DNA from: Gammaproteobacteria bacterium
Lineage (GTDB): Bacteria; Pseudomonadota; Gammaproteobacteria; Steroidobacterales; JABDKV01
DNA: 64,000 nucleotides
Assembly: GCA_013003425.1 (NCBI GenBank)
Contig: JABDJB010000056.1
Location: forward strand, 124,001 to 188,000
Direction of reading: 5' to 3'
Part shown: positions 1 through 64,000 of the stretch, piece by piece
How the letters are laid out: each line of letters begins with the position of its first letter
Numbering within the stretch: the first letter of the stretch is position 1
Notes under the pieces: generated by a model
What the model was told of the DNA's origin: nothing
What the model saw: the letters and a program-made list of their open reading frames with translations, nothing else
Database searches by the model: none
Program-made: the position numbers and the translations under genes

Positions 1-58
1 AGCCTGAGGATCTTGCGTTACCACCGGCCTGCCAGGCCCGGTGCTAGAATTCCACATC

Positions 59-409
59 ATGACTACAAGGCCGGTTGCCGAAATCAACCGCCACATCTGG
101 CGCGTGGTAGAACAAATACCATCGGGCAGCGTGGCCACCTACGGGCAGGTTGCCGACGCTGCCGGTCTGGGGCGGGCAGCCCGGCGTGTCGGGCGTGCCT
201 TGCGTGATCTGCCTTCGGGGTCAAAGGTACCGTGGTACCGCGTGCTGCGCGCAGGCGGAGCATTAGCCTTTACACCCGGTAGCGCTGCATTCAAGCGCCA
301 GCGCGACCGGCTGTCTGCAGAAGGCGTGCCGCTGGTTAACGGGCGGGTTAATTTGCAGGTCTACGGCTGGGTGCGCTCGCTGGACGAGTTATTGTGGAAG
401 CCTGATTAA
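59..409 (+). CDS. Alkyltransferase-like (ATL) DNA-binding protein
   Basis: 116-residue protein made only of the DNA-binding domain of O6-alkylguanine-DNA alkyltransferases. It has the helix-turn-helix opening (IPSGSVATYGQVADAAG) and the conserved RRVGRAL segment. At the active-site position, where the transferase has PCHRV, this protein reads PWYRV, so the alkyl-accepting cysteine is replaced by tryptophan. That substitution marks the ATL family, which binds O6-alkylguanine and hands it to nucleotide excision repair instead of removing the alkyl group. I chose the ATG at 59; a GTG at 41 in the same frame would add six residues. The gene is not overlapped and is followed 51 bases later by the DsbA-fold gene. 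Confidence 0.87.
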   Translation: MTTRPVAEINRHIWRVVEQIPSGSVATYGQVADAAGLGRAARRVGRALRDLPSGSKVPWYRVLRAGGALAFTPGSAAFKRQRDRLSAEGVPLVNGRVNLQVYGWVRSLDELLWKPD

Positions 410-460
410 CCGTTCCGTGGACTCAGCCGGGATTCCACAGCGCGCGGGAGAGTCTGGGTT

Positions 461-1789
461 ATGAAGTTGCCAAGTTCGCTGCTTGCGTCTGTCCTTGTCA
501 GCCCGCTGACCCGGCGCAGTATCAGCGGATGGCACGAGGCCAGGCGCCGGTTTCGGCGCCGCCCGCACCGGATTGTCTTTTATCACCGTGTTACTGATGC
601 CTGGTCCTGGCTCCTGGCGCAGCTGTTGCCGCGCGTGTTGCAACAGTACGAAGTCGAGCTCGAGACGCAGCTGGTGGCGGCACTGCCGATCGATTGTGTA
701 AGTGATCCGCAGCGTCTGGATAACTATTCTGCTTATGACGCGATGCGGCTGGCGCGCGCCTGGCAACTGCGATTCCCCGACGCTGCGACGCCTCCCGCCG
801 CCGACCTCGCACATCTCGCCGGGCGCGTAATCCTGGCGCAGCCTCAATCATTGTCCCGGCTGTTACAAGCGACCGCTGCGGCGTGGGATGGTGACAGCCA
901 GCAGCTGGCAGCAATGGCCAGGGATGATGGCGCGGCCGACGAGCAGACCACTGCAGCGCTGCTTGGTCTTGCCAGCACGCAGCTGGCACGGCAGGGCCAT
1001 TATCTTGGCGCCATGCTGTATTTTCAGGGTGAGTGGTTCTGGGGACTGGACCGCCTCGGCCTGCTGGAGCAGCGGCTTGCCGCGCGCGGGCTGAGGCGCA
1101 ATGAAGAGCCGCCTGTCAGCGAGCAGTTCCAGCCGATCGAGCGGCAGGCAGCCGGCATGGCGCAGGCGCTGGACCTCGAGTTCTACTTTTCGTTTCGCAG
1201 CCCCTATTCCTGGCTCGGTGCCTGCCGCGTTGTGGAGCTGGCCGACCGCCTCGGTCTCAACCTGCAGCTGCGTCCGCTGTTGCCGATGGTAATGCGTGGC
1301 ATTCCGGTGCCACGGCGCAAGCTGCGCTACATCATTACCGATGTTGCGCGCATCGCCAGGCGCGACAACATACCGTTCGGCCCCGTCCGGGATCCATTGG
1401 GCAAAGGTGTCGAGCGGGCGCTTGCGGTATTCGACGCGGCGAATCGCCGGGACCGGGGCCGCGACTTCATGCTGGCCGCAATGCGCGCGATCTGGTGTCA
1501 GGCAGCTGACCTGACCAGCACGCGTACATTGAACCGCCTGGCCGCGGTCGCCGGACTGGATGCCGCAGAGGTGGAGCAGGCGCTGCAGTCGAACAGCTGG
1601 CGCGCCGGTGTGGAGGCCAATGCGGCGGCACTGGCGGTGTTGGGGATTTGGGGCGTGCCGGCCATGTGCCTGCGCGACCCGGATGCGCGCGCCGCCACGA
1701 TCGCCTGGGGTCAGGACCGGATGTGGGCGATAGAGCGGGCGGCGCTGGGTATCGATGTAGCCATGCCACCCCCCCGTCTGGTGCAATAA
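461..1789 (+). CDS. Tandem DsbA-fold (2-hydroxychromene-2-carboxylate isomerase-like) protein
   Basis: 442-residue cytoplasmic-looking protein with no obvious signal peptide. The C-terminal half (from about residue 237) starts with LEFYFSFRSPYSWLG, the entry to the DsbA/HCCA-isomerase thioredoxin fold, and ends with GVPAMCLRDP and WGQDRMW, the closing strands of that fold. There is no CXXC pair, so a disulfide oxidoreductase is unlikely; family members include glutathione-dependent isomerases and transferases. The N-terminal half (about 36-215) looks like a decayed copy: HRIVFYHRVTDAWSWLLAQ aligns by eye with the same start, and LYFQGEWFWGLDRL with the same end. The substrate cannot be told. 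It lies 29 bases upstream of an SDR, so an operon is likely. Confidence 0.72.
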   Translation: MKLPSSLLASVLVSPLTRRSISGWHEARRRFRRRPHRIVFYHRVTDAWSWLLAQLLPRVLQQYEVELETQLVAALPIDCVSDPQRLDNYSAYDAMRLARAWQLRFPDAATPPAADLAHLAGRVILAQPQSLSRLLQATAAAWDGDSQQLAAMARDDGAADEQTTAALLGLASTQLARQGHYLGAMLYFQGEWFWGLDRLGLLEQRLAARGLRRNEEPPVSEQFQPIERQAAGMAQALDLEFYFSFRSPYSWLGACRVVELADRLGLNLQLRPLLPMVMRGIPVPRRKLRYIITDVARIARRDNIPFGPVRDPLGKGVERALAVFDAANRRDRGRDFMLAAMRAIWCQAADLTSTRTLNRLAAVAGLDAAEVEQALQSNSWRAGVEANAAALAVLGIWGVPAMCLRDPDARAATIAWGQDRMWAIERAALGIDVAMPPPRLVQ

Positions 1790-1818
1790 GCGTACCGCTC
1801 TGGACGGAGGCAGTACTG

Positions 1819-2631
1819 GTGACCGATTTCAAAGACAGTGGCGTGGTCCTCACGGGCGCCGCCAGTGGCATTGGCCGGCTGATGGCACTACGTATCGCTG
1901 CCGCGGGTGGTCGTGTGGCGTTGTGGGACATCGATGAAGCCGGCCTGGCCCGGGTGCGCGACGAGATCGCTGCCGCCGGAGGACAGGCTGTTGCGATTCC
2001 CTGCAACCTTGCCGACCGGGCTGCCATCGCCAATGCGGCGCAACGGACACTGGATGAACTTGGCTCAGTGGATATCCTGATCAACAACGCGGGAATCGTT
2101 TCCGGGCAAAACCTGCTGGAGGTGAGTGACGAGCAGATCGAGCTGACCTTCGATGTGAACACGCTGGCACTTTTCTGGACCGCGCGCGCATTCCTGCCAG
2201 CGATGCTGCAACGTGATCACGGGCACATTGTCACTATTGCTTCAGCGGGCGGTATCGCCGGAACCGCCAGGCTGGTCGATTATTGTTCTTCCAAGTTTGC
2301 TGCTGTCGGTTTTGACGACTCGTTACGCGCCGAGCTGAACAGCCTGGGCAGCAAAGTACGTACCACTGTCGTTTGTCCTTACTACATCGACACCGGGATG
2401 TTTGCGGGCGTGTCCACGCGCTTTCCATTTCTTTTGCCGATACTCAAGCCGGAAAAAACCGTGCGACGAATACTCGGGGCAATCACCGGCAACAAGCGTC
2501 GGGTGATCATGCCGTGGTTTGTTTACACCACTTACCTGCTGCGCCTGGCGCCCGTCGCGGTATCCGACTGGCTGCTCGACTTTTTCGGAGTAACGCACAG
2601 CATGGACCGATTTATCGGCCGCAAGAGCTGA
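1819..2631 (+). CDS. Short-chain dehydrogenase/reductase (SDR)
   Basis: 270-residue classical SDR. Visible are the NAD(P)-binding glycine motif TGAASGIG near the N-terminus, the NNAG motif, and the catalytic YxxxK as YCSSK about 155 residues in, with a serine in the preceding strand (TIASAGG). A hydrophobic C-terminal stretch (WFVYTTYLLRLAPVAVSDW) hints at membrane association, as in SDRs acting on lipids or sterols. The start is a GTG at 1819 because GGACGGAGG lies just upstream at correct spacing and the glycine motif follows directly. The open frame continues upstream to 1648 but overlaps the preceding gene and is not SDR-like there. Substrate unknown; the neighbours do not define a pathway. 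Confidence 0.88.
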   Translation: MTDFKDSGVVLTGAASGIGRLMALRIAAAGGRVALWDIDEAGLARVRDEIAAAGGQAVAIPCNLADRAAIANAAQRTLDELGSVDILINNAGIVSGQNLLEVSDEQIELTFDVNTLALFWTARAFLPAMLQRDHGHIVTIASAGGIAGTARLVDYCSSKFAAVGFDDSLRAELNSLGSKVRTTVVCPYYIDTGMFAGVSTRFPFLLPILKPEKTVRRILGAITGNKRRVIMPWFVYTTYLLRLAPVAVSDWLLDFFGVTHSMDRFIGRKS

Positions 2632-2635
2632 GCTG

Positions 2636-4132
2636 ATGACACTGGATCGCCACCTGCGCGCGCTGCTTGCCATCGTGATTGTGATCGCGATGGTGTTGCT
2701 GCTGGTGGCGGTGCTGAGCCTGACCGAATCCGCGCTGGATGTCTGGGATCGTTTTCGCCAGGTGCCACGCTGGATCGCAGGGCTGTGGCTGGGCGCGCTG
2801 GGCTTGCTGGCGCTGGCCAGCGGCTGGGCAATCCTGCGTCTGCTGTTTACCGGCCGGCGCAAGAAACGCCAGCCCGAGGAGCTGACAGCCGCGGCGCTGG
2901 AAGAACGTATTGTCAGCGGTGAGCAGCTCGGCATAGACGTCAGCGAGGCGCGCGAGGAGCTTGCGCTGCTGACCGAGCGCAAGACGGCAGGTGATTTTCG
3001 CGTGGCGCTGTTTGGCGAAATAAGTACTGGCAAGAGCGCTGTAATCCGTGCGTTGTTGCCGGACGTCGATAATATTGATATCAGCCCGCGTGGCGGTTCG
3101 ACACGGGAGGTGTCCGACTATATCTGGACTTCGCCTGCCGGCGATCGCCTGGTAATCAGCGATGTGCCGGGACTGAACGAAGCAGGGGGGGTTCTCGACA
3201 AGGCGGCGACTGACGAAGCCGCGCGCGCGCATGCGGTGGTATTCGTGTGCGACCAGGACCTCACCCGTGAGCAATACGATGCAATAACGGCTCTGCGGGA
3301 AGTGCAGCGCCCGATGGTAATCGCACTCAACAAGGCTGACCGGCTCAGTGAGGGCGAATTGCGCCAGGTCAGAGAGCGTATCGGACAGCGTATCGTCGGG
3401 CTCGATGACGATGACGCTGACGCAGTTGATGTAGTGGCGATCAGCGCCGCCCCGGCCGAAACGGTCGTGCGCCAGTTACCCGACGGCAGCGAGCAGCGCG
3501 AGACACGCGTTGCACCACCGCGGGTAGAAGAGCTGGCCGACGCACTGCAGCGGATGATGGACCGCGATCCGGCGCTGATGGAGGAGTTGCGTGATGCCAG
3601 CGTTTTTCTGCTCGCGCGACGTCATCTGCAGGCGGCGGAAAACGATTATCGCAAGCAGCGATCTGCGGAGCTGGTTTCTTCGTATACGAAAAAGGCCGTT
3701 GTCGGAGCCCTTGCGGCAGTTGCCCCGGGCACTGATGTGCTGATTCAGGGCTACCTGGGCGCCAACTTCGTGCGTGAATTATGCGAGCTGTACGACGTCA
3801 GCCCGCGAGATATCGACGTGCAGCAGTTTCTGAAGCTCAGTCAAACTCATATCGGCAGAACGCTGCCGCTGTTGATGGCCATTGGCGGCAATGCACTGAA
3901 GGCCTTTCCCGGTGCCGGCACTGTCGCCGGAGGCCTTATGCATGCCGTGGCGTATGGGCTCATATTCGACGCGCTCGGCAGTTCGCTGACACAAACTCTA
4001 AATGAAAGCGGTCGGCTGCGTCCGGCACCGGCAGCCTCGCTGTTCAGGAAACAACTTGGTGAAAATCTGGAAAAACGTACAGCGCGCGTGGCAAAACTTG
4101 CTTGGGACGCCCGCCGCAAGCTCGACGACTGA
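2636..4132 (+). CDS. Membrane-anchored P-loop GTPase, DUF697-like C-terminus
   Basis: 498 residues. Two predicted membrane segments (about 9-29 and 46-70) precede an Era/dynamin-like GTPase domain: G1 GEISTGKS (127-134), G3 DVPG (176-179), G4 NKAD (232-235) and a G5-like ISAAP. After a helical region, two hydrophobic glycine/alanine-rich stretches (about 350-385 and 410-455) resemble the DUF697 module of YcjF-type membrane GTPase partners. The protein should sit on the inner membrane with the GTPase in the cytoplasm. The gene starts four bases after the SDR stop and overlaps the next GTPase gene, so the two are probably translationally coupled. Cellular role unknown; membrane remodelling or envelope-stress roles are only analogies. 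Confidence 0.8.
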   Translation: MTLDRHLRALLAIVIVIAMVLLLVAVLSLTESALDVWDRFRQVPRWIAGLWLGALGLLALASGWAILRLLFTGRRKKRQPEELTAAALEERIVSGEQLGIDVSEAREELALLTERKTAGDFRVALFGEISTGKSAVIRALLPDVDNIDISPRGGSTREVSDYIWTSPAGDRLVISDVPGLNEAGGVLDKAATDEAARAHAVVFVCDQDLTREQYDAITALREVQRPMVIALNKADRLSEGELRQVRERIGQRIVGLDDDDADAVDVVAISAAPAETVVRQLPDGSEQRETRVAPPRVEELADALQRMMDRDPALMEELRDASVFLLARRHLQAAENDYRKQRSAELVSSYTKKAVVGALAAVAPGTDVLIQGYLGANFVRELCELYDVSPRDIDVQQFLKLSQTHIGRTLPLLMAIGGNALKAFPGAGTVAGGLMHAVAYGLIFDALGSSLTQTLNESGRLRPAPAASLFRKQLGENLEKRTARVAKLAWDARRKLDD

Positions 4133-5426
4133 GCAGCAGGCCGCGTCCGGCGATACGCATCTGCAGCTGGCGCGTCGCAGCCTGCAGGATCTGCTGGAGG
4201 ATCCGCGCGTGCCGGTGCCGGTGCGCGAAGCGCTGTCGGAGGACTATGCCCAGGTCGAGCGCATGCTCGACAAGCTGGAGCACGGGCATATTCACATTGC
4301 CGCATTCGGTCGCGTGAGTGTTGGCAAGTCCTCGGTTCTCAATGCGCTTCTCGGGGAGCAGCATTTTGCCGTCAGCGCCCTGCACGGTGAAACAAAACGC
4401 GCCAGCAGCTCCTCGCTAACCTCCTACGAAGCAGCCGGCGTTTATCTGATCGATACGCCCGGTATCAATGAAATCGATGGCGAGGCACGCGAAGAACTCG
4501 CACGTGACGTCGCGTCACGCGTTGACCTGGTGCTGTTTGTGGCCGATGGAGACCTCACCGAAACGGAGCTCGATGCCCTGCGCTCGCTCGACCGGCAGCA
4601 GCGCCCGCTGCTGCTGGTGCTAAACAAGGCGGACCGTTATTCCGGGGACGAGCTCGCCCTGTTGCAGCAGACATTGGCGCAACGCACTGCCGGGTTGGTC
4701 GACCCGCGAAATATTGTCGCGGCATCAGCGCATCCGGCTGAAGTGACTTATGTGCGGGTCGACGATGCTGGCAACGAGCAGACCAGTCGCGAGCGGCCGC
4801 CGGCTGATGTGGTGAGGCTGAAAGAGCGGCTGTGGGAGATACTCGAAGCCGAAGGCCAGACGCTGGCCGCGCTCAACGCCAGTCTTTTCGCCGGTGAGCT
4901 CAGCGACCGGGTTGCGGTCAGGATACTCGAGACCCGGCGCGTGCTCGGTGAGCGGCTCATCCGCACCTACTCTGTTTCCAAGGGCGTCGCGGTCGCGTTC
5001 AACCCGGTGCCCGTAGCCGACCTGTTTGCCGCTGCGTTTGTGGACGGGGCGATGATCTGGCACCTGTCAAAACTCTATGACCTGCCGCTCGGCCGTGGCG
5101 AGGCCAGCCAGCTGGCCGGCACGATTGTTACGCAACTTGCCGTGCTCATGGGAACTGTATGGGCAATGCACTTTGTCTCGTCGGCGCTAAAGGTCAGTAC
5201 CGCAGGCATGTCAACGCTGGTAACCGCAGGAGCACAGGGAGCGGTGGCCTACTACGCTACTTTTGTCGTCGGCAAGGTGGCTGAACGCTATCTGGCACAG
5301 GGAAAATCCTGGGGGGAGGGTGGTCCCAAGCAGGTTGTGCAGGAGATCCTCGACAGCGTCGATCGCGATTCGATACTCTCCGAGGCACGGGCTGACATTA
5401 AGGCTCACCTCAAAGGAGTGCGCTGA
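4059..5426 (+). CDS. Second P-loop GTPase, paralogue of the upstream gene
   Basis: 455 residues from the GTG at 4059, chosen because AGGAA lies seven bases before it. An ATG at 4002 in frame has no ribosome site and would deepen the overlap with the upstream gene from 74 to 131 bases. Motifs: G1 GRVSVGKS (84-91), G3 DTPG (132-135), G4 NKAD (189-192) and G5-like AASAHP. It lacks the N-terminal membrane pair of its neighbour but shares the hydrophobic C-terminal region (LAVLMGTVWAMHFVSSALKV and following). The same plan in two overlapping genes suggests a hetero-oligomeric GTPase pair. Its last base is shared with the ATG of the small lipoprotein, a further sign of coupling. Confidence 0.78.
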   Translation: MKIWKNVQRAWQNLLGTPAASSTTEQQAASGDTHLQLARRSLQDLLEDPRVPVPVREALSEDYAQVERMLDKLEHGHIHIAAFGRVSVGKSSVLNALLGEQHFAVSALHGETKRASSSSLTSYEAAGVYLIDTPGINEIDGEAREELARDVASRVDLVLFVADGDLTETELDALRSLDRQQRPLLLVLNKADRYSGDELALLQQTLAQRTAGLVDPRNIVAASAHPAEVTYVRVDDAGNEQTSRERPPADVVRLKERLWEILEAEGQTLAALNASLFAGELSDRVAVRILETRRVLGERLIRTYSVSKGVAVAFNPVPVADLFAAAFVDGAMIWHLSKLYDLPLGRGEASQLAGTIVTQLAVLMGTVWAMHFVSSALKVSTAGMSTLVTAGAQGAVAYYATFVVGKVAERYLAQGKSWGEGGPKQVVQEILDSVDRDSILSEARADIKAHLKGVR

Positions 5427-5632
5427 TGAATTTTCTTTCCAGGATCAGTATCGCTCTGGCAGTTGCATGCGCGATCGCCGGCTGCGAGCCGAAAGAGGTC
5501 GACGAAACCGTGTGGGACGACCAGATAAAGACCATGGACAAGGCGCGCGAGGTCGAAGACAAGCTGATGAACCGGGCAGATCAGTTACGCCGGGACGTTG
5601 GTCAGGACGACGAGGAAGATCCGCCGCAGTAG
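5426..5632 (+). CDS. Small lipoprotein
   Basis: 68-residue protein with a lipoprotein signal: hydrophobic stretch IALAVACAIAGC with the lipobox AIAGC and Cys at about residue 20. The mature part (about 48 residues) is highly charged and probably helical, ending in an acidic DDEEDPPQ tail. The residue after Cys is Glu rather than Asp, so outer-membrane sorting is more likely than inner-membrane retention under the E. coli +2 rule. The ATG overlaps the TGA of the upstream GTPase and AAAGGAG lies at good distance, so the start is firm. I do not recognise the family. It may be the envelope partner of the GTPase pair. Confidence 0.7.
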   Translation: MNFLSRISIALAVACAIAGCEPKEVDETVWDDQIKTMDKAREVEDKLMNRADQLRRDVGQDDEEDPPQ

Positions 5633-5636
5633 AGTC

Positions 5637-6584
5637 ATGCGCGTGCGCAAACTGATTACCCTGTCGCTGGTTGTGTTGCTGCTGGCCGGCTGCCGCAGCT
5701 TCGGTGATGGCCTGGTCAACACCGGTCGCAGCGCACTGCGCAGCCTTTCGGGAACCAGCATCGGGCAGGTAACCGTGGGTGGCAGCACAATTGAGTACCT
5801 GGAGCGTGATGCCGCCGGGCCGACACTGGTCATGCTGCACGGCTTTGCGTCAGAAAAAGATTCGTGGCTGCGCTTCATGCGCAAGATGCCGCGTCAGTAC
5901 CGGTTGCTCGCCCTTGACCTGCCCGGTCATGGCGGGTCCAGTCGTGACCCTCAGTTCGACTACAACATCGAGAATATCGTCGAGCTGGTCGACCTTGCTA
6001 TCGAAGAGCTGGCGGATGAACCGGTGCACATCGCAGGGTCATCGCTTGGTGGCATGGTTGCGACTTTGCTGGCAGCCAGGCACCCCGCGGAAGTGGCATC
6101 GCTGGCGCTGTACGCCCCTGCGGGCGTCTATCCGCGCGAACCGAGCAAATTTCAGCAGGCTCTGGCGCGCGGAGAAAACCCGCTGATAGCCACCACGCCG
6201 GAAGAGTTCGAGCGATTAATGGATATGGTCTTCTATGACCCTCCGCCGCTGATGTGGCCGGTGGGTCCGTCGATTCGGCGCTACGCGATTTCACGCGCGC
6301 CATTTCATCGCAAGATCTGGGCAGACCTGTGGCCAGGGCATCCGACTGTTAACGAGCTTTTGCCGGCAATAGACAAACCTGTGCTGCTGGTTTGGGGCAG
6401 CGAGGACGAAATACTCGACGTGTCGAGCGTGGAGATTTACCAGCAGTTGTTACCACAGGTCGAAACGGTGGTCGTGAACGAGCTTGGTCATGCCACGATC
6501 AACGAGCGGCCTGCAGCGATGGCAAGACTGCAGCGCGATTTCCTCGCGTCACTGCAGGACGGCACTGATTACGGCTCGCGCTGA
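5637..6584 (+). CDS. Alpha/beta-hydrolase lipoprotein
   Basis: 315 residues. A lipobox (LLLAGC, Cys near 20) follows a hydrophobic signal, so the enzyme is expected to be lipid-anchored in the envelope. The hydrolase fold is clear: oxyanion-region MLHGF, LDLPGHG, nucleophile elbow GSSLGG, acid region WGSEDEILD and catalytic histidine in ELGHATI. The substrate could be an ester, a lipid or an amide; nothing narrows it. The start is the ATG at 5637, four bases after the small lipoprotein; an upstream extension of the frame lies inside that gene. Its 3' end overlaps the convergent glk by 16 bases. It may be the last gene of the GTPase operon. Confidence 0.82.
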   Translation: MRVRKLITLSLVVLLLAGCRSFGDGLVNTGRSALRSLSGTSIGQVTVGGSTIEYLERDAAGPTLVMLHGFASEKDSWLRFMRKMPRQYRLLALDLPGHGGSSRDPQFDYNIENIVELVDLAIEELADEPVHIAGSSLGGMVATLLAARHPAEVASLALYAPAGVYPREPSKFQQALARGENPLIATTPEEFERLMDMVFYDPPPLMWPVGPSIRRYAISRAPFHRKIWADLWPGHPTVNELLPAIDKPVLLVWGSEDEILDVSSVEIYQQLLPQVETVVVNELGHATINERPAAMARLQRDFLASLQDGTDYGSR

Positions 6585-7510
6585 TGCAGTGAAGCAAGCC
6601 CGACAAGTGCCGGTGTCGGATGCATGATCACGGCGCAGGGGATTGCACGGAGGTAGTCGGTGTAGCGACCCTTGTCCTCGAAACGACGGCGAAATTCGGA
6701 GTTGGTCAGCAGGTCGTGCAGTGCCGGAACAATGCCGCCGGCGATGAAAACGCCGCCAAGCGCACCCAGGGTCAGGGCGAGGTTTCCGGCCACTGATCCG
6801 AGTAGCGCAAAAAACATATCGACGGCTTCACGCGCGATCGGGTCGCCGGCAAGCGCGCGCTGCGAAACTTCGCGTGGACGCACATTGTCGGCAGGATAGT
6901 TGGCCAGCTGCCGTAGCGTGTTGTACAGCGTTGCCAGCCCGGGGCCGGATACCAGCCGCTCCGCCGAGCAATGCCCGTATCGCTCGCGGACCGTATCAAC
7001 TACCTGTGCCTCGCGTTCGGTCCCGGGTGCGAGCGTGGCGTGACCGCCTTCACCGGAGATTACGGCCCAGTTGCCGTTGCGCGTCGGCACCAGTCCTGAC
7101 ACACCGAGCCCGGTGCCCGGACCGATTGCCGCCATTGCTGCATCCCGGCGTGGTGCACCGCCGCCGACCGGGGCAACGTCCGTGCCGGCCAGGTGCGGCA
7201 GGGACAAGGCAACGGCGCTGAAGTCGTTGAGCACCTCGAGACTTTCCAGCCGCAGTTGCTCGCGGATCGTTCGAGCCGAGAAATGCCAGTTGCGATTCGT
7301 CATGCGAACTTCGTCGCCCGTCACCGGCGCAGCAACTGCAATTGCCGCAGCCGCGGGGGTAGCCGAATTTTTCTGCAGATAGTCGGACAGCGCTTCGGCC
7401 AGCGTGCGGAACCCGGCATTTTCAAAGACGCTGATGCGCGAGATCGTTCCCCGTGAGTCGACCAGCGCGCACCGCGTGTTGGTGCCGCCAACGTCGGCAA
7501 TGAGTTCCAT
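6569..7510 (-). CDS. glk: Glucokinase
   Basis: 313-residue ROK/glucokinase-type sugar kinase (E. coli Glk is 321). It starts MELIADVGGTNTR, the phosphate-binding loop of the glucokinase family, and carries GPGTGLGVSG and the glucose-binding/catalytic block ISGEGGHATLAPG with VSGPGLATLYN later. GGVFIAGGI near the C-terminus is the second phosphate motif. Expected reaction: ATP + glucose to glucose-6-phosphate in the cytoplasm. The ATG at 7510 is preceded by GGAGGAAC, so the start is firm. It is transcribed divergently from plsB and ends tail-to-tail with the hydrolase. No regulator or Entner-Doudoroff gene is adjacent. Confidence 0.93.
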   Translation of the reverse strand: MELIADVGGTNTRCALVDSRGTISRISVFENAGFRTLAEALSDYLQKNSATPAAAAIAVAAPVTGDEVRMTNRNWHFSARTIREQLRLESLEVLNDFSAVALSLPHLAGTDVAPVGGGAPRRDAAMAAIGPGTGLGVSGLVPTRNGNWAVISGEGGHATLAPGTEREAQVVDTVRERYGHCSAERLVSGPGLATLYNTLRQLANYPADNVRPREVSQRALAGDPIAREAVDMFFALLGSVAGNLALTLGALGGVFIAGGIVPALHDLLTNSEFRRRFEDKGRYTDYLRAIPCAVIMHPTPALVGLASLHQREP

Positions 7511-7579
7511 GCACAGTTCCTCCAGTGAAACCGGGTGCGATTGTAACTGCGATCGGCCGGCCGGGCGGGTGATTTCCGG

Positions 7580-7585
7580 TACAAT
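7580..7585 (+). promoter_or_regulatory. Possible -10 hexamer for plsB
   Basis: TACAAT, one mismatch from the sigma-70 -10 consensus, lies 25 bases before the plsB start in the 100-base divergent interval with glk. I could not find a convincing -35 at 16-18 bases, so this is weak. Confidence 0.3.
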
Positions 7586-7610
7586 TGAGCGGCACATCAC
7601 GGGGGATATT

Positions 7611-10094
7611 GTGCGTTCAAACGCGCTGTTATCAGACTGGCTGGGCCTGGCGCCGGCACTACGCTGGCTTGCCCGCAAGTTGTTGTTCCTGTGGGTGCGT
7701 GACCGGGTGCTGCCGGAAAACTTCGCCGCCAGCCTGGCCGCCGATGTGCCGGTAGTCTACGTACTGGCCAACGACGCGCTGTCTACCAGGCTGGTCGTCG
7801 CCGGAGTTTGCGCGCGGCAGGACTTGCCCGCACCGGCCGCAGCGATTGCCGGGTTTCCCGGCGAGCGCAATTCAGTCGCTTACGTTCGTCGCCTGCGCGG
7901 CTGGTGGCGGCGCCGGCTGGTGCCGATCAGGTCGGAACGCCTGACCCGCCTGGTCGAGCGCGTGCGCGAAGATTCAGGTCGCGATGTACAGGTTGTCCCG
8001 GTATCGGTTTTTTGGGGTCGTTCGCCGGACAAGGAACGCGCGCCGCTGAAACTGCTATTTTCAGAAAGCTGGGCCCCGGCCGGCCGGATCCGCAAAGCGC
8101 TGATAATCATGGTGCACGGGCGCCAGATGCTGGTGCAGTTCAGCGAGCCGATTCGCCTGCAGAATTTTGTAGCCGAGGCAACGGCCGAGGGACTCGATAC
8201 CGAACGTACGGTGCGCAAGTTGTCCCGGGTGTTGCGCGTGCACATGCGGCGCCTGCGTGTTGCCACGATCGGGCCCGACCTGTCCCACCGGCGCACGCTG
8301 CGCGGACAAATACTGCGGTCAGCATCGGTACGCGAGGCGATCCGCCGCCACGCCAGCCGCCAGGAAATTTCCGAGTTCGAAGCCGCCCAGCGGGCCGGCG
8401 AATATGTCGACGAAATCGCTGCAAACTATTCCTACGCCTTTATCCGCTTTATGGACAGGTTGCTGGGCTGGTTATGGAACCGCGTGTATGACGGTATCGA
8501 GCTCAACCATGTTGATAGCCTGAAGACCAACGCTGAAGGCCGGGAAGTCATATACGTACCGTGTCATCGCAGCCACTTCGATTACCTGCTGCTGTCCTAT
8601 GTGCTGTATCACGCGGGACTGGTCCCGCCCCATGTAGCGGCTGGCATCAATCTGAATATCCCGGTTATTGGGCCGTTGCTGCGTCTGGGTGGCGCGTTTT
8701 TTCTGCGCCGCAGCTTTGGTGGCAACAAGCTCTACACCGCGGTGTTCCAGAAGTACCTGTCGCTGAACCTGGCCAAAGGCGTGCCGATCGAGTATTTCAT
8801 TGAAGGGACCCGCAGCCGCACCGGCCGGCTGTTGCTGCCCAAGTCCGGCATCCTCGCCATGACAGTGCGCAGCTACCTGCGTGAACCAACCCGCCCGGTA
8901 ATTTTCATCCCTGTCTATTTCTGTTACGAGAAACTGCTGGAGGGGCGCAGCTACATCGGCGAGCTGAGCGGAAACGCGAAGCGCAAGGAGAGTTTTTTCG
9001 GTTTTGTCCGCTCACTGGGTGCGATCCGACAGAAGTTTGGCAAAGTGCATGTGAATTTCGGCGCGCCGCTGTCGCTCGATGCACTGCTCGATGAATACAA
9101 CCCCGGCTGGCGCGAACAGGGAGAAATGCCCGAGAAGCCAGCATGGCTGGCACCTGCGGTCGATGATCTTGCCCTGCGTATCATGCGGCAGATAAATCTG
9201 AGTGCGGCAGTCACGCCGGTAAGCCTGTTGTCGCTATCGCTGTTGTCGGCATCGCGCCAGGCCATGCTGGAAGAGGTATTACGCGATCATCTCGATTTGC
9301 TGCGGCAATTACTGCGGCGCGCCCCGTATTCGGAGAGCGTGACCTTTCCCGAGCAGGATGGCCGCGCGATTATTGATTATGCGCTGGAGATGGGCCTGGT
9401 ACGCCGGCGCAGTCATGCTCTCGGTGACGTAATAGCAGCGCGCGGGAACAGCGCCATTCTGCTGACCTACAACCGCAATAACGTCATGCACCTGTTCGCA
9501 CTACCGTCGCTGGTGGCGTGTTGTTTCCTGAATAACCGGACGATGCACGCCGACAAGATCATCGATCTGGCACAGATGGTCTATCCCTATGTGCGCGCCG
9601 AGTTGTTCCTGGCCTGGCCGGAGGAGCAGCTGGAAGACGTTTTGCACCAGCTGCTGGCCGTTTTTGTAGACATAGGCCTGCTGGAACGGGATCCGGACAA
9701 TGGTCGGCTCAGTCGTCCCGCTGCCAACACGCCGCGCGCAGCCCAGCTTTCGCTATTGGCTCAGGGGGCGCTGCAAACGCTCGAGCGCTACTACATGACA
9801 ATCGGGCTGTTGCTGAAGCACGGACCTGGCCACGTCAGCCAGCCTGATCTGGAAAATCTCTGCCAGCTGATGGCACAGCGCATGTCGATGCTGTACCAGT
9901 TTGATGCTCCCGAGTCGTTTGCCAAGCCGCTGTTCCGCGAATTCATCGACCGGCTGCGCGAATCCGGCGTGGTCTGGCTGGACGATAACGGCCTGCTGGC
10001 CTATGACGACAGGATTCGCGCGGTGGAGCAGGATGCGAAACTGGTGCTGGGCGAGCAGATGCGGCACAGTATCCTGCAGGTAATTCATGTCTGA
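7611..10094 (+). CDS. plsB: Glycerol-3-phosphate 1-O-acyltransferase
   Basis: 827 residues, close to E. coli PlsB (807). It catalyses the first acylation of sn-glycerol-3-phosphate in phospholipid synthesis at the inner membrane. Around residue 320 is the catalytic HX4D box as CHRSHFDYLL, followed by the glycerol-phosphate-binding block GGAFFLRRSF, then FIEGTRSRTGR and VIFIPVYFCYEKL, the four acyltransferase motifs in order. The start is a GTG at 7611 with GGGGGA upstream; the frame stays open further upstream but that stretch is antisense to glk. The gene is monocistronic as far as visible, with 235 bases before the next gene. Confidence 0.95.
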   Translation: MRSNALLSDWLGLAPALRWLARKLLFLWVRDRVLPENFAASLAADVPVVYVLANDALSTRLVVAGVCARQDLPAPAAAIAGFPGERNSVAYVRRLRGWWRRRLVPIRSERLTRLVERVREDSGRDVQVVPVSVFWGRSPDKERAPLKLLFSESWAPAGRIRKALIIMVHGRQMLVQFSEPIRLQNFVAEATAEGLDTERTVRKLSRVLRVHMRRLRVATIGPDLSHRRTLRGQILRSASVREAIRRHASRQEISEFEAAQRAGEYVDEIAANYSYAFIRFMDRLLGWLWNRVYDGIELNHVDSLKTNAEGREVIYVPCHRSHFDYLLLSYVLYHAGLVPPHVAAGINLNIPVIGPLLRLGGAFFLRRSFGGNKLYTAVFQKYLSLNLAKGVPIEYFIEGTRSRTGRLLLPKSGILAMTVRSYLREPTRPVIFIPVYFCYEKLLEGRSYIGELSGNAKRKESFFGFVRSLGAIRQKFGKVHVNFGAPLSLDALLDEYNPGWREQGEMPEKPAWLAPAVDDLALRIMRQINLSAAVTPVSLLSLSLLSASRQAMLEEVLRDHLDLLRQLLRRAPYSESVTFPEQDGRAIIDYALEMGLVRRRSHALGDVIAARGNSAILLTYNRNNVMHLFALPSLVACCFLNNRTMHADKIIDLAQMVYPYVRAELFLAWPEEQLEDVLHQLLAVFVDIGLLERDPDNGRLSRPAANTPRAAQLSLLAQGALQTLERYYMTIGLLLKHGPGHVSQPDLENLCQLMAQRMSMLYQFDAPESFAKPLFREFIDRLRESGVVWLDDNGLLAYDDRIRAVEQDAKLVLGEQMRHSILQVIHV

Positions 10095-10329
10095 GGCAAG
10101 CTTAAGCCATTGATATTTAATCAGAAATGAATTGCTGCGCCGCAGCGTGTTGTCTGCAGTGGTGCAGTGTATTTTGCGTCGGACCATATATCTGTGAATC
10201 CAGGGCAGGGCCGGCGCGGCGGATGTGACAGAAGTTTTACAACTTTTGCGCCGCACAGCCGTCCAAATGCCTGTATGCCCGTAATATCAGGGCAGCGCTT
10301 CACGGTCTTAACATTCTGGAGAACGACTG

Positions 10330-11691
10330 ATGCAGAGATTCACTACAGCCGTTGCAGGGCTTCTCGCCCTGGCGTTCCTGAACATTGCCGCAGCTGCAAT
10401 CTCGCCCGAAGAGGCTGCCCGTCTGGGCCAGGACCTCACGCCAATGGGCGCCGAGAAAGCGGGCAATGGCAAGGAGATCCCGGAATGGACCGGCGGCATC
10501 ACAACGCCACCGGCAGGCTACAAGCCCGGTGACCATCACCCCGACCCGTTTGCCGACGACGAGATCGTCATGACCATCACGGCGGCGAACTACCAGGAGG
10601 AGGGTATTGCGGATCGTCTCACCGTTGGACACAAGGGTTTGTTCGAGGCCTATCCCGATACCTTCAGGATGCACGTCTACCCGACACGCCGCAGTTTTTC
10701 GGCGCCGGATCATATTTACGATGCGACAAAGAAGATTGCCACCACCGCCGATCTGATCGAGAACGGTAACGGCGTAACCGGCGCGTTGATGGGTGTGCCA
10801 TTCCCGATACCCAGTAGCGGTGTTGAGGTTATCTGGAATCACATCCTGCGTTGGCGCGCTGAATCCGGCGAGCGTTTTTACGGCCAGGCAGCTGTGACGC
10901 GCGGCGGCGACTTCACCCTGGTGCAGTTTGCCGACCAGATCTCGGTGCCCTATGCGCTGCCGGGTATGACAGAAGAAGAGCTCGACAACGTCATTATCTT
11001 CTTCAAGGAAAAGACTGTGGCGCCGGCGCGCCTGGCCGGCCGGGTGTTGCTGGTGCATGAAACGCTGGACCAGGCTAAAGAGAACCGCAAGGCGTGGGTG
11101 TATAACCCGGGCCAGCGCCGTGTGCGCCGCGCGCCAAACGTTGCGTTTGACAACCCGCGTAGTGGTTCCGACGGTTTAATGACTTCTGACCAGTACGACA
11201 TGTACAACGGCTCGCCCCAGCGCTACAACTGGGAGCTGGTTGGCAAGAAAGAAATGTATGTGCCGTACAACGCCTACAAAGTGCACAGCAACAAGCTGAA
11301 GTACAAGGATTACATCAAGCCGTTGCATGCTGACCCGCAGTACCTGCGCTATGAGCTGCATCGGGTGTGGGTCATCGATGCCACGCTGAAAGACGGCATG
11401 CGCCACCAGTACAGGCGCCGTACCTTCTATATTGATGAGGATTCGTGGCAGATTCTCGCGGTGGATATCTACGATAACCGCGATGAATTGTGGCGCGTGT
11501 CGGAAGGTCACGGCATTAATTACTATGATGTGAAAAACTTCTGGACCACGCTGGAGGTGAACTACGATTTGCAGTCCGGTCGTTACCTTGCCTTCGGTCT
11601 CGATAACGAGACGGGCATGTACGATCTGTCAGCGTCGATTCCAAAGGAAGAATTCACCACGGGAGCTCTGCGCCGCGCAGGTACGCGCTAG
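10330..11691 (+). CDS. DUF1329 periplasmic/envelope protein
   Basis: 453 residues with a Sec signal peptide (LLALAFLNIAAAA, cleavage near 23). The mature N-terminus SPEEAARLGQDLTPMGAEKAG and the PAG/WTGGI segment are typical of DUF1329 proteins, a LolA/LolB-related family usually found with DUF1302, YCF48 and MMPL-type RND genes and thought to move hydrophobic molecules across the envelope. That family role is known mainly from gene neighbourhood. Here the YCF48 and RND genes follow directly, and a strong hairpin lies just after the stop. TGGAGA precedes the ATG at good spacing. Cargo unknown. Confidence 0.85.
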   Translation: MQRFTTAVAGLLALAFLNIAAAAISPEEAARLGQDLTPMGAEKAGNGKEIPEWTGGITTPPAGYKPGDHHPDPFADDEIVMTITAANYQEEGIADRLTVGHKGLFEAYPDTFRMHVYPTRRSFSAPDHIYDATKKIATTADLIENGNGVTGALMGVPFPIPSSGVEVIWNHILRWRAESGERFYGQAAVTRGGDFTLVQFADQISVPYALPGMTEEELDNVIIFFKEKTVAPARLAGRVLLVHETLDQAKENRKAWVYNPGQRRVRRAPNVAFDNPRSGSDGLMTSDQYDMYNGSPQRYNWELVGKKEMYVPYNAYKVHSNKLKYKDYIKPLHADPQYLRYELHRVWVIDATLKDGMRHQYRRRTFYIDEDSWQILAVDIYDNRDELWRVSEGHGINYYDVKNFWTTLEVNYDLQSGRYLAFGLDNETGMYDLSASIPKEEFTTGALRRAGTR

Positions 11692-11711
11692 CAGGCAGGT
11701 TCAGACTTACG

Positions 11712-11750
11712 CCTTCGCCGGCTGCGTAGGGCAGCCGGCGAAGGTTTCGA
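11712..11750 (+). terminator. Hairpin between DUF1329 and YCF48 genes
   Basis: Perfect 14-bp stem (11712-11725 with 11731-11744) around a five-base GTAGG loop, followed only by TTTCGAT rather than a long T-run. It could be a weak or attenuating terminator, or an mRNA-stabilising structure that lets the highly expressed first gene be uncoupled from the two downstream. Confidence 0.6.
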
Positions 11751-11778
11751 TAATCCGGCACGGATGCCGGAAAAAGTG

Positions 11779-12840
11779 ATGGGGGTTCACTTGTTTAAAT
11801 TTCTTGCCACTGTTGTGGCTTTTCTGGCCGCCATGCAGGCCAGTCTGGCGGCCGAGTATCCGCCAATACCGGAACCGGGGCAGGCTTTCATCGCGCCAAA
11901 CGCGACTGAAGCTGTGCTGCTCGATGGGGTCTACGTGGACGGCCGCCTGGTCGTAGTCGGTCAACACGGAATCGTGCTGATAAGCGATGACGAAGGCCGC
12001 AGCTGGACGCAGAAGCAGTCCGGTACCCGGGCTGCATTGACCGGCGTGTATTTTCATGATCGGTCAACGGGCTGGGTGGTCGGGCACGATGCGATAATCC
12101 TTCGAACCCGGGATGGTGGCGAAAGCTGGGAGCAGGTTAATTTTGACCCTGACGACCAGCGGCCCCTGTTTGATGTGTGGTTTGATGATGCCACGAGTGG
12201 TTTTGCCATTGGCGCCTACGGATTGTTACTGGCAACAACTGACGGCGGCAGCAACTGGGAATCGCGCGAGCTGATACCGCAGCCGTGGCCTGATCTCGCT
12301 TCAGTCGACAGTGCCGGCTCTGACGCGGACGAATTCGATTTCGAAGACGATCAGTTCTACGATTTTCACCTCAACAATATCGTTGAAAGCCCCACCGGTG
12401 ACCTCTACATTGCTGCCGAGGCCGGCAATTTTTTCCGCTCGGGTGATGGCGGCTCAACCTGGTATTCAATGCCGACAATCTACGAGGGGTCGTTTTTCAG
12501 CGTACTCCCGCTGCAGGCTGAAAACCTCGTGCTGATGGGACTGCGTGGCAATATGTTTGCTTCCACCAACGGCGGTGAGGCGTTCAGACGGATCGACACC
12601 CCGGTTACCGTGCTGCTGAATGATGGTGCAGTGCTGGCAGACGGCACCATATTGATCGGCGGGATGGCTGGAGCGTTGCTGGAGAGTAACGACGCCGGCT
12701 CGACATTCCAGCTGCGGCAGCAGACAGACCGCAAGGCGATCTCGGTGTTGCTGCCCGTAAGTGACGCGATAATTGTAGTTGGTGAGGCAGGTGTAAAACG
12801 CCGCACTCTCGAGCAACTGCAGCAGGGAGGCGCGTCATGA
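11779..12840 (+). CDS. YCF48/BNR-repeat periplasmic protein
   Basis: 353 residues with a signal peptide (FLATVVAFLAAMQASLA). The body is a run of beta-propeller blades of the YCF48/BNR type: repeated SDDEGRSW, TRDGGESW, TTDGGSNW, SGDGGSTW and STNGGEAF motifs, each about 40-60 residues apart. Such proteins accompany MMPL-type RND transporters and DUF1329 proteins. I chose the ATG at 11779, with GGAAA six bases before it. The ATG at 11764 in the same frame has no ribosome site and sits in a small CCGGCA/TGCCGG hairpin. The stop overlaps the start of the RND gene by four bases (ATGA), so the two should be coupled. Confidence 0.83.
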   Translation: MGVHLFKFLATVVAFLAAMQASLAAEYPPIPEPGQAFIAPNATEAVLLDGVYVDGRLVVVGQHGIVLISDDEGRSWTQKQSGTRAALTGVYFHDRSTGWVVGHDAIILRTRDGGESWEQVNFDPDDQRPLFDVWFDDATSGFAIGAYGLLLATTDGGSNWESRELIPQPWPDLASVDSAGSDADEFDFEDDQFYDFHLNNIVESPTGDLYIAAEAGNFFRSGDGGSTWYSMPTIYEGSFFSVLPLQAENLVLMGLRGNMFASTNGGEAFRRIDTPVTVLLNDGAVLADGTILIGGMAGALLESNDAGSTFQLRQQTDRKAISVLLPVSDAIIVVGEAGVKRRTLEQLQQGGAS

Positions 12841-15320
12841 CCACTCTTGTAACACCAAAATCCGGCCCGGTAGTCGCGCTGCTGGAGCGGCTGGTTTTCG
12901 GCAACCGGCCGCTGGTCATCGTCGTATTCGCGGTAGTGACAGTGTTGATGCTGTGGCTGGCCCGCGGCCTGCATGTAGATGCCGGCTTCACCAAGCAGCT
13001 GCCGACAAAGCACGAGTATATGCAGACGTACCTGGATCACCAGGAGCAGTTCGGTGGTGCCAACCGCGTGCTGGTGGCGCTGGTTGCTCGCGACGGCAAC
13101 ATGTTTACGCCGGAGTTTTTCCAGGCGCTGAAAGAGGCCACTGATGAGGTCTTCTTTATTCCCGGCGTCGAGCGAGCCCGTGTCAGCTCGCTGTTCACGC
13201 CGAATACCCGCTATATCGAAGTTATCGAGGGTGGTATTGCTGCAGGCAACGTTGTGCCGGCAGATTTCCAGCCAACGGAAGCCGGGCTGGAGCGCGTGCG
13301 CGAGAATATTCTGAAATCGAATATTGTCGGCCGGCTGGTTTCGAATGACTTCAGTGGCGCAATAATCAGCGCGCAGCTACTGGAGGTGAACCCTAACACC
13401 GGGGAAAAACTCGACCTGGTGCGGGTATCCAATGACCTCGAGGAAAAAATCCGCGACGTATTCGGTGGTGAGCAATTCCCGAATGTTGATGTGCACATGA
13501 TCGGATTCGCCAAGGTTATTGGCGACGTGACCGACGGCGCACGGATGGTAATCCTGTTTTTCCTCGTGGCTTTCATCGTCACGACGCTACTGGTTTATTT
13601 CTACACCCAGTCAGTCACGCTTTCGGTAATCCCGCTAGCGTGCTCGCTGACTGCGGTTATCTGGCAGCTGGGGCTGCTTACCGGGCTGGGCTTTGGTATT
13701 GACCCGATGGGTATCCTGGTGCCGTTCCTGGTTTTTGCTATCGGCGTCAGTCATGGCGTGCAGATGGTCAGCGCTGCGCGCGCGGAAATTTTCGATGGTG
13801 TCGACAGCCTGCAGGCTGCGCGCAACAGCTTCCGTCGTCTCGTTGTACCCGGCAGCATCGCCCTGGCCAGTGACACCATCGGTTTCATCACCATTTATTT
13901 CATCGAGATACGCATGATCCAGGAAATGGCGATCACAGCCAGCCTGGGTGTGGCCGTGATAATCCTGACCAACCTGGTGCTGTTACCGGTGTTGATGTCC
14001 TACGTGCGGTTCAGCGAGCGTTACAAGCAGAAGCTTGTGATTCGTGCCAGGCAACTGAGCCCGTTGTGGGACAAGCTGTCGATAGTCGCTCAGCGTGGCC
14101 CGGCAGCCGTAGTGATTCTGATCAGCGTGGGGCTGCTGGCGTTTGGCGCCTGGAAGGGCTCCGAAGTGAAGGTCGGAGACCTGCACCAGGGGGTGCCGGA
14201 GCTGCGGGCCGACTCGCGCTATAACCTCGATACGCGGGCTATTACCGAGCGGTTCTCGATCGGCGTGGACATCATCACCGTCATTGTCGAGACGGTGCCC
14301 GAAGGGTGCATCGACTATGAAGTGATGAGCTCGATCGACGATTTCGCCTGGTATATGGCCAATGTGCCGGGGATACAAAGCGTGATAACGCTGCCGATGG
14401 TGGCCAAGGTGGTCAATGCCGGATGGAATGAGGGCACACTGAAGTGGCGTGTGCTGTCACGCAATGCAGACAACCTGGTGCAATCGAGCCAGTCAGTCGA
14501 TACCAGCAGCGGTCTGCTGAATGCCGATTGCAGCGTGATGCCCGTGATGATGTTCAGTGAGGATCACAAGGCCGAAACCATCGAACGCATCGTTACTGCA
14601 GTAAAAGCGTATCGTGCCGAGTACGGCACTGAAAAAATCAAGTATCGCCTGGCGACCGGCAATGTTGGCGTGATGGCGGCTACCAATGAGGAAGTCGAGG
14701 CGGCCCAGTTCCCGATCCTGATGGGGGTGTTTTCTGCCGTTATCCTGCTGTGCATTATCACTTTCGCCACCCGGCGGGCTGCGCTTTACTTTCTGGTCCC
14801 GGCCGTAATTGCGGCGCTGGCGGCCTGGTTCCTGCCGGGTCAGCGCAACCTGGTCGCAGCTGCCATGGCGCTGTATACCGTCTTCTGGCTGGTCCGTTTC
14901 CCGACAGCGCGTTCGGTACTTTGCATCGTTATCCCGCTGGGCCTGGTTTCATTGCTGGCATACGCGCTGATGGCGACCCTGGAAATCGGTCTGAAGGTGT
15001 CAACGCTGCCGGTGGTGGCTCTCGGCGTTGGTATCGGAGTTGACTACGGTATCTATATCTATAGTCGGTTCAAATCGTTTATGAGTGAAGGGCTGCCGCT
15101 GGCTGAGGCCTACCATGCGACACTGCGTGTGACCGGCGCCGGCGTGATATTTACCGGCGTGACACTCGGGATCGGCGTAGTCACCTGGCTTTTTTCGCCA
15201 CTGAAATTTCAGGCCGACATGGGACTGTTGCTGACCTTCATGTTCATCGTAAATATGCTTGGCGCGATCCTGTTGTTGCCTGCGCTGGCCAGCTGGCTGT
15301 TGCCACGCAGGCTGCACTGA
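12837..15320 (+). CDS. MMPL-type RND transporter
   Basis: 827-residue inner-membrane transporter of the RND superfamily, MMPL/sterol-exporter branch. One membrane segment near 22-45 is followed by a large periplasmic domain, then about five helices; the pattern repeats in the second half, giving roughly 12 helices. The conserved helix-4 element is seen as VFAIGVSHGVQM and its second-half counterpart as GVGIGVDYGIYIYSRF, typical of this branch. It should use the proton gradient to move hydrophobic compounds, with the YCF48 and DUF1329 proteins as periplasmic partners. No membrane-fusion or outer-membrane protein is in this cluster. The stop codon lies within an 8-bp stem hairpin. Confidence 0.88.
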   Translation: MTTLVTPKSGPVVALLERLVFGNRPLVIVVFAVVTVLMLWLARGLHVDAGFTKQLPTKHEYMQTYLDHQEQFGGANRVLVALVARDGNMFTPEFFQALKEATDEVFFIPGVERARVSSLFTPNTRYIEVIEGGIAAGNVVPADFQPTEAGLERVRENILKSNIVGRLVSNDFSGAIISAQLLEVNPNTGEKLDLVRVSNDLEEKIRDVFGGEQFPNVDVHMIGFAKVIGDVTDGARMVILFFLVAFIVTTLLVYFYTQSVTLSVIPLACSLTAVIWQLGLLTGLGFGIDPMGILVPFLVFAIGVSHGVQMVSAARAEIFDGVDSLQAARNSFRRLVVPGSIALASDTIGFITIYFIEIRMIQEMAITASLGVAVIILTNLVLLPVLMSYVRFSERYKQKLVIRARQLSPLWDKLSIVAQRGPAAVVILISVGLLAFGAWKGSEVKVGDLHQGVPELRADSRYNLDTRAITERFSIGVDIITVIVETVPEGCIDYEVMSSIDDFAWYMANVPGIQSVITLPMVAKVVNAGWNEGTLKWRVLSRNADNLVQSSQSVDTSSGLLNADCSVMPVMMFSEDHKAETIERIVTAVKAYRAEYGTEKIKYRLATGNVGVMAATNEEVEAAQFPILMGVFSAVILLCIITFATRRAALYFLVPAVIAALAAWFLPGQRNLVAAAMALYTVFWLVRFPTARSVLCIVIPLGLVSLLAYALMATLEIGLKVSTLPVVALGVGIGVDYGIYIYSRFKSFMSEGLPLAEAYHATLRVTGAGVIFTGVTLGIGVVTWLFSPLKFQADMGLLLTFMFIVNMLGAILLLPALASWLLPRRLH

Positions 15321-15333
15321 ACCGACAGTGCAG
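15312..15333 (+). terminator. Hairpin at the 3' end of the RND gene
   Basis: CTGCACTG, six-base loop, CAGTGCAG: a perfect 8-bp stem that includes the stop codon. No T-run follows, so it may be a processing or weak termination structure that separates the RND cluster from phoB. Confidence 0.4.
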
Positions 15334-15336
15334 GGT

Positions 15337-15354
15337 GCGTCATAGCGCTGTAAC
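15337..15354 (+). promoter_or_regulatory. Candidate Pho box upstream of phoB
   Basis: Two 7-base half-sites, GCGTCAT and CTGTAAC, separated by exactly four bases (AGCG), the spacing of the PhoB-binding direct repeat CTGTCAT-N4-CTGTCAT. Ten bases downstream is TTCAAT, a possible -10. The same ten-base gap is found at the stronger site before the porin gene. If used, the transcript would begin at or just before the ATG of phoB, making it leaderless or nearly so; indeed no Shine-Dalgarno is visible. The first half-site is imperfect, so the call is moderate. Confidence 0.5.
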
Positions 15355-15378
15355 ATAGATCTGCTTCAATAGTGCACC

Positions 15379-16080
15379 ATGTCACGCTCGGGTGAGACAG
15401 TGATTCTGATTGTCGAAGACGAACAACCGGTTCGTGAGATGGTCAGGTTTTCATTGAGTCGCGCCGGATTCGAGGTATGCGAAGCAGCTGATTGCCTGGA
15501 GGCCCACGACGTGATCGCCGGGCAGCATCCCGATCTTATTCTGATGGACTGGATGTTGCCGGAGATGAGCGGGCTGGAGTTCACCCGCCGGCTGAAGCGT
15601 GACCCGGAAACGGTCGATATACCGGTAATCATCCTGACCGCCCGTGGCGAGGAAGAAGACAAGGTCAAAGGCCTGAATACGGGCGCCGACGACTATGTGA
15701 CAAAGCCGTTTTCGACGCGCGAACTGACGGCGCGTATCAACGCGGTGTTGCGCCGCAGCGCGCCACCTGGCGACGCTGTCATAGAGGCCGGCGACCTTTT
15801 GCTCGATGCGGACAGCCATCGGGTAATCGCGGACGGCACCGAAGTGAAACTGGGGCCGACCGAATTCCGGCTGCTGCATTTCTTCATGACAAACCAGGAA
15901 CGCGTGCACAGCCGGGCGCGCTTACTTCATCGTGTCTGGCGTGGCAACGTGGATGTTGAAGAACGCACGGTCGACGTGCATATCCGGCGGCTGCGCAAGG
16001 CATTGCAGCCATACGGGCTGCATTCCTTCATCCAGACGGTCCGCGGGACCGGTTACCGGTTTTCCACCCGGGTCGATTGA
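15379..16080 (+). CDS. phoB: Phosphate regulon response regulator
   Basis: 233-residue OmpR/PhoB-family regulator. The receiver has acidic residues in IVEDEQ, the phospho-acceptor Asp57 in [13 protein letters not shown], a TAR threonine and lysine in TKPFS. The C-terminal winged helix includes [19 protein letters not shown], and [14 protein letters not shown], which match PhoB closely. Phosphorylated PhoB would bind Pho boxes and recruit sigma-70. The assignment to PhoB rather than another OmpR-type regulator is supported by phoR immediately downstream, phoU after that, and Pho-box-like sites before this gene and the porin. Confidence 0.93.
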
Positions 16081-16081
16081 A

Positions 16082-17404
<1,323 letters not shown>

Positions 17405-17425
17405 GGCTGCGAACAGAAAAGGCCT

Positions 17426-18127
17426 GTGTCGGGAAATAAAGAAGACGTTGTGCCACGGCAGTTCGATCACGAACTGGAGGACTTGCGCAATTCGGTGCTG
17501 GCGATGGGTGGGCTGGTCGAAGAGCAGCTCGCCAGTTCGGTCAAATCTCTAAGCCGGCAGGATGATGAATTGGCCAAGGCCGTTATTGCCGGCGATGTGC
17601 GGGTCAACAGGATGGAGCTGGAAATCGATGCGCGGTGCAGCCAGCTGATCGCCCTGCGCCAGCCGGCACGCAGTGATTTGCGGTTGATCCTCGCGATTAT
17701 CAAGACAATTGCAGATCTCGAACGTATCGGGGATGAGGCAGAAAAAATAAGCCGGCTGGCAACTGAAAACATGATGCGGGAGCGGCAGAAAAGCGACTAT
17801 GGGCAGCTCCGGCATCTTGGTCGTCATGTGCGTACGATGCTCAGCAGCGCGCTCGACGCATTTGCACGGATGGACTCGCAGCAGGCGCGGGCAGTCGCCG
17901 GTGAAGACAGCGAGGTTGATGAAGAGTATGAATCGCTGGTGCGCCAACTTATTACCCGCATGATGGAAGACCCGCGCAAGATCCGTGAGGCGCTCGATAT
18001 CATGTGGGCAGCACGCGCCCTCGAGCGTGTCGGTGATCACGCCAAGAACATCAGCCAGTACGTGATCTACCTCGTTGAGGACCGCGACATTCGCCACCGT
18101 TCGGTCGTGCGTGACGACCCCCGGTAA
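17426..18127 (+). CDS. phoU: Phosphate signalling protein PhoU
   Basis: 233 residues, two repeats of a three-helix bundle. The family signatures are present in both halves: ADLERIGDEAEKIS in the first and ARALERVGDHAKNISQYVIY in the second (the E/DxxxD metal-binding motifs). PhoU links the Pst phosphate transporter to PhoR and keeps the kinase off when phosphate is plentiful. The start is a GTG at 17426 with AAAAGG upstream. It follows phoR by 21 bases with no pstSCAB in between, unlike the common order. Confidence 0.92.
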   Translation: MSGNKEDVVPRQFDHELEDLRNSVLAMGGLVEEQLASSVKSLSRQDDELAKAVIAGDVRVNRMELEIDARCSQLIALRQPARSDLRLILAIIKTIADLERIGDEAEKISRLATENMMRERQKSDYGQLRHLGRHVRTMLSSALDAFARMDSQQARAVAGEDSEVDEEYESLVRQLITRMMEDPRKIREALDIMWAARALERVGDHAKNISQYVIYLVEDRDIRHRSVVRDDPR

Positions 18128-18200
18128 AATTTTTCTGCACTATAAGCTACTGACCTGGATCGAGAATTTCCTGCAACAGGGCCACGGGCAACGACGCCTG

Positions 18201-18218
18201 CTGTAACAGTCCTGTCAC
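18201..18218 (+). promoter_or_regulatory. Pho box before the porin gene
   Basis: CTGTAAC, four bases AGTC, CTGTCAC: two direct repeats at the exact 11-base period of the PhoB box (consensus half-site CTGTCAT). Ten bases later is TAGAAT (18229-18234), one mismatch from the -10 consensus, which is the arrangement of activated Pho promoters where the box takes the place of the -35. Predicted transcript start is near 18241, leaving a 42-base leader with AAGGAGA before the ATG. Confidence 0.75.
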
Positions 18219-18282
18219 TTTACTCTCATAGAATGCCCGGCAACTTCACCGGGCGCCGTCCCGTATTCCAAAGGAGACAGAC

Positions 18283-19449
18283 ATGACCGGACCATGCCGG
18301 TGGCTGACAATTTTTGTTCTCGGTTTCTCATTTTCCTTACCCGCGCTGGCAGCAGACGACGACATCGCGGAATTGAGAGCTGAGATCGAGCGCCTGTCGC
18401 AGCGACTGGAGCAGCTGGAGCAGGATCGGCGGGAACGTCACGAGGAAAAAGTGGTCTCGGTGCCGGCGCCCCGACAGGAAAAACAGCTAAAGTTTAAAGG
18501 CGATGTGCGCTATCGCTATGAAATGATCGACCAGGAAGGCAAGGAAGATCGTAATCGCAACCGGGTGCGCGCGCGCTTCGGGGCAACGGCGCGAGTCAAC
18601 GATTCAGTCAAGGCTGGCATTCAGCTTGGAACCGGTGGTGACAGTCCGGTCAGCGGCAACCAGTCCCTTGATGGCGGATTTTCCAGAAAGGATTTTGGGC
18701 TTAACCTGGCCTATGTCACCTGGCAGATGGCGCCGGGTTCGTCCCTTACCGCCGGCAAAATGAAGAACCCGCTGCATCGCGCCGGCGGCCATGGGCTGAT
18801 CTGGGACAGTGATGTCAATCCGGAAGGCGTTGCGTGGCAGTACCAGGCCAACGGGGTTTTCACCAATGTTGTTGGCCTGTACGTGGAGGAGCGCTCGTCA
18901 GCAGATGACAGCCTGATGTTTGGCGGACAGCTGGGCTTCGATACTGATGTTGCCGAAGATATGGACTTCAAGGGTGGCATTGGTTACTACGTCTACACAA
19001 ATACGGTCGGCAACAAGCCGTTTTTTGACGGCGACGATAGTGCCGGAAATACACTAGTCGATGGATTACTCGTAAATGATTACAGGCAGGTGGAGTTGTT
19101 CGCCGAGCTCGGTCTGAAGGTCAGCGAGTGGCCGGCAGCCGTTTTTGCCAACTACGTGCAAAATACCGACGCCAGCGACAACGACACGGGCTATGCGGTT
19201 GGCATCAGTGTCGGTCAATTCTCGTGGGCCTACCAGGACCTCGAAGCCGATGCCGTGATCGGTACATTCGCCGATTCGGACTTCGGTGGTGGCGGTACCG
19301 GGGTTAGCGGTCATGTATTCAAGGCAAAGCATCCCATCGCAAAAAACTGGGCGGCTTCGCTGACTTTTTTCCTCAACGATTTTGGCGCGCCGGGCGCGCC
19401 GGAGAAAGACTACCGGCGGCTGCAGGCCGACATGCAGTTCAAGTTCTGA
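18283..19449 (+). CDS. Putative outer-membrane porin, likely phosphate-starvation induced
   Basis: 388 residues. Signal peptide (VLGFSFSLPALA, cleavage near 24), then a periplasmic coiled coil (about 27-50, ELRAEIERLSQRLEQLEQ), then an antiparallel beta-barrel pattern of alternating aromatic strands ending in a C-terminal phenylalanine (LQADMQFKF), the BAM signal. It fits the 'putative porin' group that begins FKGDVRYRYE; it is not obviously OprP itself. The Pho box and good -10 upstream, and the position right after phoU, argue that it lets phosphate or phosphorylated compounds through the outer membrane under starvation. That is inference from control, not from the barrel sequence. Confidence 0.8.
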   Translation: MTGPCRWLTIFVLGFSFSLPALAADDDIAELRAEIERLSQRLEQLEQDRRERHEEKVVSVPAPRQEKQLKFKGDVRYRYEMIDQEGKEDRNRNRVRARFGATARVNDSVKAGIQLGTGGDSPVSGNQSLDGGFSRKDFGLNLAYVTWQMAPGSSLTAGKMKNPLHRAGGHGLIWDSDVNPEGVAWQYQANGVFTNVVGLYVEERSSADDSLMFGGQLGFDTDVAEDMDFKGGIGYYVYTNTVGNKPFFDGDDSAGNTLVDGLLVNDYRQVELFAELGLKVSEWPAAVFANYVQNTDASDNDTGYAVGISVGQFSWAYQDLEADAVIGTFADSDFGGGGTGVSGHVFKAKHPIAKNWAASLTFFLNDFGAPGAPEKDYRRLQADMQFKF

Positions 19450-19460
19450 GACTGTCTGTA

Positions 19461-19486
19461 ACCGGGCCGGCTCCGGCTGGCCCGGT
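19461..19486. terminator. Hairpin between convergent porin and arfB
   Basis: ACCGGGCC pairs with GGCCCGGT across ten bases (8-bp stem, 19461-19468 with 19479-19486). It lies between two converging genes and its last base belongs to the arfB stop codon. Neither side has a T-run, so a two-way barrier to transcription is only suggested. Confidence 0.45.
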
Positions 19487-19911
19487 CAATCCAGCGGCGG
19501 GCGCCCGCGCAGCCGCTTTACCTTGCCGCGCCGCTTCTTGTCGTCAAGACGCTGACGCCGCGCGGCACGCGTGGGTTTTGTGCGCCGGCGCTTCTTTGGC
19601 ACTACCGTGGCCCGTCGCACCAGCCTGGCGACGCGATCGAGTGCGTCCTGGCGGTTTTGCTTGCGACTGCGAAAGCGTTTTGCTGTGAGTATCAGCTCAC
19701 CCTGCGTTGTCACCCTGTTACCGGCAATCCGCAGCAGCCGTTTGCGTACATCATCAGGCAAAGAAGGTGAGCTGCGGATATCGAAGCGCAGCTGCACGGC
19801 GGTGGAGGACTTGTTGACATGTTGTCCGCCCGGTCCCGACGCGCGGATAAAGCTGAGCTCGAATTCATCGAGCGGTATTGACAAGGTGTCGGTGACAGTC
19901 AGTTCAGGCAT
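19486..19911 (-). CDS. arfB: Alternative ribosome-rescue factor (YaeJ/ArfB)
   Basis: 141 residues (E. coli ArfB 140). The class-I release-factor catalytic loop is seen as ASGPGGQHVNKSSTAVQL, with the GGQ that hydrolyses peptidyl-tRNA, but no codon-recognition domain. The C-terminal third is a long basic tail (VPKKRRRTKPTRAARRQR and on), which in ArfB enters the empty mRNA channel of stalled ribosomes. Start ATG at 19911. It is the first of a minus-strand run with small gaps, tail-to-tail with the porin. Confidence 0.93.
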   Translation of the reverse strand: MPELTVTDTLSIPLDEFELSFIRASGPGGQHVNKSSTAVQLRFDIRSSPSLPDDVRKRLLRIAGNRVTTQGELILTAKRFRSRKQNRQDALDRVARLVRRATVVPKKRRRTKPTRAARRQRLDDKKRRGKVKRLRGRPPLD

Positions 19912-19960
19912 GGGCGGTTTAGCAGCGACTGCGCTGCTGTCAGGGTTTACCTCGGGCGGC

Positions 19961-20176
19961 TCAGGCGTTGAGGTCGGGAATGAGTTGACTCTCGAGGCGT
20001 GAAATCGTGTCTTTGATCATCAGCTTGCGTTTTTTCAGCCGCTTGAGTTCGAGCTGATCGACCAGCGGGTCGTCGGCAAGGCGGGAAATAACATCATCAA
20101 GATCGCGGTGTTCAACACGGAGCGATTTCAGTCGCTCGAGACTTCTGAAGGCTTCGGTTTCTATTTTCTGGTCCAT
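19961..20176 (-). CDS. DUF465/YdcH-family small protein
   Basis: 71 residues, almost wholly helical and charged. The C-terminal half has the DUF465 signature (LELKRLKKRKLMIKDTI). Proteins of this family are short coiled-coil cytoplasmic proteins of unknown function. The upstream residues form a heptad pattern as well, so it probably dimerises. The ATG at 20176 is followed immediately by coding-like sequence. It lies 49 bases before arfB in the direction of transcription. Confidence 0.82.
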   Translation of the reverse strand: MDQKIETEAFRSLERLKSLRVEHRDLDDVISRLADDPLVDQLELKRLKKRKLMIKDTISRLESQLIPDLNA

Positions 20177-20286
20177 TTGCGCTTTCGAATCACGTTGCCG
20201 CGGCGGGCAGTGGCCGGATGGCCCGACCGGTCTAGCTTAGCCTATAGGCGCGGGGCGAATCCAAGCGCCGTTGCTGCGGCGCATCA

Positions 20287-21087
20287 TCAGGCTTCCACAT
20301 ACCGGGCCCAGTCGCGACAGGTATCGCCGATCGCCAGAAAATAAGGGTTGAGCAGCGGCTCCTTTGCGTTGTACCGCAGGGACTGCCCATCGAGCTGGAC
20401 GACGTCGCCGCCGGCGGCAGTCAGGACCGCGTGCGCCGCTGCGGTGTCCCACTCGTTGGTCGGGCCCAGCCGCGGGTAAATATCGGCGCCACCCTCGGCG
20501 ACCACGCAGAATTTCAGCGAGCTGCCCATTGGTACCATTTCGTAATCGCCGACGTTTTCCAGGAAAGCATCGAGCGACGCGCCACGATGCGAGCGGCTGC
20601 CAACGATACGCGCCGGGCCGTCGCCGGCGCCGACGCTGATGCGGCCGGGCTTGCCGTCGGCAGCGATCTTCCAGGCGCCGTCATTCGAAGTGCCGTAATA
20701 CTCCAGCTCACGTGCCGGCGCGTAAACGACGCCGAGTATCGGCTCATGGTCGGAGATCAGTGCGATGTTCACGGTAAACTCGCCGTTGCGCTTGATAAAT
20801 TCCTTGGTGCCGTCGAGCGGGTCGACCAGCCAGTAGGATTGCCACTGCGTACGCTCGGCGTAATCCGGTACGCCGGACTCCTCGGAAAGCACGGGCAGCG
20901 CAGGCTCCAGAGCGGTCAGGCCGGCTGCAATGACGCGGTGGGCTGCAAGGTCGGCCTCGGTCAACGGCGATTTGTCGTCTTTTACCTCGACATCGAAATC
21001 GCGTGCGTAAACTTCCATAATCGCAGCACCGGCAGCGCGCGCTATCCGGCGCACTTCGGGCAGAAGAGTTTCTGTCTCAGTCTTCAT
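20287..21087 (-). CDS. cysQ: 3'(2'),5'-bisphosphate nucleotidase CysQ
   Basis: 266-residue member of the lithium-sensitive inositol-monophosphatase superfamily. Metal-binding and catalytic motifs are intact: EESG preceded by LPVLS, the DPLDGTKEF signature, and WDTAAAHAVL near the C-terminus. CysQ removes the 3'-phosphate from PAP formed in sulfate assimilation and acyl-carrier-protein turnover. Length and the KDDKSPLTEADLAAH segment fit CysQ better than SuhB. The ATG at 21087 lies seven bases after the stop of rhlB, so the two may be co-transcribed. Confidence 0.92.
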   Translation of the reverse strand: MKTETETLLPEVRRIARAAGAAIMEVYARDFDVEVKDDKSPLTEADLAAHRVIAAGLTALEPALPVLSEESGVPDYAERTQWQSYWLVDPLDGTKEFIKRNGEFTVNIALISDHEPILGVVYAPARELEYYGTSNDGAWKIAADGKPGRISVGAGDGPARIVGSRSHRGASLDAFLENVGDYEMVPMGSSLKFCVVAEGGADIYPRLGPTNEWDTAAAHAVLTAAGGDVVQLDGQSLRYNAKEPLLNPYFLAIGDTCRDWARYVEA

Positions 21088-21094
21088 TCAACAC

Positions 21095-22366
21095 CTATTT
21101 CCTGCGCCGGGGTGGCCGGCCACCGCGGCCCCTGGCTGGTGGTCCGCCGCGCTTGTTGTGCGGCTTGCGGGGCGGTCGTGGCGGGATCTTTATATCGACC
21201 AGCAGGGCAGGGTCGATTGCTTCAACCGGAATCTTGTAGCCGACATACTTCTCGATGGCGGGGAGGTTCTGCGCATAATCCTCGCAGCCGAAACTTATCG
21301 CGTCGCCTTCGGCGCCGGCACGCGCGGTGCGCCCGATACGGTGAACGTAGTCTTCAGCATCGTCGGGCAGGTCGAAGTTGAACACGTGGCTGACACCGGG
21401 AATATGCAGGCCACGCGACGCCACGTCAGTTCCGATCAGAACCGGCAGCTCGCCACTCTGGAAGTCGCGTAACAGCCGTAATCTTTTTTTCTGTGGCACG
21501 TCGCCCGACATTGCCCGGGCATCAATACCGTTTGCCTCGAGAAACCGCTGCAGGCGCTCGGATTCACGCCGCCGGTTGACAAACACCATCGTGCGCCGCG
21601 GATCCATTTGGCGCAGCAGGCCGATGAGCAGCGGAATCTTCTCGCGGTTTGACGGGTAATAGATGAGCTGGCGAATCCGGTCCGGGGTGACCCGTTCGGG
21701 CTCGATCTGTACCAGTTCGGGGTCGTTCATATGCTCGTAAGCCAGTTCGAGCACCCGCTGCGACAGCGTCGCTGAAAACAGCATGTTGAGACGCTGTCCG
21801 GGCTCCGGCATGCGCCGCAGCACAAAACGGATGTCGCTGATAAAGCCCAGGTCGAACATCCGGTCGGCCTCGTCCAGCACTACCACCTGGCAACAGCTGA
21901 AGCGAAAAACCTTCTGCTTGAAGTAGTCGATGATGCGACCTGGAGTGCCGATCAATACATCGCAGCCCGCCTCGATCTGCTTGCGCTGTTTCTCGTAGTC
22001 GGTGCCACCGAAAGCCAGTGCGAGTTTGAAGCCGGTATGCCGGTTGAGTATCTCGGCATCCTTGTGAATTTGCACCGCCAGCTCACGGGTCGGCGCCAGC
22101 ATCACGGCGCGCGGATCATTCGGTCGCCGGCCAGGCAATGGCTCAGTTTGCAACAAATGATGGAATGCGGCGATCAGGAATGCGGCAGTCTTGCCGGTGC
22201 CCGTCTGGGCCTGTCCGGCCACGTCCGAGCCCGTCAGGGCGTCGGGCAGGGTCGCGCCCTGGATCGGCGTGCAGGATTCGAAGCCGGCCTCGCGGATGCC
22301 TGCGAGTACTGCGGGGTCGATCGCGAGCGCGTCGAATCTAACGTCTGTAAGGTGCCTTTCGGTCAT
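21095..22366 (-). CDS. rhlB: DEAD-box RNA helicase RhlB
   Basis: 423 residues (E. coli RhlB 421). All helicase motifs are visible: Q-motif region CTPIQ, AQTGTGKT, PTRELAVQ, TPGR, DEAD in VVLDEADRMFDLGF, SAT, and HRIGRTARAG. The N-terminus MTERHLTDVRF and the divergent position next to trxA-rho match RhlB in E. coli, where it is the RNase E-bound degradosome helicase. The C-terminus is arginine- and glycine-rich (KRGGPPARGRGGRPPRRRK), the RNA/RNase E-binding tail. The region before it (22367-22623) is shared with the divergent trxA. Confidence 0.94.
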   Translation of the reverse strand: MTERHLTDVRFDALAIDPAVLAGIREAGFESCTPIQGATLPDALTGSDVAGQAQTGTGKTAAFLIAAFHHLLQTEPLPGRRPNDPRAVMLAPTRELAVQIHKDAEILNRHTGFKLALAFGGTDYEKQRKQIEAGCDVLIGTPGRIIDYFKQKVFRFSCCQVVVLDEADRMFDLGFISDIRFVLRRMPEPGQRLNMLFSATLSQRVLELAYEHMNDPELVQIEPERVTPDRIRQLIYYPSNREKIPLLIGLLRQMDPRRTMVFVNRRRESERLQRFLEANGIDARAMSGDVPQKKRLRLLRDFQSGELPVLIGTDVASRGLHIPGVSHVFNFDLPDDAEDYVHRIGRTARAGAEGDAISFGCEDYAQNLPAIEKYVGYKIPVEAIDPALLVDIKIPPRPPRKPHNKRGGPPARGRGGRPPRRRK

Positions 22367-22623
22367 TTCGTTTTGGCAGATCCTGTGCTATAAAGTGAGT
22401 CGCTGGCGCTTGGCGCCGCACCGGTCCAGTACAGCCAGGGGCTGTAGACTGACAACCATCCCAGACTGGAAGTCCAGCTCCTATCCCAGACAACAAACAG
22501 CGCCGCTAGTCGGCTGCGTTGATCAAGGCTGAACTGTTTTCACAACTGGCTTCAGGCCCCCGTAAATCTTCGACGACCTGTACGCGGCCGGTAGTGTAAC
22601 CCGACATTCACTTGGAGGAGAAT
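22367..22623. other. rhlB/trxA divergent intergenic region
   Basis: 257 bases, the longest gap in the window. It must hold promoters for both directions. I see short hairpins (GGCGC-TTG-GCGCC near 22410 and CTGGA-AG-TCCAG near 22470) but no convincing paired -35/-10 and no coding frame with a start and good codon use. Confidence 0.45.
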
Positions 22624-22950
22624 GTGAGCGAAAGAATAATTCATACGAGTGATGCCACCTTTGAGGCAGACGTGCTGCAGGCCGACAAGCCTGTCCTGCT
22701 GGATTTCTGGGCCGAGTGGTGTGGCCCGTGCAAGATGATCGCGCCGGCACTGGCAGAAATTGCCGAGGAATTCGATGGCCGTGTCACCGTTGCCAAGCTC
22801 AACATTGACGAGAATCCCGCGACTCCGCCCAAGTACCAGGTGCGGGGCATCCCAACGCTGATCCTGTTCAAGGACGGGACCGTGGAGGCCCAGTCGGTGG
22901 GCGCCAAGTCAAAAACCCAATTGACCTCATTCCTGGAATCACACCTATGA
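22624..22950 (+). CDS. trxA: Thioredoxin 1
   Basis: 108-residue thioredoxin with the active site [10 protein letters not shown] and the cis-proline [11 protein letters not shown]. Closely follows E. coli TrxA in length and in the opening SERIIHTSD. Cytoplasmic general disulfide reductase, recycled by thioredoxin reductase. The start is the GTG at 24 bases into 22600s (22624), because GGAGGAG lies just before it; a TTG at 22612 would place that ribosome site inside the coding region. Its stop overlaps the rho ATG (ATGA). Confidence 0.96.
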
Positions 22951-24368
22951 GAGGCTATCTCGGCAACTCGGCCCGTGGTGGCCGGTCCAAGACGCAGCCG
23001 CGCAAGCGGTCTGGCGGCAACAAGTCGCGCCGGCGGAAGCCGCCGAAGCACGAATTCCCGGATGACGGCGAAGGGCTCGAGACCATAGACGGCGAGCTCA
23101 GCGAAAACGTCATGGACCTGACCGAGCTCAAGCAGAAGCCGGTTTCCGAACTGGTCGAAATGGCCAACGAAATGGGTCTCGACAGTGCGGCCCGCCTGCG
23201 CAAGCAGGACATGATCTTTGCGTTGCTGAAAGAGCACGCCAAGAATGGCGAAGACATATACGGCGCCGGTGTGCTGGAGATACTGCAGGATGGTTTTGGC
23301 TTTCTGCGCTCTGCCGATGCATCGTATCTTGCCGGACCCGATGATATATACGTATCGCCGAGCCAGATCCGCCGTTTCAACCTGCGCACCGGCGATACCG
23401 TGGCCGGCCTGATTCGCCCGCCAAAGGACAGCGAGCGCTATTTCGCCCTGCTGAAAGTCGGGCAAATCAACATGGATGCGCCGGACAATGCCAAGAACAA
23501 GGTGCTGTTCGAAAACCTGACCGCTCTGTTTCCGCGCCGGCGGCTGAAGCTGGAAGCTGGCAACGGCAGTACCGAAGACATTACGGCGCGAATAATCGAT
23601 ATGGTTGCTCCGATCGGTGCCGGCCAGCGCGGGCTGATCGTCTCGCCGCCGAAAGCCGGCAAGACCATGCTGCTACAGAATATCGCGCACTCGATCATCC
23701 ACAACTGCCCCGACGTAGTGCTGATCGTGCTGCTCATCGACGAGCGGCCTGAAGAGGTCACCGAGATGGCCCGGTCGGTCCGCGGCGAAGTCGTCTCCAG
23801 CACCTTCGACGAGCCGGCCAGCCGTCACGTACAGGTGGCCGAGATGGTCATCGAGAAAGCCAAGCGCCTCGCAGAGCACAAGAAGGATGTCGTCATCCTG
23901 CTCGATTCGATTACCCGGCTGGCGCGGGCGTACAACACGGTTGTGCCATCATCCGGCAAGGTGCTCACCGGCGGCGTGGACGCCAACGCGCTGCACCGGC
24001 CGAAGCGCTTCTTCGGCGCTGCGCGCAACATCGAGGAGGGTGGCAGCCTGACTATTATCGCCACCGCCCTGATCGATACCGGTTCGCGCATGGACGACGT
24101 CATCTACGAGGAGTTCAAGGGAACCGGCAACATGGAGATCCACCTGGATCGGCGTATTGCTGAAAAACGTGTATTCCCGGCCATCAACATCAATCGGTCC
24201 GGAACGCGCAAGGAAGAGCTGCTGACTGATCCCGACGAGCTCGCCAAGATCTGGATTTTACGTAAGCTGCTACATCCGATGGACGAGATTGCAGCGATTG
24301 AATTCCTGATCGGCAAACTCAAGGACACCAAGGTCAACAGCGAGTTTTTCGAGGCAATGAAGCGCTGA
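22947..24368 (+). CDS. rho: Transcription termination factor Rho with N-terminal extension
   Basis: 473 residues. The core from [19 protein letters not shown] (residue 56) matches E. coli Rho from its first residue: helical N-terminal domain, cold-shock-like RNA-binding domain (GFGFLR, then [16 protein letters not shown]), Walker A PPKAGKTM, Walker [15 protein letters not shown]-loop and R-loop regions. The first 55 residues are extra, basic first ([16 protein letters not shown]) and then acidic. Two starts are possible: ATG 22947, overlapping trxA's stop, or ATG 23112. Neither has a strong ribosome site. The open, coding-like extension and the ATGA overlap favour the long form. Confidence 0.93.
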
Positions 24369-24421
24369 CGCACGTAAAAAGCGTTTTAACCTGACATAAC
24401 ACGTATCTTGTCATATTGCGT

Positions 24422-24437
24422 TGTGATTCCGATCACG
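24422..24437. promoter_or_regulatory. CRP/Vfr-like palindrome
   Basis: TGTGA, six bases, TCACG: nine of ten conserved positions of the CRP-family site TGTGA-N6-TCACA. It is centred about 105 bases before the start of the CheA-like kinase operon and after the rho stop, a usual place for activation. Confidence 0.5.
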
Positions 24438-24534
24438 GCGCCCTGAGTCATTTTCCTTTCTACTGATTGCGCGGGGTCCGTCAGGCCCCGCGTTGCTGTG
24501 CGCAGGACAGGCGTGCAATACAGAGGGAGAAGCG

Positions 24535-26700
24535 ATGGGCGCAATCACGTCAGGGAAATACAGGGCAATCGTCATATCGATTGCGCTGTTTATTGTCTTT
24601 GACGCTGGTGTGCTCATCATGAACTTCTATATCGCGAACCAGTTCGCTCGCGATGCCACAGAAGTAAACCTGGCGGGCCGCCAGCGCACCCTGTCACAGC
24701 GCCTGCTGAAGGCCTTGCTGCAGACCGACAATGCCCTTGGCAGCGGCAACTATATTGACGTTCCGCTCAATGAGCTGAAATCCAGTTTCCGCCTGTTCGA
24801 CGACACGCTCAATGCCTTCAACAAGGGCGGCGAGGTGATGGGTGTCGATGGGGATCCGGTGCTGGTGGAGGCTCTGGACGATCCATATGCCCGCCGCATG
24901 CTGACCGAGACTATCGAGCAGTGGTTGCCGTTGCGCGAGGCGCTGCAGCCGATGCTCGCTTTCGACGCGAAGATCGATCGCAGCGCTGAACTGATCATGA
25001 CCGATGCAGGCGCCGAGCTGGAAGGCGACCTGTTTCACGCCATCATGGTCGCCACTGCCGAGGGCCGCGATACGCGGCTGCACGAGCTGACCAACGGACT
25101 GACGGTTCACATGGAGTATGAATCGACCCGCCGTGCCGCACGACTGCGCATCATTCAGGTGACCGGTATATGCCTGGCACTGATCAACTTCTTTGTCATC
25201 CTGTTCCATTTTATCCGTAACCTGAACAAGTATGACGCGATGATCGAGCAGGCCAGGAAAGAGACTGGCGAGATACTCGAGACAGTCAACGAGGGGCTCT
25301 TTCTGCTCGATTCAGAATACCGCATTGGTACTCAGCATTCGGCTGCGTTGAGTGGAATATTCCGTCGCGACAATCTGGGCGGGGTCAACCTGATTGAGTT
25401 GTTGCGCGGTATCGTGCCGGAGACAACGCTCAATGTTGCCCGTGATTACATCAGCCTGTTCTTTGGCAAGCGCGTCAACCAGGCCCTGGTTGACGACCTG
25501 AACCCGCTGAATGAGGTTGAGGTTCATTTTGGCGGCGACAGCAGCATGTTCCAGACCCGCTATCTCGGTTTCGAATTCCGCCGCGTGCTGGTCGACGACC
25601 AGTTGTCGCACCTGCTGGTGACTGTCAATGACATTACCGAAAAGGTGGCGCTGGAGCGCGAACTGCAGGAATCACGAGCGCGGTCGTCCGCGCAGCTGGA
25701 TATGCTCATGGACATCCTGCATATCGAGCCGGAAATGCTTACAGATTTCCTGTGCGGCTCTGAGCGGTCATTGGGCAAGATCAACTCGATTCTGCGGCGC
25801 CCGGCCAAGGGTATCGAAGTCTACAAGGCCAAGCTTGACCAGATTTTCCGCGAAGTACATACGGTCAAAGGCGAGGCCGCGGCGCTGGGCCTCAACTCCG
25901 TGGAGATTCATGCTCACGAGCTGGAGGACCTTATTGCCGAAATCCAGGAGCGGCCGTCGATTCGCGGCAGCGACTTCCTGCCGCTCACCATCAAGCTGGA
26001 CGAGGTGCTGGGGCATATCCAGTCGGTGCGCGAGCTGGTGGCGCGGCTGATAGATTTCCGCACCGCTTTTGACCGCAGCAGCATTGCCCAGGTAGACGAT
26101 GACCAGCGCTCGGCACCGCGCACCGACATGTCGGCGCTCATGCACAATCTCGCCGAACGTATCGCCGACGAGCAGGGCAAGCGCGTCAACCTGCACTGTG
26201 TCGGCCTCGAGGGGCGGCACGTACCGGAAGCCTACCGCGGTCCGTTAAAGGACATGGCCCTGCAGTTCATTCGCAACGGCGTAACCCATGGTATCGAGCC
26301 TCCAGGGGAGCGCAACGAGGCCAACAAGGGACAGGTTGGGCGTATAGCCATGAAGTTCATGCCGCTCAATGGTACCGGGTTCGAATTTTCCTACCGCGAT
26401 GACGGGCGCGGGCTGGATCTCGATCTCATTCGGCGTACCGCAGTCGAGAAAGGCTTTGTCACCGCCGACCAGATTGACACGATGGAAGAGCGGGCGGTAA
26501 TGGCGCTTATTTTCCAGCGCGGTTTTTCGACTTGCGAACAGGTCAGCACAGATGCTGGCCGGGGCGTAGGCATGGACGTTATCCGCAATCTCGTCAATGA
26601 GCTCAATGGCAAGGTCAGGGTATCGACCGCGCGAGGTGAGTTCACCCAGTTCAAGATCACGTTGCCGGCAATACCGAGCGACATGGACCAGGCGGCATGA
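24535..26700 (+). CDS. Membrane-bound CheA-like histidine kinase (PilJ-type sensor, PAS, Hpt, HATPase)
   Basis: 721 residues. Helix 1 (about 10-32) and helix 2 (about 205-226) flank a periplasmic helical domain opening NLAGRQRTLSQRLLKALL, the type IV pilus/NIT-like sensor motif seen in PilJ and NarX. A PAS domain follows (about 245-355), then an Hpt domain with phospho-histidine about residue 442 in VHTVKGEAAALGL, as in CheA P1. The ATPase is CheA-like: IRNGVTHGIEPPGER, DDGRGLDLD, GRGVGMDVIRN. It ends there: no P2 and no CheW-binding P5 domain. So it looks like a CheA that carries its own membrane sensor. ATG 24535 has GGGAG upstream. Confidence 0.85.
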   Translation: MGAITSGKYRAIVISIALFIVFDAGVLIMNFYIANQFARDATEVNLAGRQRTLSQRLLKALLQTDNALGSGNYIDVPLNELKSSFRLFDDTLNAFNKGGEVMGVDGDPVLVEALDDPYARRMLTETIEQWLPLREALQPMLAFDAKIDRSAELIMTDAGAELEGDLFHAIMVATAEGRDTRLHELTNGLTVHMEYESTRRAARLRIIQVTGICLALINFFVILFHFIRNLNKYDAMIEQARKETGEILETVNEGLFLLDSEYRIGTQHSAALSGIFRRDNLGGVNLIELLRGIVPETTLNVARDYISLFFGKRVNQALVDDLNPLNEVEVHFGGDSSMFQTRYLGFEFRRVLVDDQLSHLLVTVNDITEKVALERELQESRARSSAQLDMLMDILHIEPEMLTDFLCGSERSLGKINSILRRPAKGIEVYKAKLDQIFREVHTVKGEAAALGLNSVEIHAHELEDLIAEIQERPSIRGSDFLPLTIKLDEVLGHIQSVRELVARLIDFRTAFDRSSIAQVDDDQRSAPRTDMSALMHNLAERIADEQGKRVNLHCVGLEGRHVPEAYRGPLKDMALQFIRNGVTHGIEPPGERNEANKGQVGRIAMKFMPLNGTGFEFSYRDDGRGLDLDLIRRTAVEKGFVTADQIDTMEERAVMALIFQRGFSTCEQVSTDAGRGVGMDVIRNLVNELNGKVRVSTARGEFTQFKITLPAIPSDMDQAA

Positions 26701-26737
26701 AAAGCCGCGCGTTTACTGCAGCCGAAAGGTGAAAATC

Positions 26738-27109
26738 ATGAAACTCATGATCGTGGATGACTCCAATATCATCCGGAGAAAGATAGAGCGCTCCACCGAG
26801 GTCGACGGCCTTGAGGTGGTAGCTACCGCAAGCAACGGCGTCGAGGCGCTCGAGCAGTTCCCCAAGGTGTGCCCGGACATCGTCACGATGGACCTGACCA
26901 TGCCGGAAATGGGTGGCATCGAATGCGTCGAGCGGATGGTAGAGATAGATCCGAATGTCATCATCCTGGTGATCTCGGCACTGTCAGACAAAGCCACCGC
27001 CATCGAAGCACTCAAGAAGGGAGCCAACGGGTTCCTGTGCAAGCCTTTCACGGAAGAAGAGCTGAATCGCGCTTTCCGCGAGCTGCTGGAGGAAGCGAAT
27101 TATGGATAA
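26738..27109 (+). CDS. CheY-like single-domain response regulator
   Basis: 123-residue stand-alone receiver. Acidic pocket in MIVDDSN, phospho-acceptor Asp52 in IVTMDLTMPEMGG, conserved Ser/Thr in VISALSD and lysine in CKPFT. There is no output domain, so it works by protein contact, as CheY does. It is 37 bases downstream of the kinase and overlaps the CheX-like gene by eight bases, so it is the obvious phosphate acceptor of that kinase. The start is the ATG at 26738, preceded by GAAAGGTG. Confidence 0.9.
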   Translation: MKLMIVDDSNIIRRKIERSTEVDGLEVVATASNGVEALEQFPKVCPDIVTMDLTMPEMGGIECVERMVEIDPNVIILVISALSDKATAIEALKKGANGFLCKPFTEEELNRAFRELLEEANYG

Positions 27110-27548
27110 GCAGGACCTGCAGGTCTTTATCGAGGGTGCCACCTCGTTCTTCAGTCATATGGGTGGCGAGCAGGCGCAGATCGGTACTCCCTACCTGGCC
27201 AGCAACACCAACAATGAGGTGAAGGGTTTTACCGGCATTATTGGTGTGACCGGCAAACGCAGGGGCTCGGTCTATTTCACGGCACCACCGGTGCTGCTGA
27301 AGGTACTGCTGATGACCCTGGGTGAAGAAAACACCGATCACGAGAACATGTGCGACATGGTCGGCGAGGTGGCCAACGTCATTTCGGGAAATGCTCGCAA
27401 AGAATTTGGTCACGAGTTCCTGATATCGGTGCCGATCGTGGTGGTCGGCAGGCTCGACAGGATTGTCGTGCCACCCGAGCTGCGCTCATTCGTCGTACCC
27501 ATCACCTGGAAAAACTACGACGCATCGCTGGTCATAGCGCTCGAGTGA
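27102..27548 (+). CDS. CheX-like phosphatase/chemotaxis family protein
   Basis: 148 residues. Carries the CheC/CheX/FliY helix with the phosphatase residues: DMVGEVANVISGNAR (Glu and Asn spaced as in the E-x2-N signature), in the middle of an alpha/beta fold. CheX proteins hydrolyse the aspartyl-phosphate of CheY. Gene overlap with the CheY-like regulator by eight bases strongly suggests that it resets that regulator. There are no CheW, MCP, CheR or CheB genes nearby. The family call is by motif; remote relatives without phosphatase activity also exist. Confidence 0.83.
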   Translation: MDKQDLQVFIEGATSFFSHMGGEQAQIGTPYLASNTNNEVKGFTGIIGVTGKRRGSVYFTAPPVLLKVLLMTLGEENTDHENMCDMVGEVANVISGNARKEFGHEFLISVPIVVVGRLDRIVVPPELRSFVVPITWKNYDASLVIALE

Positions 27549-27568
27549 TACCACCCGGGTTTTGCTGA

Positions 27569-29056
27569 ATGAGCAACGCGGTTTCACAACAACTAACCGG
27601 GCCCATTCCATTCGCACCCGTGCGCTTGTGGCGGGCTGGTGGCAGGCAGCGCGCGGCGGTGCAGGCATGGCTGCTGGTTTGTGCAGTGACAATTCCCGGC
27701 GGATTGCTGACGCGCATCTTCGAGTGGACCGGGCTGGCGGTCGAACTTGGTGGCACCACGGTGCATCTGACCGTATACCTGCCATTACTGGTTTGCGTGC
27801 CATTGGTGCTGTGGTGTGGCTTCCTGTGGGCCGCCATACCGGCCTATTTTTCGACGCTCCTGGTGGCAATAGCCGGCGGCATGTCTTTGCCATGGCTGCT
27901 GGTGTTCCCGCTGGCAAATCCGCTCGGCCTGGCCATGTTTGCGCTGCTTTACCGGGTGTCGAATGCAAATTCCCGCATGCGCGATGGCGCGTCAGTTGCC
28001 GGTTTCGCGGGGGTTGCCCTGGTCGCCTCACTGGCAGGATCGGCCGGGGCATTCGTCTGGGTTTATTCAAACCGGATTGGCGCCGATGTTGCCTACCCGG
28101 TCTGGCAGGGCTGGTGGCTCGGCGGCTGGCTGCAGGCAGTACTGATCAGCCTGCCGACCCTGTACCTGCTTAGTCCCGCCGTGGAGCGCTGGCTGGCACC
28201 ATTGAAGCCGGCTCGCGAAATCAGCCGGCGTGATCTCAGCCATCGGCTGCTGCCGGCAATTGCTTCTGCGGTTGTGGTGTTGATGACCTATGTTTTTGCT
28301 GCAAGGCTGTTCAGCCTGCGGAAATTTAACGCTGCGGCGCAACGAATCAGTGACGATGAGATAGTCAACGAGTTGCTCAATTCCATTGACGCGCTGACCT
28401 ATCCCTTGTTCATTCTTGCCGCCGCGCTGGTCGCAGTCGGTTTTCTCGGTTACCGCGCCGCGATGTTCTGGAACCGCTCGCTGATGGATGCCAACGAATT
28501 ACTGGCTGCCCGCAACTCGGAGCTTGCGCGAATGGCCGAAACGGATGTTTTGACGCGCGTATACAGCCGGCGCAAGGCCATGGAAGTGCTGCACCTGGAA
28601 TTCGAGCGGGCGCGGCGTACCGAAACGGACTTCAGCGTGATGATGATCGATGCCGATTATTTCAAGCGAATCAACGATGAACATGGCCACCTGGTGGGTG
28701 ACGAGGTAATCAGCGCCCTGGCTCAACGGCTGGCCGAAGCGCTGCGCGAGTACGATGTACTCGGCCGCTATGGTGGCGAGGAATTCATCGCCATCCTGCC
28801 GCAAGCCAGTCACGACGATGCGCAGCACATCGCCGAGAGGGTACGCGCTGCTGTAGCTGAAGACCCTGTTGCGACAGCAGCCGAGCCGTTGCCGGTGACC
28901 GTCAGTATTGGCTTTGCGACGATCAACGACGCCGATGCAAATGAGAACTTTGTGCTCGATCGCGCCGACCTGGCGTTGCTGGCAGCAAAACGCGCGGGCC
29001 GGAATCGTGTCGCCTCCGGGCGCACGGTGCCTGCGCGGCCCAGGGTTACCGCCTGA
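27569..29056 (+). CDS. Membrane diguanylate cyclase (MASE1-like sensor, GGDEF)
   Basis: 495 residues. The N-terminal 290 residues hold about seven to eight hydrophobic helices, resembling the MASE1 sensor region (SLPWLLVFPLANPLGL, then ANSRMRDGASVAGFAG). A C-terminal GGDEF domain begins at DVLTRVYSRRKAME and has the active-site loop RYGGEEF. The allosteric inhibitory RxxD is present as REYD at the right distance before it, so feedback control by cyclic di-GMP is expected. It starts 20 bases after the CheX-like gene, so it is probably the output, or a partner, of the same signalling operon. There is no EAL domain. Confidence 0.88.
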   Translation: MSNAVSQQLTGPIPFAPVRLWRAGGRQRAAVQAWLLVCAVTIPGGLLTRIFEWTGLAVELGGTTVHLTVYLPLLVCVPLVLWCGFLWAAIPAYFSTLLVAIAGGMSLPWLLVFPLANPLGLAMFALLYRVSNANSRMRDGASVAGFAGVALVASLAGSAGAFVWVYSNRIGADVAYPVWQGWWLGGWLQAVLISLPTLYLLSPAVERWLAPLKPAREISRRDLSHRLLPAIASAVVVLMTYVFAARLFSLRKFNAAAQRISDDEIVNELLNSIDALTYPLFILAAALVAVGFLGYRAAMFWNRSLMDANELLAARNSELARMAETDVLTRVYSRRKAMEVLHLEFERARRTETDFSVMMIDADYFKRINDEHGHLVGDEVISALAQRLAEALREYDVLGRYGGEEFIAILPQASHDDAQHIAERVRAAVAEDPVATAAEPLPVTVSIGFATINDADANENFVLDRADLALLAAKRAGRNRVASGRTVPARPRVTA

Positions 29057-29074
29057 CAGAGGCTCGACCCCGAT

Positions 29075-30349
29075 TTACCGGTTTATTGCGCGATGCCCGA
29101 TGTCGCGGCGACTGAAAGCGCCTTCCCAGGTAATCGTATCCGCACGCCGATAGGCCAGCTCTTGTGCCGCGGCAACGTCATGGCCCAGCCCGACGACACA
29201 CAGCACCCGGCCGCCGGCCGTAACCACGCGGTCGTCACGCACGGCGGTGCCGGCATGGAAGACCTTGGTGCCGGGGATGTCATGTTCCAGGCCGCTGATC
29301 GGATCCCCTTTGCGGTAACCGTCGGGGTAACCGCCCGCCGCGAGCACCACACCGAGCGCGGCACGCGGGTCCCAGGCTGCTTCCAGCTCGTCCAGGCGCC
29401 CGTCGATTGCGCCATCGCACAACTCCGCCAGGTCACTTTGCAGACGCATCATGATCGGTTGTGTCTCGGGATCGCCCATACGGCAGTTGAATTCCAGTAC
29501 CCGGGGTGCGCCTGACTCATCGATCATCAGGCCGGCGTAAAGAAAACCGACGTACGGAGTGCCGGACTCGTCGAGCGCACGCACCGTCGGCTGCATGACT
29601 TCATCCATAATGCGCTGGTGCACAGCCGGGGTTACCACCGGCGCTGGGGTATAGGCGCCCATCCCGCCTGTGTTTGGCCCACGGTCCTGCTCGTCACGGG
29701 TCTTGTGGTCCTGCGAGCTCGCCAGCGGCATTATCTTGCCGCCGCCGACCAACGCGATAAAGCTGGCTTCCTCACCGACGAGACAGTCTTCGATGACGAT
29801 GCGCCGGCCGGCTTCTCCGAAACGCCGGTCGGCCAGCATGTCGCGCGCCGCCGCTTCTGCTTCCGCAACGCTCTGTGCAACGATGACGCCCTTGCCGGCA
29901 GCCAGGCCGTCGGCCTTGATGACAATGGGCGCGCCGCGCTCGCGAATCCGGGCCAGGGCAGGCGTTAGCTCGTCGAATACTTCGTAGCTTGCCGTCGGAA
30001 TGCGATTGGCCTCGAGAAAATCTTTCATGAAGGCCTTGGAGCCTTCCAGCCTCGCGGCACCGCGTGACGGCCCGAAACAGCGCAAGCCCGCCGCTGTAAA
30101 CTCGTCGACCACGCCAGCGACCAGTGGCCCTTCCGGACCGACGATAGTCAGGTGCACCTGCTCTTGTTGCGCCAGGGTCAGTAGCGAGTTGATCGCGTCC
30201 GGCTCGATATCGACGTTTCGCAGCTTCTTTTCGCTGGCGGTGCCGGCGTTGCCGGGTGCTACCAGCACTTCCGTTACCCGCGGTGACTGCGCTACGCGCC
30301 AGGCAAGTGCGTGCTCGCGGCCACCGCCACCGATAACCAGTATTTTCAT
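29075..30349 (-). CDS. purD: Phosphoribosylamine-glycine ligase (GAR synthetase)
   Basis: 424 residues (E. coli 429). ATP-grasp enzyme of purine synthesis joining glycine to phosphoribosylamine. Starts MKILVIGGGGREHALAWRV, the PurD N-terminal signature; ATP-grasp landmarks include IVIKADGLAAGKGVIVAQ and EFNCRMGDPETQPIM. The ATG at 30349 follows the purH stop with one base between them (30350), so translation should be coupled. A longer frame exists upstream but lies inside purH. Tail-to-tail with the diguanylate cyclase, 18 bases apart. Confidence 0.96.
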   Translation of the reverse strand: MKILVIGGGGREHALAWRVAQSPRVTEVLVAPGNAGTASEKKLRNVDIEPDAINSLLTLAQQEQVHLTIVGPEGPLVAGVVDEFTAAGLRCFGPSRGAARLEGSKAFMKDFLEANRIPTASYEVFDELTPALARIRERGAPIVIKADGLAAGKGVIVAQSVAEAEAAARDMLADRRFGEAGRRIVIEDCLVGEEASFIALVGGGKIMPLASSQDHKTRDEQDRGPNTGGMGAYTPAPVVTPAVHQRIMDEVMQPTVRALDESGTPYVGFLYAGLMIDESGAPRVLEFNCRMGDPETQPIMMRLQSDLAELCDGAIDGRLDELEAAWDPRAALGVVLAAGGYPDGYRKGDPISGLEHDIPGTKVFHAGTAVRDDRVVTAGGRVLCVVGLGHDVAAAQELAYRRADTITWEGAFSRRDIGHRAINR

Positions 30350-30350
30350 G

Positions 30351-31889
30351 TCAGTGCCTGAAATGACGCATGCCAGTGAAAACCATTGCCATGCCGTGCT
30401 CGTTGGCGGCTGCGATAACTTCCTCATCGCGGCGTGATCCGCCTGGCTGGATTACTGCGATTGCTTCGTGCCCGGCAGCAGTGTCGATGCCATCGCGAAA
30501 CGGAAAAAACGCATCCGATGCCATCGCCGAGCCCTTGACGGCGAGGCCGGCATCCACTGCTTTCATCGCGGCGATGCGGGCACTGTGGACGCGGCTGGTC
30601 TGGCCGCAACCAATGCCTATAGTCATCTGGTCCTTGGCAAAGACAATGGCGTTGGACTTGACGTACTTGCACACCTTCCAGGCGAACAGCAGATCGCGTA
30701 ATTCGTGTTCGGTGGGCGAGCGCTGCGTGACAACTTCAAGATCTTCCGGGGCAACCAGTCGCGTATCGCGATCCTGCGCGAGGAGACCGCCGTTGATCGA
30801 GCGATACTCGGTGCCTTCGAGGCGCTCCATGTCCCACCAACCCGTGACCAGCACGCGCACGTTGGGCTTGCCTGCCAGCACGACGCGCGCCGCGTCCTGC
30901 ACCTCGGGCACGATCAGAACTTCAACGAACAGGCGCAGTATTTCCTCTGCTGTGGCCGGGTCGAGGCTGCGATTGAGGGCAATGATGCCGCCGAATGCCG
31001 ATGTCGGGTCTGTCGACAGCGCGCGCCGGTAGGCTTCGAGAGCGCTGTCAGCCACCGCGACCCCGCACGGGTTGGCATGTTTGACGATTACGCAGGCAGG
31101 TTCATAGAACTGGCGCACGCATTCGAGAGCAGTGTCGGCGTCGGCCAGATTGTTGTATGACAACTCCTTGCCCTGCACCTGGCTGGAGTGTGCGATTGAA
31201 GCTTCGCGATTATCGCTGTAGCGATAAAATGCCGCGTGCTGGTGGGGGTTTTCCCCGTAGCGCAGATCTGCCGTCTTTTTCAGCGGCAGGATATTACGTT
31301 CCGGAAACCGGTCGGCGTCTGCAGCATGCGCACCCAGGTAACGGGCGATCTGCGCGTCGTAGGCCGCAGTGTGGCCGAACGCGCTCACCGCCAGGCGGTA
31401 ACGCAGGTCGTCATCCGGGCCACCGGACTTGATGGCTGTCAGAACTTCGCCATAGTCGGCCGGATCGACGACCACAGCCACGGCCGCATGGTTCTTTGCG
31501 GCGGCACGCAACATGGCGGGGCCGCCGATGTCGATATTCTCGATAGCCTCGTCCAGCGTACAATCCGGCCGCGCAATCGTCTGCTCGAACGGATACAGGT
31601 TGACGACCAGCAGGTCGAAGCGCTCCAGGCCCAGTTCGGCAAGCACGTCGTCATCGGTGCCAGGCCGCGCAAGCAGGGCTGCATGAATACGCGGGTGCAG
31701 CGTCTTGACCCGGCCGTCCATGATCTCGGGGAAGCCGGTCTGCTGTGCTACGCCGGTGACGGCGATTTCATTTTGCTGCAGCAGTTTTGCCGTGCCGCCG
31801 GTGGAGACGATTTCTACCCCGAGTGCATTGAGGCTGCGGGCAAACTCGACGATGCCGGTCTTGTCAGAAACGCTGAGCAGTGCACGCAA
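30351..31889 (-). CDS. purH: Bifunctional AICAR transformylase/IMP cyclohydrolase
   Basis: 512 residues (E. coli 529). The N-terminal cyclohydrolase domain opens [16 protein letters not shown] with STGGTAK and [16 protein letters not shown]; the C-terminal transformylase has the catalytic KHANPCG and [12 protein letters not shown] with [10 protein letters not shown]. It performs the last two steps of purine synthesis. The first codon is TTG at 31889: no ATG or GTG occurs in frame before the family's conserved start, and CAGG precedes it. It lies ten bases after the fis stop codon, as in the dusB-fis-purH-purD order of many gammaproteobacteria. Confidence 0.95.
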
Positions 31890-31899
31890 GGCCTGATTC

Positions 31900-32193
31900 T
31901 CAGCGACTGTCCGTAAGACCGTAGGTTTTGAGCTTCTTGCGCAGCGTACCCCGGTTTATACCCAGAACTTCGGCTGCGCGACTCTGATTGCCACGGGTAT
32001 AAGCCATGACCGAGCGCAGCAGCGGCTCCTCAACCTCACGCAACACCAGTCCGTAAAGCCTGGCAGGCTCATGACCGTTCAGGTTGGCGAAGTAGCCGTT
32101 GAGTGCTTCTTCAGTTAAATCGCGTAGCGGCTTGCCGGCGCTCATCCTTCGCGCGGTGGCAATATTTTTTCCGTTCAAAGTCCGTTGTCCCAC
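31900..32193 (-). CDS. fis: DNA-binding protein Fis
   Basis: 97 residues from the GTG at 32193, matching E. coli Fis (98). The C-terminal helix-turn-helix is nearly invariant: [19 protein letters not shown] with [10 protein letters not shown]. The core dimerisation part reads [21 protein letters not shown] chose this GTG because GGGGAG lies nine bases before it and the length fits. An ATG at 32145 would give 81 residues but has its purine stretch directly adjoining. The upstream gene dusB ends 28 bases before, the classic dusB-fis operon. Fis would act on nucleoid structure, rRNA promoters and recombination. Confidence 0.93.
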
Positions 32194-32221
32194 CTGCCGA
32201 GACTCCCCTGTTTTGGTTTTC

Positions 32222-33214
32222 TTACGCTGCAACCGCATCATCAGTCGCGCGTTCAAAATATTGTCTTGTCAGATTCACCTGTTGTGCAGCCGAGTCAACC
32301 CGAACTACGGCATTGCGGTATTGCCCTGCATCCGTGCGATTCCTGCAGTACCAGCCGAGGTGTTTTCTGGCTACCCGCACCCCGGTCTGTTCGCCGTAAA
32401 AACGATACAGCTCCTCAAGGTGGGCGAGCATAATATCACGGAGTTCGGCGACCGCCGGCGCGGCGTTTTGGTCATTCTTGTCCGGCGTCGAAAGACACGC
32501 GGCGATCTCTCTGAAAACCCACGGTCTGCCTTGTGCTGCGCGACCAATCATCAGGCCGTCAGCCCCGGTTTGTTGCAAAACTTCACGTGCCCGCTGCGCG
32601 GAGTCGATGTCGCCGTTGGCGATGACTGGTATGGAAATCGCGCGCTTGACTTCGGCAATCGACTGGTATTCGGCATGACCGCCAAACTTGCAGGCGCGCG
32701 TGCGACCATGAATCGCGATGGCCTGTACACCGCACTGTTCGGCAATTTCCGCGATGCGCACGCAGTTTTTCTCTTCCGGTGACCACCCGGTGCGGATTTT
32801 CAGCGTAACGGGTACGTCGACGGCGGCTACAGTCGCATCAAGTATTCGCCGGACATGATCTTCGTCACGCAGAAGCGCTGAGCCAGCGGCCTTGTTGCAA
32901 ACTTTTTTTGCCGGGCATCCCATGTTTATGTCGATAATTCCGGCGCCACGCTCGGCATTAAAGCGAGCTGCAGCGGCCATCATCTGTGGATCGCCGCCGG
33001 CAATTTGCACGATGCGTGGCTCGGGCTCACCGCTGTGGTCCATGCGTCGACGGCTTTTGACGGTCTGCATCAGGCGCGGATCCGCGCTTATCATTTCGCC
33101 TGCGGCCATCGCTGCGCCCAGTCGCAGGCACAGCAGCCGGAAGGGTTTGTCTGTAACGCCGGCCATCGGCGCCAGCGCCAGGTTATTGCTGAACTGGTAC
33201 GGGCCGATTTTCAC
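32222..33214 (-). CDS. dusB: tRNA-dihydrouridine synthase B
   Basis: 330 residues (E. coli 321). FMN-dependent reductase of specific uridines in the tRNA D-loop. Family landmarks: [13 protein letters not shown] at the start, the active-site cysteine in [27 protein letters not shown], and the FMN-phosphate segment ANGDIDSA with [10 protein letters not shown]. It lies just upstream of fis and belongs with it. The start ATG at 33214 comes two bases after the stop of the DUF3426 gene. Confidence 0.96.
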
Positions 33215-33216
33215 GT

Positions 33217-34938
33217 CTAGCCCTCGTCGGCGCAGCGCAGGGTGCCGGCGCCATCAGGCAGGCACATGTCGAAATCGAATCCGACTACATCCGTGCCGGG
33301 GTCATGCAGGTTCAGCACGACACGCAGCCGCTGTCCGGGTTCGAGCAATTCGCCGACCAGGGCGCGATCCGCCAGGTACTCAGGAGGAGTGAAGTCGCGT
33401 ATGCCGGTCGGGTCGCCCCAGCGGTCGCGCAGGGTTAGCCGAACCATCGGTGCCGGCTGCGGCAGGTCGGCGCCGTTGGAAATGATCGCCACGAAACGCA
33501 GTGCGGTGGAATCGTCGGCATTATCCGTCGTCTCGTCGGCAGGCATTTCAAACAGGCGTGCCTGGCCGACCACCTTGTAATCGCTGATGCGCCAGTTTGG
33601 TCGTGGTGCACCACCCGCTACCCCATACAGGGAGCTGACTGCCGGACCAAACCGTGGATGGATGACCAGGTCGCCACGATTTCGATGCACGATCTGCCCG
33701 ACCAGCAGCAGGGTCATCAGTGCTGCCCCGACGGACCAGCCAATTGTTGCAGCACGGCTGCCCGGCGCCCGCAGGTAGTCGCGCAGGTCACGCGCATCCT
33801 CGGCATCGTAAGCGTCGCTTGCCGCACTTGATACGAGAGCCGCCGGCGGAGGTTCGGGCGGTTCCGGCAGCTCCGGCTGGCCTGGCGAGACTGCGGTCTG
33901 CGCAAACGGGTCCTGTGCTGCAGCGCCACCCTCCATTTTTTCCGGAATAACAACGTCATGGTCGCGGTCGAGCGCGGTTAGTTCCGGCAGCGGCAGGCTG
34001 AACAGCGCGGATTCGTCGACAGCTTCTTCGCTGTCCGCGGTGTCTTCAGGCCGGTCAGCAGCGGATGCGGTTTCGGTCTCCGGCAGGCTGGCAACGACAT
34101 CGGCGTCGATGCTCTCATCAGCGCCATCGTCGAAGCCGGCAAACAGGCTGTCTTCGCTTCCGTCTGCAGCCTCGGTGTCTGTAAAGCTTTCATCGTCGTC
34201 ATCCCACTCGTCGTCGAGAAACGATTCTTCATCATCGACTTCCGGTGGCTGGTATGACTCATCCAGAAGAATCTCGTCGTCTTCCTCGTCGACTGCTTCC
34301 TTTTCGACCGTAGTTACCGCCGGGACTTCGCCGGAATCATCTTCAGCATTGTCGTCAGAAGTGGCATCGTCGTCATCCTCCGTGTCCGTTGCCAGTGCCT
34401 CGTCTGCACCAACATCCAGGACGGTGACATCAGCCTCGCTTTGTCCGGCCTGCTCGTCGTCGGCTGACGCAGCTGCTTCAGGGGCCTTGTCGTCCTGATC
34501 GTCATCCTCCGTGTCCGTCGCCAGTGCCTCGTCTGCACCAACCTCCAGCACGGTGACATCAGCCTCGCTTTGTCCGGTCTGCTCGTCGTCGCCGGGCGCA
34601 GCTGCAGCCGGTTCAACGACTTCGTCCTCTTCATCAGCCAGCGACTGCTCTGTTGCTTTGGCAGGAACGACGCTGTCATCGGCTTCGCTTTGTCCGCCCT
34701 GCTTGCCGCCATCTGGCGCAGCTGCTGCCGCATCAGCCGCCTTGTCGTCTTCATCGGCCGGTGATTGTTCTGGCGCAGTATCCGGTGCCGGCTTTGTCTC
34801 CGGCACGGCGTCACTGATCGTGCGTAATGCATCGAATGATTTGCCGCACTGGCCGCAGCGCGCAAAGCCGCCCGCAACGGCGAGGTCGGACGCCGTTATC
34901 TCCAGTACCGCGCTGCAATCAGGACATTGTGTATACAC
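33217..34938 (-). CDS. Zinc-ribbon/acidic-repeat/DUF3426 membrane protein
   Basis: 573 residues. The N-terminus is an MJ0042-type zinc ribbon: CPDCSAVLEI then CGQCGKSF. The next 320 residues are very acidic and repetitive; one unit of 43 residues (QSEADVTVL...ALATDTEDDD) occurs almost exactly twice, with two looser copies before it. A single membrane helix (about 410-430, ATIGWSVGAALMTLLLVG) leads into a C-terminal DUF3426 domain (RPNWRISDYKVVGQARLFEM and following). The likely form is a cytoplasmic zinc ribbon with a periplasmic DUF3426. Position between prmA and dusB is usual for this family. Function unknown. Its first 20 bases overlap the prmA 3' end. Confidence 0.85.
   Translation of the reverse strand: MYTQCPDCSAVLEITASDLAVAGGFARCGQCGKSFDALRTISDAVPETKPAPDTAPEQSPADEDDKAADAAAAAPDGGKQGGQSEADDSVVPAKATEQSLADEEDEVVEPAAAAPGDDEQTGQSEADVTVLEVGADEALATDTEDDDQDDKAPEAAASADDEQAGQSEADVTVLDVGADEALATDTEDDDDATSDDNAEDDSGEVPAVTTVEKEAVDEEDDEILLDESYQPPEVDDEESFLDDEWDDDDESFTDTEAADGSEDSLFAGFDDGADESIDADVVASLPETETASAADRPEDTADSEEAVDESALFSLPLPELTALDRDHDVVIPEKMEGGAAAQDPFAQTAVSPGQPELPEPPEPPPAALVSSAASDAYDAEDARDLRDYLRAPGSRAATIGWSVGAALMTLLLVGQIVHRNRGDLVIHPRFGPAVSSLYGVAGGAPRPNWRISDYKVVGQARLFEMPADETTDNADDSTALRFVAIISNGADLPQPAPMVRLTLRDRWGDPTGIRDFTPPEYLADRALVGELLEPGQRLRVVLNLHDPGTDVVGFDFDMCLPDGAGTLRCADEG
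34374..34640. repeat. 129-bp tandem coding repeat in the DUF3426 gene
   Basis: Two nearly identical copies, the second offset by 129 bases (for example CGTGTCCG at 34381 and 34510), encode the 43-residue acidic unit. The few differences are scattered. Coordinates of the outer edges are approximate because the repeat fades into related acidic sequence. Confidence 0.8.
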
Positions 34939-35794
34939 GATCGTTTCGGGTGCCGCTCAAACGGGCCCAGCCGGCACGTATGGAGCACTGTTCGTTTTCA
35001 AACCATGGAGCATAAGCCTGCCATACCTGCTCCGCCTGGTCGTCGAGAATACCCGAAAGCACGACTGCACCGCCCGGTCGCAACATTCCGGCCAGCACCG
35101 GCACGAGTCCGATCAGCGGGCCGGCCAGTATGTTGGCCATGGCGATATCGACGCTGACAGCCGGCAGTTTTCCGGGCAACGAAATGTGAAATTTCTCGCC
35201 GCAACGATTGGCGGCCGCATTATTGCGGGTGGCTGTCAGGGCCTGCTCATCGATGTCGGCAGCAAAAACCTGTCGTGCTCCCAGCGCCACCGCAGCCAGG
35301 CCAAGCACGCCGGAGCCGCAGCCGAAATCAAGCACCGTGCATCCGTCGACCGAATTCCCGGCCAGCCACTCCAGGCACAGCGCGGTCGTCGCATGACGCC
35401 CGGTGCCAAACGCCAGCCCGGGGTCGAGCCGAACTATGTGTTTCGCATTTCCCGGCGTTTTGCCCGTCGGGCAAATCCACAATCGGCCGCCAAAACAGGC
35501 CGGCTCGAATTCCTGCAGCGCGGCACGCTGCCAGTCGCGCTCCTCCAGCGGCTGCCAGGTGGCGTGCGCGCATGCGAGTTGATTGACGATGTCTTCACGG
35601 TCAACGTCGTCCGGGAACAGGGCGCTGAAACGCAGTCGCGACCAGTACGGCGTGGCCCCCGGCGCCGGTTCCAGCAACGGCTCGTCGCCGGCATCTTCCA
35701 GGCTGACCGAAAGCGCACCAAGCTCTATGGCCTGTTCTTCCAGCGCACAACGTTGCTCGGCGCCGATCTCGACGATCAGTTTTTGCCAGGCCAT
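34919..35794 (-). CDS. prmA: Ribosomal protein L11 methyltransferase
   Basis: 291 residues (E. coli 293). AdoMet-dependent trimethylation of L11. The methyltransferase core is plain: LDPGLAFGTGRHATT, the glycine motif LDFGCGSGVLGLAA, and the N-P-P-Y-like ANILAGPL. The N-terminal ferredoxin-like L11-binding region starts WQKLIVEIGAEQ. The ATG at 35794 comes 15 bases after the aroQ stop. In many relatives accB and accC lie between these two genes; here they are absent. Confidence 0.95.
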   Translation of the reverse strand: MAWQKLIVEIGAEQRCALEEQAIELGALSVSLEDAGDEPLLEPAPGATPYWSRLRFSALFPDDVDREDIVNQLACAHATWQPLEERDWQRAALQEFEPACFGGRLWICPTGKTPGNAKHIVRLDPGLAFGTGRHATTALCLEWLAGNSVDGCTVLDFGCGSGVLGLAAVALGARQVFAADIDEQALTATRNNAAANRCGEKFHISLPGKLPAVSVDIAMANILAGPLIGLVPVLAGMLRPGGAVVLSGILDDQAEQVWQAYAPWFENEQCSIRAGWARLSGTRNDRVYTMS

Positions 35795-35809
35795 GCGGGC
35801 GTTCTCGTG

Positions 35810-36253
35810 TCAGCCCTGGGCGAGGCGGCGATTGACGGCCTGCATGGCCAGCTCATAGCCGTGTGCGCCCAGGCCGGCGATGGTGCCGGCAGCAATATCA
35901 CTGATCAACGAACGATGACGGAATTCTTCACGCGCCTGGATGTTGCTGAGGTGTAGTTCAATGAAAGGGATTGCCACGGCGAGCAAAGCGTCGCGTAGCG
36001 CCACGCTGGTATGGGTGAATGCGCCCGGATTGATGATGATGAAGGCGGTGCCGTCACCGGCGGCAGCCTGGATACGGTCGACCAGTTCATGTTCGGCGTT
36101 GCTTTGCAGCGAATCCAGCTGATGACCCTCGGCGGTGGCCATACGCTCGAGTTTGCTTTCGATATCAGCCAGCGTGGTGGCGCCGTATTTGTCCGGCTCA
36201 CGGCTGCCAAGCAGGTTCAGGTTGGGGCCGTTTAGCAGCAGGATTTTTGCCAT
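35810..36253 (-). CDS. aroQ: 3-dehydroquinate dehydratase, type II
   Basis: 147 residues (family about 145-150). Third step of the shikimate pathway. Signatures: [17 protein letters not shown] at the N-terminus, catalytic tyrosine in [22 protein letters not shown] and [19 protein letters not shown]. The start is the ATG at 36253, preceded by GAGGGAGGATCC. The frame is open a further 11 codons upstream but without a ribosome site. The gene belongs to the cutA-dsbD-tlpA run and is separated from it by 45 bases. Confidence 0.96.
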
Positions 36254-36298
36254 GGATCCTCCCTCGAATGCGGGGAGTTTACTCAAAAACCACAGCGG

Positions 36299-36841
36299 CT
36301 ACCGAAGTTTCGCGATCGCCGCATCCAGCTGCTCACGGTGCAGCTCGCCCGCATGTATTTCGATCACTTCGCCGGCATGGTTTGTAAACACCGTAATCGG
36401 CAGCGCGATGACATCGGCGCCGAAAGCCTCCGCGGCATCCACGGCTTCCTGTTCGCCGACCAGTACCGGGTAATTGAAGCTGGTGCGTGATGCAAACTCG
36501 TGCACTGCTGCAGGGTCGTCCATGGCGATGCCAATAATCTCGATTTCACGGGCCGCCAGCTCATCACGGGCCTCGATCAGCATCGGTATCTCGCGCAGGC
36601 ACGGCGGGCACCAGGTTGCCCAGAAGTTGACCACCAGCGCCTTGCCGTCCCATTCGGTTATGGATCTTTCGTTGCCGTTAACATCAGGCAGTGCAAATAC
36701 GGGGCGGGTTGCCGGCAGCTTTTTTTCCGCCACCACCTTTGCGTAGCCCACCGGCTGCGGGCGGGATGTATAGAACTGGTAGCCAGCGGCGAATGAGGCC
36801 GCCAGCAGCGCAGCCAGCAGGATCAGGTTGCGGGTGTTCAA
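36299..36841 (-). CDS. TlpA/ResA-family periplasmic thioredoxin
   Basis: 180 residues with an N-terminal membrane anchor or signal (LILLAALLAASFAAGYQF). Thioredoxin fold with active site WATWCPPCLRE and cis-proline ALPITVF, as in TlpA/ResA reductases. Likely keeps cysteines reduced in the periplasm, for instance for cytochrome c or copper-site assembly. The ATG overlaps the dsbD stop by four bases, so it is coupled to DsbD, which would supply its electrons. No ccm genes are close, so the client is unknown. Confidence 0.88.
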   Translation of the reverse strand: MNTRNLILLAALLAASFAAGYQFYTSRPQPVGYAKVVAEKKLPATRPVFALPDVNGNERSITEWDGKALVVNFWATWCPPCLREIPMLIEARDELAAREIEIIGIAMDDPAAVHEFASRTSFNYPVLVGEQEAVDAAEAFGADVIALPITVFTNHAGEVIEIHAGELHREQLDAAIAKLR

Positions 36842-39036
36842 GGCGTTGTCGCTCCTGTGACCACGGCCGCGAATTCGGCGGCACCCATGTAACCAACGAC
36901 GCGATAGTTTTTTCGTTCCAGGCCATCGCGGCCGAAGAAAGCAATGGTCGGCGGGCCGTAAATACCAAAGTGATTCAGCAGCGCGCGATCGATTTCATCG
37001 TTGGCGGTCACGTCTGCCTGCAGCAGGACGGTATTGCCGAGTGCGGCCAGGACGGCGGGATTGTGAAATGTGGTTTTTTCCATTTTCTTGCATTCGACGC
37101 ACCAGTCCGCATAGAAGTCGAGCATGGTGGATTGCCCGGCTGCGCTGGCGGCCCGGACCTCGCGCTGCAGGTCGGCGACGCTCTTGATCGGCCTGAAGAC
37201 CAGGCCTTCCTGCTGTGTTGCTGAGCCACCGGCCAGCGAGCTGCCACTCAGCGGCCGCAGCGGGTCGGTACCACCCGTTGCTGCGCCGATCACCAGCAGC
37301 ACGCCATAAACGACGGCCATGATCCCGCCGCCCTTGGCCAGTTTGTGTCGCGTGTCTGCGTCCTGCGGTAATGGCGCAAAGGCGCCGAGGAAAATTCCGC
37401 TCATCAGTACCAGCCCGGCCCACAGAAACATCGTGACCTGATCCGGCAGAATTCGCGAAAGCATCCATATGGCGATGCCCAGCATCAGCACCCCGAAGGC
37501 ACCGCGAATCGTCGTCATCCAGGCGCCGGCGCGTGGCAGCAGGTGGCCGGCCGAGGCACCGAACACCAGCAGCGGGGCGCCCATACCCAGGCTCATGACA
37601 AACAGCGCCAGCCCGCCACGCAGCGGGTCGCCGCTCTGGCCGATGACAATCAGTGCTGCCGCCAGTGGTGCGGCGACACAGGGCCCGACGATCAATGCCG
37701 AAAGCACGCCCATGATGCCAACGCCGAAAAGTGTTCCGCCGCTTTGTTTGTTGCTCATCTCGTTGAGCTTGTCTTGCATCGCGGCCGGCATCTGGAATTC
37801 GTAGGTGCCAAACATGGCCAGCGCGAGTGCCACAAACACCAGGCTGAACACAATGATTACTGCCGGCTGCTGAAAGACCGCCTGCAGGTTCTGGCCGAGC
37901 AAGGCGGCGGCCACGCCGGCTGCGGTATAGGTCAGCGCCATTGCCACCACATAAATGGCGGACAGCGTGAAGGCGCGTCGCGTCGTGATGTCCGGCCCCT
38001 GGCCGACAATAATTCCAGACAGGATTGGCACCATCGGGAAGACGCAGGGCGTAAAGGCCAGCAACAGCCCGGTGCCAAAGAACATCAGCGCAACCAGCCC
38101 CAGGTTGCCGCTGCGGATAGTTTCGGCCAGCCGGTCCTGTTCGCTGACCGGCTCATCCATCAGCGGGCCGGGTGGAGCGCTGCTGGCTGCCGGCAACAGC
38201 ACCACGGTATCGCGCGTCATCGGCGGATAGCAGATGCCGTCTTCAGCGCAGCCCTGGAAGCCGATATTGAGGTTGAAGTCTCCTGGCTCCGGCCCGGCGC
38301 GGGACATCGGCACACGAATTTCGACCTGGTTGTAAAAAACCTCGGTCGCGCCGAAAAACTCGTCGGTTTTTGGCGTGCCGGCCGGCAGTCGCGGTGTGCC
38401 GAATTGCACCAGCTGGCTGTCGCTGGTGAACGCAAACTTGTCGCGATAAAGGTAGTAACCCTCTGCAATTTTGAAACGTACCGCAAGCGTGTAATCGTCC
38501 GCCATGTCGGCAACGAAACGAAACGCTTCATCGGGATGGAGAAACTCACTGCTGGCCTGCGCGTTATCCTGCAGCAGGGCCATCAGATCGACGCCACCGT
38601 TATTGGTGCTGGCAACGCGGACCGGCAGGGCTACTTCAGCGGTCCAGGTCTGTGGCGGGTAGCACAGGCCAATGTCGGCGCAACCCTGCGAGCGCAGCTG
38701 CAATGTCATCTGCGCCGGCGCATCGGCAGCGCGGGTGTATGGCAGCACGACGCGCAGCGCGTCGCGGTAGATTTCCGATTCACCAAAGAATTCGTCGGTC
38801 TTTTTCTTGCCCGGCGGGATAATCGCCGCACCCAGTTCGACGCTATCTGTGCGGCTGTCAAAGCCGAAGCGATGACGGTAGAGGTAATAACCGGGTTCAA
38901 TACGCCAGTCGACGCGCAGCTCGTCGGCTGTGGCTGTGACGGTGTAGCGGAACGCCTCGTCGGGCGGAATCACATCCTCTGCGGCACCCGCCAGTGCAGG
39001 CAGCAGCAACAGGCAGGCTAGAAGTGTTCTAGGCAT
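36838..39036 (-). CDS. dsbD: DsbD-type thiol:disulfide interchange protein with duplicated N-terminal domain
   Basis: 732 residues, longer than E. coli DsbD (565) because the periplasmic alpha domain occurs twice. Copy 1 (about 22-140) has the cysteine pair in QGCADIGLCYPP; copy 2 (about 168-285) in QGCAEDGICYPP; both contain KTDEFFG and GYYLYR. Then the membrane domain with cysteines in FTPCVFPMVP and GPCVAAPLAAA, and the C-terminal thioredoxin with YADWCVECKKME. It passes electrons from cytoplasmic thioredoxin to the periplasm. The start ATG at 39036 gives a signal peptide (LLACLLLLPALAGA). It follows cutA by one base and overlaps the TlpA-like gene. Confidence 0.93.
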   Translation of the reverse strand: MPRTLLACLLLLPALAGAAEDVIPPDEAFRYTVTATADELRVDWRIEPGYYLYRHRFGFDSRTDSVELGAAIIPPGKKKTDEFFGESEIYRDALRVVLPYTRAADAPAQMTLQLRSQGCADIGLCYPPQTWTAEVALPVRVASTNNGGVDLMALLQDNAQASSEFLHPDEAFRFVADMADDYTLAVRFKIAEGYYLYRDKFAFTSDSQLVQFGTPRLPAGTPKTDEFFGATEVFYNQVEIRVPMSRAGPEPGDFNLNIGFQGCAEDGICYPPMTRDTVVLLPAASSAPPGPLMDEPVSEQDRLAETIRSGNLGLVALMFFGTGLLLAFTPCVFPMVPILSGIIVGQGPDITTRRAFTLSAIYVVAMALTYTAAGVAAALLGQNLQAVFQQPAVIIVFSLVFVALALAMFGTYEFQMPAAMQDKLNEMSNKQSGGTLFGVGIMGVLSALIVGPCVAAPLAAALIVIGQSGDPLRGGLALFVMSLGMGAPLLVFGASAGHLLPRAGAWMTTIRGAFGVLMLGIAIWMLSRILPDQVTMFLWAGLVLMSGIFLGAFAPLPQDADTRHKLAKGGGIMAVVYGVLLVIGAATGGTDPLRPLSGSSLAGGSATQQEGLVFRPIKSVADLQREVRAASAAGQSTMLDFYADWCVECKKMEKTTFHNPAVLAALGNTVLLQADVTANDEIDRALLNHFGIYGPPTIAFFGRDGLERKNYRVVGYMGAAEFAAVVTGATTP

Positions 39037-39037
39037 A

Positions 39038-39361
39038 TCAGCGCGTGTTCTCGGCGACCCAGGCCAGGTAATCGGGCAAACCGGCACTCACAGGGACTGC
39101 CAGTATTTCCGGAAGTTCATAAGGATGCAGTTCAAGCAGGCTTTGTTCCAGTGCCGGGTAACGGTGCTGCACCGTCTTGATGATCAGCAGCACCTCGTCG
39201 TCGGCGGTAACCTCGCCCTGCCAGCGGTAGGTTGAGCGTGCCGGCAGGCAGCTGACGCAGGCGGCGAGGCGCTGCTCCACCAGGGCAGAGGCCAGCTCGC
39301 CGGCGGCATCTGCGGAGCAGGAACAGAAGATCAGCAGGGTCTGGTCAGGCTCGGAATTCAT
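39038..39361 (-). CDS. cutA: Divalent-cation tolerance protein CutA
   Basis: 107 residues (E. coli 112). Trimeric PII-like fold: TLLIFCSCSADAAGELASAL start, CVSCLPARSTYRWQGEV in the middle, and ELHPYELPEILAVPVSAG with the closing YLAWV. Linked to copper tolerance, though the mechanism is unsettled. It stands at the head of the cutA-dsbD operon, the same arrangement as in E. coli. The ATG at 39361 is 160 bases from groES, divergently. Confidence 0.94.
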   Translation of the reverse strand: MNSEPDQTLLIFCSCSADAAGELASALVEQRLAACVSCLPARSTYRWQGEVTADDEVLLIIKTVQHRYPALEQSLLELHPYELPEILAVPVSAGLPDYLAWVAENTR

Positions 39362-39412
39362 GCGTCTCCGGGTGCCGCCGGCCGTATACCGGGTGCAGGC
39401 TATTGAAAAGGC

Positions 39413-39440
39413 TTGACTGTGGCCCAAGCATGAATAGAAT
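39413..39440 (+). promoter_or_regulatory. Sigma-70-like promoter of groESL
   Basis: TTGACT (39413-39418) and TAGAAT (39435-39440), 16 bases apart, five of six matches each. The transcript would start near 39447, inside the CIRCE palindrome, as is normal for HrcA-repressed genes. I did not find a convincing sigma-32 promoter. Confidence 0.7.
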
Positions 39441-39466
39441 TAGCACTCCTTTCAAGGGAGTGCTAA
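39440..39466 (+). promoter_or_regulatory. CIRCE operator (HrcA binding site)
   Basis: TTAGCACTC, nine bases, GAGTGCTAA: an exact match to the CIRCE consensus, about 55 bases before the groES start. HrcA, itself folded by GroEL, represses through this site, so groESL should be titration-controlled by chaperone demand. No hrcA gene is in the window. Confidence 0.95.
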
Positions 39467-39520
39467 CAATCTGGCACTCGCGTAAGTTCTTAACTTACTG
39501 ATTTACTAGGAGATTTACAA

Positions 39521-39811
39521 ATGAAACTGCGTCCACTGCACGACCGTGTGATCGTCCGACGCGTCGAGGAAGAGACCAGGTCACCGGGCGGGATCGTAAT
39601 TCCCGACACCGCAGCAGAAAAACCCAGCCGTGGCGAAGTCATCGCCGTCGGCAACGGTAAAGTGCTCGACAATGGTGATGTGCGTCCGCTGACCCTCAAA
39701 CAGGGCGACAAGGTGCTGTTCGGCAAGTACAGCGGTACCGAGGTAAAGATCGAAGGCGAGGACATCCTTGTCATGCGCGAAGACGACGTCATGGCAGTCC
39801 TTGACGACTAA
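39521..39811 (+). CDS. groES: Co-chaperonin GroES
   Basis: 96 residues, family length 95-100. [21 protein letters not shown] start, mobile loop around [18 protein letters not shown] and [20 protein letters not shown]. Heptameric lid for GroEL. GGAGATTT precedes the ATG. The gene is under the CIRCE element and is followed 26 bases later by groEL. Confidence 0.98.
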
Positions 39812-39819
39812 CGCTGTAA

Positions 39820-41487
<1,668 letters not shown>

Positions 41488-41502
41488 GCGACCGCGGCAA
41501 TC

Positions 41503-41530
41503 TGTCGTGGGAGCGGCTTTAGCCGCGACT
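41503..41530. repeat. REP-like palindromic element
   Basis: GTGGGAGCGGCTTTAGCCGC with flanking CGACT: a GCGGCT-TT-AGCCGC stem in the context TGGGAGCGG...CCGCGA, like the small extragenic REPs spread through Pseudomonas and Xanthomonadaceae genomes. Only one copy is seen here, between groEL and its terminator, a typical position. Confidence 0.6.
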
Positions 41531-41534
41531 GCCC

Positions 41535-41567
41535 AAAAACCCCGGCCTGAGCGCCGGGGTTTTTTTT
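41535..41567 (+). terminator. Rho-independent terminator of groESL
   Basis: AAAAACCCCGGC and GCCGGGGTTTTT form a 12-bp stem with a six-base loop, ending in eight Ts. It is the clearest intrinsic terminator in the window. Confidence 0.92.
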
Positions 41568-41668
41568 GGCCTATCCTTTTGCTGAAGCTGTAGCATCTGG
41601 AATTACACAGCGGTAAAAGGCCCGTGTGGCGCACAAGGGGCCGATCTGCAACTGGGGGAAGAGTTGTC

Positions 41669-44056
41669 ATGAATGCCTTACGCAGCAATGCGCGGCGGTG
41701 CACTTTAATTCTGCCGCCCGTCGTGTTCGCGATGCTGTTGTTTCTTGCCGGTGCTGCCGGTGCTGCCACAGTGGCCATTGTTATTGACGGGCCGACCGAG
41801 CGGCCCGACACAATTACGCCTTTGATTCGACGCGAGGTCGCCGACCTCCTTGGCAGCGAGTTCACCGTTGATTTTCCCGCAGACAAGCAGTTCGTTGCGG
41901 ACTGGACCCTGGAAGGCGTCCGCACGACGCTGCAGCGCGCGCTCGCTGATCCACAGGTTGACGTAGTAGTTACCCTGGGCCTGATTTCATCCAACGAGGC
42001 GGCACAGATTGACCGCCTGCCAAAGCCTGTTATTGCTACCGTGGTTCCCGATGCCACGCTGCAAGGGTTTCCTTTGCGTGATGGCGCCAGCGGGCGGCGC
42101 AATTTTACCTACATCTCCGGTCTCACCGGTATCGACCAGGAAATTGCGACCTATCACGAAGTCGTGGGGTTTCGTCATCTCACGGTAATTGCAGATGGCG
42201 TTTCGATTCGGTCGATACCCAAATTGCGCAGCCGCATCGGGCAGTTGTCGGAATATCTCGACATCGAGATTGCGATGGTAGCGGCCGGCAGTTCGGTTGA
42301 ACAAATACTCGCGGGACTGCCCGCGCAAACTGAAGCCGTGTTCGTCGCGCCTCTGCACCGGCTGCCGGCCGATGGCATTGAGCGCCTGGCCGCAGGCCTG
42401 GTAGCGCGCAAGCTGCCGAGCCTGTCGATGCTCGGTCGCAGTGAGGTGGATGCCGGGCTGTTGATGACCATTGGCGGTTTGCCGGCCGATGACACGCGTT
42501 TCGCGCGGCGCATCGGCCTCAATCTGCAGCGCATTCTGTTGGGCGAAGATGCCGGGCGCATCGAAGTCGGGTTCCGGCTTGGGCGCCGGCTGGTTATCAA
42601 CATGCATACGGCGCGCGCCATCGGCTATCTGCCGCGTTGGGCGGTGTTGATTGATGCCGAGAGGCTGTACGACGAGGAGGTGCAGGCGGCAGACGTACTG
42701 ACTTTTGCTGACGCCATGCGCGAAGCGGTGGTCGCCAACCTGAGCTATCGCGTTTCCGAATTTGACACCTTGATCGCTGCCGAAGACGTCAGGTCCGCAC
42801 GGGCGGCATGGTTGCCCCGGCTGGATCTGGATCTCACCCGCGCGCAAATCGATGCGGACCGGGCCAATCCCCTGCTGCAGTCCGAGAAAAGCACTGATGC
42901 CAGGGCGGCGGCCAGTCAGTTGGTCTATTCAGAGCAGGCGCGTTCGGCATTGGCGATTGCGCATCAACTCGAGGCCGCGTCACAGGCGGGCCACAGCGCG
43001 ACACTACTGGATACCCTGCAATCCGCCTCGACAGCCTACCTTACGCTGCTGCGTGCGCGTGCACTTGAAGCAGTGCGTATTTCCAACCTCGAAGTTACCC
43101 GCACGAACCTGGAGCTGGCACGCGTTCGCGAATCCATCGGTGCTTCGGGCCGGGCAGATGTGCTGCGCTGGGAGACACAGATTGCCGGCGATCGGCAGCA
43201 GCTGCTGGCGGCACAGGCGCAGCGGCAGCAGGCCCGAACTGATCTGAATCGCGTGCTTAACAGGCCGCAGGGAAAATCGCTTGTGCCGGTGCGCGATGGT
43301 CTGGAGCAGGCGCTGGCGGTGCTGGGTGATCCGCGTTTCAACCAATATGTGGGTAATCCGGTGGTGTGGGAGACCTTTATAGCGTTCTCCGCCGCAGAGG
43401 CAGTGTCGCTGTCACCGGAGTTGCAGCAGCAGCAGGCGCGAGTCGGGGCGCAACAGCGCGACGTGCTGGCGGCACGACGCGCGTGGTATGTGCCGGATGT
43501 TGCATTGTCCGCGAGCACCGGCAACAACCTCAGCCGCGGTGGCGCCGGCTCCGACCTGACCGGCCTGATGCTCGATGACACGAGCTGGACGGTTGCACTT
43601 AATGCGTCGATACCGGTTTTCAGCGGTGGTGCGCTGCGCGCACGCCTGTCCCGCGCACAGCATGAGCTGGCACGGTTGCAGCAACAATACGCCGCGTCGG
43701 CAGAAGCGATAGAGGCGCGGATGCGTGCCGCGCTGTATCAGGTCGGCGGCTCTTACCCGGCGATTGAACTGTCACAGGATGCGGCCCGGGCTGCCGGCAC
43801 CAACCTGGAGCTGGTTACCGATTCCTATTCGAAGGGTGCAGTGTCGGTTACCGATCTGATTGATGCGCAGGATGCAGCCCTGGCGGCAGAGCTCGCTGCG
43901 GCAGAGGCGGAGTACGCTTTTCTCATTGACTATATGGAAGTGTTGCGTGCACGTGGCAGCTATGACCTGGTGCTGGAGCCGCAGAAAGTTTCTCCGTACT
44001 ACGACAGCATCAGTGATTTTTTCCGTGAACGCGGCGTCTCGCCGCTCGGCCAGTAA
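41669..44056 (+). CDS. Outer-membrane efflux protein (TolC type) fused to a periplasmic binding-protein-like domain
   Basis: 795 residues, far above the 420-500 of normal OMF proteins. Signal peptide (FAMLLFLAGAAGA) then about 300 residues resembling the ABC substrate-binding type-1 fold (PF04392 group): VVVTLGLISSNEA, KPVIATVVPD, GFRHLTVIADG, EAVFVAPLHRL, MTIGGLPADD and RIEVGFRLGRRLVIN. From about 350 the OMF part begins (FADAMREAVVANL, then long alpha-helical coiled coil, VPDVALSASTGNN strands, SIPVFSGGALRARL and SKGAVSVTDLIDAQDAAL, the last typical of TolC). ATG 41669 has GGGGGAAGAG before it. It is the first gene of a tripartite pump operon. Confidence 0.82.
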   Translation: MNALRSNARRCTLILPPVVFAMLLFLAGAAGAATVAIVIDGPTERPDTITPLIRREVADLLGSEFTVDFPADKQFVADWTLEGVRTTLQRALADPQVDVVVTLGLISSNEAAQIDRLPKPVIATVVPDATLQGFPLRDGASGRRNFTYISGLTGIDQEIATYHEVVGFRHLTVIADGVSIRSIPKLRSRIGQLSEYLDIEIAMVAAGSSVEQILAGLPAQTEAVFVAPLHRLPADGIERLAAGLVARKLPSLSMLGRSEVDAGLLMTIGGLPADDTRFARRIGLNLQRILLGEDAGRIEVGFRLGRRLVINMHTARAIGYLPRWAVLIDAERLYDEEVQAADVLTFADAMREAVVANLSYRVSEFDTLIAAEDVRSARAAWLPRLDLDLTRAQIDADRANPLLQSEKSTDARAAASQLVYSEQARSALAIAHQLEAASQAGHSATLLDTLQSASTAYLTLLRARALEAVRISNLEVTRTNLELARVRESIGASGRADVLRWETQIAGDRQQLLAAQAQRQQARTDLNRVLNRPQGKSLVPVRDGLEQALAVLGDPRFNQYVGNPVVWETFIAFSAAEAVSLSPELQQQQARVGAQQRDVLAARRAWYVPDVALSASTGNNLSRGGAGSDLTGLMLDDTSWTVALNASIPVFSGGALRARLSRAQHELARLQQQYAASAEAIEARMRAALYQVGGSYPAIELSQDAARAAGTNLELVTDSYSKGAVSVTDLIDAQDAALAAELAAAEAEYAFLIDYMEVLRARGSYDLVLEPQKVSPYYDSISDFFRERGVSPLGQ

Positions 44057-44066
44057 GGAAACCAGT

Positions 44067-45155
44067 ATGCAGAAATCGCCAACCCTGTTGATTGCCGCAC
44101 TGCTGGTTGCCGGCTGTGCCGAGCCACCACCGGAAGTGGAGCCGATTGTCAGACCGGTGCGCTACGCTCGCGTCAGCCTGCAGGGTGCAGCGGAAAACCG
44201 GGTTTTCTCCGGCACAACGCAGGCCGCGCTTGAGACCGACATGAGTTTCAAGGTCGCCGGCACGATTACCGGCCTGCCGGTCGAAGTTGGCGATATTGTC
44301 GCCGCCGGACAGCAGATTGCGACAATGGACGTGAAGGACTACCAGGTGCGTGTACAGGAGGCGCAGGCTGGTCTGGCGCAGGCGCGCGCGGAGTTGCGGA
44401 ACGCGGAGAGTTCGTACGGGCGCGCCCGCAGTCTGTACGAAAATCGCAATATTTCACGCGGCGAGCTGGACGCCGCACGCGCTGCAGCCGAATCGGCGCA
44501 GGCGTTGCTCAACGCGGCCGGCCAGCAGCTGCAGGCCGCCAGGCTGCAGCTGTCGTACACGAGGATATCTGCGCCGCAGGAGTGCACAGTCGCTGCGGTA
44601 TACCGCAAAGAGAATGAAAACGTCAGCGCCGGCCAGCCGATCATGCAGCTCAATTGCGGTGATTGCTCTGAAATATCCGTCACCGTGCCGGAAACTATTA
44701 TCGACCGGGTGGAACAGGACAGTGACGTTGAGATCAGGCTGGCCGCGATGCCTGATGCGCGGATTGCGGGCAAGGTGATCGAAGTGGGTGTTGCTGCCGC
44801 CGGAACAGCGTACTCGGTAACTGTAGTGGTGACCGGAGATTGTCCTGAGCTGCGCTCGGGCATGGCAGCCGATGTTCACTTCCGGCTGCCCATCCAGGGC
44901 GGCGAACGGCGGATAGTTGTGCCGCCGGTTTCGGTCGGCGAGGACCGTATGGGCAACTATGCATTTGTGCTTGAACCTGTGCCAGATAGCGACCTTTATG
45001 TAGCGCGGCGTCGCGACGTCGAGGTAGCCGGGATCTTCGCCGAGGGTCTGCTTGTAACTTCAGGCCTGACCGCCGGCGAGTTGATCGCCACAGCGGGAGT
45101 GCGGCGCATTACCGACGGGCTTGAGGTGCGGTTGCTGGATAGCAAGGGTCGCTAG
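44067..45155 (+). CDS. RND periplasmic adaptor lipoprotein
   Basis: 362 residues. Lipobox LLVAGC (Cys about 17), then the biotinyl-lipoyl-like half ALETDMSFKVAGTITGLPVEVGD IVAAG, split by an alpha-helical hairpin (VQEAQAGLAQARAELRNAES), barrel and membrane-proximal domains (VPPVSVGEDR). Membrane-fusion protein joining the RND pump to its outer-membrane channel. AAGGAA precedes the ATG at 44067, ten bases after the OMF stop. Part of a three-gene operon; cargo unknown. Confidence 0.9.
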   Translation: MQKSPTLLIAALLVAGCAEPPPEVEPIVRPVRYARVSLQGAAENRVFSGTTQAALETDMSFKVAGTITGLPVEVGDIVAAGQQIATMDVKDYQVRVQEAQAGLAQARAELRNAESSYGRARSLYENRNISRGELDAARAAAESAQALLNAAGQQLQAARLQLSYTRISAPQECTVAAVYRKENENVSAGQPIMQLNCGDCSEISVTVPETIIDRVEQDSDVEIRLAAMPDARIAGKVIEVGVAAAGTAYSVTVVVTGDCPELRSGMAADVHFRLPIQGGERRIVVPPVSVGEDRMGNYAFVLEPVPDSDLYVARRRDVEVAGIFAEGLLVTSGLTAGELIATAGVRRITDGLEVRLLDSKGR

Positions 45156-45160
45156 ACGCA

Positions 45161-48100
45161 ATGGACGTCACCCGTTTTGCTATCGAGAAAAAGCGCGTCA
45201 CTATCGTCGCGTTGATTGCCGTGTTCATGGCCGGTGTCAGTGCCTATCAGGGCATGTCTCGCAACGAAGATCCCGGATTCATCGTCCGTACTGCGCTGGT
45301 GCAGACGCTGTTTCCAGGTGCCAGCCCCGAGCGGGTCGAGCTGCTGGTTACCGACAAGCTGGAAAAAATGATCCAGGAGATGCCGGAACTCGATTTTGTA
45401 AACAGCTCGTCACGGGTTGGTGTTTCGGTCATATACGTCAATATCAAGGAAAGCCTGACAGACATGCGGCCGATCTGGGAGAAGCTGCGGCGCAAAGTGG
45501 AAAGCGCAACCGCCGACCTGCCCGCAGGAGTTATCGGCCCGTTTGTCGACGACGAATTCGGCGACGTGTTTGGCACGATTATTTCAATCACCGGTGACGG
45601 CTTTGAAAGCCGCGAGCTGGAAAAAATTGCCGAGGAAGTGCGCAACGAATTGTTGCTGATCACGGATGTGGCCAAAGTTGATATCGCCGGTGCTCGCGAT
45701 GAGCGGGTATTTGTCGAATATGACAACGCGCGGCTGGCAGAATTTGGCCTGTCGCCGGCAGCACTGCAGCGCATCCTGCAGGAGCACAACATAGTAATGC
45801 CCGGCGGTAACGTCACCACGGAGCTGGAAAAGATCGAGCTGGAACCGTCCGGCAACTATGAAACGCTTGACGATCTGCGACGCACGGTAATCAATGTTCC
45901 GGGACGGTCCGAAGTCTTGCGATTGCAGGACCTGGTCAGTATCAATCGGGGCTATGTCGATCCACCAAAGACGCTGGTGCGGGCCACCGGTGAGCCCAGC
46001 CTGATGCTGGCGGTGTCGCTGCGCGAAGGTGGCAACGTGCTGACCATGGGCGCAGCCGTCAGCACGGTAATCGATCGGGCTCGCAGCATTTATCCGATCG
46101 GGATCGAGTTCGGGGAGCTGCAGGCGCAGGCGGATATCGTTGCGCGCAAGATTTCCGACTTTACCGGCAATGTAGGCCAGGCGATTGTCATAGTTGTGCT
46201 GGTGATGCTGGTATTCCTGGGCTTGCGTACCGGTCTGATTGTCGCCTCGCTTATTCCGATGACCATTGCCGCGGCACTGTTTGTCATGGGACTGCTGGAT
46301 ATCGGTCTCGACCAGATGTCGCTGGCTTCTCTGATTATTGCGCTGGGAATGCTGGTCGACAACGCAATTGTGATGTCGGAATCGATAATGGTATCGATGG
46401 AAGAAGGAAAGCCGGCAAAGCAAGCGGCAATCGAAGCCGCCGCGGAGTTGCGGTTGCCATTGCTGATCGCATCGTTGACCACCGCCGCGGCATTCCTGCC
46501 AATCTTTCTGGCTGAATCCGCGACCGGCGAATATACCGCGCCAATATTCAAGGTGGTGTCGATCACGCTGTTGTGCTCCTGGGCCATTGCGTTGACGCTG
46601 ATACCGCTTCTGTGTGTCGCCTTTATGAAAGTAAAGCCCAGCGACAACAATTACGACACCAGGTTTTATCGAGCTTACCGGAGCGTGCTGACGGCCATGC
46701 TGCAACGTCCCTGGGTCAGTATGGTGGTAGTCGCTCTGGTGTTTTTCGGCGCGATGCAGCTGTTCGCCCTGGTGCCCAGCATTTTCTTTCCGGAAAATGA
46801 CCGCCCGACCTTTACCGTGGAGCTTGAGTTACCCGAGGGCTCACCAATACAGCGCACCGATGCGGTGGTCCGGGCCACGGAGCAATACATGCTGGGCAAC
46901 CTGATGGCTGATGAGAATCAGGCCGGCATCGAAGGGTGGGGGGCGTTCATAGGATCCGGTGCGCCACGTTTCGTGCTGCCGTACCGGCCGGAACCGACTG
47001 CGCCAAATTACGCGTTGATGCTGGTAAATACGTCAGCACTAGATGCGGTAGCCGGCATTGTTACCAGGGTAGAGCGTTACCTGCTGGAGCGTTTTCCCGA
47101 TGTCAATCCGACGGTACGCAAGCTGCCGCTGGGCGCACCAGCCTGGCCGCCCGTTTCGATACGCATTTCCGGTTCCGATACCGATACGATTTTTGCCATT
47201 GTCGATGAGGTCAGGGCCAGGCTGCGCGCAACAGCGGGCGCCAGACAGGTTAGCGACGATTGGGGTGCGCGCTCGAAAAAAGTGGTTGTCGATATCGACG
47301 ACACACGTGCACGGCTGGCCGGTGTCAGTCACCAGGATATTGCCCTGTCGCTGCAGACCTTTCTCACCGGGCTGGAAACAACAGAGTTTCGTGAGGGCGA
47401 CAAGCTGATACCGGTGGTCATGCGGTCTGAACGCAGCGGGCTGATCAGTGCGCGACAGATCGGTGCGCTCAATGTGTATTCCCAGACGACGGGCGCCAGC
47501 GTACCGCTGTCTCAGGTGGCCGATCCACGCGTGGTCTGGCAGCCGGCGAAGATCGAACGGCGCAACAGGCTGCAAACCGTAGCGGTCGAGGCACTGCTGG
47601 ATCCCGGGGTCACAGCTGCTGACGTCACCGGTGCGATACAACCCTGGCTGGAGCAGCAGTCGGCAACCTGGCCGTTTGGCTATTCCTGGGAGTTCGGTGG
47701 CGAACAAGAAACGTCCGGCAAGGCCAACGCCTCAATTGCGGCGAAGCTGCCAATTGCCGGCCTGATTATTCTCCTGCTGCTGGTTGGTCAGTTTGATTCG
47801 CTGCGACGCCCGGCAATCATCCTCATTACCATTCCGCTGGGATTGATAGGCGTCGTTATCGGTTTGCTTGTGGCGAGGTCCTACTTCGGGTTTATGACGC
47901 TGCTGGGCGTAATTTCGCTATCGGGGATCGTCATCAACAACGCAATCGTGTTGCTGGACCGGATCAGGATAGAAATCGAGAGCGGGATGGCCGAAACAGC
48001 TGCCGTGTTGCAGGCAGCCCAGCAACGCTTGCGCCCGATACTGCTGACTACTGCGACGACGGTCGGCGGCATGCTGCCGCTTTGGTTCGGCGGCGGGCCG

Positions 48101-48220
48101 ATGTGGGAACCAATGGCGATCACCATAATTTTCGGGCTGGCTTTTGCGACGATGCTGACGCTGGGCGTCGTGCCAGTCCTTTACTGCCTGTTCTTCGGGG
48201 TGAAGTTCGCGGATAGCTGA
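45161..48220 (+). CDS. RND efflux pump, HAE-like inner-membrane subunit
   Basis: 1019 residues, the AcrB length class. First helix near 12-32, large periplasmic domains, and the duplicated six-helix pattern. In helix 4 the proton-relay motif reads GMLVDNAIVM: Asp400 is kept but the second aspartate of the AcrB DD pair is Asn401, as in many pumps of the less studied HAE branch. Other landmarks: FPGASPERVELLVTDKLE, RNEDPGF near the start, and GGMLPLWFGGGPMWEPMAI near the end. Proton-driven export with the two upstream gene products. The stop lies two bases from the convergent patatin gene. Confidence 0.93.
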   Translation: MDVTRFAIEKKRVTIVALIAVFMAGVSAYQGMSRNEDPGFIVRTALVQTLFPGASPERVELLVTDKLEKMIQEMPELDFVNSSSRVGVSVIYVNIKESLTDMRPIWEKLRRKVESATADLPAGVIGPFVDDEFGDVFGTIISITGDGFESRELEKIAEEVRNELLLITDVAKVDIAGARDERVFVEYDNARLAEFGLSPAALQRILQEHNIVMPGGNVTTELEKIELEPSGNYETLDDLRRTVINVPGRSEVLRLQDLVSINRGYVDPPKTLVRATGEPSLMLAVSLREGGNVLTMGAAVSTVIDRARSIYPIGIEFGELQAQADIVARKISDFTGNVGQAIVIVVLVMLVFLGLRTGLIVASLIPMTIAAALFVMGLLDIGLDQMSLASLIIALGMLVDNAIVMSESIMVSMEEGKPAKQAAIEAAAELRLPLLIASLTTAAAFLPIFLAESATGEYTAPIFKVVSITLLCSWAIALTLIPLLCVAFMKVKPSDNNYDTRFYRAYRSVLTAMLQRPWVSMVVVALVFFGAMQLFALVPSIFFPENDRPTFTVELELPEGSPIQRTDAVVRATEQYMLGNLMADENQAGIEGWGAFIGSGAPRFVLPYRPEPTAPNYALMLVNTSALDAVAGIVTRVERYLLERFPDVNPTVRKLPLGAPAWPPVSIRISGSDTDTIFAIVDEVRARLRATAGARQVSDDWGARSKKVVVDIDDTRARLAGVSHQDIALSLQTFLTGLETTEFREGDKLIPVVMRSERSGLISARQIGALNVYSQTTGASVPLSQVADPRVVWQPAKIERRNRLQTVAVEALLDPGVTAADVTGAIQPWLEQQSATWPFGYSWEFGGEQETSGKANASIAAKLPIAGLIILLLLVGQFDSLRRPAIILITIPLGLIGVVIGLLVARSYFGFMTLLGVISLSGIVINNAIVLLDRIRIEIESGMAETAAVLQAAQQRLRPILLTTATTVGGMLPLWFGGGPMWEPMAITIIFGLAFATMLTLGVVPVLYCLFFGVKFADS

Positions 48221-48222
48221 TT

Positions 48223-50061
48223 TTAGTGTGGCAGACGCAGGTGCTCTTTGAGGTCCTGCAGCTGTGAGTAGACGTCGCCCTGGCGCACTTTCCCTTCGCC
48301 CAGTTTTATTAGCGCGTCCATGGCGCCAAATTCCAGCAGTCCATACTCCGTTGCGTCAATATCGATAAGGACGTCCGCCGCGGCGCGCATCTTTTCAAAA
48401 TTGGCGTTGTTACCGAGCATCATGGAGCGTACCAGCACCGGTCCGATAGTCGGGATTTGCTCCTGGTCGTGGAGGCTGCGCCAGCGCCGCAGCAGCGGTG
48501 CTTCCGGATCGAGGCCGTTGAAGCTGGCCCGCCATTCGCTCTGGCCGCCGAGGTTCAGGGCCAGCACATGATCGGCCCCCATCTTCTTCATTTCATCGAC
48601 CGGGAAATTATTAAGCAACCCGCCATCGATGAGTATGTCGCCATTACGCTCAACCGGAGGGGCCAGGGCGGGAAGTGAGATGCTCGCCCTGATGGCCAGG
48701 CGCAGGCGTCCCTGGTCGATGCGTTCGATGCGGCCCTTGCTCAGGTTGGTAGCGACACAGAATCCCTTGATCCAGCATTGCTCGAAAAGCCGGTCACCGA
48801 AAGTCATGCGCAGCATGCTGGTGAGCCGATTTCCGCGCGAGATCGAAACGAGCGGCACTGTCCAGTCACCCAGCGGATTCCTGGACAGGAATGCTTTTCG
48901 CGACGTCGCCTCGATGTAGGCGTCGTCGTACTCTTCCAGTACGGAGCCGGAAAACACAGCGCCAATGCTGCACCCGCCCACGTAGTCAAATTCGAAGTGC
49001 ATGTCACGCAGGGCCCGTATCGCACCGATGTACGCGCAGCCCTTGGCGCCGCCGCCGGAGAACACGATCCCCAGGGTTCTGTTGCACTGGATTCTGCCGA
49101 GACGCCGCTCGTGCGCGGCATCACCGCTGCGCAGATTCCAGACGTTGGCGCTGCCGAAGGTTTTGTTCAGCCGGTCGTCGGCCTCGGTGTTGGCGGTGCT
49201 GGCTTCATGCACGCGAAACAGCGTAATGCGCCGACCGCGCAGGCTGGTGCCGAGGTCTTCGAGCAAGCGGTACTGTGCCGGGTCGGGTTGCGGCGGCACA
49301 AGTATGTCGAGCTCGTCTGCCTGGCGCATGCAAGTACGGCTCCAGCGGGACTCAGGGTCGCGGCAGACCAGGAAAGTCATATCGTAGCGGTCGTATCCGG
49401 CCAGCTCCGGGCTGGAGAGCCGATCCGTCCGCGGTGGTACGACTTCGGCGGTATAGCCGTGGCGACGGCTCTCACGCTGCATCACATCGACCCAGTAGGC
49501 CAGGTCGTCTTCCGCGACCAGTGAGACGACCGCTTTGATCCGGCTGATCCGTTTGGGCGTGTGTGCGGCGTTTGCGAAGGCCAGCCGATCAGATATTTGC
49601 GTTGCCAGGTTGAGCAGCAGTTTTGGATACGATTCGGCGACGCGCATAAAATCGTCACGCGCCAGCTTGCCGAGCCGGCAGTCTCGGGTAGCGCAGACAT
49701 TGGCGGAGCGGGGCACCTGCGATAGAACACTGATCTCGCCGACAACTTCTCCGGGAAGGATGTCGTAAACGTGGCTGGCGTTACTCACCGGAAGGCTGCT
49801 GAATACACCGAGGCGTCCGCTCAGCAGGAAATAGAGACAATCGTTCTCTTCACCCTTTTTTATCAGCATGTCTCCGGCACGCAGATCGCACACCTCGGCG
49901 ATATTCATGATCTGCGTAACGTCTTCATCCGTCAGACCGGAAAAAAGCGAGATGCCGAGGGCTGCCTGCCGGTCAGCCTCGGATTGCTGTATTTGCTGTC
50001 TGTTGTCACTCACTGGTTTTTTGGCTGCTTTCAGCAGCATCTCCTGCCGACGCCAGCGCAT
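48223..50061 (-). CDS. Cyclic-nucleotide-binding/patatin-like phospholipase (NTE family)
   Basis: 612 residues. An N-terminal cNMP-binding domain (about 40-160, LPGEVVGEISVLSQVPRSA) resembles the CRP fold; a middle Rossmann-like segment follows (about 170-290); then the patatin hydrolase with oxyanion GGGAKG (336-341), nucleophile GCSIG (Ser365) and DGG with Asp479 completing the dyad. This is the NTE/PNPLA6-like plan: a lysophospholipase whose activity or location may be set by the nucleotide domain. ATG 50061 gives this frame; a second ATG at 50040 is as likely, neither has ideal ribosome spacing. Monocistronic as far as visible. Confidence 0.87.
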   Translation of the reverse strand: MRWRRQEMLLKAAKKPVSDNRQQIQQSEADRQAALGISLFSGLTDEDVTQIMNIAEVCDLRAGDMLIKKGEENDCLYFLLSGRLGVFSSLPVSNASHVYDILPGEVVGEISVLSQVPRSANVCATRDCRLGKLARDDFMRVAESYPKLLLNLATQISDRLAFANAAHTPKRISRIKAVVSLVAEDDLAYWVDVMQRESRRHGYTAEVVPPRTDRLSSPELAGYDRYDMTFLVCRDPESRWSRTCMRQADELDILVPPQPDPAQYRLLEDLGTSLRGRRITLFRVHEASTANTEADDRLNKTFGSANVWNLRSGDAAHERRLGRIQCNRTLGIVFSGGGAKGCAYIGAIRALRDMHFEFDYVGGCSIGAVFSGSVLEEYDDAYIEATSRKAFLSRNPLGDWTVPLVSISRGNRLTSMLRMTFGDRLFEQCWIKGFCVATNLSKGRIERIDQGRLRLAIRASISLPALAPPVERNGDILIDGGLLNNFPVDEMKKMGADHVLALNLGGQSEWRASFNGLDPEAPLLRRWRSLHDQEQIPTIGPVLVRSMMLGNNANFEKMRAAADVLIDIDATEYGLLEFGAMDALIKLGEGKVRQGDVYSQLQDLKEHLRLPH

Positions 50062-50211
50062 TCGGAAAGCAGGTTATGTTATCTGGCGCTGTTCCCCGTC
50101 AGTATCAAATATAGCATTGTCGCCGCGACGTGAAGATGCCGGCAATTCAATGCAGGTGCGCCGGCTGCCAGGGCTGCGTCGCGCTGGGTCCGGGATTCCG
50201 TGCCAGACGGG

Positions 50212-51495
50212 CTACGGGGTGAAAGTGAACGGCAGACTGTAGATCACGGTGCCATCTTCGAGGGCAACCTGGACACGCCAATCGCCGGCCATTGACGGAA
50301 TGAAGGTCTTGCTGGAGTAGACCCGCCAGCGCCAGGCTTCGCCAACATTGAAGGGTATTTCGGCAAGAATGTCATCGCCCTGAACCCAGCGATGCACAAC
50401 GCGTTGTCCTGCCAGCTCACGCAGCTCGGTGAAGAAATAAAACTGCTGCAGGTCGGAACCGTTGCCAAAGAGGGTGTTTCCCAGATCATCGACCGGTTCA
50501 CGTTGCACGACAGCTGTCGTCAGGTTGCCGCGGGCCACACGACCGTCAAGCAGCAGACCGGCGGTTGCCACCGGTCCGGACGTCGCTGCGGTAGGCGCCA
50601 CATCGCTCGTGGCCGCTGCAACGGGATCGTCGCCACTGGCTGGCTCTGGCGTAGCGTCGGCCATCTGCACATCGATGGCGGCTGCTGGCGTTATGGCGCC
50701 CGGCTCGGCGGGCGCGGCTGGTTGCGTGCGGGTTACCGGCAGAGTGTCATTTGATTTATCCGCAGCTGCTGCGGTCACATCTGTCGCAACGCTGACGGGC
50801 GGAGGACTGGTTGCCGGTGGCGGCGCTGTCGCGCCGGCTGAATCGGCGGCCGGCGCGGTTAGCGCTGCGCTGTCATCTGAATCGGTACTGATATTGTCTG
50901 CTACGGGCGACACGACAGCGTTCCGGTCGACCGTTGTTTCCGGCGCGTTTTCAGCGGCAGACGATGCGGTTGCAACCGCGGGCGCTGGCCGCGTAGCGGC
51001 GCCATCGATGCTCGGCAGCTGGATCGAGGGAGCGGACGGATCGACAGGCTTGAGCAAAGTCTGGTCGTCTGCCGTGACAGGGTCGGCCTTGTCATCGCCT
51101 CCGATAAACAACCACGCGGCAAGCGCAGCGACCAGCACGGCGGCACCTGCTCCGGCGATCAGCGGCAGCTGTGATGATTTGGGTTCCGCGGGTTCGATAC
51201 GACCATCGCGGATGACGAACTCAGGTGATACTTCGGCGGATGCGCGACGATACGCTTCGCGTTCAGCCGTCAAAGACTTCCTGGCGTCGTCGAGCGTCAT
51301 GTCCGGGTAGATCCCCAGTGTCTTGCGATGCGGGTCGGCGGGATCATCAAATACCCAGGTCCAGGTCTTGACCCCGTTCGGCAGCACCGAGAGCACCAGT
51401 TCGTCGAGTACTGCCACGTCGTAGCGCCGGGCCTGCGGTTGCAGCGCCTCGATGACGGTATCGTCTATGGTGTCAGTCGTGGCGTCGCCTGTCAT
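50212..51495 (-). CDS. Membrane protein with integrase-type Arm DNA-binding domain and DUF2914
   Basis: 427 residues from the ATG at 51495. Residues about 11-89 resemble the Arm DNA-binding domain (DUF4102) of phage-type integrases: LDELVLSVLPNGVKTWTW, KTLGIYPDMTLDDARK, yet no recombinase domain follows. Then one membrane helix (110-133), a long Ala/Thr/Pro/Ser-rich linker (about 135-315), and a C-terminal DUF2914 domain (QFYFFTELRELAGQ, VVHRWVQGDDILAEIPF, WRWRVYSSKTFIPSMAGDW). A DNA-binding-like head in the cytoplasm and DUF2914 outside would be the natural topology. The frame continues to 51588, but that part crosses the divergent glnE promoter. Function unknown. Confidence 0.72.
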   Translation of the reverse strand: MTGDATTDTIDDTVIEALQPQARRYDVAVLDELVLSVLPNGVKTWTWVFDDPADPHRKTLGIYPDMTLDDARKSLTAEREAYRRASAEVSPEFVIRDGRIEPAEPKSSQLPLIAGAGAAVLVAALAAWLFIGGDDKADPVTADDQTLLKPVDPSAPSIQLPSIDGAATRPAPAVATASSAAENAPETTVDRNAVVSPVADNISTDSDDSAALTAPAADSAGATAPPPATSPPPVSVATDVTAAAADKSNDTLPVTRTQPAAPAEPGAITPAAAIDVQMADATPEPASGDDPVAAATSDVAPTAATSGPVATAGLLLDGRVARGNLTTAVVQREPVDDLGNTLFGNGSDLQQFYFFTELRELAGQRVVHRWVQGDDILAEIPFNVGEAWRWRVYSSKTFIPSMAGDWRVQVALEDGTVIYSLPFTFTP

Positions 51496-51610
51496 CACTC
51501 GCTGCCGGGGTACGTTATCAATCACAATATGAATGAGCAGCAAGTCCGGATCAAGCCCGTGGCTGTCACAGAAGGCAACGTGTGCCATCCGGCAATGCGA
51601 TAATCCTGAT
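51496..51610. other. Divergent intergenic region, Arm/DUF2914 gene and glnE
   Basis: 115 bases serving as the start region for both genes. AT-richer than its surroundings around 51515-51535 (TCACAATATGAATG). No operator could be recognised. Confidence 0.35.
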
Positions 51611-54418
51611 ATGGCTTCTCACTCGCCCATGCATGCGCCAATTCCGCCGCTGCTCGTGCCCGAGGTAAACCGGCACATAGCGAACTGGCAGGCGGCGGCC
51701 GGCACACCACTGGATGCCGTATCGTGCGCGGTGTTTACCTGCAGCGAGTTTGTGGCGCGCGCCTGTCTACGGGAGCCGGAGCTTATTACGGCTCTCGATG
51801 GCAGCGAGTCATTGCTGCAACTGCCGGCACAGCTGCCGGCTGACGAAAGAGAGTGCATGGCATTGCTGCGCCAGGCGCGCAATCGCGAGATGAGCCGCAT
51901 TACATGGCGCGATCTCATTGGTGCTGCGACGCTGGACGAGACGCTGAGTGATCTATCGCTTGCCGCCGACACGCTGATTGCTGCCGCGCTGGACTGGGCC
52001 GGCAATAGTGTTGCCGAGGCGCACGGCGTGGTACGCGATGCCGATGGTTCTGAACAGACTCTGGTCGTCATTGCCATGGGCAAACTGGGCGGCGGCGAAC
52101 TGAATTTCTCCTCGGATGTCGACCTGGTGTTCCTCTACCCGGAAAGCGGTACCAGCGACGGCCGCAGACCGCTGGATAGTGACAGTTATTTCGCGCGCGT
52201 CGGGCAGCGCTTGATACGGTTGCTGGATCAGAAAACCGGCGACGGTTTTGTCTACCGGGTCGATACCCGTCTGCGGCCGCTGGGCAGCAGTGGCGCCATC
52301 GCCATCAGTTATGCCGCCTTCGAGACGTATCTGCAGCAGCACGGACGTGAATGGGAGCGATACGCATACGTGAAGGCGCGGCCGCTGACCGGCACGGCTG
52401 CAGCACGCGACGCGTTCTTCGAGCTTGTAAGGCCGTTTGTGTACCGTCGCTATCTTGACTACGGCGTTCTCGAATCCCTGCGCGAGATGAAAGCGCTCAT
52501 TGCCGCCGATGTTGGCCAGCGTGAACGTGAAAACGATATCAAGCTTGGAGCTGGCGGGATCAGGGAAATCGAATTCATAGTGCAGAGCTTTCAGTTGATG
52601 CGTGGCGGCGCGGATCCCGGGCTCCGCCAGCAGTCATTGCTCAATTCGCTAAAGACACTGGCGCAGCGGGGCTGGTTCGATGCGGCGGCCGCGGACGAGC
52701 TGGCGGGGTGTTACCGCTATTTGCGACGGCTGGAGAACCGGCTGCAGATGTGGCGCGACGAGCAGGTGTGCACGCTGCCGGTGGATGATGCCGGCAAGGC
52801 GCGCATCACGTTTGCCATGGGCCATGCAGATAACCAGCAGTTCGCGCAGGAGCTGGCGCGGATTCGCCAGCTGGTTTCCGGCCACTTCGAGGCTGTGGTA
52901 CCGATGCGCAACAGCGACGAGGACGTTGATCTGCCTGGCGCGTACTGGAAGGCGGACCCGGGCAGTCATGCGGCGATGGCGCAGCTGGAGCAGCTCGATT
53001 TCAACGATCCGGCTGCGCTGCAGCGTCAACTTGTTGTGTTGCGCGACAGCGGGCAGTACCTGCGGCTCGATGAGCGCGGGCGCGGCCGGCTCGACGCACT
53101 GATACCGCGCATCCTGCGTCTGGCCGGAGGCCGCGCTGATGGCGATGCAGTCGTTGCGCGTTTGCTTGGTGTGGTAACCGCGATCGGCGGGCGCAGCGCA
53201 TACTTTGCGCTGCTTACCGAAAACCCTGTCGTACTCGAGCGTTGTGCGGACCTTTGTTCGGCAAGCCCATGGCTGGCGCGGCAGGTTGCGCAACATCCCT
53301 TGCTGCTCGACGAGTTGATCGACCCGCGTATCTTCGAGGCGCCACCAACCCGTGCCGATCTCGAGACCGACCTGCAGCAGCGGTTTCAGGCGATCGCGGC
53401 TGATGACCTGGAACGGCAGATGGAGGCGTTGCGCATGTTCCAGCAGGTTTCGGCGTTCCGCATTGCGGTAGCCGACCTGTCGGGCGTGCTGCCGCTTATG
53501 AAAGTCAGCGACCGGTTGAGCGACACGGCCGAACTGGTGCTGCAGAAGACCACTGAACTGGCGCGGCAGGAAATGCAGCGGCGCTACGGTGTGCCTCGTT
53601 GCAACGACAGCCGTCGCGCCGGATTTGCAATTATTGGCTACGGCAAGCTGGGCGGTCTTGAGCTGGGTTACGCTTCTGACCTCGATCTGGTGATGCTGCA
53701 CGACTCGGACGGCGACGCGCAGCAGTGTGACGGCGATCAGGGCCTGGATAATGCGCGATATTTTGCGCGTCTTGGCCAGCGTATCCTGCATATGCTAAGC
53801 ACGACGACGCCGACCGGGGTGCTTTACGAAGTTGACACGCGCCTGCGTCCCAGCGGCAAGGGCGGGCCCCTGGTCAGTTCAATTGTGGCTTTTGCCGGCT
53901 ATCAGCGTGAGCACGCCTGGACCTGGGAGCACCAGGCGCTGCTGCGTGCCCGTCCGGTGGCCGGTGATACGGTGGTTTGCAGCGCCTTTGACAGCGTCCG
54001 CCGCGAGATCCTGACGCGTCAGCGCAACGCGGAAGAACTGCGCGCCGATGTGCTGGCCATGCGGCAGCGCATGCGGCGGGACCTGCCAGGTGGCGGCACC
54101 GGCGCCTTCCACATTAAACGCGATGCCGGCGGTCTGACCGATATCGAGTTCCTGGTGCAGTACTGGGTGCTGGCAAATGCGCACCAGACGCCACGGCTGA
54201 TTGAATGGAGCGACAATATCCGCCAGCTGGAGAGCCTGGCTGCAGCCGGAGTCTGTACCCACACACTGGCTGCGGAGCTTACCGATATTTACCGTCGTTA
54301 CCGCCAATGCCTGCACCATCGTGCCCTGGCCGATGAAGATGCGCTGGTGCCGGCAGAACAGTTCGCAGCCGAGCGCGAGCGGGTACGCTCCGCCTGGGGC
54401 CGGGTTTTCGGGGATTGA
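51611..54418 (+). CDS. glnE: Bifunctional glutamine-synthetase adenylyltransferase/deadenylase
   Basis: 935 residues (E. coli 946). Two nucleotidyltransferase domains: the deadenylase half contains GKLGGGELNFSSDVDLVFLY and the adenylylating half GYGKLGGLELGYASDLDLVM, each with the two catalytic aspartates. It sets glutamine synthetase activity in response to PII. The ATG at 51611 is preceded by few purines (AATCCTGAT); the frame is open 26 codons further up but through the divergent promoter. No glnB or glnA is near. An operon with the LPS genes downstream is possible but not evident. Confidence 0.95.
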   Translation: MASHSPMHAPIPPLLVPEVNRHIANWQAAAGTPLDAVSCAVFTCSEFVARACLREPELITALDGSESLLQLPAQLPADERECMALLRQARNREMSRITWRDLIGAATLDETLSDLSLAADTLIAAALDWAGNSVAEAHGVVRDADGSEQTLVVIAMGKLGGGELNFSSDVDLVFLYPESGTSDGRRPLDSDSYFARVGQRLIRLLDQKTGDGFVYRVDTRLRPLGSSGAIAISYAAFETYLQQHGREWERYAYVKARPLTGTAAARDAFFELVRPFVYRRYLDYGVLESLREMKALIAADVGQRERENDIKLGAGGIREIEFIVQSFQLMRGGADPGLRQQSLLNSLKTLAQRGWFDAAAADELAGCYRYLRRLENRLQMWRDEQVCTLPVDDAGKARITFAMGHADNQQFAQELARIRQLVSGHFEAVVPMRNSDEDVDLPGAYWKADPGSHAAMAQLEQLDFNDPAALQRQLVVLRDSGQYLRLDERGRGRLDALIPRILRLAGGRADGDAVVARLLGVVTAIGGRSAYFALLTENPVVLERCADLCSASPWLARQVAQHPLLLDELIDPRIFEAPPTRADLETDLQQRFQAIAADDLERQMEALRMFQQVSAFRIAVADLSGVLPLMKVSDRLSDTAELVLQKTTELARQEMQRRYGVPRCNDSRRAGFAIIGYGKLGGLELGYASDLDLVMLHDSDGDAQQCDGDQGLDNARYFARLGQRILHMLSTTTPTGVLYEVDTRLRPSGKGGPLVSSIVAFAGYQREHAWTWEHQALLRARPVAGDTVVCSAFDSVRREILTRQRNAEELRADVLAMRQRMRRDLPGGGTGAFHIKRDAGGLTDIEFLVQYWVLANAHQTPRLIEWSDNIRQLESLAAAGVCTHTLAAELTDIYRRYRQCLHHRALADEDALVPAEQFAAERERVRSAWGRVFGD

Positions 54419-54467
54419 CCGCGGCAGTCTATAATCCCTGACTGTAATCAGTCCGGGGCCTGGCAAC

Positions 54468-54689
54468 GTGGTCGATGAAGAATCCGGCGCTCAGGCGCCC
54501 AATACATCCAACTATTACGAAGTGACGCGCGGCGATCTGCCGCTGCACTGCCCGATGCCTGGCATGAGCCTGTGGAATTCTCACCCGCGGGTCTACCTGC
54601 CGATCGAAAAGACGGGAGATGCAAGGTGTGCCTATTGCGGGGCAGTGTTTCGGCTGGTCGAACGCAAGGACGAAATCGACGCCGCCTGA
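54468..54689 (+). CDS. Small zinc-finger protein (zf-CHCC family)
   Basis: 73 residues. Metal ligands are spaced as in the CHCC finger shared with the mitochondrial complex I subunit NDUFS6: LHCPMPGMSLWNSHPRVYL then CAYCGAVFRL. In proteobacteria it is a short stand-alone protein often next to LPS or electron-transfer genes; role unknown. The start is a GTG at 54468. The gene lies 49 bases after glnE and 21 bases before hldD. Confidence 0.88.
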   Translation: MVDEESGAQAPNTSNYYEVTRGDLPLHCPMPGMSLWNSHPRVYLPIEKTGDARCAYCGAVFRLVERKDEIDAA

Positions 54690-54710
54690 CCTCCACAATG
54701 GAGTGATCTG

Positions 54711-55658
54711 ATGATCGTAGTTACCGGTGGCGCCGGTTTTGTCGGCAGCAATATTGTCAAGGCGCTCAACCAGCGCGGGCGCGACGACATTATCGTGGTC
54801 GATGACCTCACGGCCGGCGAGAAGTTTGCCAACATCGCCGATCTGGCCATTGCTGACTACCGGGACAAGGATGACTTCCTGTCCACGGTGCAGCAGCGTC
54901 ATGAAGCCGGAAAGCATGTACGCGCAATCATTCACCAGGGCGCGTGCACCGACACCACCGAGTGGGACGGGCGCCTGATGATGCAGGAGAACTTCGAGTA
55001 CTCGAAGCAGCTGCTGCATTATTGCGTCGAGCGCCACATCCCGTTTATCTATGCCTCTTCTGCTTCGGTGTATGGCAGCGGCCCGGGTTTCAGCGTCGAT
55101 CCGGCGCACGAGCGGCCGCTGAACGTCTACGGTTACAGCAAGCTGCTGTTCGACCAGTACGTGCGCCGGCATTTCAGCGAAGCTGACAGTCAGGTCGTCG
55201 GCCTGCGCTATTTCAATGTCTACGGTCCGCGCGAGGCGCACAAAGGCGGCATGGCAAGCGTCGCCTGGCACTTCAATCGCCAGGTCAGTGAGCAGGCAGA
55301 GGCACGGCTGTTCGAGGGCAGTGATGGTTACGATTCCGGCGAGCAGCGGCGCGATTTTGTTTATGTAGACGACGTTGCAGCAGTGAACCTGTTTTTCCTG
55401 GATCACCCGGGACAGGCCGGCATTTACAATGTGGGCACCGGTGCAAGCCAGAGTTTTAACGATGTCGCTAACGCAGTAATCGGCTGGCACGGACGGGGCA
55501 CCATTCGTTACATCCCGTTTCCCGAACACCTGATCGGTCATTACCAGAGTTTTACCGAGGCGGATATTTCCGGGCTGCGTCAGGCGGGCTATCGCCAGCA
55601 GTTTCGCACCGTGGAGCAGGGTGTCAGCGCATACCTCGACGAGCTCGGAAAGGACTGA
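54711..55658 (+). CDS. hldD: ADP-L-glycero-D-manno-heptose-6-epimerase
   Basis: 315 residues (E. coli 310). Extended SDR of the LPS heptose pathway. NADP-binding [24 protein letters not shown], catalytic YxxxK in [13 protein letters not shown], and the family's [15 protein letters not shown]. Makes ADP-L-heptose for the inner core. TGGAG precedes the ATG. It abuts waaF with no base between. Confidence 0.96.
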
Positions 55659-56678
55659 GTGACTGGTCCCGACAATAGCGTTCTGATCGTGGGTCCGGCG
55701 TGGATTGGCGACATGGTCATGATGCATTCACTTTGCCGGTTGCTGCGGCAGCGGAACGCGGACATTGTTATCGACGTGCTTGCACCGGGCTGGTCATTGC
55801 CTGTTATCGGGCGGATGAACGAAGTACGAGAAGGTATCGAATCGCCGTTCGCGCACGGTGTATTCGACTGGCCCGGTCGGCACCGGCTGGGAAAATCGCT
55901 GCGCGACCGCGCATACGGCCAGGCAATTATCCTGCCTCGTTCTTTCAAGTCCGCGCTGATACCTTTTCACGCCGGCGTGCCGGTCCGTACCGGCTATCGC
56001 GGTGAAATGCGTTTTGGTTTTATTAACGACATGCGCGATCTCGACAAGCAGAGGCTGACCACGACCGTGGCGCGATATGCCGCCCTGGGGTTGCCGGCCG
56101 ACACGGGCCTGCCCGGATCACTGCCACAGCCACGGCTGCGGGTTGATCCGGAAAATCAGGCCAGCGCGCTGGCGCGGCTCGGGCTGCAGACTGACCGGCC
56201 CGTCGTGGGCCTGGTCCCTGGTGCCGAGTACGGGCCCGCCAAGCAGTGGCCGGTCGAGTATTTCGCCGAGCTGGCCGGCACGTTGCATCGTGACGGCTGT
56301 GCAACATGGGTATTCGGTTCGGACAAGGATCGCGACCTCGGCGAACAGATCAGGGCGGGGTCCGGTGATGTCACGCAAAACCTGTGTGGGCGTACCAGCC
56401 TGCCCGATGCGATCGACCTGATCGCGCTCACCCGGCAGGTGGTGTGCAATGATTCCGGTCTGATGCACATCGCCGCAGCGGCCGGAACGGCCGTTGCAGC
56501 GATATACGGCTCATCCAGCCCGGACTACACGCCACCGCTCACCGACCGGGCCGTTGTCATACGTACCGGTATCGAGTGCAGCCCCTGTTTCGATCGCACC
56601 TGCCGTTACGGTCACTATCGCTGCCTCCGCGATATTCAGCCGCAGCAGTTAATTGCAGCAATGAAAACGCTGGCATGA
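55659..56678 (+). CDS. waaF: ADP-heptose:LPS heptosyltransferase II
   Basis: 339 residues (E. coli 348), GT9 family. VGPAWIGDMVMMHSL at the start, ILPRSFKSALIPF, the donor-binding GAEYGPAKQWP, and CNDSGLMHIAAA with SSSPDYTPP at the end. Adds the second heptose to the inner core on the cytoplasmic face. Begins with GTG immediately after hldD, with AAAGGA inside the hldD 3' end as ribosome site. WaaC, the first heptosyltransferase, is not in the window. Confidence 0.92.
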   Translation: MTGPDNSVLIVGPAWIGDMVMMHSLCRLLRQRNADIVIDVLAPGWSLPVIGRMNEVREGIESPFAHGVFDWPGRHRLGKSLRDRAYGQAIILPRSFKSALIPFHAGVPVRTGYRGEMRFGFINDMRDLDKQRLTTTVARYAALGLPADTGLPGSLPQPRLRVDPENQASALARLGLQTDRPVVGLVPGAEYGPAKQWPVEYFAELAGTLHRDGCATWVFGSDKDRDLGEQIRAGSGDVTQNLCGRTSLPDAIDLIALTRQVVCNDSGLMHIAAAAGTAVAAIYGSSSPDYTPPLTDRAVVIRTGIECSPCFDRTCRYGHYRCLRDIQPQQLIAAMKTLA

Positions 56679-57403
56679 CTGCAACCATAAACGCTGTGCA
56701 GCCAGATCGTTTTGACGGCAGGGTAATCGTCGATGCGCGCTACGAAAACGATTTTGTCGGGGCAATGTTCACGCCGGAATACTGGCGCACCCGTGAATCG
56801 GTAGCGGCGCCGCTCGGTGGCCGCGGCCAGGTACTGTTTGTTAACAGCGGCAGCGAGCAGTGGGTGCTGCGTCACTATCATCGTGGCGGCCTGGTACGCC
56901 GCGTGCTCGATGACCGCTACCTGTGGACCGGTATCGAACAGACGCGGTCGTTGCGGGAGTGGCGGTTGCTGGCACAGCTGCACGGGCAGGGGCTGCCGGT
57001 ACCTCGACCCGTTGCTGCGCGTCATGTGCGGGACGGCATGTTCTACCGGGCCGACCTGCTGACGGTGCGCATTCCGGATGTAAAGGCGTTGTCAGAAGTG
57101 GTCGCCGAGCGGCTGCCCGGCGATGACGAATGGCACACAATAGGCAGCTGCCTGCGGCGGTTGCATGATGCCGGTGTGTACCATGCTGACCTGAACGCAC
57201 ACAATATCCTGGTCAATGAAACCGGCAGCGAAGTTTTTGTGGTCGATTTCGATCGTGGCTATATCCGGCGTGATGGCAGCTGGCGCAAGGCTAACCTGAA
57301 ACGACTGAACCGCTCGTTGCACAAGATCGGGCTAAGCCTGTCTTTTCCGCAATTCGAGCAGCAACAGTGGCCGGCCCTGCTGGAAGGTTACGCCGCAGAG
57401 TAG
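56675..57403 (+). CDS. kdkA: Kdo kinase (KdkA type)
   Basis: 242 residues (Haemophilus KdkA 241). Protein-kinase-like fold: catalytic loop VYHADLNAHNILVNE and metal-binding VVDFDRGYIR, with the ATP-lysine region GSEQWVLRHYHRGG. Phosphorylates Kdo on lipid A at O-4, a step used by bacteria whose WaaA adds a single Kdo. WaaP/InaA kinases are relatives, but the length and HADLN loop suit KdkA. Its ATG overlaps the waaF stop, and its last 16 bases overlap the convergent acyltransferase. Confidence 0.88.
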   Translation: MTATINAVQPDRFDGRVIVDARYENDFVGAMFTPEYWRTRESVAAPLGGRGQVLFVNSGSEQWVLRHYHRGGLVRRVLDDRYLWTGIEQTRSLREWRLLAQLHGQGLPVPRPVAARHVRDGMFYRADLLTVRIPDVKALSEVVAERLPGDDEWHTIGSCLRRLHDAGVYHADLNAHNILVNETGSEVFVVDFDRGYIRRDGSWRKANLKRLNRSLHKIGLSLSFPQFEQQQWPALLEGYAAE

Positions 57404-58305
57404 AACTCGGGTTCGAGGTGCTTGAAGCGGCGATGTATCCACAGGTACTGCTCCGGCACTTCACGCACCAGTTTTTCAATCAGCTGGTGAAAGACCGCCG
57501 CGTCGGATGCCTCGTCGTCTGACGGGATCTGTTCCAGCGGTTCGCCGATCACTATGTTGTAGCCGGAGCCATCAGCGCGACGCCAGGGCAGGAAGGGCAG
57601 CACGGGAGCGCCGCTGAGTTTCGCCAGCCGCGTAGTCGCCGTGTTGGTGTGGGCCGGGATGCCGAAAAACGGCACCAGTTGCGATGACTTGCCGCGATGG
57701 GCCTGGTCCGGGGCGTACCAGATAATGCCGTCATTGCGGAGCGCGCGGACCGTCTGCCTGATATCTTTTTTGGCGATCATCGAGTCTGTGCAGCGCTCGC
57801 GGCCACGCAGCATCACTTCCTGCAGCAGTGGATTGCGAAAGCCGCGGTACACCGGGTTGAGCCTTACCTGCATTGCCAGCATGCGACTGCATATTTCCAG
57901 GCAGGTGAAATGGGCGCTGAGCATGATTACGCCGCGGCCCCGCTGCAGTGCTCGCTCGACATGTTCGCTGCCACTCACGTGGCACAGTGGCGCCAGGCGT
58001 CGGTCGCTCGCCCACCAGGCCAGCCCGGTTTCGAATATCGCCATGCCCAGCGAGGCGAAATGCTGATCGACCAGTTCCTCGCGCTGTTGATCGTCCAGGT
58101 GTGGCAGGCAGCGCCGTATGTTTTGCCTGGCTACCTCGTGACGCCCGCGCAGCAGGCGCTTGGCAACCGGGCCGAGCAGGCGCCCGAATCCCATCAGCGT
58201 CCGGTACGGCAGCAGACACGCCAGCCGCACTATGCCCAGCCCCGCCCAGGTGGACCAGAAGCGTGGCGCGAGGTAATGGTGCAGGCCGGGCCTTTCATCA
58301 CTCAT
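57388..58305 (-). CDS. Lipid A lauroyl/late acyltransferase (LpxL/HtrB family)
   Basis: 305 residues (E. coli LpxL 306). N-terminal hydrophobic anchor (GIVRLACLLPYRTLMGF), then the HX4E acyltransferase box HFTCLE, YRGFRNPLLQEVMLRGRER, and YAPDQAHRGKSSQLVPFFGI. Transfers a secondary acyl chain to Kdo-lipid A at the inner membrane. I cannot say from sequence whether it acts as LpxL or LpxM. It runs opposite to the core genes on both sides, with 69 bases to hldE. Confidence 0.9.
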   Translation of the reverse strand: MSDERPGLHHYLAPRFWSTWAGLGIVRLACLLPYRTLMGFGRLLGPVAKRLLRGRHEVARQNIRRCLPHLDDQQREELVDQHFASLGMAIFETGLAWWASDRRLAPLCHVSGSEHVERALQRGRGVIMLSAHFTCLEICSRMLAMQVRLNPVYRGFRNPLLQEVMLRGRERCTDSMIAKKDIRQTVRALRNDGIIWYAPDQAHRGKSSQLVPFFGIPAHTNTATTRLAKLSGAPVLPFLPWRRADGSGYNIVIGEPLEQIPSDDEASDAAVFHQLIEKLVREVPEQYLWIHRRFKHLEPEFYSAA

Positions 58306-58374
58306 TGAGCGATGTTAGCGGATGCGGACGTCTCCGGTCTGTTAACATGCCGCCGATTCGCCGCGAGACGTAAG

Positions 58375-59796
58375 ATGTCGCTGAAATTGCCTTCATTTGC
58401 AGGTCACCGGGTCGTAATTGCCGGCGACGTGATGCTGGACCGCTATTGGCTGGGCCCGGCGTCCCGCATATCGCCCGAGGCACCGGTGCCAGTAGTGCGT
58501 GTCCGCGAAACCGGCGAGCGTCCCGGCGGTGCCGCCAATGTGGCGCTCAATCTTGCAGCACTCGACAGCAAGCCTGTGTTGTTGGGAGTAACCGGTGACG
58601 ATGAGGCAGCTGGTAGCCTGGCAAAGTTGCTCGAAACCGCGTCAGTTGAGTGCCACCTGGGCCGCTCGCGGGCACCGACGATCACCAAGTTGCGCGTCCT
58701 CAGCCGCAACCAGCAGTTGATCAGGCTCGACCACGAGGAAGATTTTGCTGCAGGGCCCGACTGTTTTCCAGCCGATGAATATGTCGCGGCCTGTGCCGGG
58801 GCGTCAGTGGTGGTCCTGTCGGATTACGCCAAGGGTACGCTGAGGGAACCGGCGGCGCTGATAAAAATGGCGCATGACGCCGGCGCACGCGTGCTGGTGG
58901 ATCCAAAAGGCAACGACTTTGCACGCTATCGCGGTGCGACACTGCTGACACCCAATCTTGGTGAATTCGAGGCGGTAGTCGGACGCTGCAGCAGCGATGA
59001 CGAGATAGTCGAACGTGGTGAGGCGTTGCGAAGTGAACTTGGCCTGCAGCATTTGCTGGTCACTCGTGGCGACGAGGGTATGACGCTGATCAGCGGGGAC
59101 AGTTCTGCGCTCCATCTGCAGGCGGAAACACGCGAGGTTTACGATGTTACCGGCGCCGGCGATACCGTCATTGCCACATTGGCCGGCTCACTGGCGGCCG
59201 GTGCCGACGTCGCCACCGCAGCGACGCTGGCAAACATCGCGGCCGGCATCGCGGTACGCAAGCTCGGCGTGGCGACGGTCAGTCGTTCTGAATTGCGGCT
59301 GGAACTGCATCGCCGCGGCATTGGTGGCCGCGGCCTGCTGCAGGCAGAAGAGCTGGTGGAGTTTGTCCGCGAGGCGCAGGCGCGTGGCGAGCGCGTGGTA
59401 ATGACCAACGGCTGTTTCGACATCCTCCACACCGGCCACGTGGCTTACCTTGAGGAGGCCAAGTCGCTGGGTCAGCGGCTGGTAGTCGCGGTAAACGACG
59501 ATGAGTCTGTCAGGCGCCTGAAGGGGGCCGGACGACCGGTAGTGCCACTGGATGACCGCATGGCGGTGCTGGCCGGACTGTCTGCGGTCGACTGGGTTGT
59601 GCCGTTTACCACCGACACGCCGGAACAGCTGATTTGCCAGGTGCTGCCCGACGTGCTGGTCAAAGGCGGCGACTACGAGCCGGACCAGATTGCCGGCGCC
59701 GATTGCGTGCGGCGCGCCGGTGGCAGCGTCGAAGTCCTGAGCTTTCGCGCCGGGCGTTCGACATCGTCCATCATCGACCGCATTCGAAACAGCTGA
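58375..59796 (+). CDS. hldE: Bifunctional heptose-7-phosphate kinase/heptose-1-phosphate adenylyltransferase
   Basis: 473 residues (E. coli 477). N-terminal ribokinase domain (about 1-320): VIAGDVMLDRYWLG, RPGGAANVALNLAAL and the ATP motif TGAGDTVIATLAGSL. C-terminal nucleotidyltransferase: VVMTNGCFDILHTGHVAYLE with HxGH, and ending ISYKAGRSTSSII-like (LSFRAGRSTSSII). Two steps in ADP-heptose synthesis on one chain. ATG at 58375; the frame extends upstream into the divergent interval without a ribosome site. It is followed directly by waaA. Confidence 0.96.
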   Translation: MSLKLPSFAGHRVVIAGDVMLDRYWLGPASRISPEAPVPVVRVRETGERPGGAANVALNLAALDSKPVLLGVTGDDEAAGSLAKLLETASVECHLGRSRAPTITKLRVLSRNQQLIRLDHEEDFAAGPDCFPADEYVAACAGASVVVLSDYAKGTLREPAALIKMAHDAGARVLVDPKGNDFARYRGATLLTPNLGEFEAVVGRCSSDDEIVERGEALRSELGLQHLLVTRGDEGMTLISGDSSALHLQAETREVYDVTGAGDTVIATLAGSLAAGADVATAATLANIAAGIAVRKLGVATVSRSELRLELHRRGIGGRGLLQAEELVEFVREAQARGERVVMTNGCFDILHTGHVAYLEEAKSLGQRLVVAVNDDESVRRLKGAGRPVVPLDDRMAVLAGLSAVDWVVPFTTDTPEQLICQVLPDVLVKGGDYEPDQIAGADCVRRAGGSVEVLSFRAGRSTSSIIDRIRNS

Positions 59797-59797
59797 T

Positions 59798-61078
59798 TTG
59801 CCGCGTCTCGCTTACGTATTGCTGTCGTACCTGCTGGCACCTTTCGTTGCCGGCTTTCTTTTCGTTCGCGGTTTTCGCAATCCGGCCTACTGGGAGCGAT
59901 TCGGCGAGCGTTTCGGATTTTCCAGCAGCGGGCCGGGCCGGCCAAGCATCTGGGTGCATGCGGTCTCGGTAGGCGAAGTGCAGGCTGCGGTGCCGCTGGT
60001 GCGCCAGCTGATGCACAACTACCCGGATATCCCGCTGGTCATCACTACAGTAACGCCGACCGGCGCCGGGCGGGTGCGCGATATTTTTGGTGACAGCGTC
60101 TGCCACCTGTATGCCCCGTATGACTTGCCGGGAGCGGTGCGCCGGTTTTTCGATCGCGCAATACCGCAGCTGGCAATTATTATTGAAACCGAGCTATGGC
60201 CGAATCTGTACCACGAGTGCGGTCAACGCAATGTGCCGCTGGTGCTGGCCAGCGCTCGCATCTCACCATTGTCCGTTTCCAAGTACCGGCGTTTCGTCAG
60301 CCTGTTTCGCGAGGCGTTGTCGCATGGCATTGTCATCGCCGCGCAAAGCGACAGCGATGCTGAAAGATTTCGCACGCTCGGCGCAAACCCTGCTCGAACT
60401 CACGTAACCGGCAACATAAAGTTTGACTTCGAGCCGGCCGGTGACCTGCAGAGCCGCGGCACGGCGCTGCGCAATGAGCATGCAGCCGGCCGGCCGGTGT
60501 GGGTTGCCGGAAGTACCCACGAGGGTGAAGAGGAGCAGGTGCTCGAAGCGCTGCAGATCGTGCGGCAGAAGTTTCCTGATTTATTGCTGATGCTGGTGCC
60601 ACGCCACCCGGAGCGGTTCAACGCGGTGGCGACGCTGCTGCAGGAACGCGGCTGGAGCGTGGTCAAACGCAGCAGTGGCGACCGCTGCTCGCCGACCACA
60701 GATGTTTTCCTGGTCGACACGCTCGGCGAGTTGACCATGATTTATGCAGCGTCTGATTTCGCTTTTGTCGGCGGCAGCCTGGTGCCTGTGGGCGGGCACA
60801 ACCTGCTGGAGCCGGCAGCGCTTGGCCGCCCGATCCTGATAGGTCCGCACACCTTCAATGCCGAGGACATCGCCGAAATGTTTATCGACGCTGACGCGGC
60901 GATGCGTGTCAACGATGCGCATGACCTGGCGTTTCACCTGGAGCGCTGGCTCGGAGATGCCGAAATTCCTGCAGCCTATGGCAGCCGCGGATTGCTACTG
61001 TTACAGCAGAATCGCGGCGCGTTACAGCGATTGCTGTCGCTTATCGACCCGTTATTGCCACGACGGCCGGCTAGTTGA
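59798..61078 (+). CDS. waaA: 3-deoxy-D-manno-octulosonic acid transferase
   Basis: 426 residues (E. coli 425), GT30 family. Membrane anchor YVLLSYLLAPFVAGFLF, then GERFGF, WVHAVSVGEVQAAVPLV, IIETELWPNLYHEC, AGSTHEGEEEQVLEAL, GGSLVPVGGHNLLEPAALG. Attaches Kdo to lipid A. The start is TTG at 59798, one base after the hldE stop; no ATG/GTG is nearby in frame at the family N-terminus. It cannot be seen whether it adds one or two Kdo, but the linked kdkA favours one. Overlaps the convergent tolC by 8 bases. Confidence 0.93.
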   Translation: MPRLAYVLLSYLLAPFVAGFLFVRGFRNPAYWERFGERFGFSSSGPGRPSIWVHAVSVGEVQAAVPLVRQLMHNYPDIPLVITTVTPTGAGRVRDIFGDSVCHLYAPYDLPGAVRRFFDRAIPQLAIIIETELWPNLYHECGQRNVPLVLASARISPLSVSKYRRFVSLFREALSHGIVIAAQSDSDAERFRTLGANPARTHVTGNIKFDFEPAGDLQSRGTALRNEHAAGRPVWVAGSTHEGEEEQVLEALQIVRQKFPDLLLMLVPRHPERFNAVATLLQERGWSVVKRSSGDRCSPTTDVFLVDTLGELTMIYAASDFAFVGGSLVPVGGHNLLEPAALGRPILIGPHTFNAEDIAEMFIDADAAMRVNDAHDLAFHLERWLGDAEIPAAYGSRGLLLLQQNRGALQRLLSLIDPLLPRRPAS

Positions 61079-62432
61079 GCCAGCCGTTGACCTGGGCCAG
61101 GTCAGCATTGCTCAGAATACCAGCAGCCTGCTTGAGGCGAATCAGGTTGATGATGTAGTCGTAACGACTGCGCTCGAGGTTGGTGCGGGCAGACAGCAGG
61201 TCGCGGCGCGCATTGAGTACGTCTACCGTCGTCCGTGTGCCCACTTCGAAGCCGGCTTCAGTGGCCTGCAGGGCAGTTTCCGCCGAAGCCAGCGCCTGCT
61301 CGAATGCCCGAATCGTTGAAATATCCGATTCAACACTGAGGTAAGCATCGCGAGTCTCGCGCTCGGTTTCGCGTGCGACGCGTTCCAGTCGTTCGCGAGC
61401 TGCACGGTGCTCGAACACGCGCTGGCGCACGAGTGACGAGGTGCGGCCACCGCTATAGATCGGAATGTTCAGCTGCAGCTGTACTGAGTCGCTGGAAATA
61501 TCGCTGGCAATGTCGTCGAGGCCGCCCGCCATGAGATTGAGCCGGCTGCCGTCCGAATCGAATTCATTTTTGTTGACGACCAGGTCCAGGGTTGGCAGAT
61601 GGTCAGCGCGCTGCACGCCAACCGCATCCTTGGCAATTTGTACACCAAGACGACTGGAAACCAATGACAGGTTCTGCTCCAGAGCGCGTTCGACCCAGGC
61701 ATCTTCGCTGGCAGGGTCCGGCTTGACCAACGGCAGTGAGGTATCGGGGTTTTCCAGATCCTGCACTATGGCGCCGGTCAGCTCACGGAGGTTTTCCCGT
61801 GCCGTGCGCAACACACGTTTGGCAAGTATTTCCGCGGCCACGGCCTGATCGAAAGCAGCGCGTGACTCCTGTACGTCGGTAATTGCGATAAGGCCGACTT
61901 CAAAGCGCGTCTCGGACTGCTCGAGCTGTCGCGCTATGGCTTCCTTGTCGGCCTGGGCCGATTCGAGCCCGTCGCGCGCAGCCAGCACGTCGAAGTAGCG
62001 CGTTGCCACCCGCAGCATCAGGCTTTGCTGCGCGCTGCTGTAATCCACTTCCGCCTGGGCGACGATCTTGTCGGCCTGGCGCAGGCTCAGCCACTGGTCC
62101 CAGCGAAACAGCGTCTGGGTCAGCTGAACGGAAAGCGAAGTCTGGTCGTCGTCGTTGTTGATCGGGATCTCGAAAAAACCGTCGGCGCCAAACTGGGCGC
62201 TGGTTCCGTCCGATCCCTGGTCAGTCCGGGTGGCATTGAAGCCGAGTTGTGGCAACAGGGCCGAGCGTGCCTGCGGCCGTGCCTCCATTGCGGCCAGTTT
62301 TACCGCATCGGCCTCGCGCAACAGCGGGTCGCTTTGCAGAGCCAGCTTGTAGACTTCCAGCAGGTCGGCGCTGTGGGCTGGAGAGCTCAGCAGGCCAACG
62401 AGGATCAATACAGTGAGCCGGAATAATTTCAT
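61071..62432 (-). CDS. tolC: Outer-membrane channel protein TolC
   Basis: 453 residues. Signal peptide (LTVLILVGLLSSPAHSA), then two repeats of the OMF pattern: LALQSDPLLREADAVKLAAM with LLPQLGFNATR in the first and LGVQIAKDAVGVQRADHLPT with LNIPIYSGGRTSSLVRQ in the second, plus GTRTTVDVLNARRDLL, the TolC hallmark near the C-terminus. This is the general trimeric exit duct for type I secretion and RND pumps, of usual length, unlike the fused OMF at 41.7 kb. AAGGACG precedes the ATG. A perfect palindrome lies 56-75 bases upstream. Confidence 0.93.
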   Translation of the reverse strand: MKLFRLTVLILVGLLSSPAHSADLLEVYKLALQSDPLLREADAVKLAAMEARPQARSALLPQLGFNATRTDQGSDGTSAQFGADGFFEIPINNDDDQTSLSVQLTQTLFRWDQWLSLRQADKIVAQAEVDYSSAQQSLMLRVATRYFDVLAARDGLESAQADKEAIARQLEQSETRFEVGLIAITDVQESRAAFDQAVAAEILAKRVLRTARENLRELTGAIVQDLENPDTSLPLVKPDPASEDAWVERALEQNLSLVSSRLGVQIAKDAVGVQRADHLPTLDLVVNKNEFDSDGSRLNLMAGGLDDIASDISSDSVQLQLNIPIYSGGRTSSLVRQRVFEHRAARERLERVARETERETRDAYLSVESDISTIRAFEQALASAETALQATEAGFEVGTRTTVDVLNARRDLLSARTNLERSRYDYIINLIRLKQAAGILSNADLAQVNGWLN

Positions 62433-62487
62433 GACGGCGTCCTTGGGTTTTTGCAGTGCAACAGCAGCAAGGCTGCTAGTGATTTAG

Positions 62488-62507
62488 TGTTATAGCTAAC
62501 TATAACA
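62488..62507. promoter_or_regulatory. Perfect palindrome upstream of tolC
   Basis: Half-sites TGTTATAG and CTATAACA are exact inverse complements across CTAA. A second, overlapping inverted repeat TAACT-N5-AGTTA occupies 62497-62511. AT-rich in a GC-rich setting, 56 bases before tolC on its coding side. It looks like an operator of a dimeric regulator such as a MarR- or TetR-type protein; no such gene is in the window. Confidence 0.55.
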
Positions 62508-62528
62508 GTTAATGCCACAGTTGGCGAC

Positions 62529-62858
62529 TCAGTAGATGGGCACCGAGGCGTCGATCTCATTCGACCATGCGGTGATCCCGCCACAAAGATTGAAGACACC
62601 GTCAAGGCCCGACTGGTTCAGGAATCGTGTGATAATCGCGCTGCGCTTGCCACTGTGGCACATCACCACCAGGTCCCTGTTGCCGCGGCTGGCGCGCAGC
62701 TCGTCGAGTCGCTCGGGAACGTCATTCATCGGAATACACAGCGCGCCGTCGACGGCCGCGGTTTCGATTTCCCAGGGCTCGCGAACATCCAGCAGCAGCA
62801 CTTCGTCGCGCGGCAGCCGTGCGGCCAGCTGCTGGACGGTGATCTGGCTGATTTCCAT
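62529..62858 (-). CDS. Single-domain rhodanese-like sulfurtransferase
   Basis: 109 residues. Rhodanese fold with LLDVREPWEIETAAVDGALCIPM and the active-site loop CHSGKRSAII around the persulfide cysteine, ending LCGGITAWSNEID. Cytoplasmic, GlpE/PspE-like but without signal peptide. May carry sulfur or simply use the fold. Its start overlaps the pcm stop by one base, so it is coupled to pcm, as in several gammaproteobacteria where pcm, a rhodanese and tolC adjoin. Confidence 0.93.
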   Translation of the reverse strand: MEISQITVQQLAARLPRDEVLLLDVREPWEIETAAVDGALCIPMNDVPERLDELRASRGNRDLVVMCHSGKRSAIITRFLNQSGLDGVFNLCGGITAWSNEIDASVPIY

Positions 62859-63508
62859 CAGAAATCGAACCGCGCCGGCGCGTTGAAGCCATGCAAAGCA
62901 GGCAGGACGGTCTCGAACAGGCTCTCGCGCAGCCAGGTGTCCGGGCCGGTGCGGGTGATCAGCAGTGCCTCCATGACCGGCGCCTCGCCGACGATGACAA
63001 AAAGCCGTCCACCTGCCCGCAGCGCCTCGGCAAAGCGTTTCACGTAGACCGGCGTGGAGCCGGTAACCGCGATGACATCGTACTTGTCACTGGCACTGAG
63101 CTCCGCGGCGTCTGCCACTTCGGTACGCACACCGGTGATGCCAAGCTCGCTATGGATCGTGGTGGCATGCTCGAGCAGTTCCGCGTGGATATCGATGCTG
63201 GTCACGCGGGCGCCCAGCGCCGCGAGGCATGCCGATGAAAAACCGCTGCCAGTGCCGATGTCGAGTGCTGTATCGCCGTCTTCGACTGACAGGGCCTGCA
63301 GCATGCGGCCCTCGACATTGGGTTTCATCATTACCTGTCCGGCAGGCAGCGGGACCATGATGTCGGCGAATGCCAGTCGGCGATAACCCGGGGGCACAAA
63401 ATTTTCGCGTGGTACCGCCGACATTACCTCCAGGACGCGCGGGTCGAGCACTTCCCAGCCGCGAACCTGCTGTTCGATCATCTGCTCACGGGCGTGCTGA
63501 ATATCCAT
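62858..63508 (-). CDS. pcm: Protein-L-isoaspartate O-methyltransferase
   Basis: 216 residues (family 205-220). Repairs isoaspartyl residues with AdoMet. Motif I ALDIGTGSGFSSACLAALG and the family opening MIEQQVRGWEVLDPRVLE are clear; PRENFVPPGYR and LAFADIMVPLPAGQVMMKP match the substrate loop. The nearby GTGEQ-like isoAsp signature is less strict than in E. coli Pcm, so a relative with another substrate is possible. ATG at 63508. First gene of pcm-rhodanese(-tolC). Confidence 0.88.
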   Translation of the reverse strand: MDIQHAREQMIEQQVRGWEVLDPRVLEVMSAVPRENFVPPGYRRLAFADIMVPLPAGQVMMKPNVEGRMLQALSVEDGDTALDIGTGSGFSSACLAALGARVTSIDIHAELLEHATTIHSELGITGVRTEVADAAELSASDKYDVIAVTGSTPVYVKRFAEALRAGGRLFVIVGEAPVMEALLITRTGPDTWLRESLFETVLPALHGFNAPARFDF

Positions 63509-63707
63509 AATGCTCTCTGTAAGCGGCTGGCGCCGGGAAGGTTACGCAGTTTGGGGCAGGTCGACAAGGCGTCACAGGGGCGAACTTATGTGAAACCAAT
63601 CGCCTCGCGCGGCGGCATGTAATATCCTGATTCACTTAATCTGTAGCACCGAACGGGGGGCCGGTGAGACAGCCAGACAAAGCCCGCCGAGTGTCCTGGA
63701 AGGATCG
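63509..63707. other. pcm/thiC divergent intergenic region
   Basis: 199 bases. Contains a possible -10 TAATAT near 63620 and the ribosome site GGAAGG before thiC. I looked for a thiamine-pyrophosphate riboswitch and did not find its CTGAGA and ACCTGATCTGG elements. Segments 63650-63700 are GC-rich and can pair, but I cannot assign a known RNA family. Confidence 0.4.
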
Positions 63708-64000
63708 ATGACAGCATTATCTAAAGAGTTGCGGGAAGCGACGGCGCGACTCAGCGCGGCTGCGCGTGAGCCCCTGGCAGGATCACGCCGGGTCTACGTC
63801 ACCGGCAGCCAGGCCGACATCAAGGTGCCGATGCGCGAGGTGGGGCAGGCCGATACCCCGGCGGTGTTCAATGCCAGCAGCAATCCGGCCATTACCATCT
63901 ACGATACGTCGGGTCCCTATACTGACCCGGCGGCGGACATCGATCTGCAGCAGGGCCTGCCGCCAATACGCAGTTCCTGGATAGAGAGTCGCGACGACAC
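63708..64000 (+). CDS. thiC: Phosphomethylpyrimidine synthase ThiC (5' part, cut by the window end)
   Basis: First 97 codons only. The translation contains [35 protein letters not shown] and [13 protein letters not shown], the strongly conserved N-terminal domain of ThiC, a radical-SAM enzyme turning aminoimidazole ribotide into the thiamine pyrimidine. The iron-sulfur cysteines lie beyond the window. ATG 63708 has GGAAGGATCG before it. Divergent from pcm. Confidence 0.93.

Follow-up and report, generated by a model that had tools for sequence, protein, structure and literature searches.

By the standard account, every chemosensory system contains receptors, CheA, CheW and CheY. The locus studied here, part of a 64,000-nucleotide stretch of a gammaproteobacterial contig (hereafter the window), encodes a CheA-type kinase with its own membrane sensor, followed by CheY, CheX and GGDEF genes, and thus raises the question of what kind of signaling unit these genes form and on what it acts. 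An earlier note, based on the letters of the DNA, had proposed a one-piece, receptor-fused phosphorelay of four genes, with an output through cyclic di-GMP or a CheY partner rather than a flagellar array.

Layout of the locus and its kinase

The features of the locus are the following:

24535..26700, + strand: P5-less receptor-fused CheA-type kinase, 721 aa (Pfam, structure matches, model), laid out as TM1, PilJ-type periplasmic bundle (with the N-box-like VNLAGRQRTLSQ), TM2, PAS, coiled coil, Hpt (His442), linker and P4 ATPase
26738..27109, + strand: single-domain CheY, 123 aa, with the acid pair, phospho-acceptor Asp, Ser and Lys all present (Pfam)
27102..27548, + strand: predicted CheX-type CheY phosphatase, active-site motif D-x3-E-x2-N...P (Pfam)
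27569..29056, + strand: predicted membrane GGDEF diguanylate cyclase, with GGEEF and an RxxD inhibitory site (Pfam, sequence)

Open reading frames and Pfam both agree with the four genes as first described, including the overlap of cheX with cheY (8 nt in the window ORFs) and the REYD of the GGDEF protein, which is intact, as is its GGEEF. The GGDEF gene follows cheX on the same strand after a gap of 20 nt, from which we consider it probably cotranscribed with the kinase, CheY and CheX genes (the triad). Promoter and terminator scans at the locus gave signals not above those of shuffled sequences. The triad adjoins a housekeeping gene in this bacterium, and the locus itself contains no gene for CheW, a receptor, CheR or CheB, which bears out the earlier description.

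Pfam matched PilJ (residues 33-137, E 4.7e-9), Hpt (400-472, 5.7e-9) and HATPase_c (574-712, 2e-10) in the kinase, and Response_reg (6.3e-28), CheX (1.9e-18) and GGDEF (4.5e-44) in the three proteins encoded behind it. Among solved structures, the ATPase is closest in sequence to CheA P4 (T. maritima, E 5e-26), and CheA P4 structures also rank high by fold (Foldseek, TMt about 0.8-0.88); the nearest solved structures of the CheY are of the T. maritima type. The PAS domain has no Pfam match, but an AlphaFold model built for residues 243-508 shows a PAS-like topology, and Foldseek matches this model mainly to PAS/LOV structures. The proposed composition of the kinase (PilJ-type sensor, PAS, Hpt and CheA-type ATPase) is thus recovered in full. 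So is its end before any CheW-binding domain: the Pfam search found neither a CheW domain nor an H-kinase_dim match, and the stop codon lies 9 residues past the P4 ATPase, leaving no room for P5.

In the AlphaFold model of the full-length kinase, of moderate confidence (pLDDT 77) and low pTM (0.33), two membrane helices flank a helical bundle in the periplasm; PAS, a coiled coil and Hpt come next, then a disordered segment (511-530) and finally P4. No P3 dimerization domain was recognized. For the lack of a P3-like element we rely on Pfam, whose H-kinase_dim model has low sensitivity (PMC10782961), on the variable linker and, since the full-length pTM is low, on a weak model.

The published N-box of nitrate-binding PilJ domains reads [IVL]-[ND]-x-A-G-x-Q-R-M-L-[ST]-Q (PMC6381276). 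The segment VNLAGRQRTLSQ of the kinase fits 11 of these 12 positions, with T in place of M; with the M position left free, the N-box appeared in 0 of 2000 shuffles of the window kinase N-terminus. The exact N-box is present in 12 of 88 homologues and has been lost in Steroidobacter-type members. We also asked whether nitrate respiration might back up a nitrate-sensing role, and rejected this: the genome to which the window belongs (95.5% complete) has no narG match, and napA matched only below the cut-off.

Conservation and distribution of kinase, CheY and CheX

A scan of relatives' genome contigs with the PAS-Hpt part of the kinase matched 146 relatives, and the best 80 loci were kept. Within this set, CheY lies directly behind the kinase in 78/80 loci and CheX follows in 77/80, in the same order and on the same strand; the exceptions are all cut short by the end of a contig. 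The four closest relatives (G001-G004), whose kinases are 73-84% identical to that of the window, likewise carry CheY and CheX behind the kinase, and class-wide and order scans added 14 further copies of the three genes, one of them with a split kinase. The kinase family occurs in 12 of 369 genomes of the class-wide sample, where most copies have CheY and CheX behind them and none has GGDEF. The spread is scattered over Gamma- and Betaproteobacteria, the named hosts including Steroidobacter, Peristeroidobacter, Aromatoleum toluclasticum, Reinekea and Cellvibrionaceae. Viral contigs, scanned with the kinase and with its G027 homologue, and plasmids, searched by tblastn, yielded no match.

The GGDEF gene does not share this pattern. 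Directly behind cheX, it was found only in the window's own genome and in G002, both of the same genus; in G001, G003 and G004 the next recognizable gene is purD, and among the best 80 of 146 loci GGDEF is directly downstream once, in L053, on a contig equal in length to that of G002. Because CheY and CheX follow the kinase across loci while GGDEF does not, the unit consists of three genes, kinase, CheY and CheX, and the GGDEF gene is a local neighbor. The predicted co-conservation therefore holds for three of the four genes, and we rejected GGDEF as an integral fourth member. GGDEF is absent behind cheX in three of the four close relatives and present there in just one of the wider loci, so cyclic di-GMP is likewise not supported as a general output.

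Genes behind cheX vary across the wider family; a cluster of downstream genes spanning 55 loci is partly an artifact of ORF calling in GC-rich DNA. In Steroidobacter-type loci (L057, L058, L059, L061-L068, L080), a protein of about 500-660 aa is encoded directly behind cheX; its N-terminus resembles a receiver, most versions have a single predicted membrane helix, and two of the three tested carry a TonB_C domain at the C-terminus. This protein is a possible lineage-specific output; a TonB_C protein as the general output was rejected because other loci lack it.

Several loci depart from the simple arrangement. L199 (5742-13431) holds a tandem pair of kinase-CheY-CheX units, one of them with two CheX genes, and in L200 (6539-8706) the kinase is spread over two reading frames (477 + 233 aa), through a frameshift or as a two-part kinase. 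Short sensorless paralogues with a CheA-type ATPase (L183-L189, 484-545 aa) have no adjoining CheY or CheX, and two long kinase copies (L202 and L204) also stand alone, which suggests that the kinase can work apart from the triad as well.

Across 88 triads, the residues expected for catalysis are almost completely retained. The Hpt His, the P4 residues N581, H585, D622 and D623 and the P4 glycines, the DD-D-S-K set of CheY and the D and E of CheX are invariant (88/88), and R580 and the N and P of CheX are each conserved in 87/88. Pairwise distances of the three proteins over the same triads correlate at 0.927-0.949, against 0.24 for the best of 500 label permutations. This correlation, which partly reflects the shared descent of neighboring genes, shows that the three proteins travel together, not that they bind. 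The tail past the ATPase measures 0-26 aa in all complete kinases, and P5 is present in none of the 88 triads. Conserved as a unit and never carrying P5, the three genes look like the receptor-fused CheA-type phosphorelay that had been predicted.

In a tree of P4 domains, the triad kinases stand outside the single clade (100/98) in which the P5-bearing CheAs sampled from these genomes group. Since the tree is unrooted and several of its end branches are long, we claim only that the triad kinases are not recent truncations of local CheAs.

Candidate outputs in this genome and its relatives

A cyclic di-GMP output, in which CheY or CheY~P would bind and switch the adjacent membrane cyclase and CheX would reset it, is doubtful as an account of the system, although the cyclase is a plausible CheY target in this genus. 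The short same-strand gap, the intact GGEEF and RxxD sites and the identical arrangement in G002 argue for it, and pdcABC of Burkholderia thailandensis offers a tested precedent: there, a response regulator, a CheC/CheX-type phosphatase and a GGDEF enzyme likewise share one operon; PdcC, when phosphorylated, inhibits the cyclase PdcA, and the CheC/CheX-type PdcB relieves the inhibition (PMC9899790). This precedent makes the cyclic di-GMP reading plausible for the genus, though not for the family. The description of pdcABC names no operon kinase, and PdcA is bound at its PAS domain, a domain that Pfam did not detect in the window GGDEF protein. Moreover, the GGDEF gene is no conserved member here, being absent behind cheX in three close relatives, where purD comes next, and missing from the other loci read.

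In the genome of the window (95.5% complete, 115 contigs), CheW domains occur at three sites, which all belong to one Pil-Chp-like cluster. This cluster encodes two receivers, a CheW, a 675-aa MCP, a 1679-aa CheA that combines four Hpt domains with CheW and a receiver, and another CheW. The genome has no other MCP and no other CheW-bearing CheA, and a kinase search of five genomes of the same family returned only the triad kinase and a protein of ChpA size. The triad kinase might have no pathway of its own and be a CheA, decayed or having exchanged partners, with its signal going into Pil-Chp (PilG/PilH). The PilJ-type sensor and the intact Pil-Chp cluster would fit such a role, but we regard it as very improbable: the kinase has its own CheY and CheX, strictly linked to it over divergent hosts, it has kept all catalytic residues, and its P4 falls outside the clade of P5-bearing CheAs.

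The same genome has FliM (by Pfam) and a flagellar cluster (from ORF reading). In Pseudomonas-type flagellar clusters, cheY-cheZ-cheA-cheB...cheW normally lie between fliA and the DUF2802 gene. Here the DUF2802 gene comes immediately after fliA, and the interval holds no che gene (contig C10, L134:17268-18604). A sodium:solute symporter gene lies on the opposite strand within the flagellar cluster (L135:8488-10251). No CheZ was found in the 95.5% complete genome, and the window CheX is the only CheX found in it. The triad could have replaced a lost array system in this lineage, with CheY~P as a direct ligand of the motor switch. Across the order, FliM is present in 49/58 near-complete triad genomes versus 68/146 others (Fisher p 4e-7), an association that is suggestive only, because most triad genomes belong to one family, which confounds it, and nine of the near-complete ones have no FliM match. 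Three relatives (G027, G039 and G049) have a classical-size CheA alongside the triad, and the completeness and fragmentation of the window's own genome weigh on what appears to be missing from it. We think the motor less likely than not as the output; it is a plausible CheY target in this genome. The earlier contrast with a flagellar array stands as far as the array goes, but the motor as a target stays a candidate given FliM and a flagellar cluster without classical che genes. A wider version, in which a receptor-fused, array-free CheA took over the flagellar motor (or pili) in lineages whose classical che genes were lost, seems to us less likely still; if it were true, one membrane kinase with CheY and CheX would provide chemotaxis-type control without CheW, methylation or a receptor array.

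A stand-alone relay and its relation to known systems

Neither the GGDEF enzyme nor the motor covers the whole family, and the genes behind cheX differ; we therefore favor, with good though not full confidence, a stand-alone, receptor-fused, three-protein relay of the chemotaxis type whose CheY~P acts on a partner encoded elsewhere. The PilJ-type periplasmic bundle and the cytoplasmic PAS would sense the signal. The kinase would dimerize, presumably through these same two parts, since no P3 is recognizable. Its CheA-type ATPase would phosphorylate His442 in the kinase's own Hpt, from which the phosphoryl group would pass to the acceptor Asp of CheY (residue 52). CheX would strip it off again and so keep the signal short-lived, and the output would consist of CheY~P binding its partner. 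We infer phosphotransfer, dephosphorylation and dimerization from the CheA, CheY and CheX families and from the conserved residues. Nothing in the locus fixes the output, which may vary from one lineage to another.

We found no description of the triad in the literature searched, most subscription papers lying outside that search. That a CheA-type kinase is conserved together with a sensor, a CheY and a CheX of its own would mean that the CheA-CheY-CheX reaction set exists also as an ordinary stand-alone relay. The triad also constitutes a small system for direct tests of array-free CheA catalysis and, possibly, of array-free motor control.

Of the known systems, the PilJ/NIT-type nitrate sensors (McpN, NarX, NarQ) have the PilJ domain in common with the triad kinase, which is of a different kinase type. 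The CheX-CheY pairs of Thermotoga and Borrelia belong to the same CheX family and carry the same motif, and the triad CheY is nearest to the T. maritima type among solved structures; unlike those pairs, the triad locus comes without receptors, CheW or a P5-bearing CheA. With the array CheAs (F, Tfp and ACF classes), the triad kinase shares the Hpt, the CheA-type P4 ATPase and the CheY and CheX/CheC partners, but it has no P5 and no detected P3, has its sensor built in and stands apart in the P4 tree. In a survey of 13,673 CheAs, the CheW domain was present in 100% (PMC10782961), which places the triad type of kinase outside the surveyed set.
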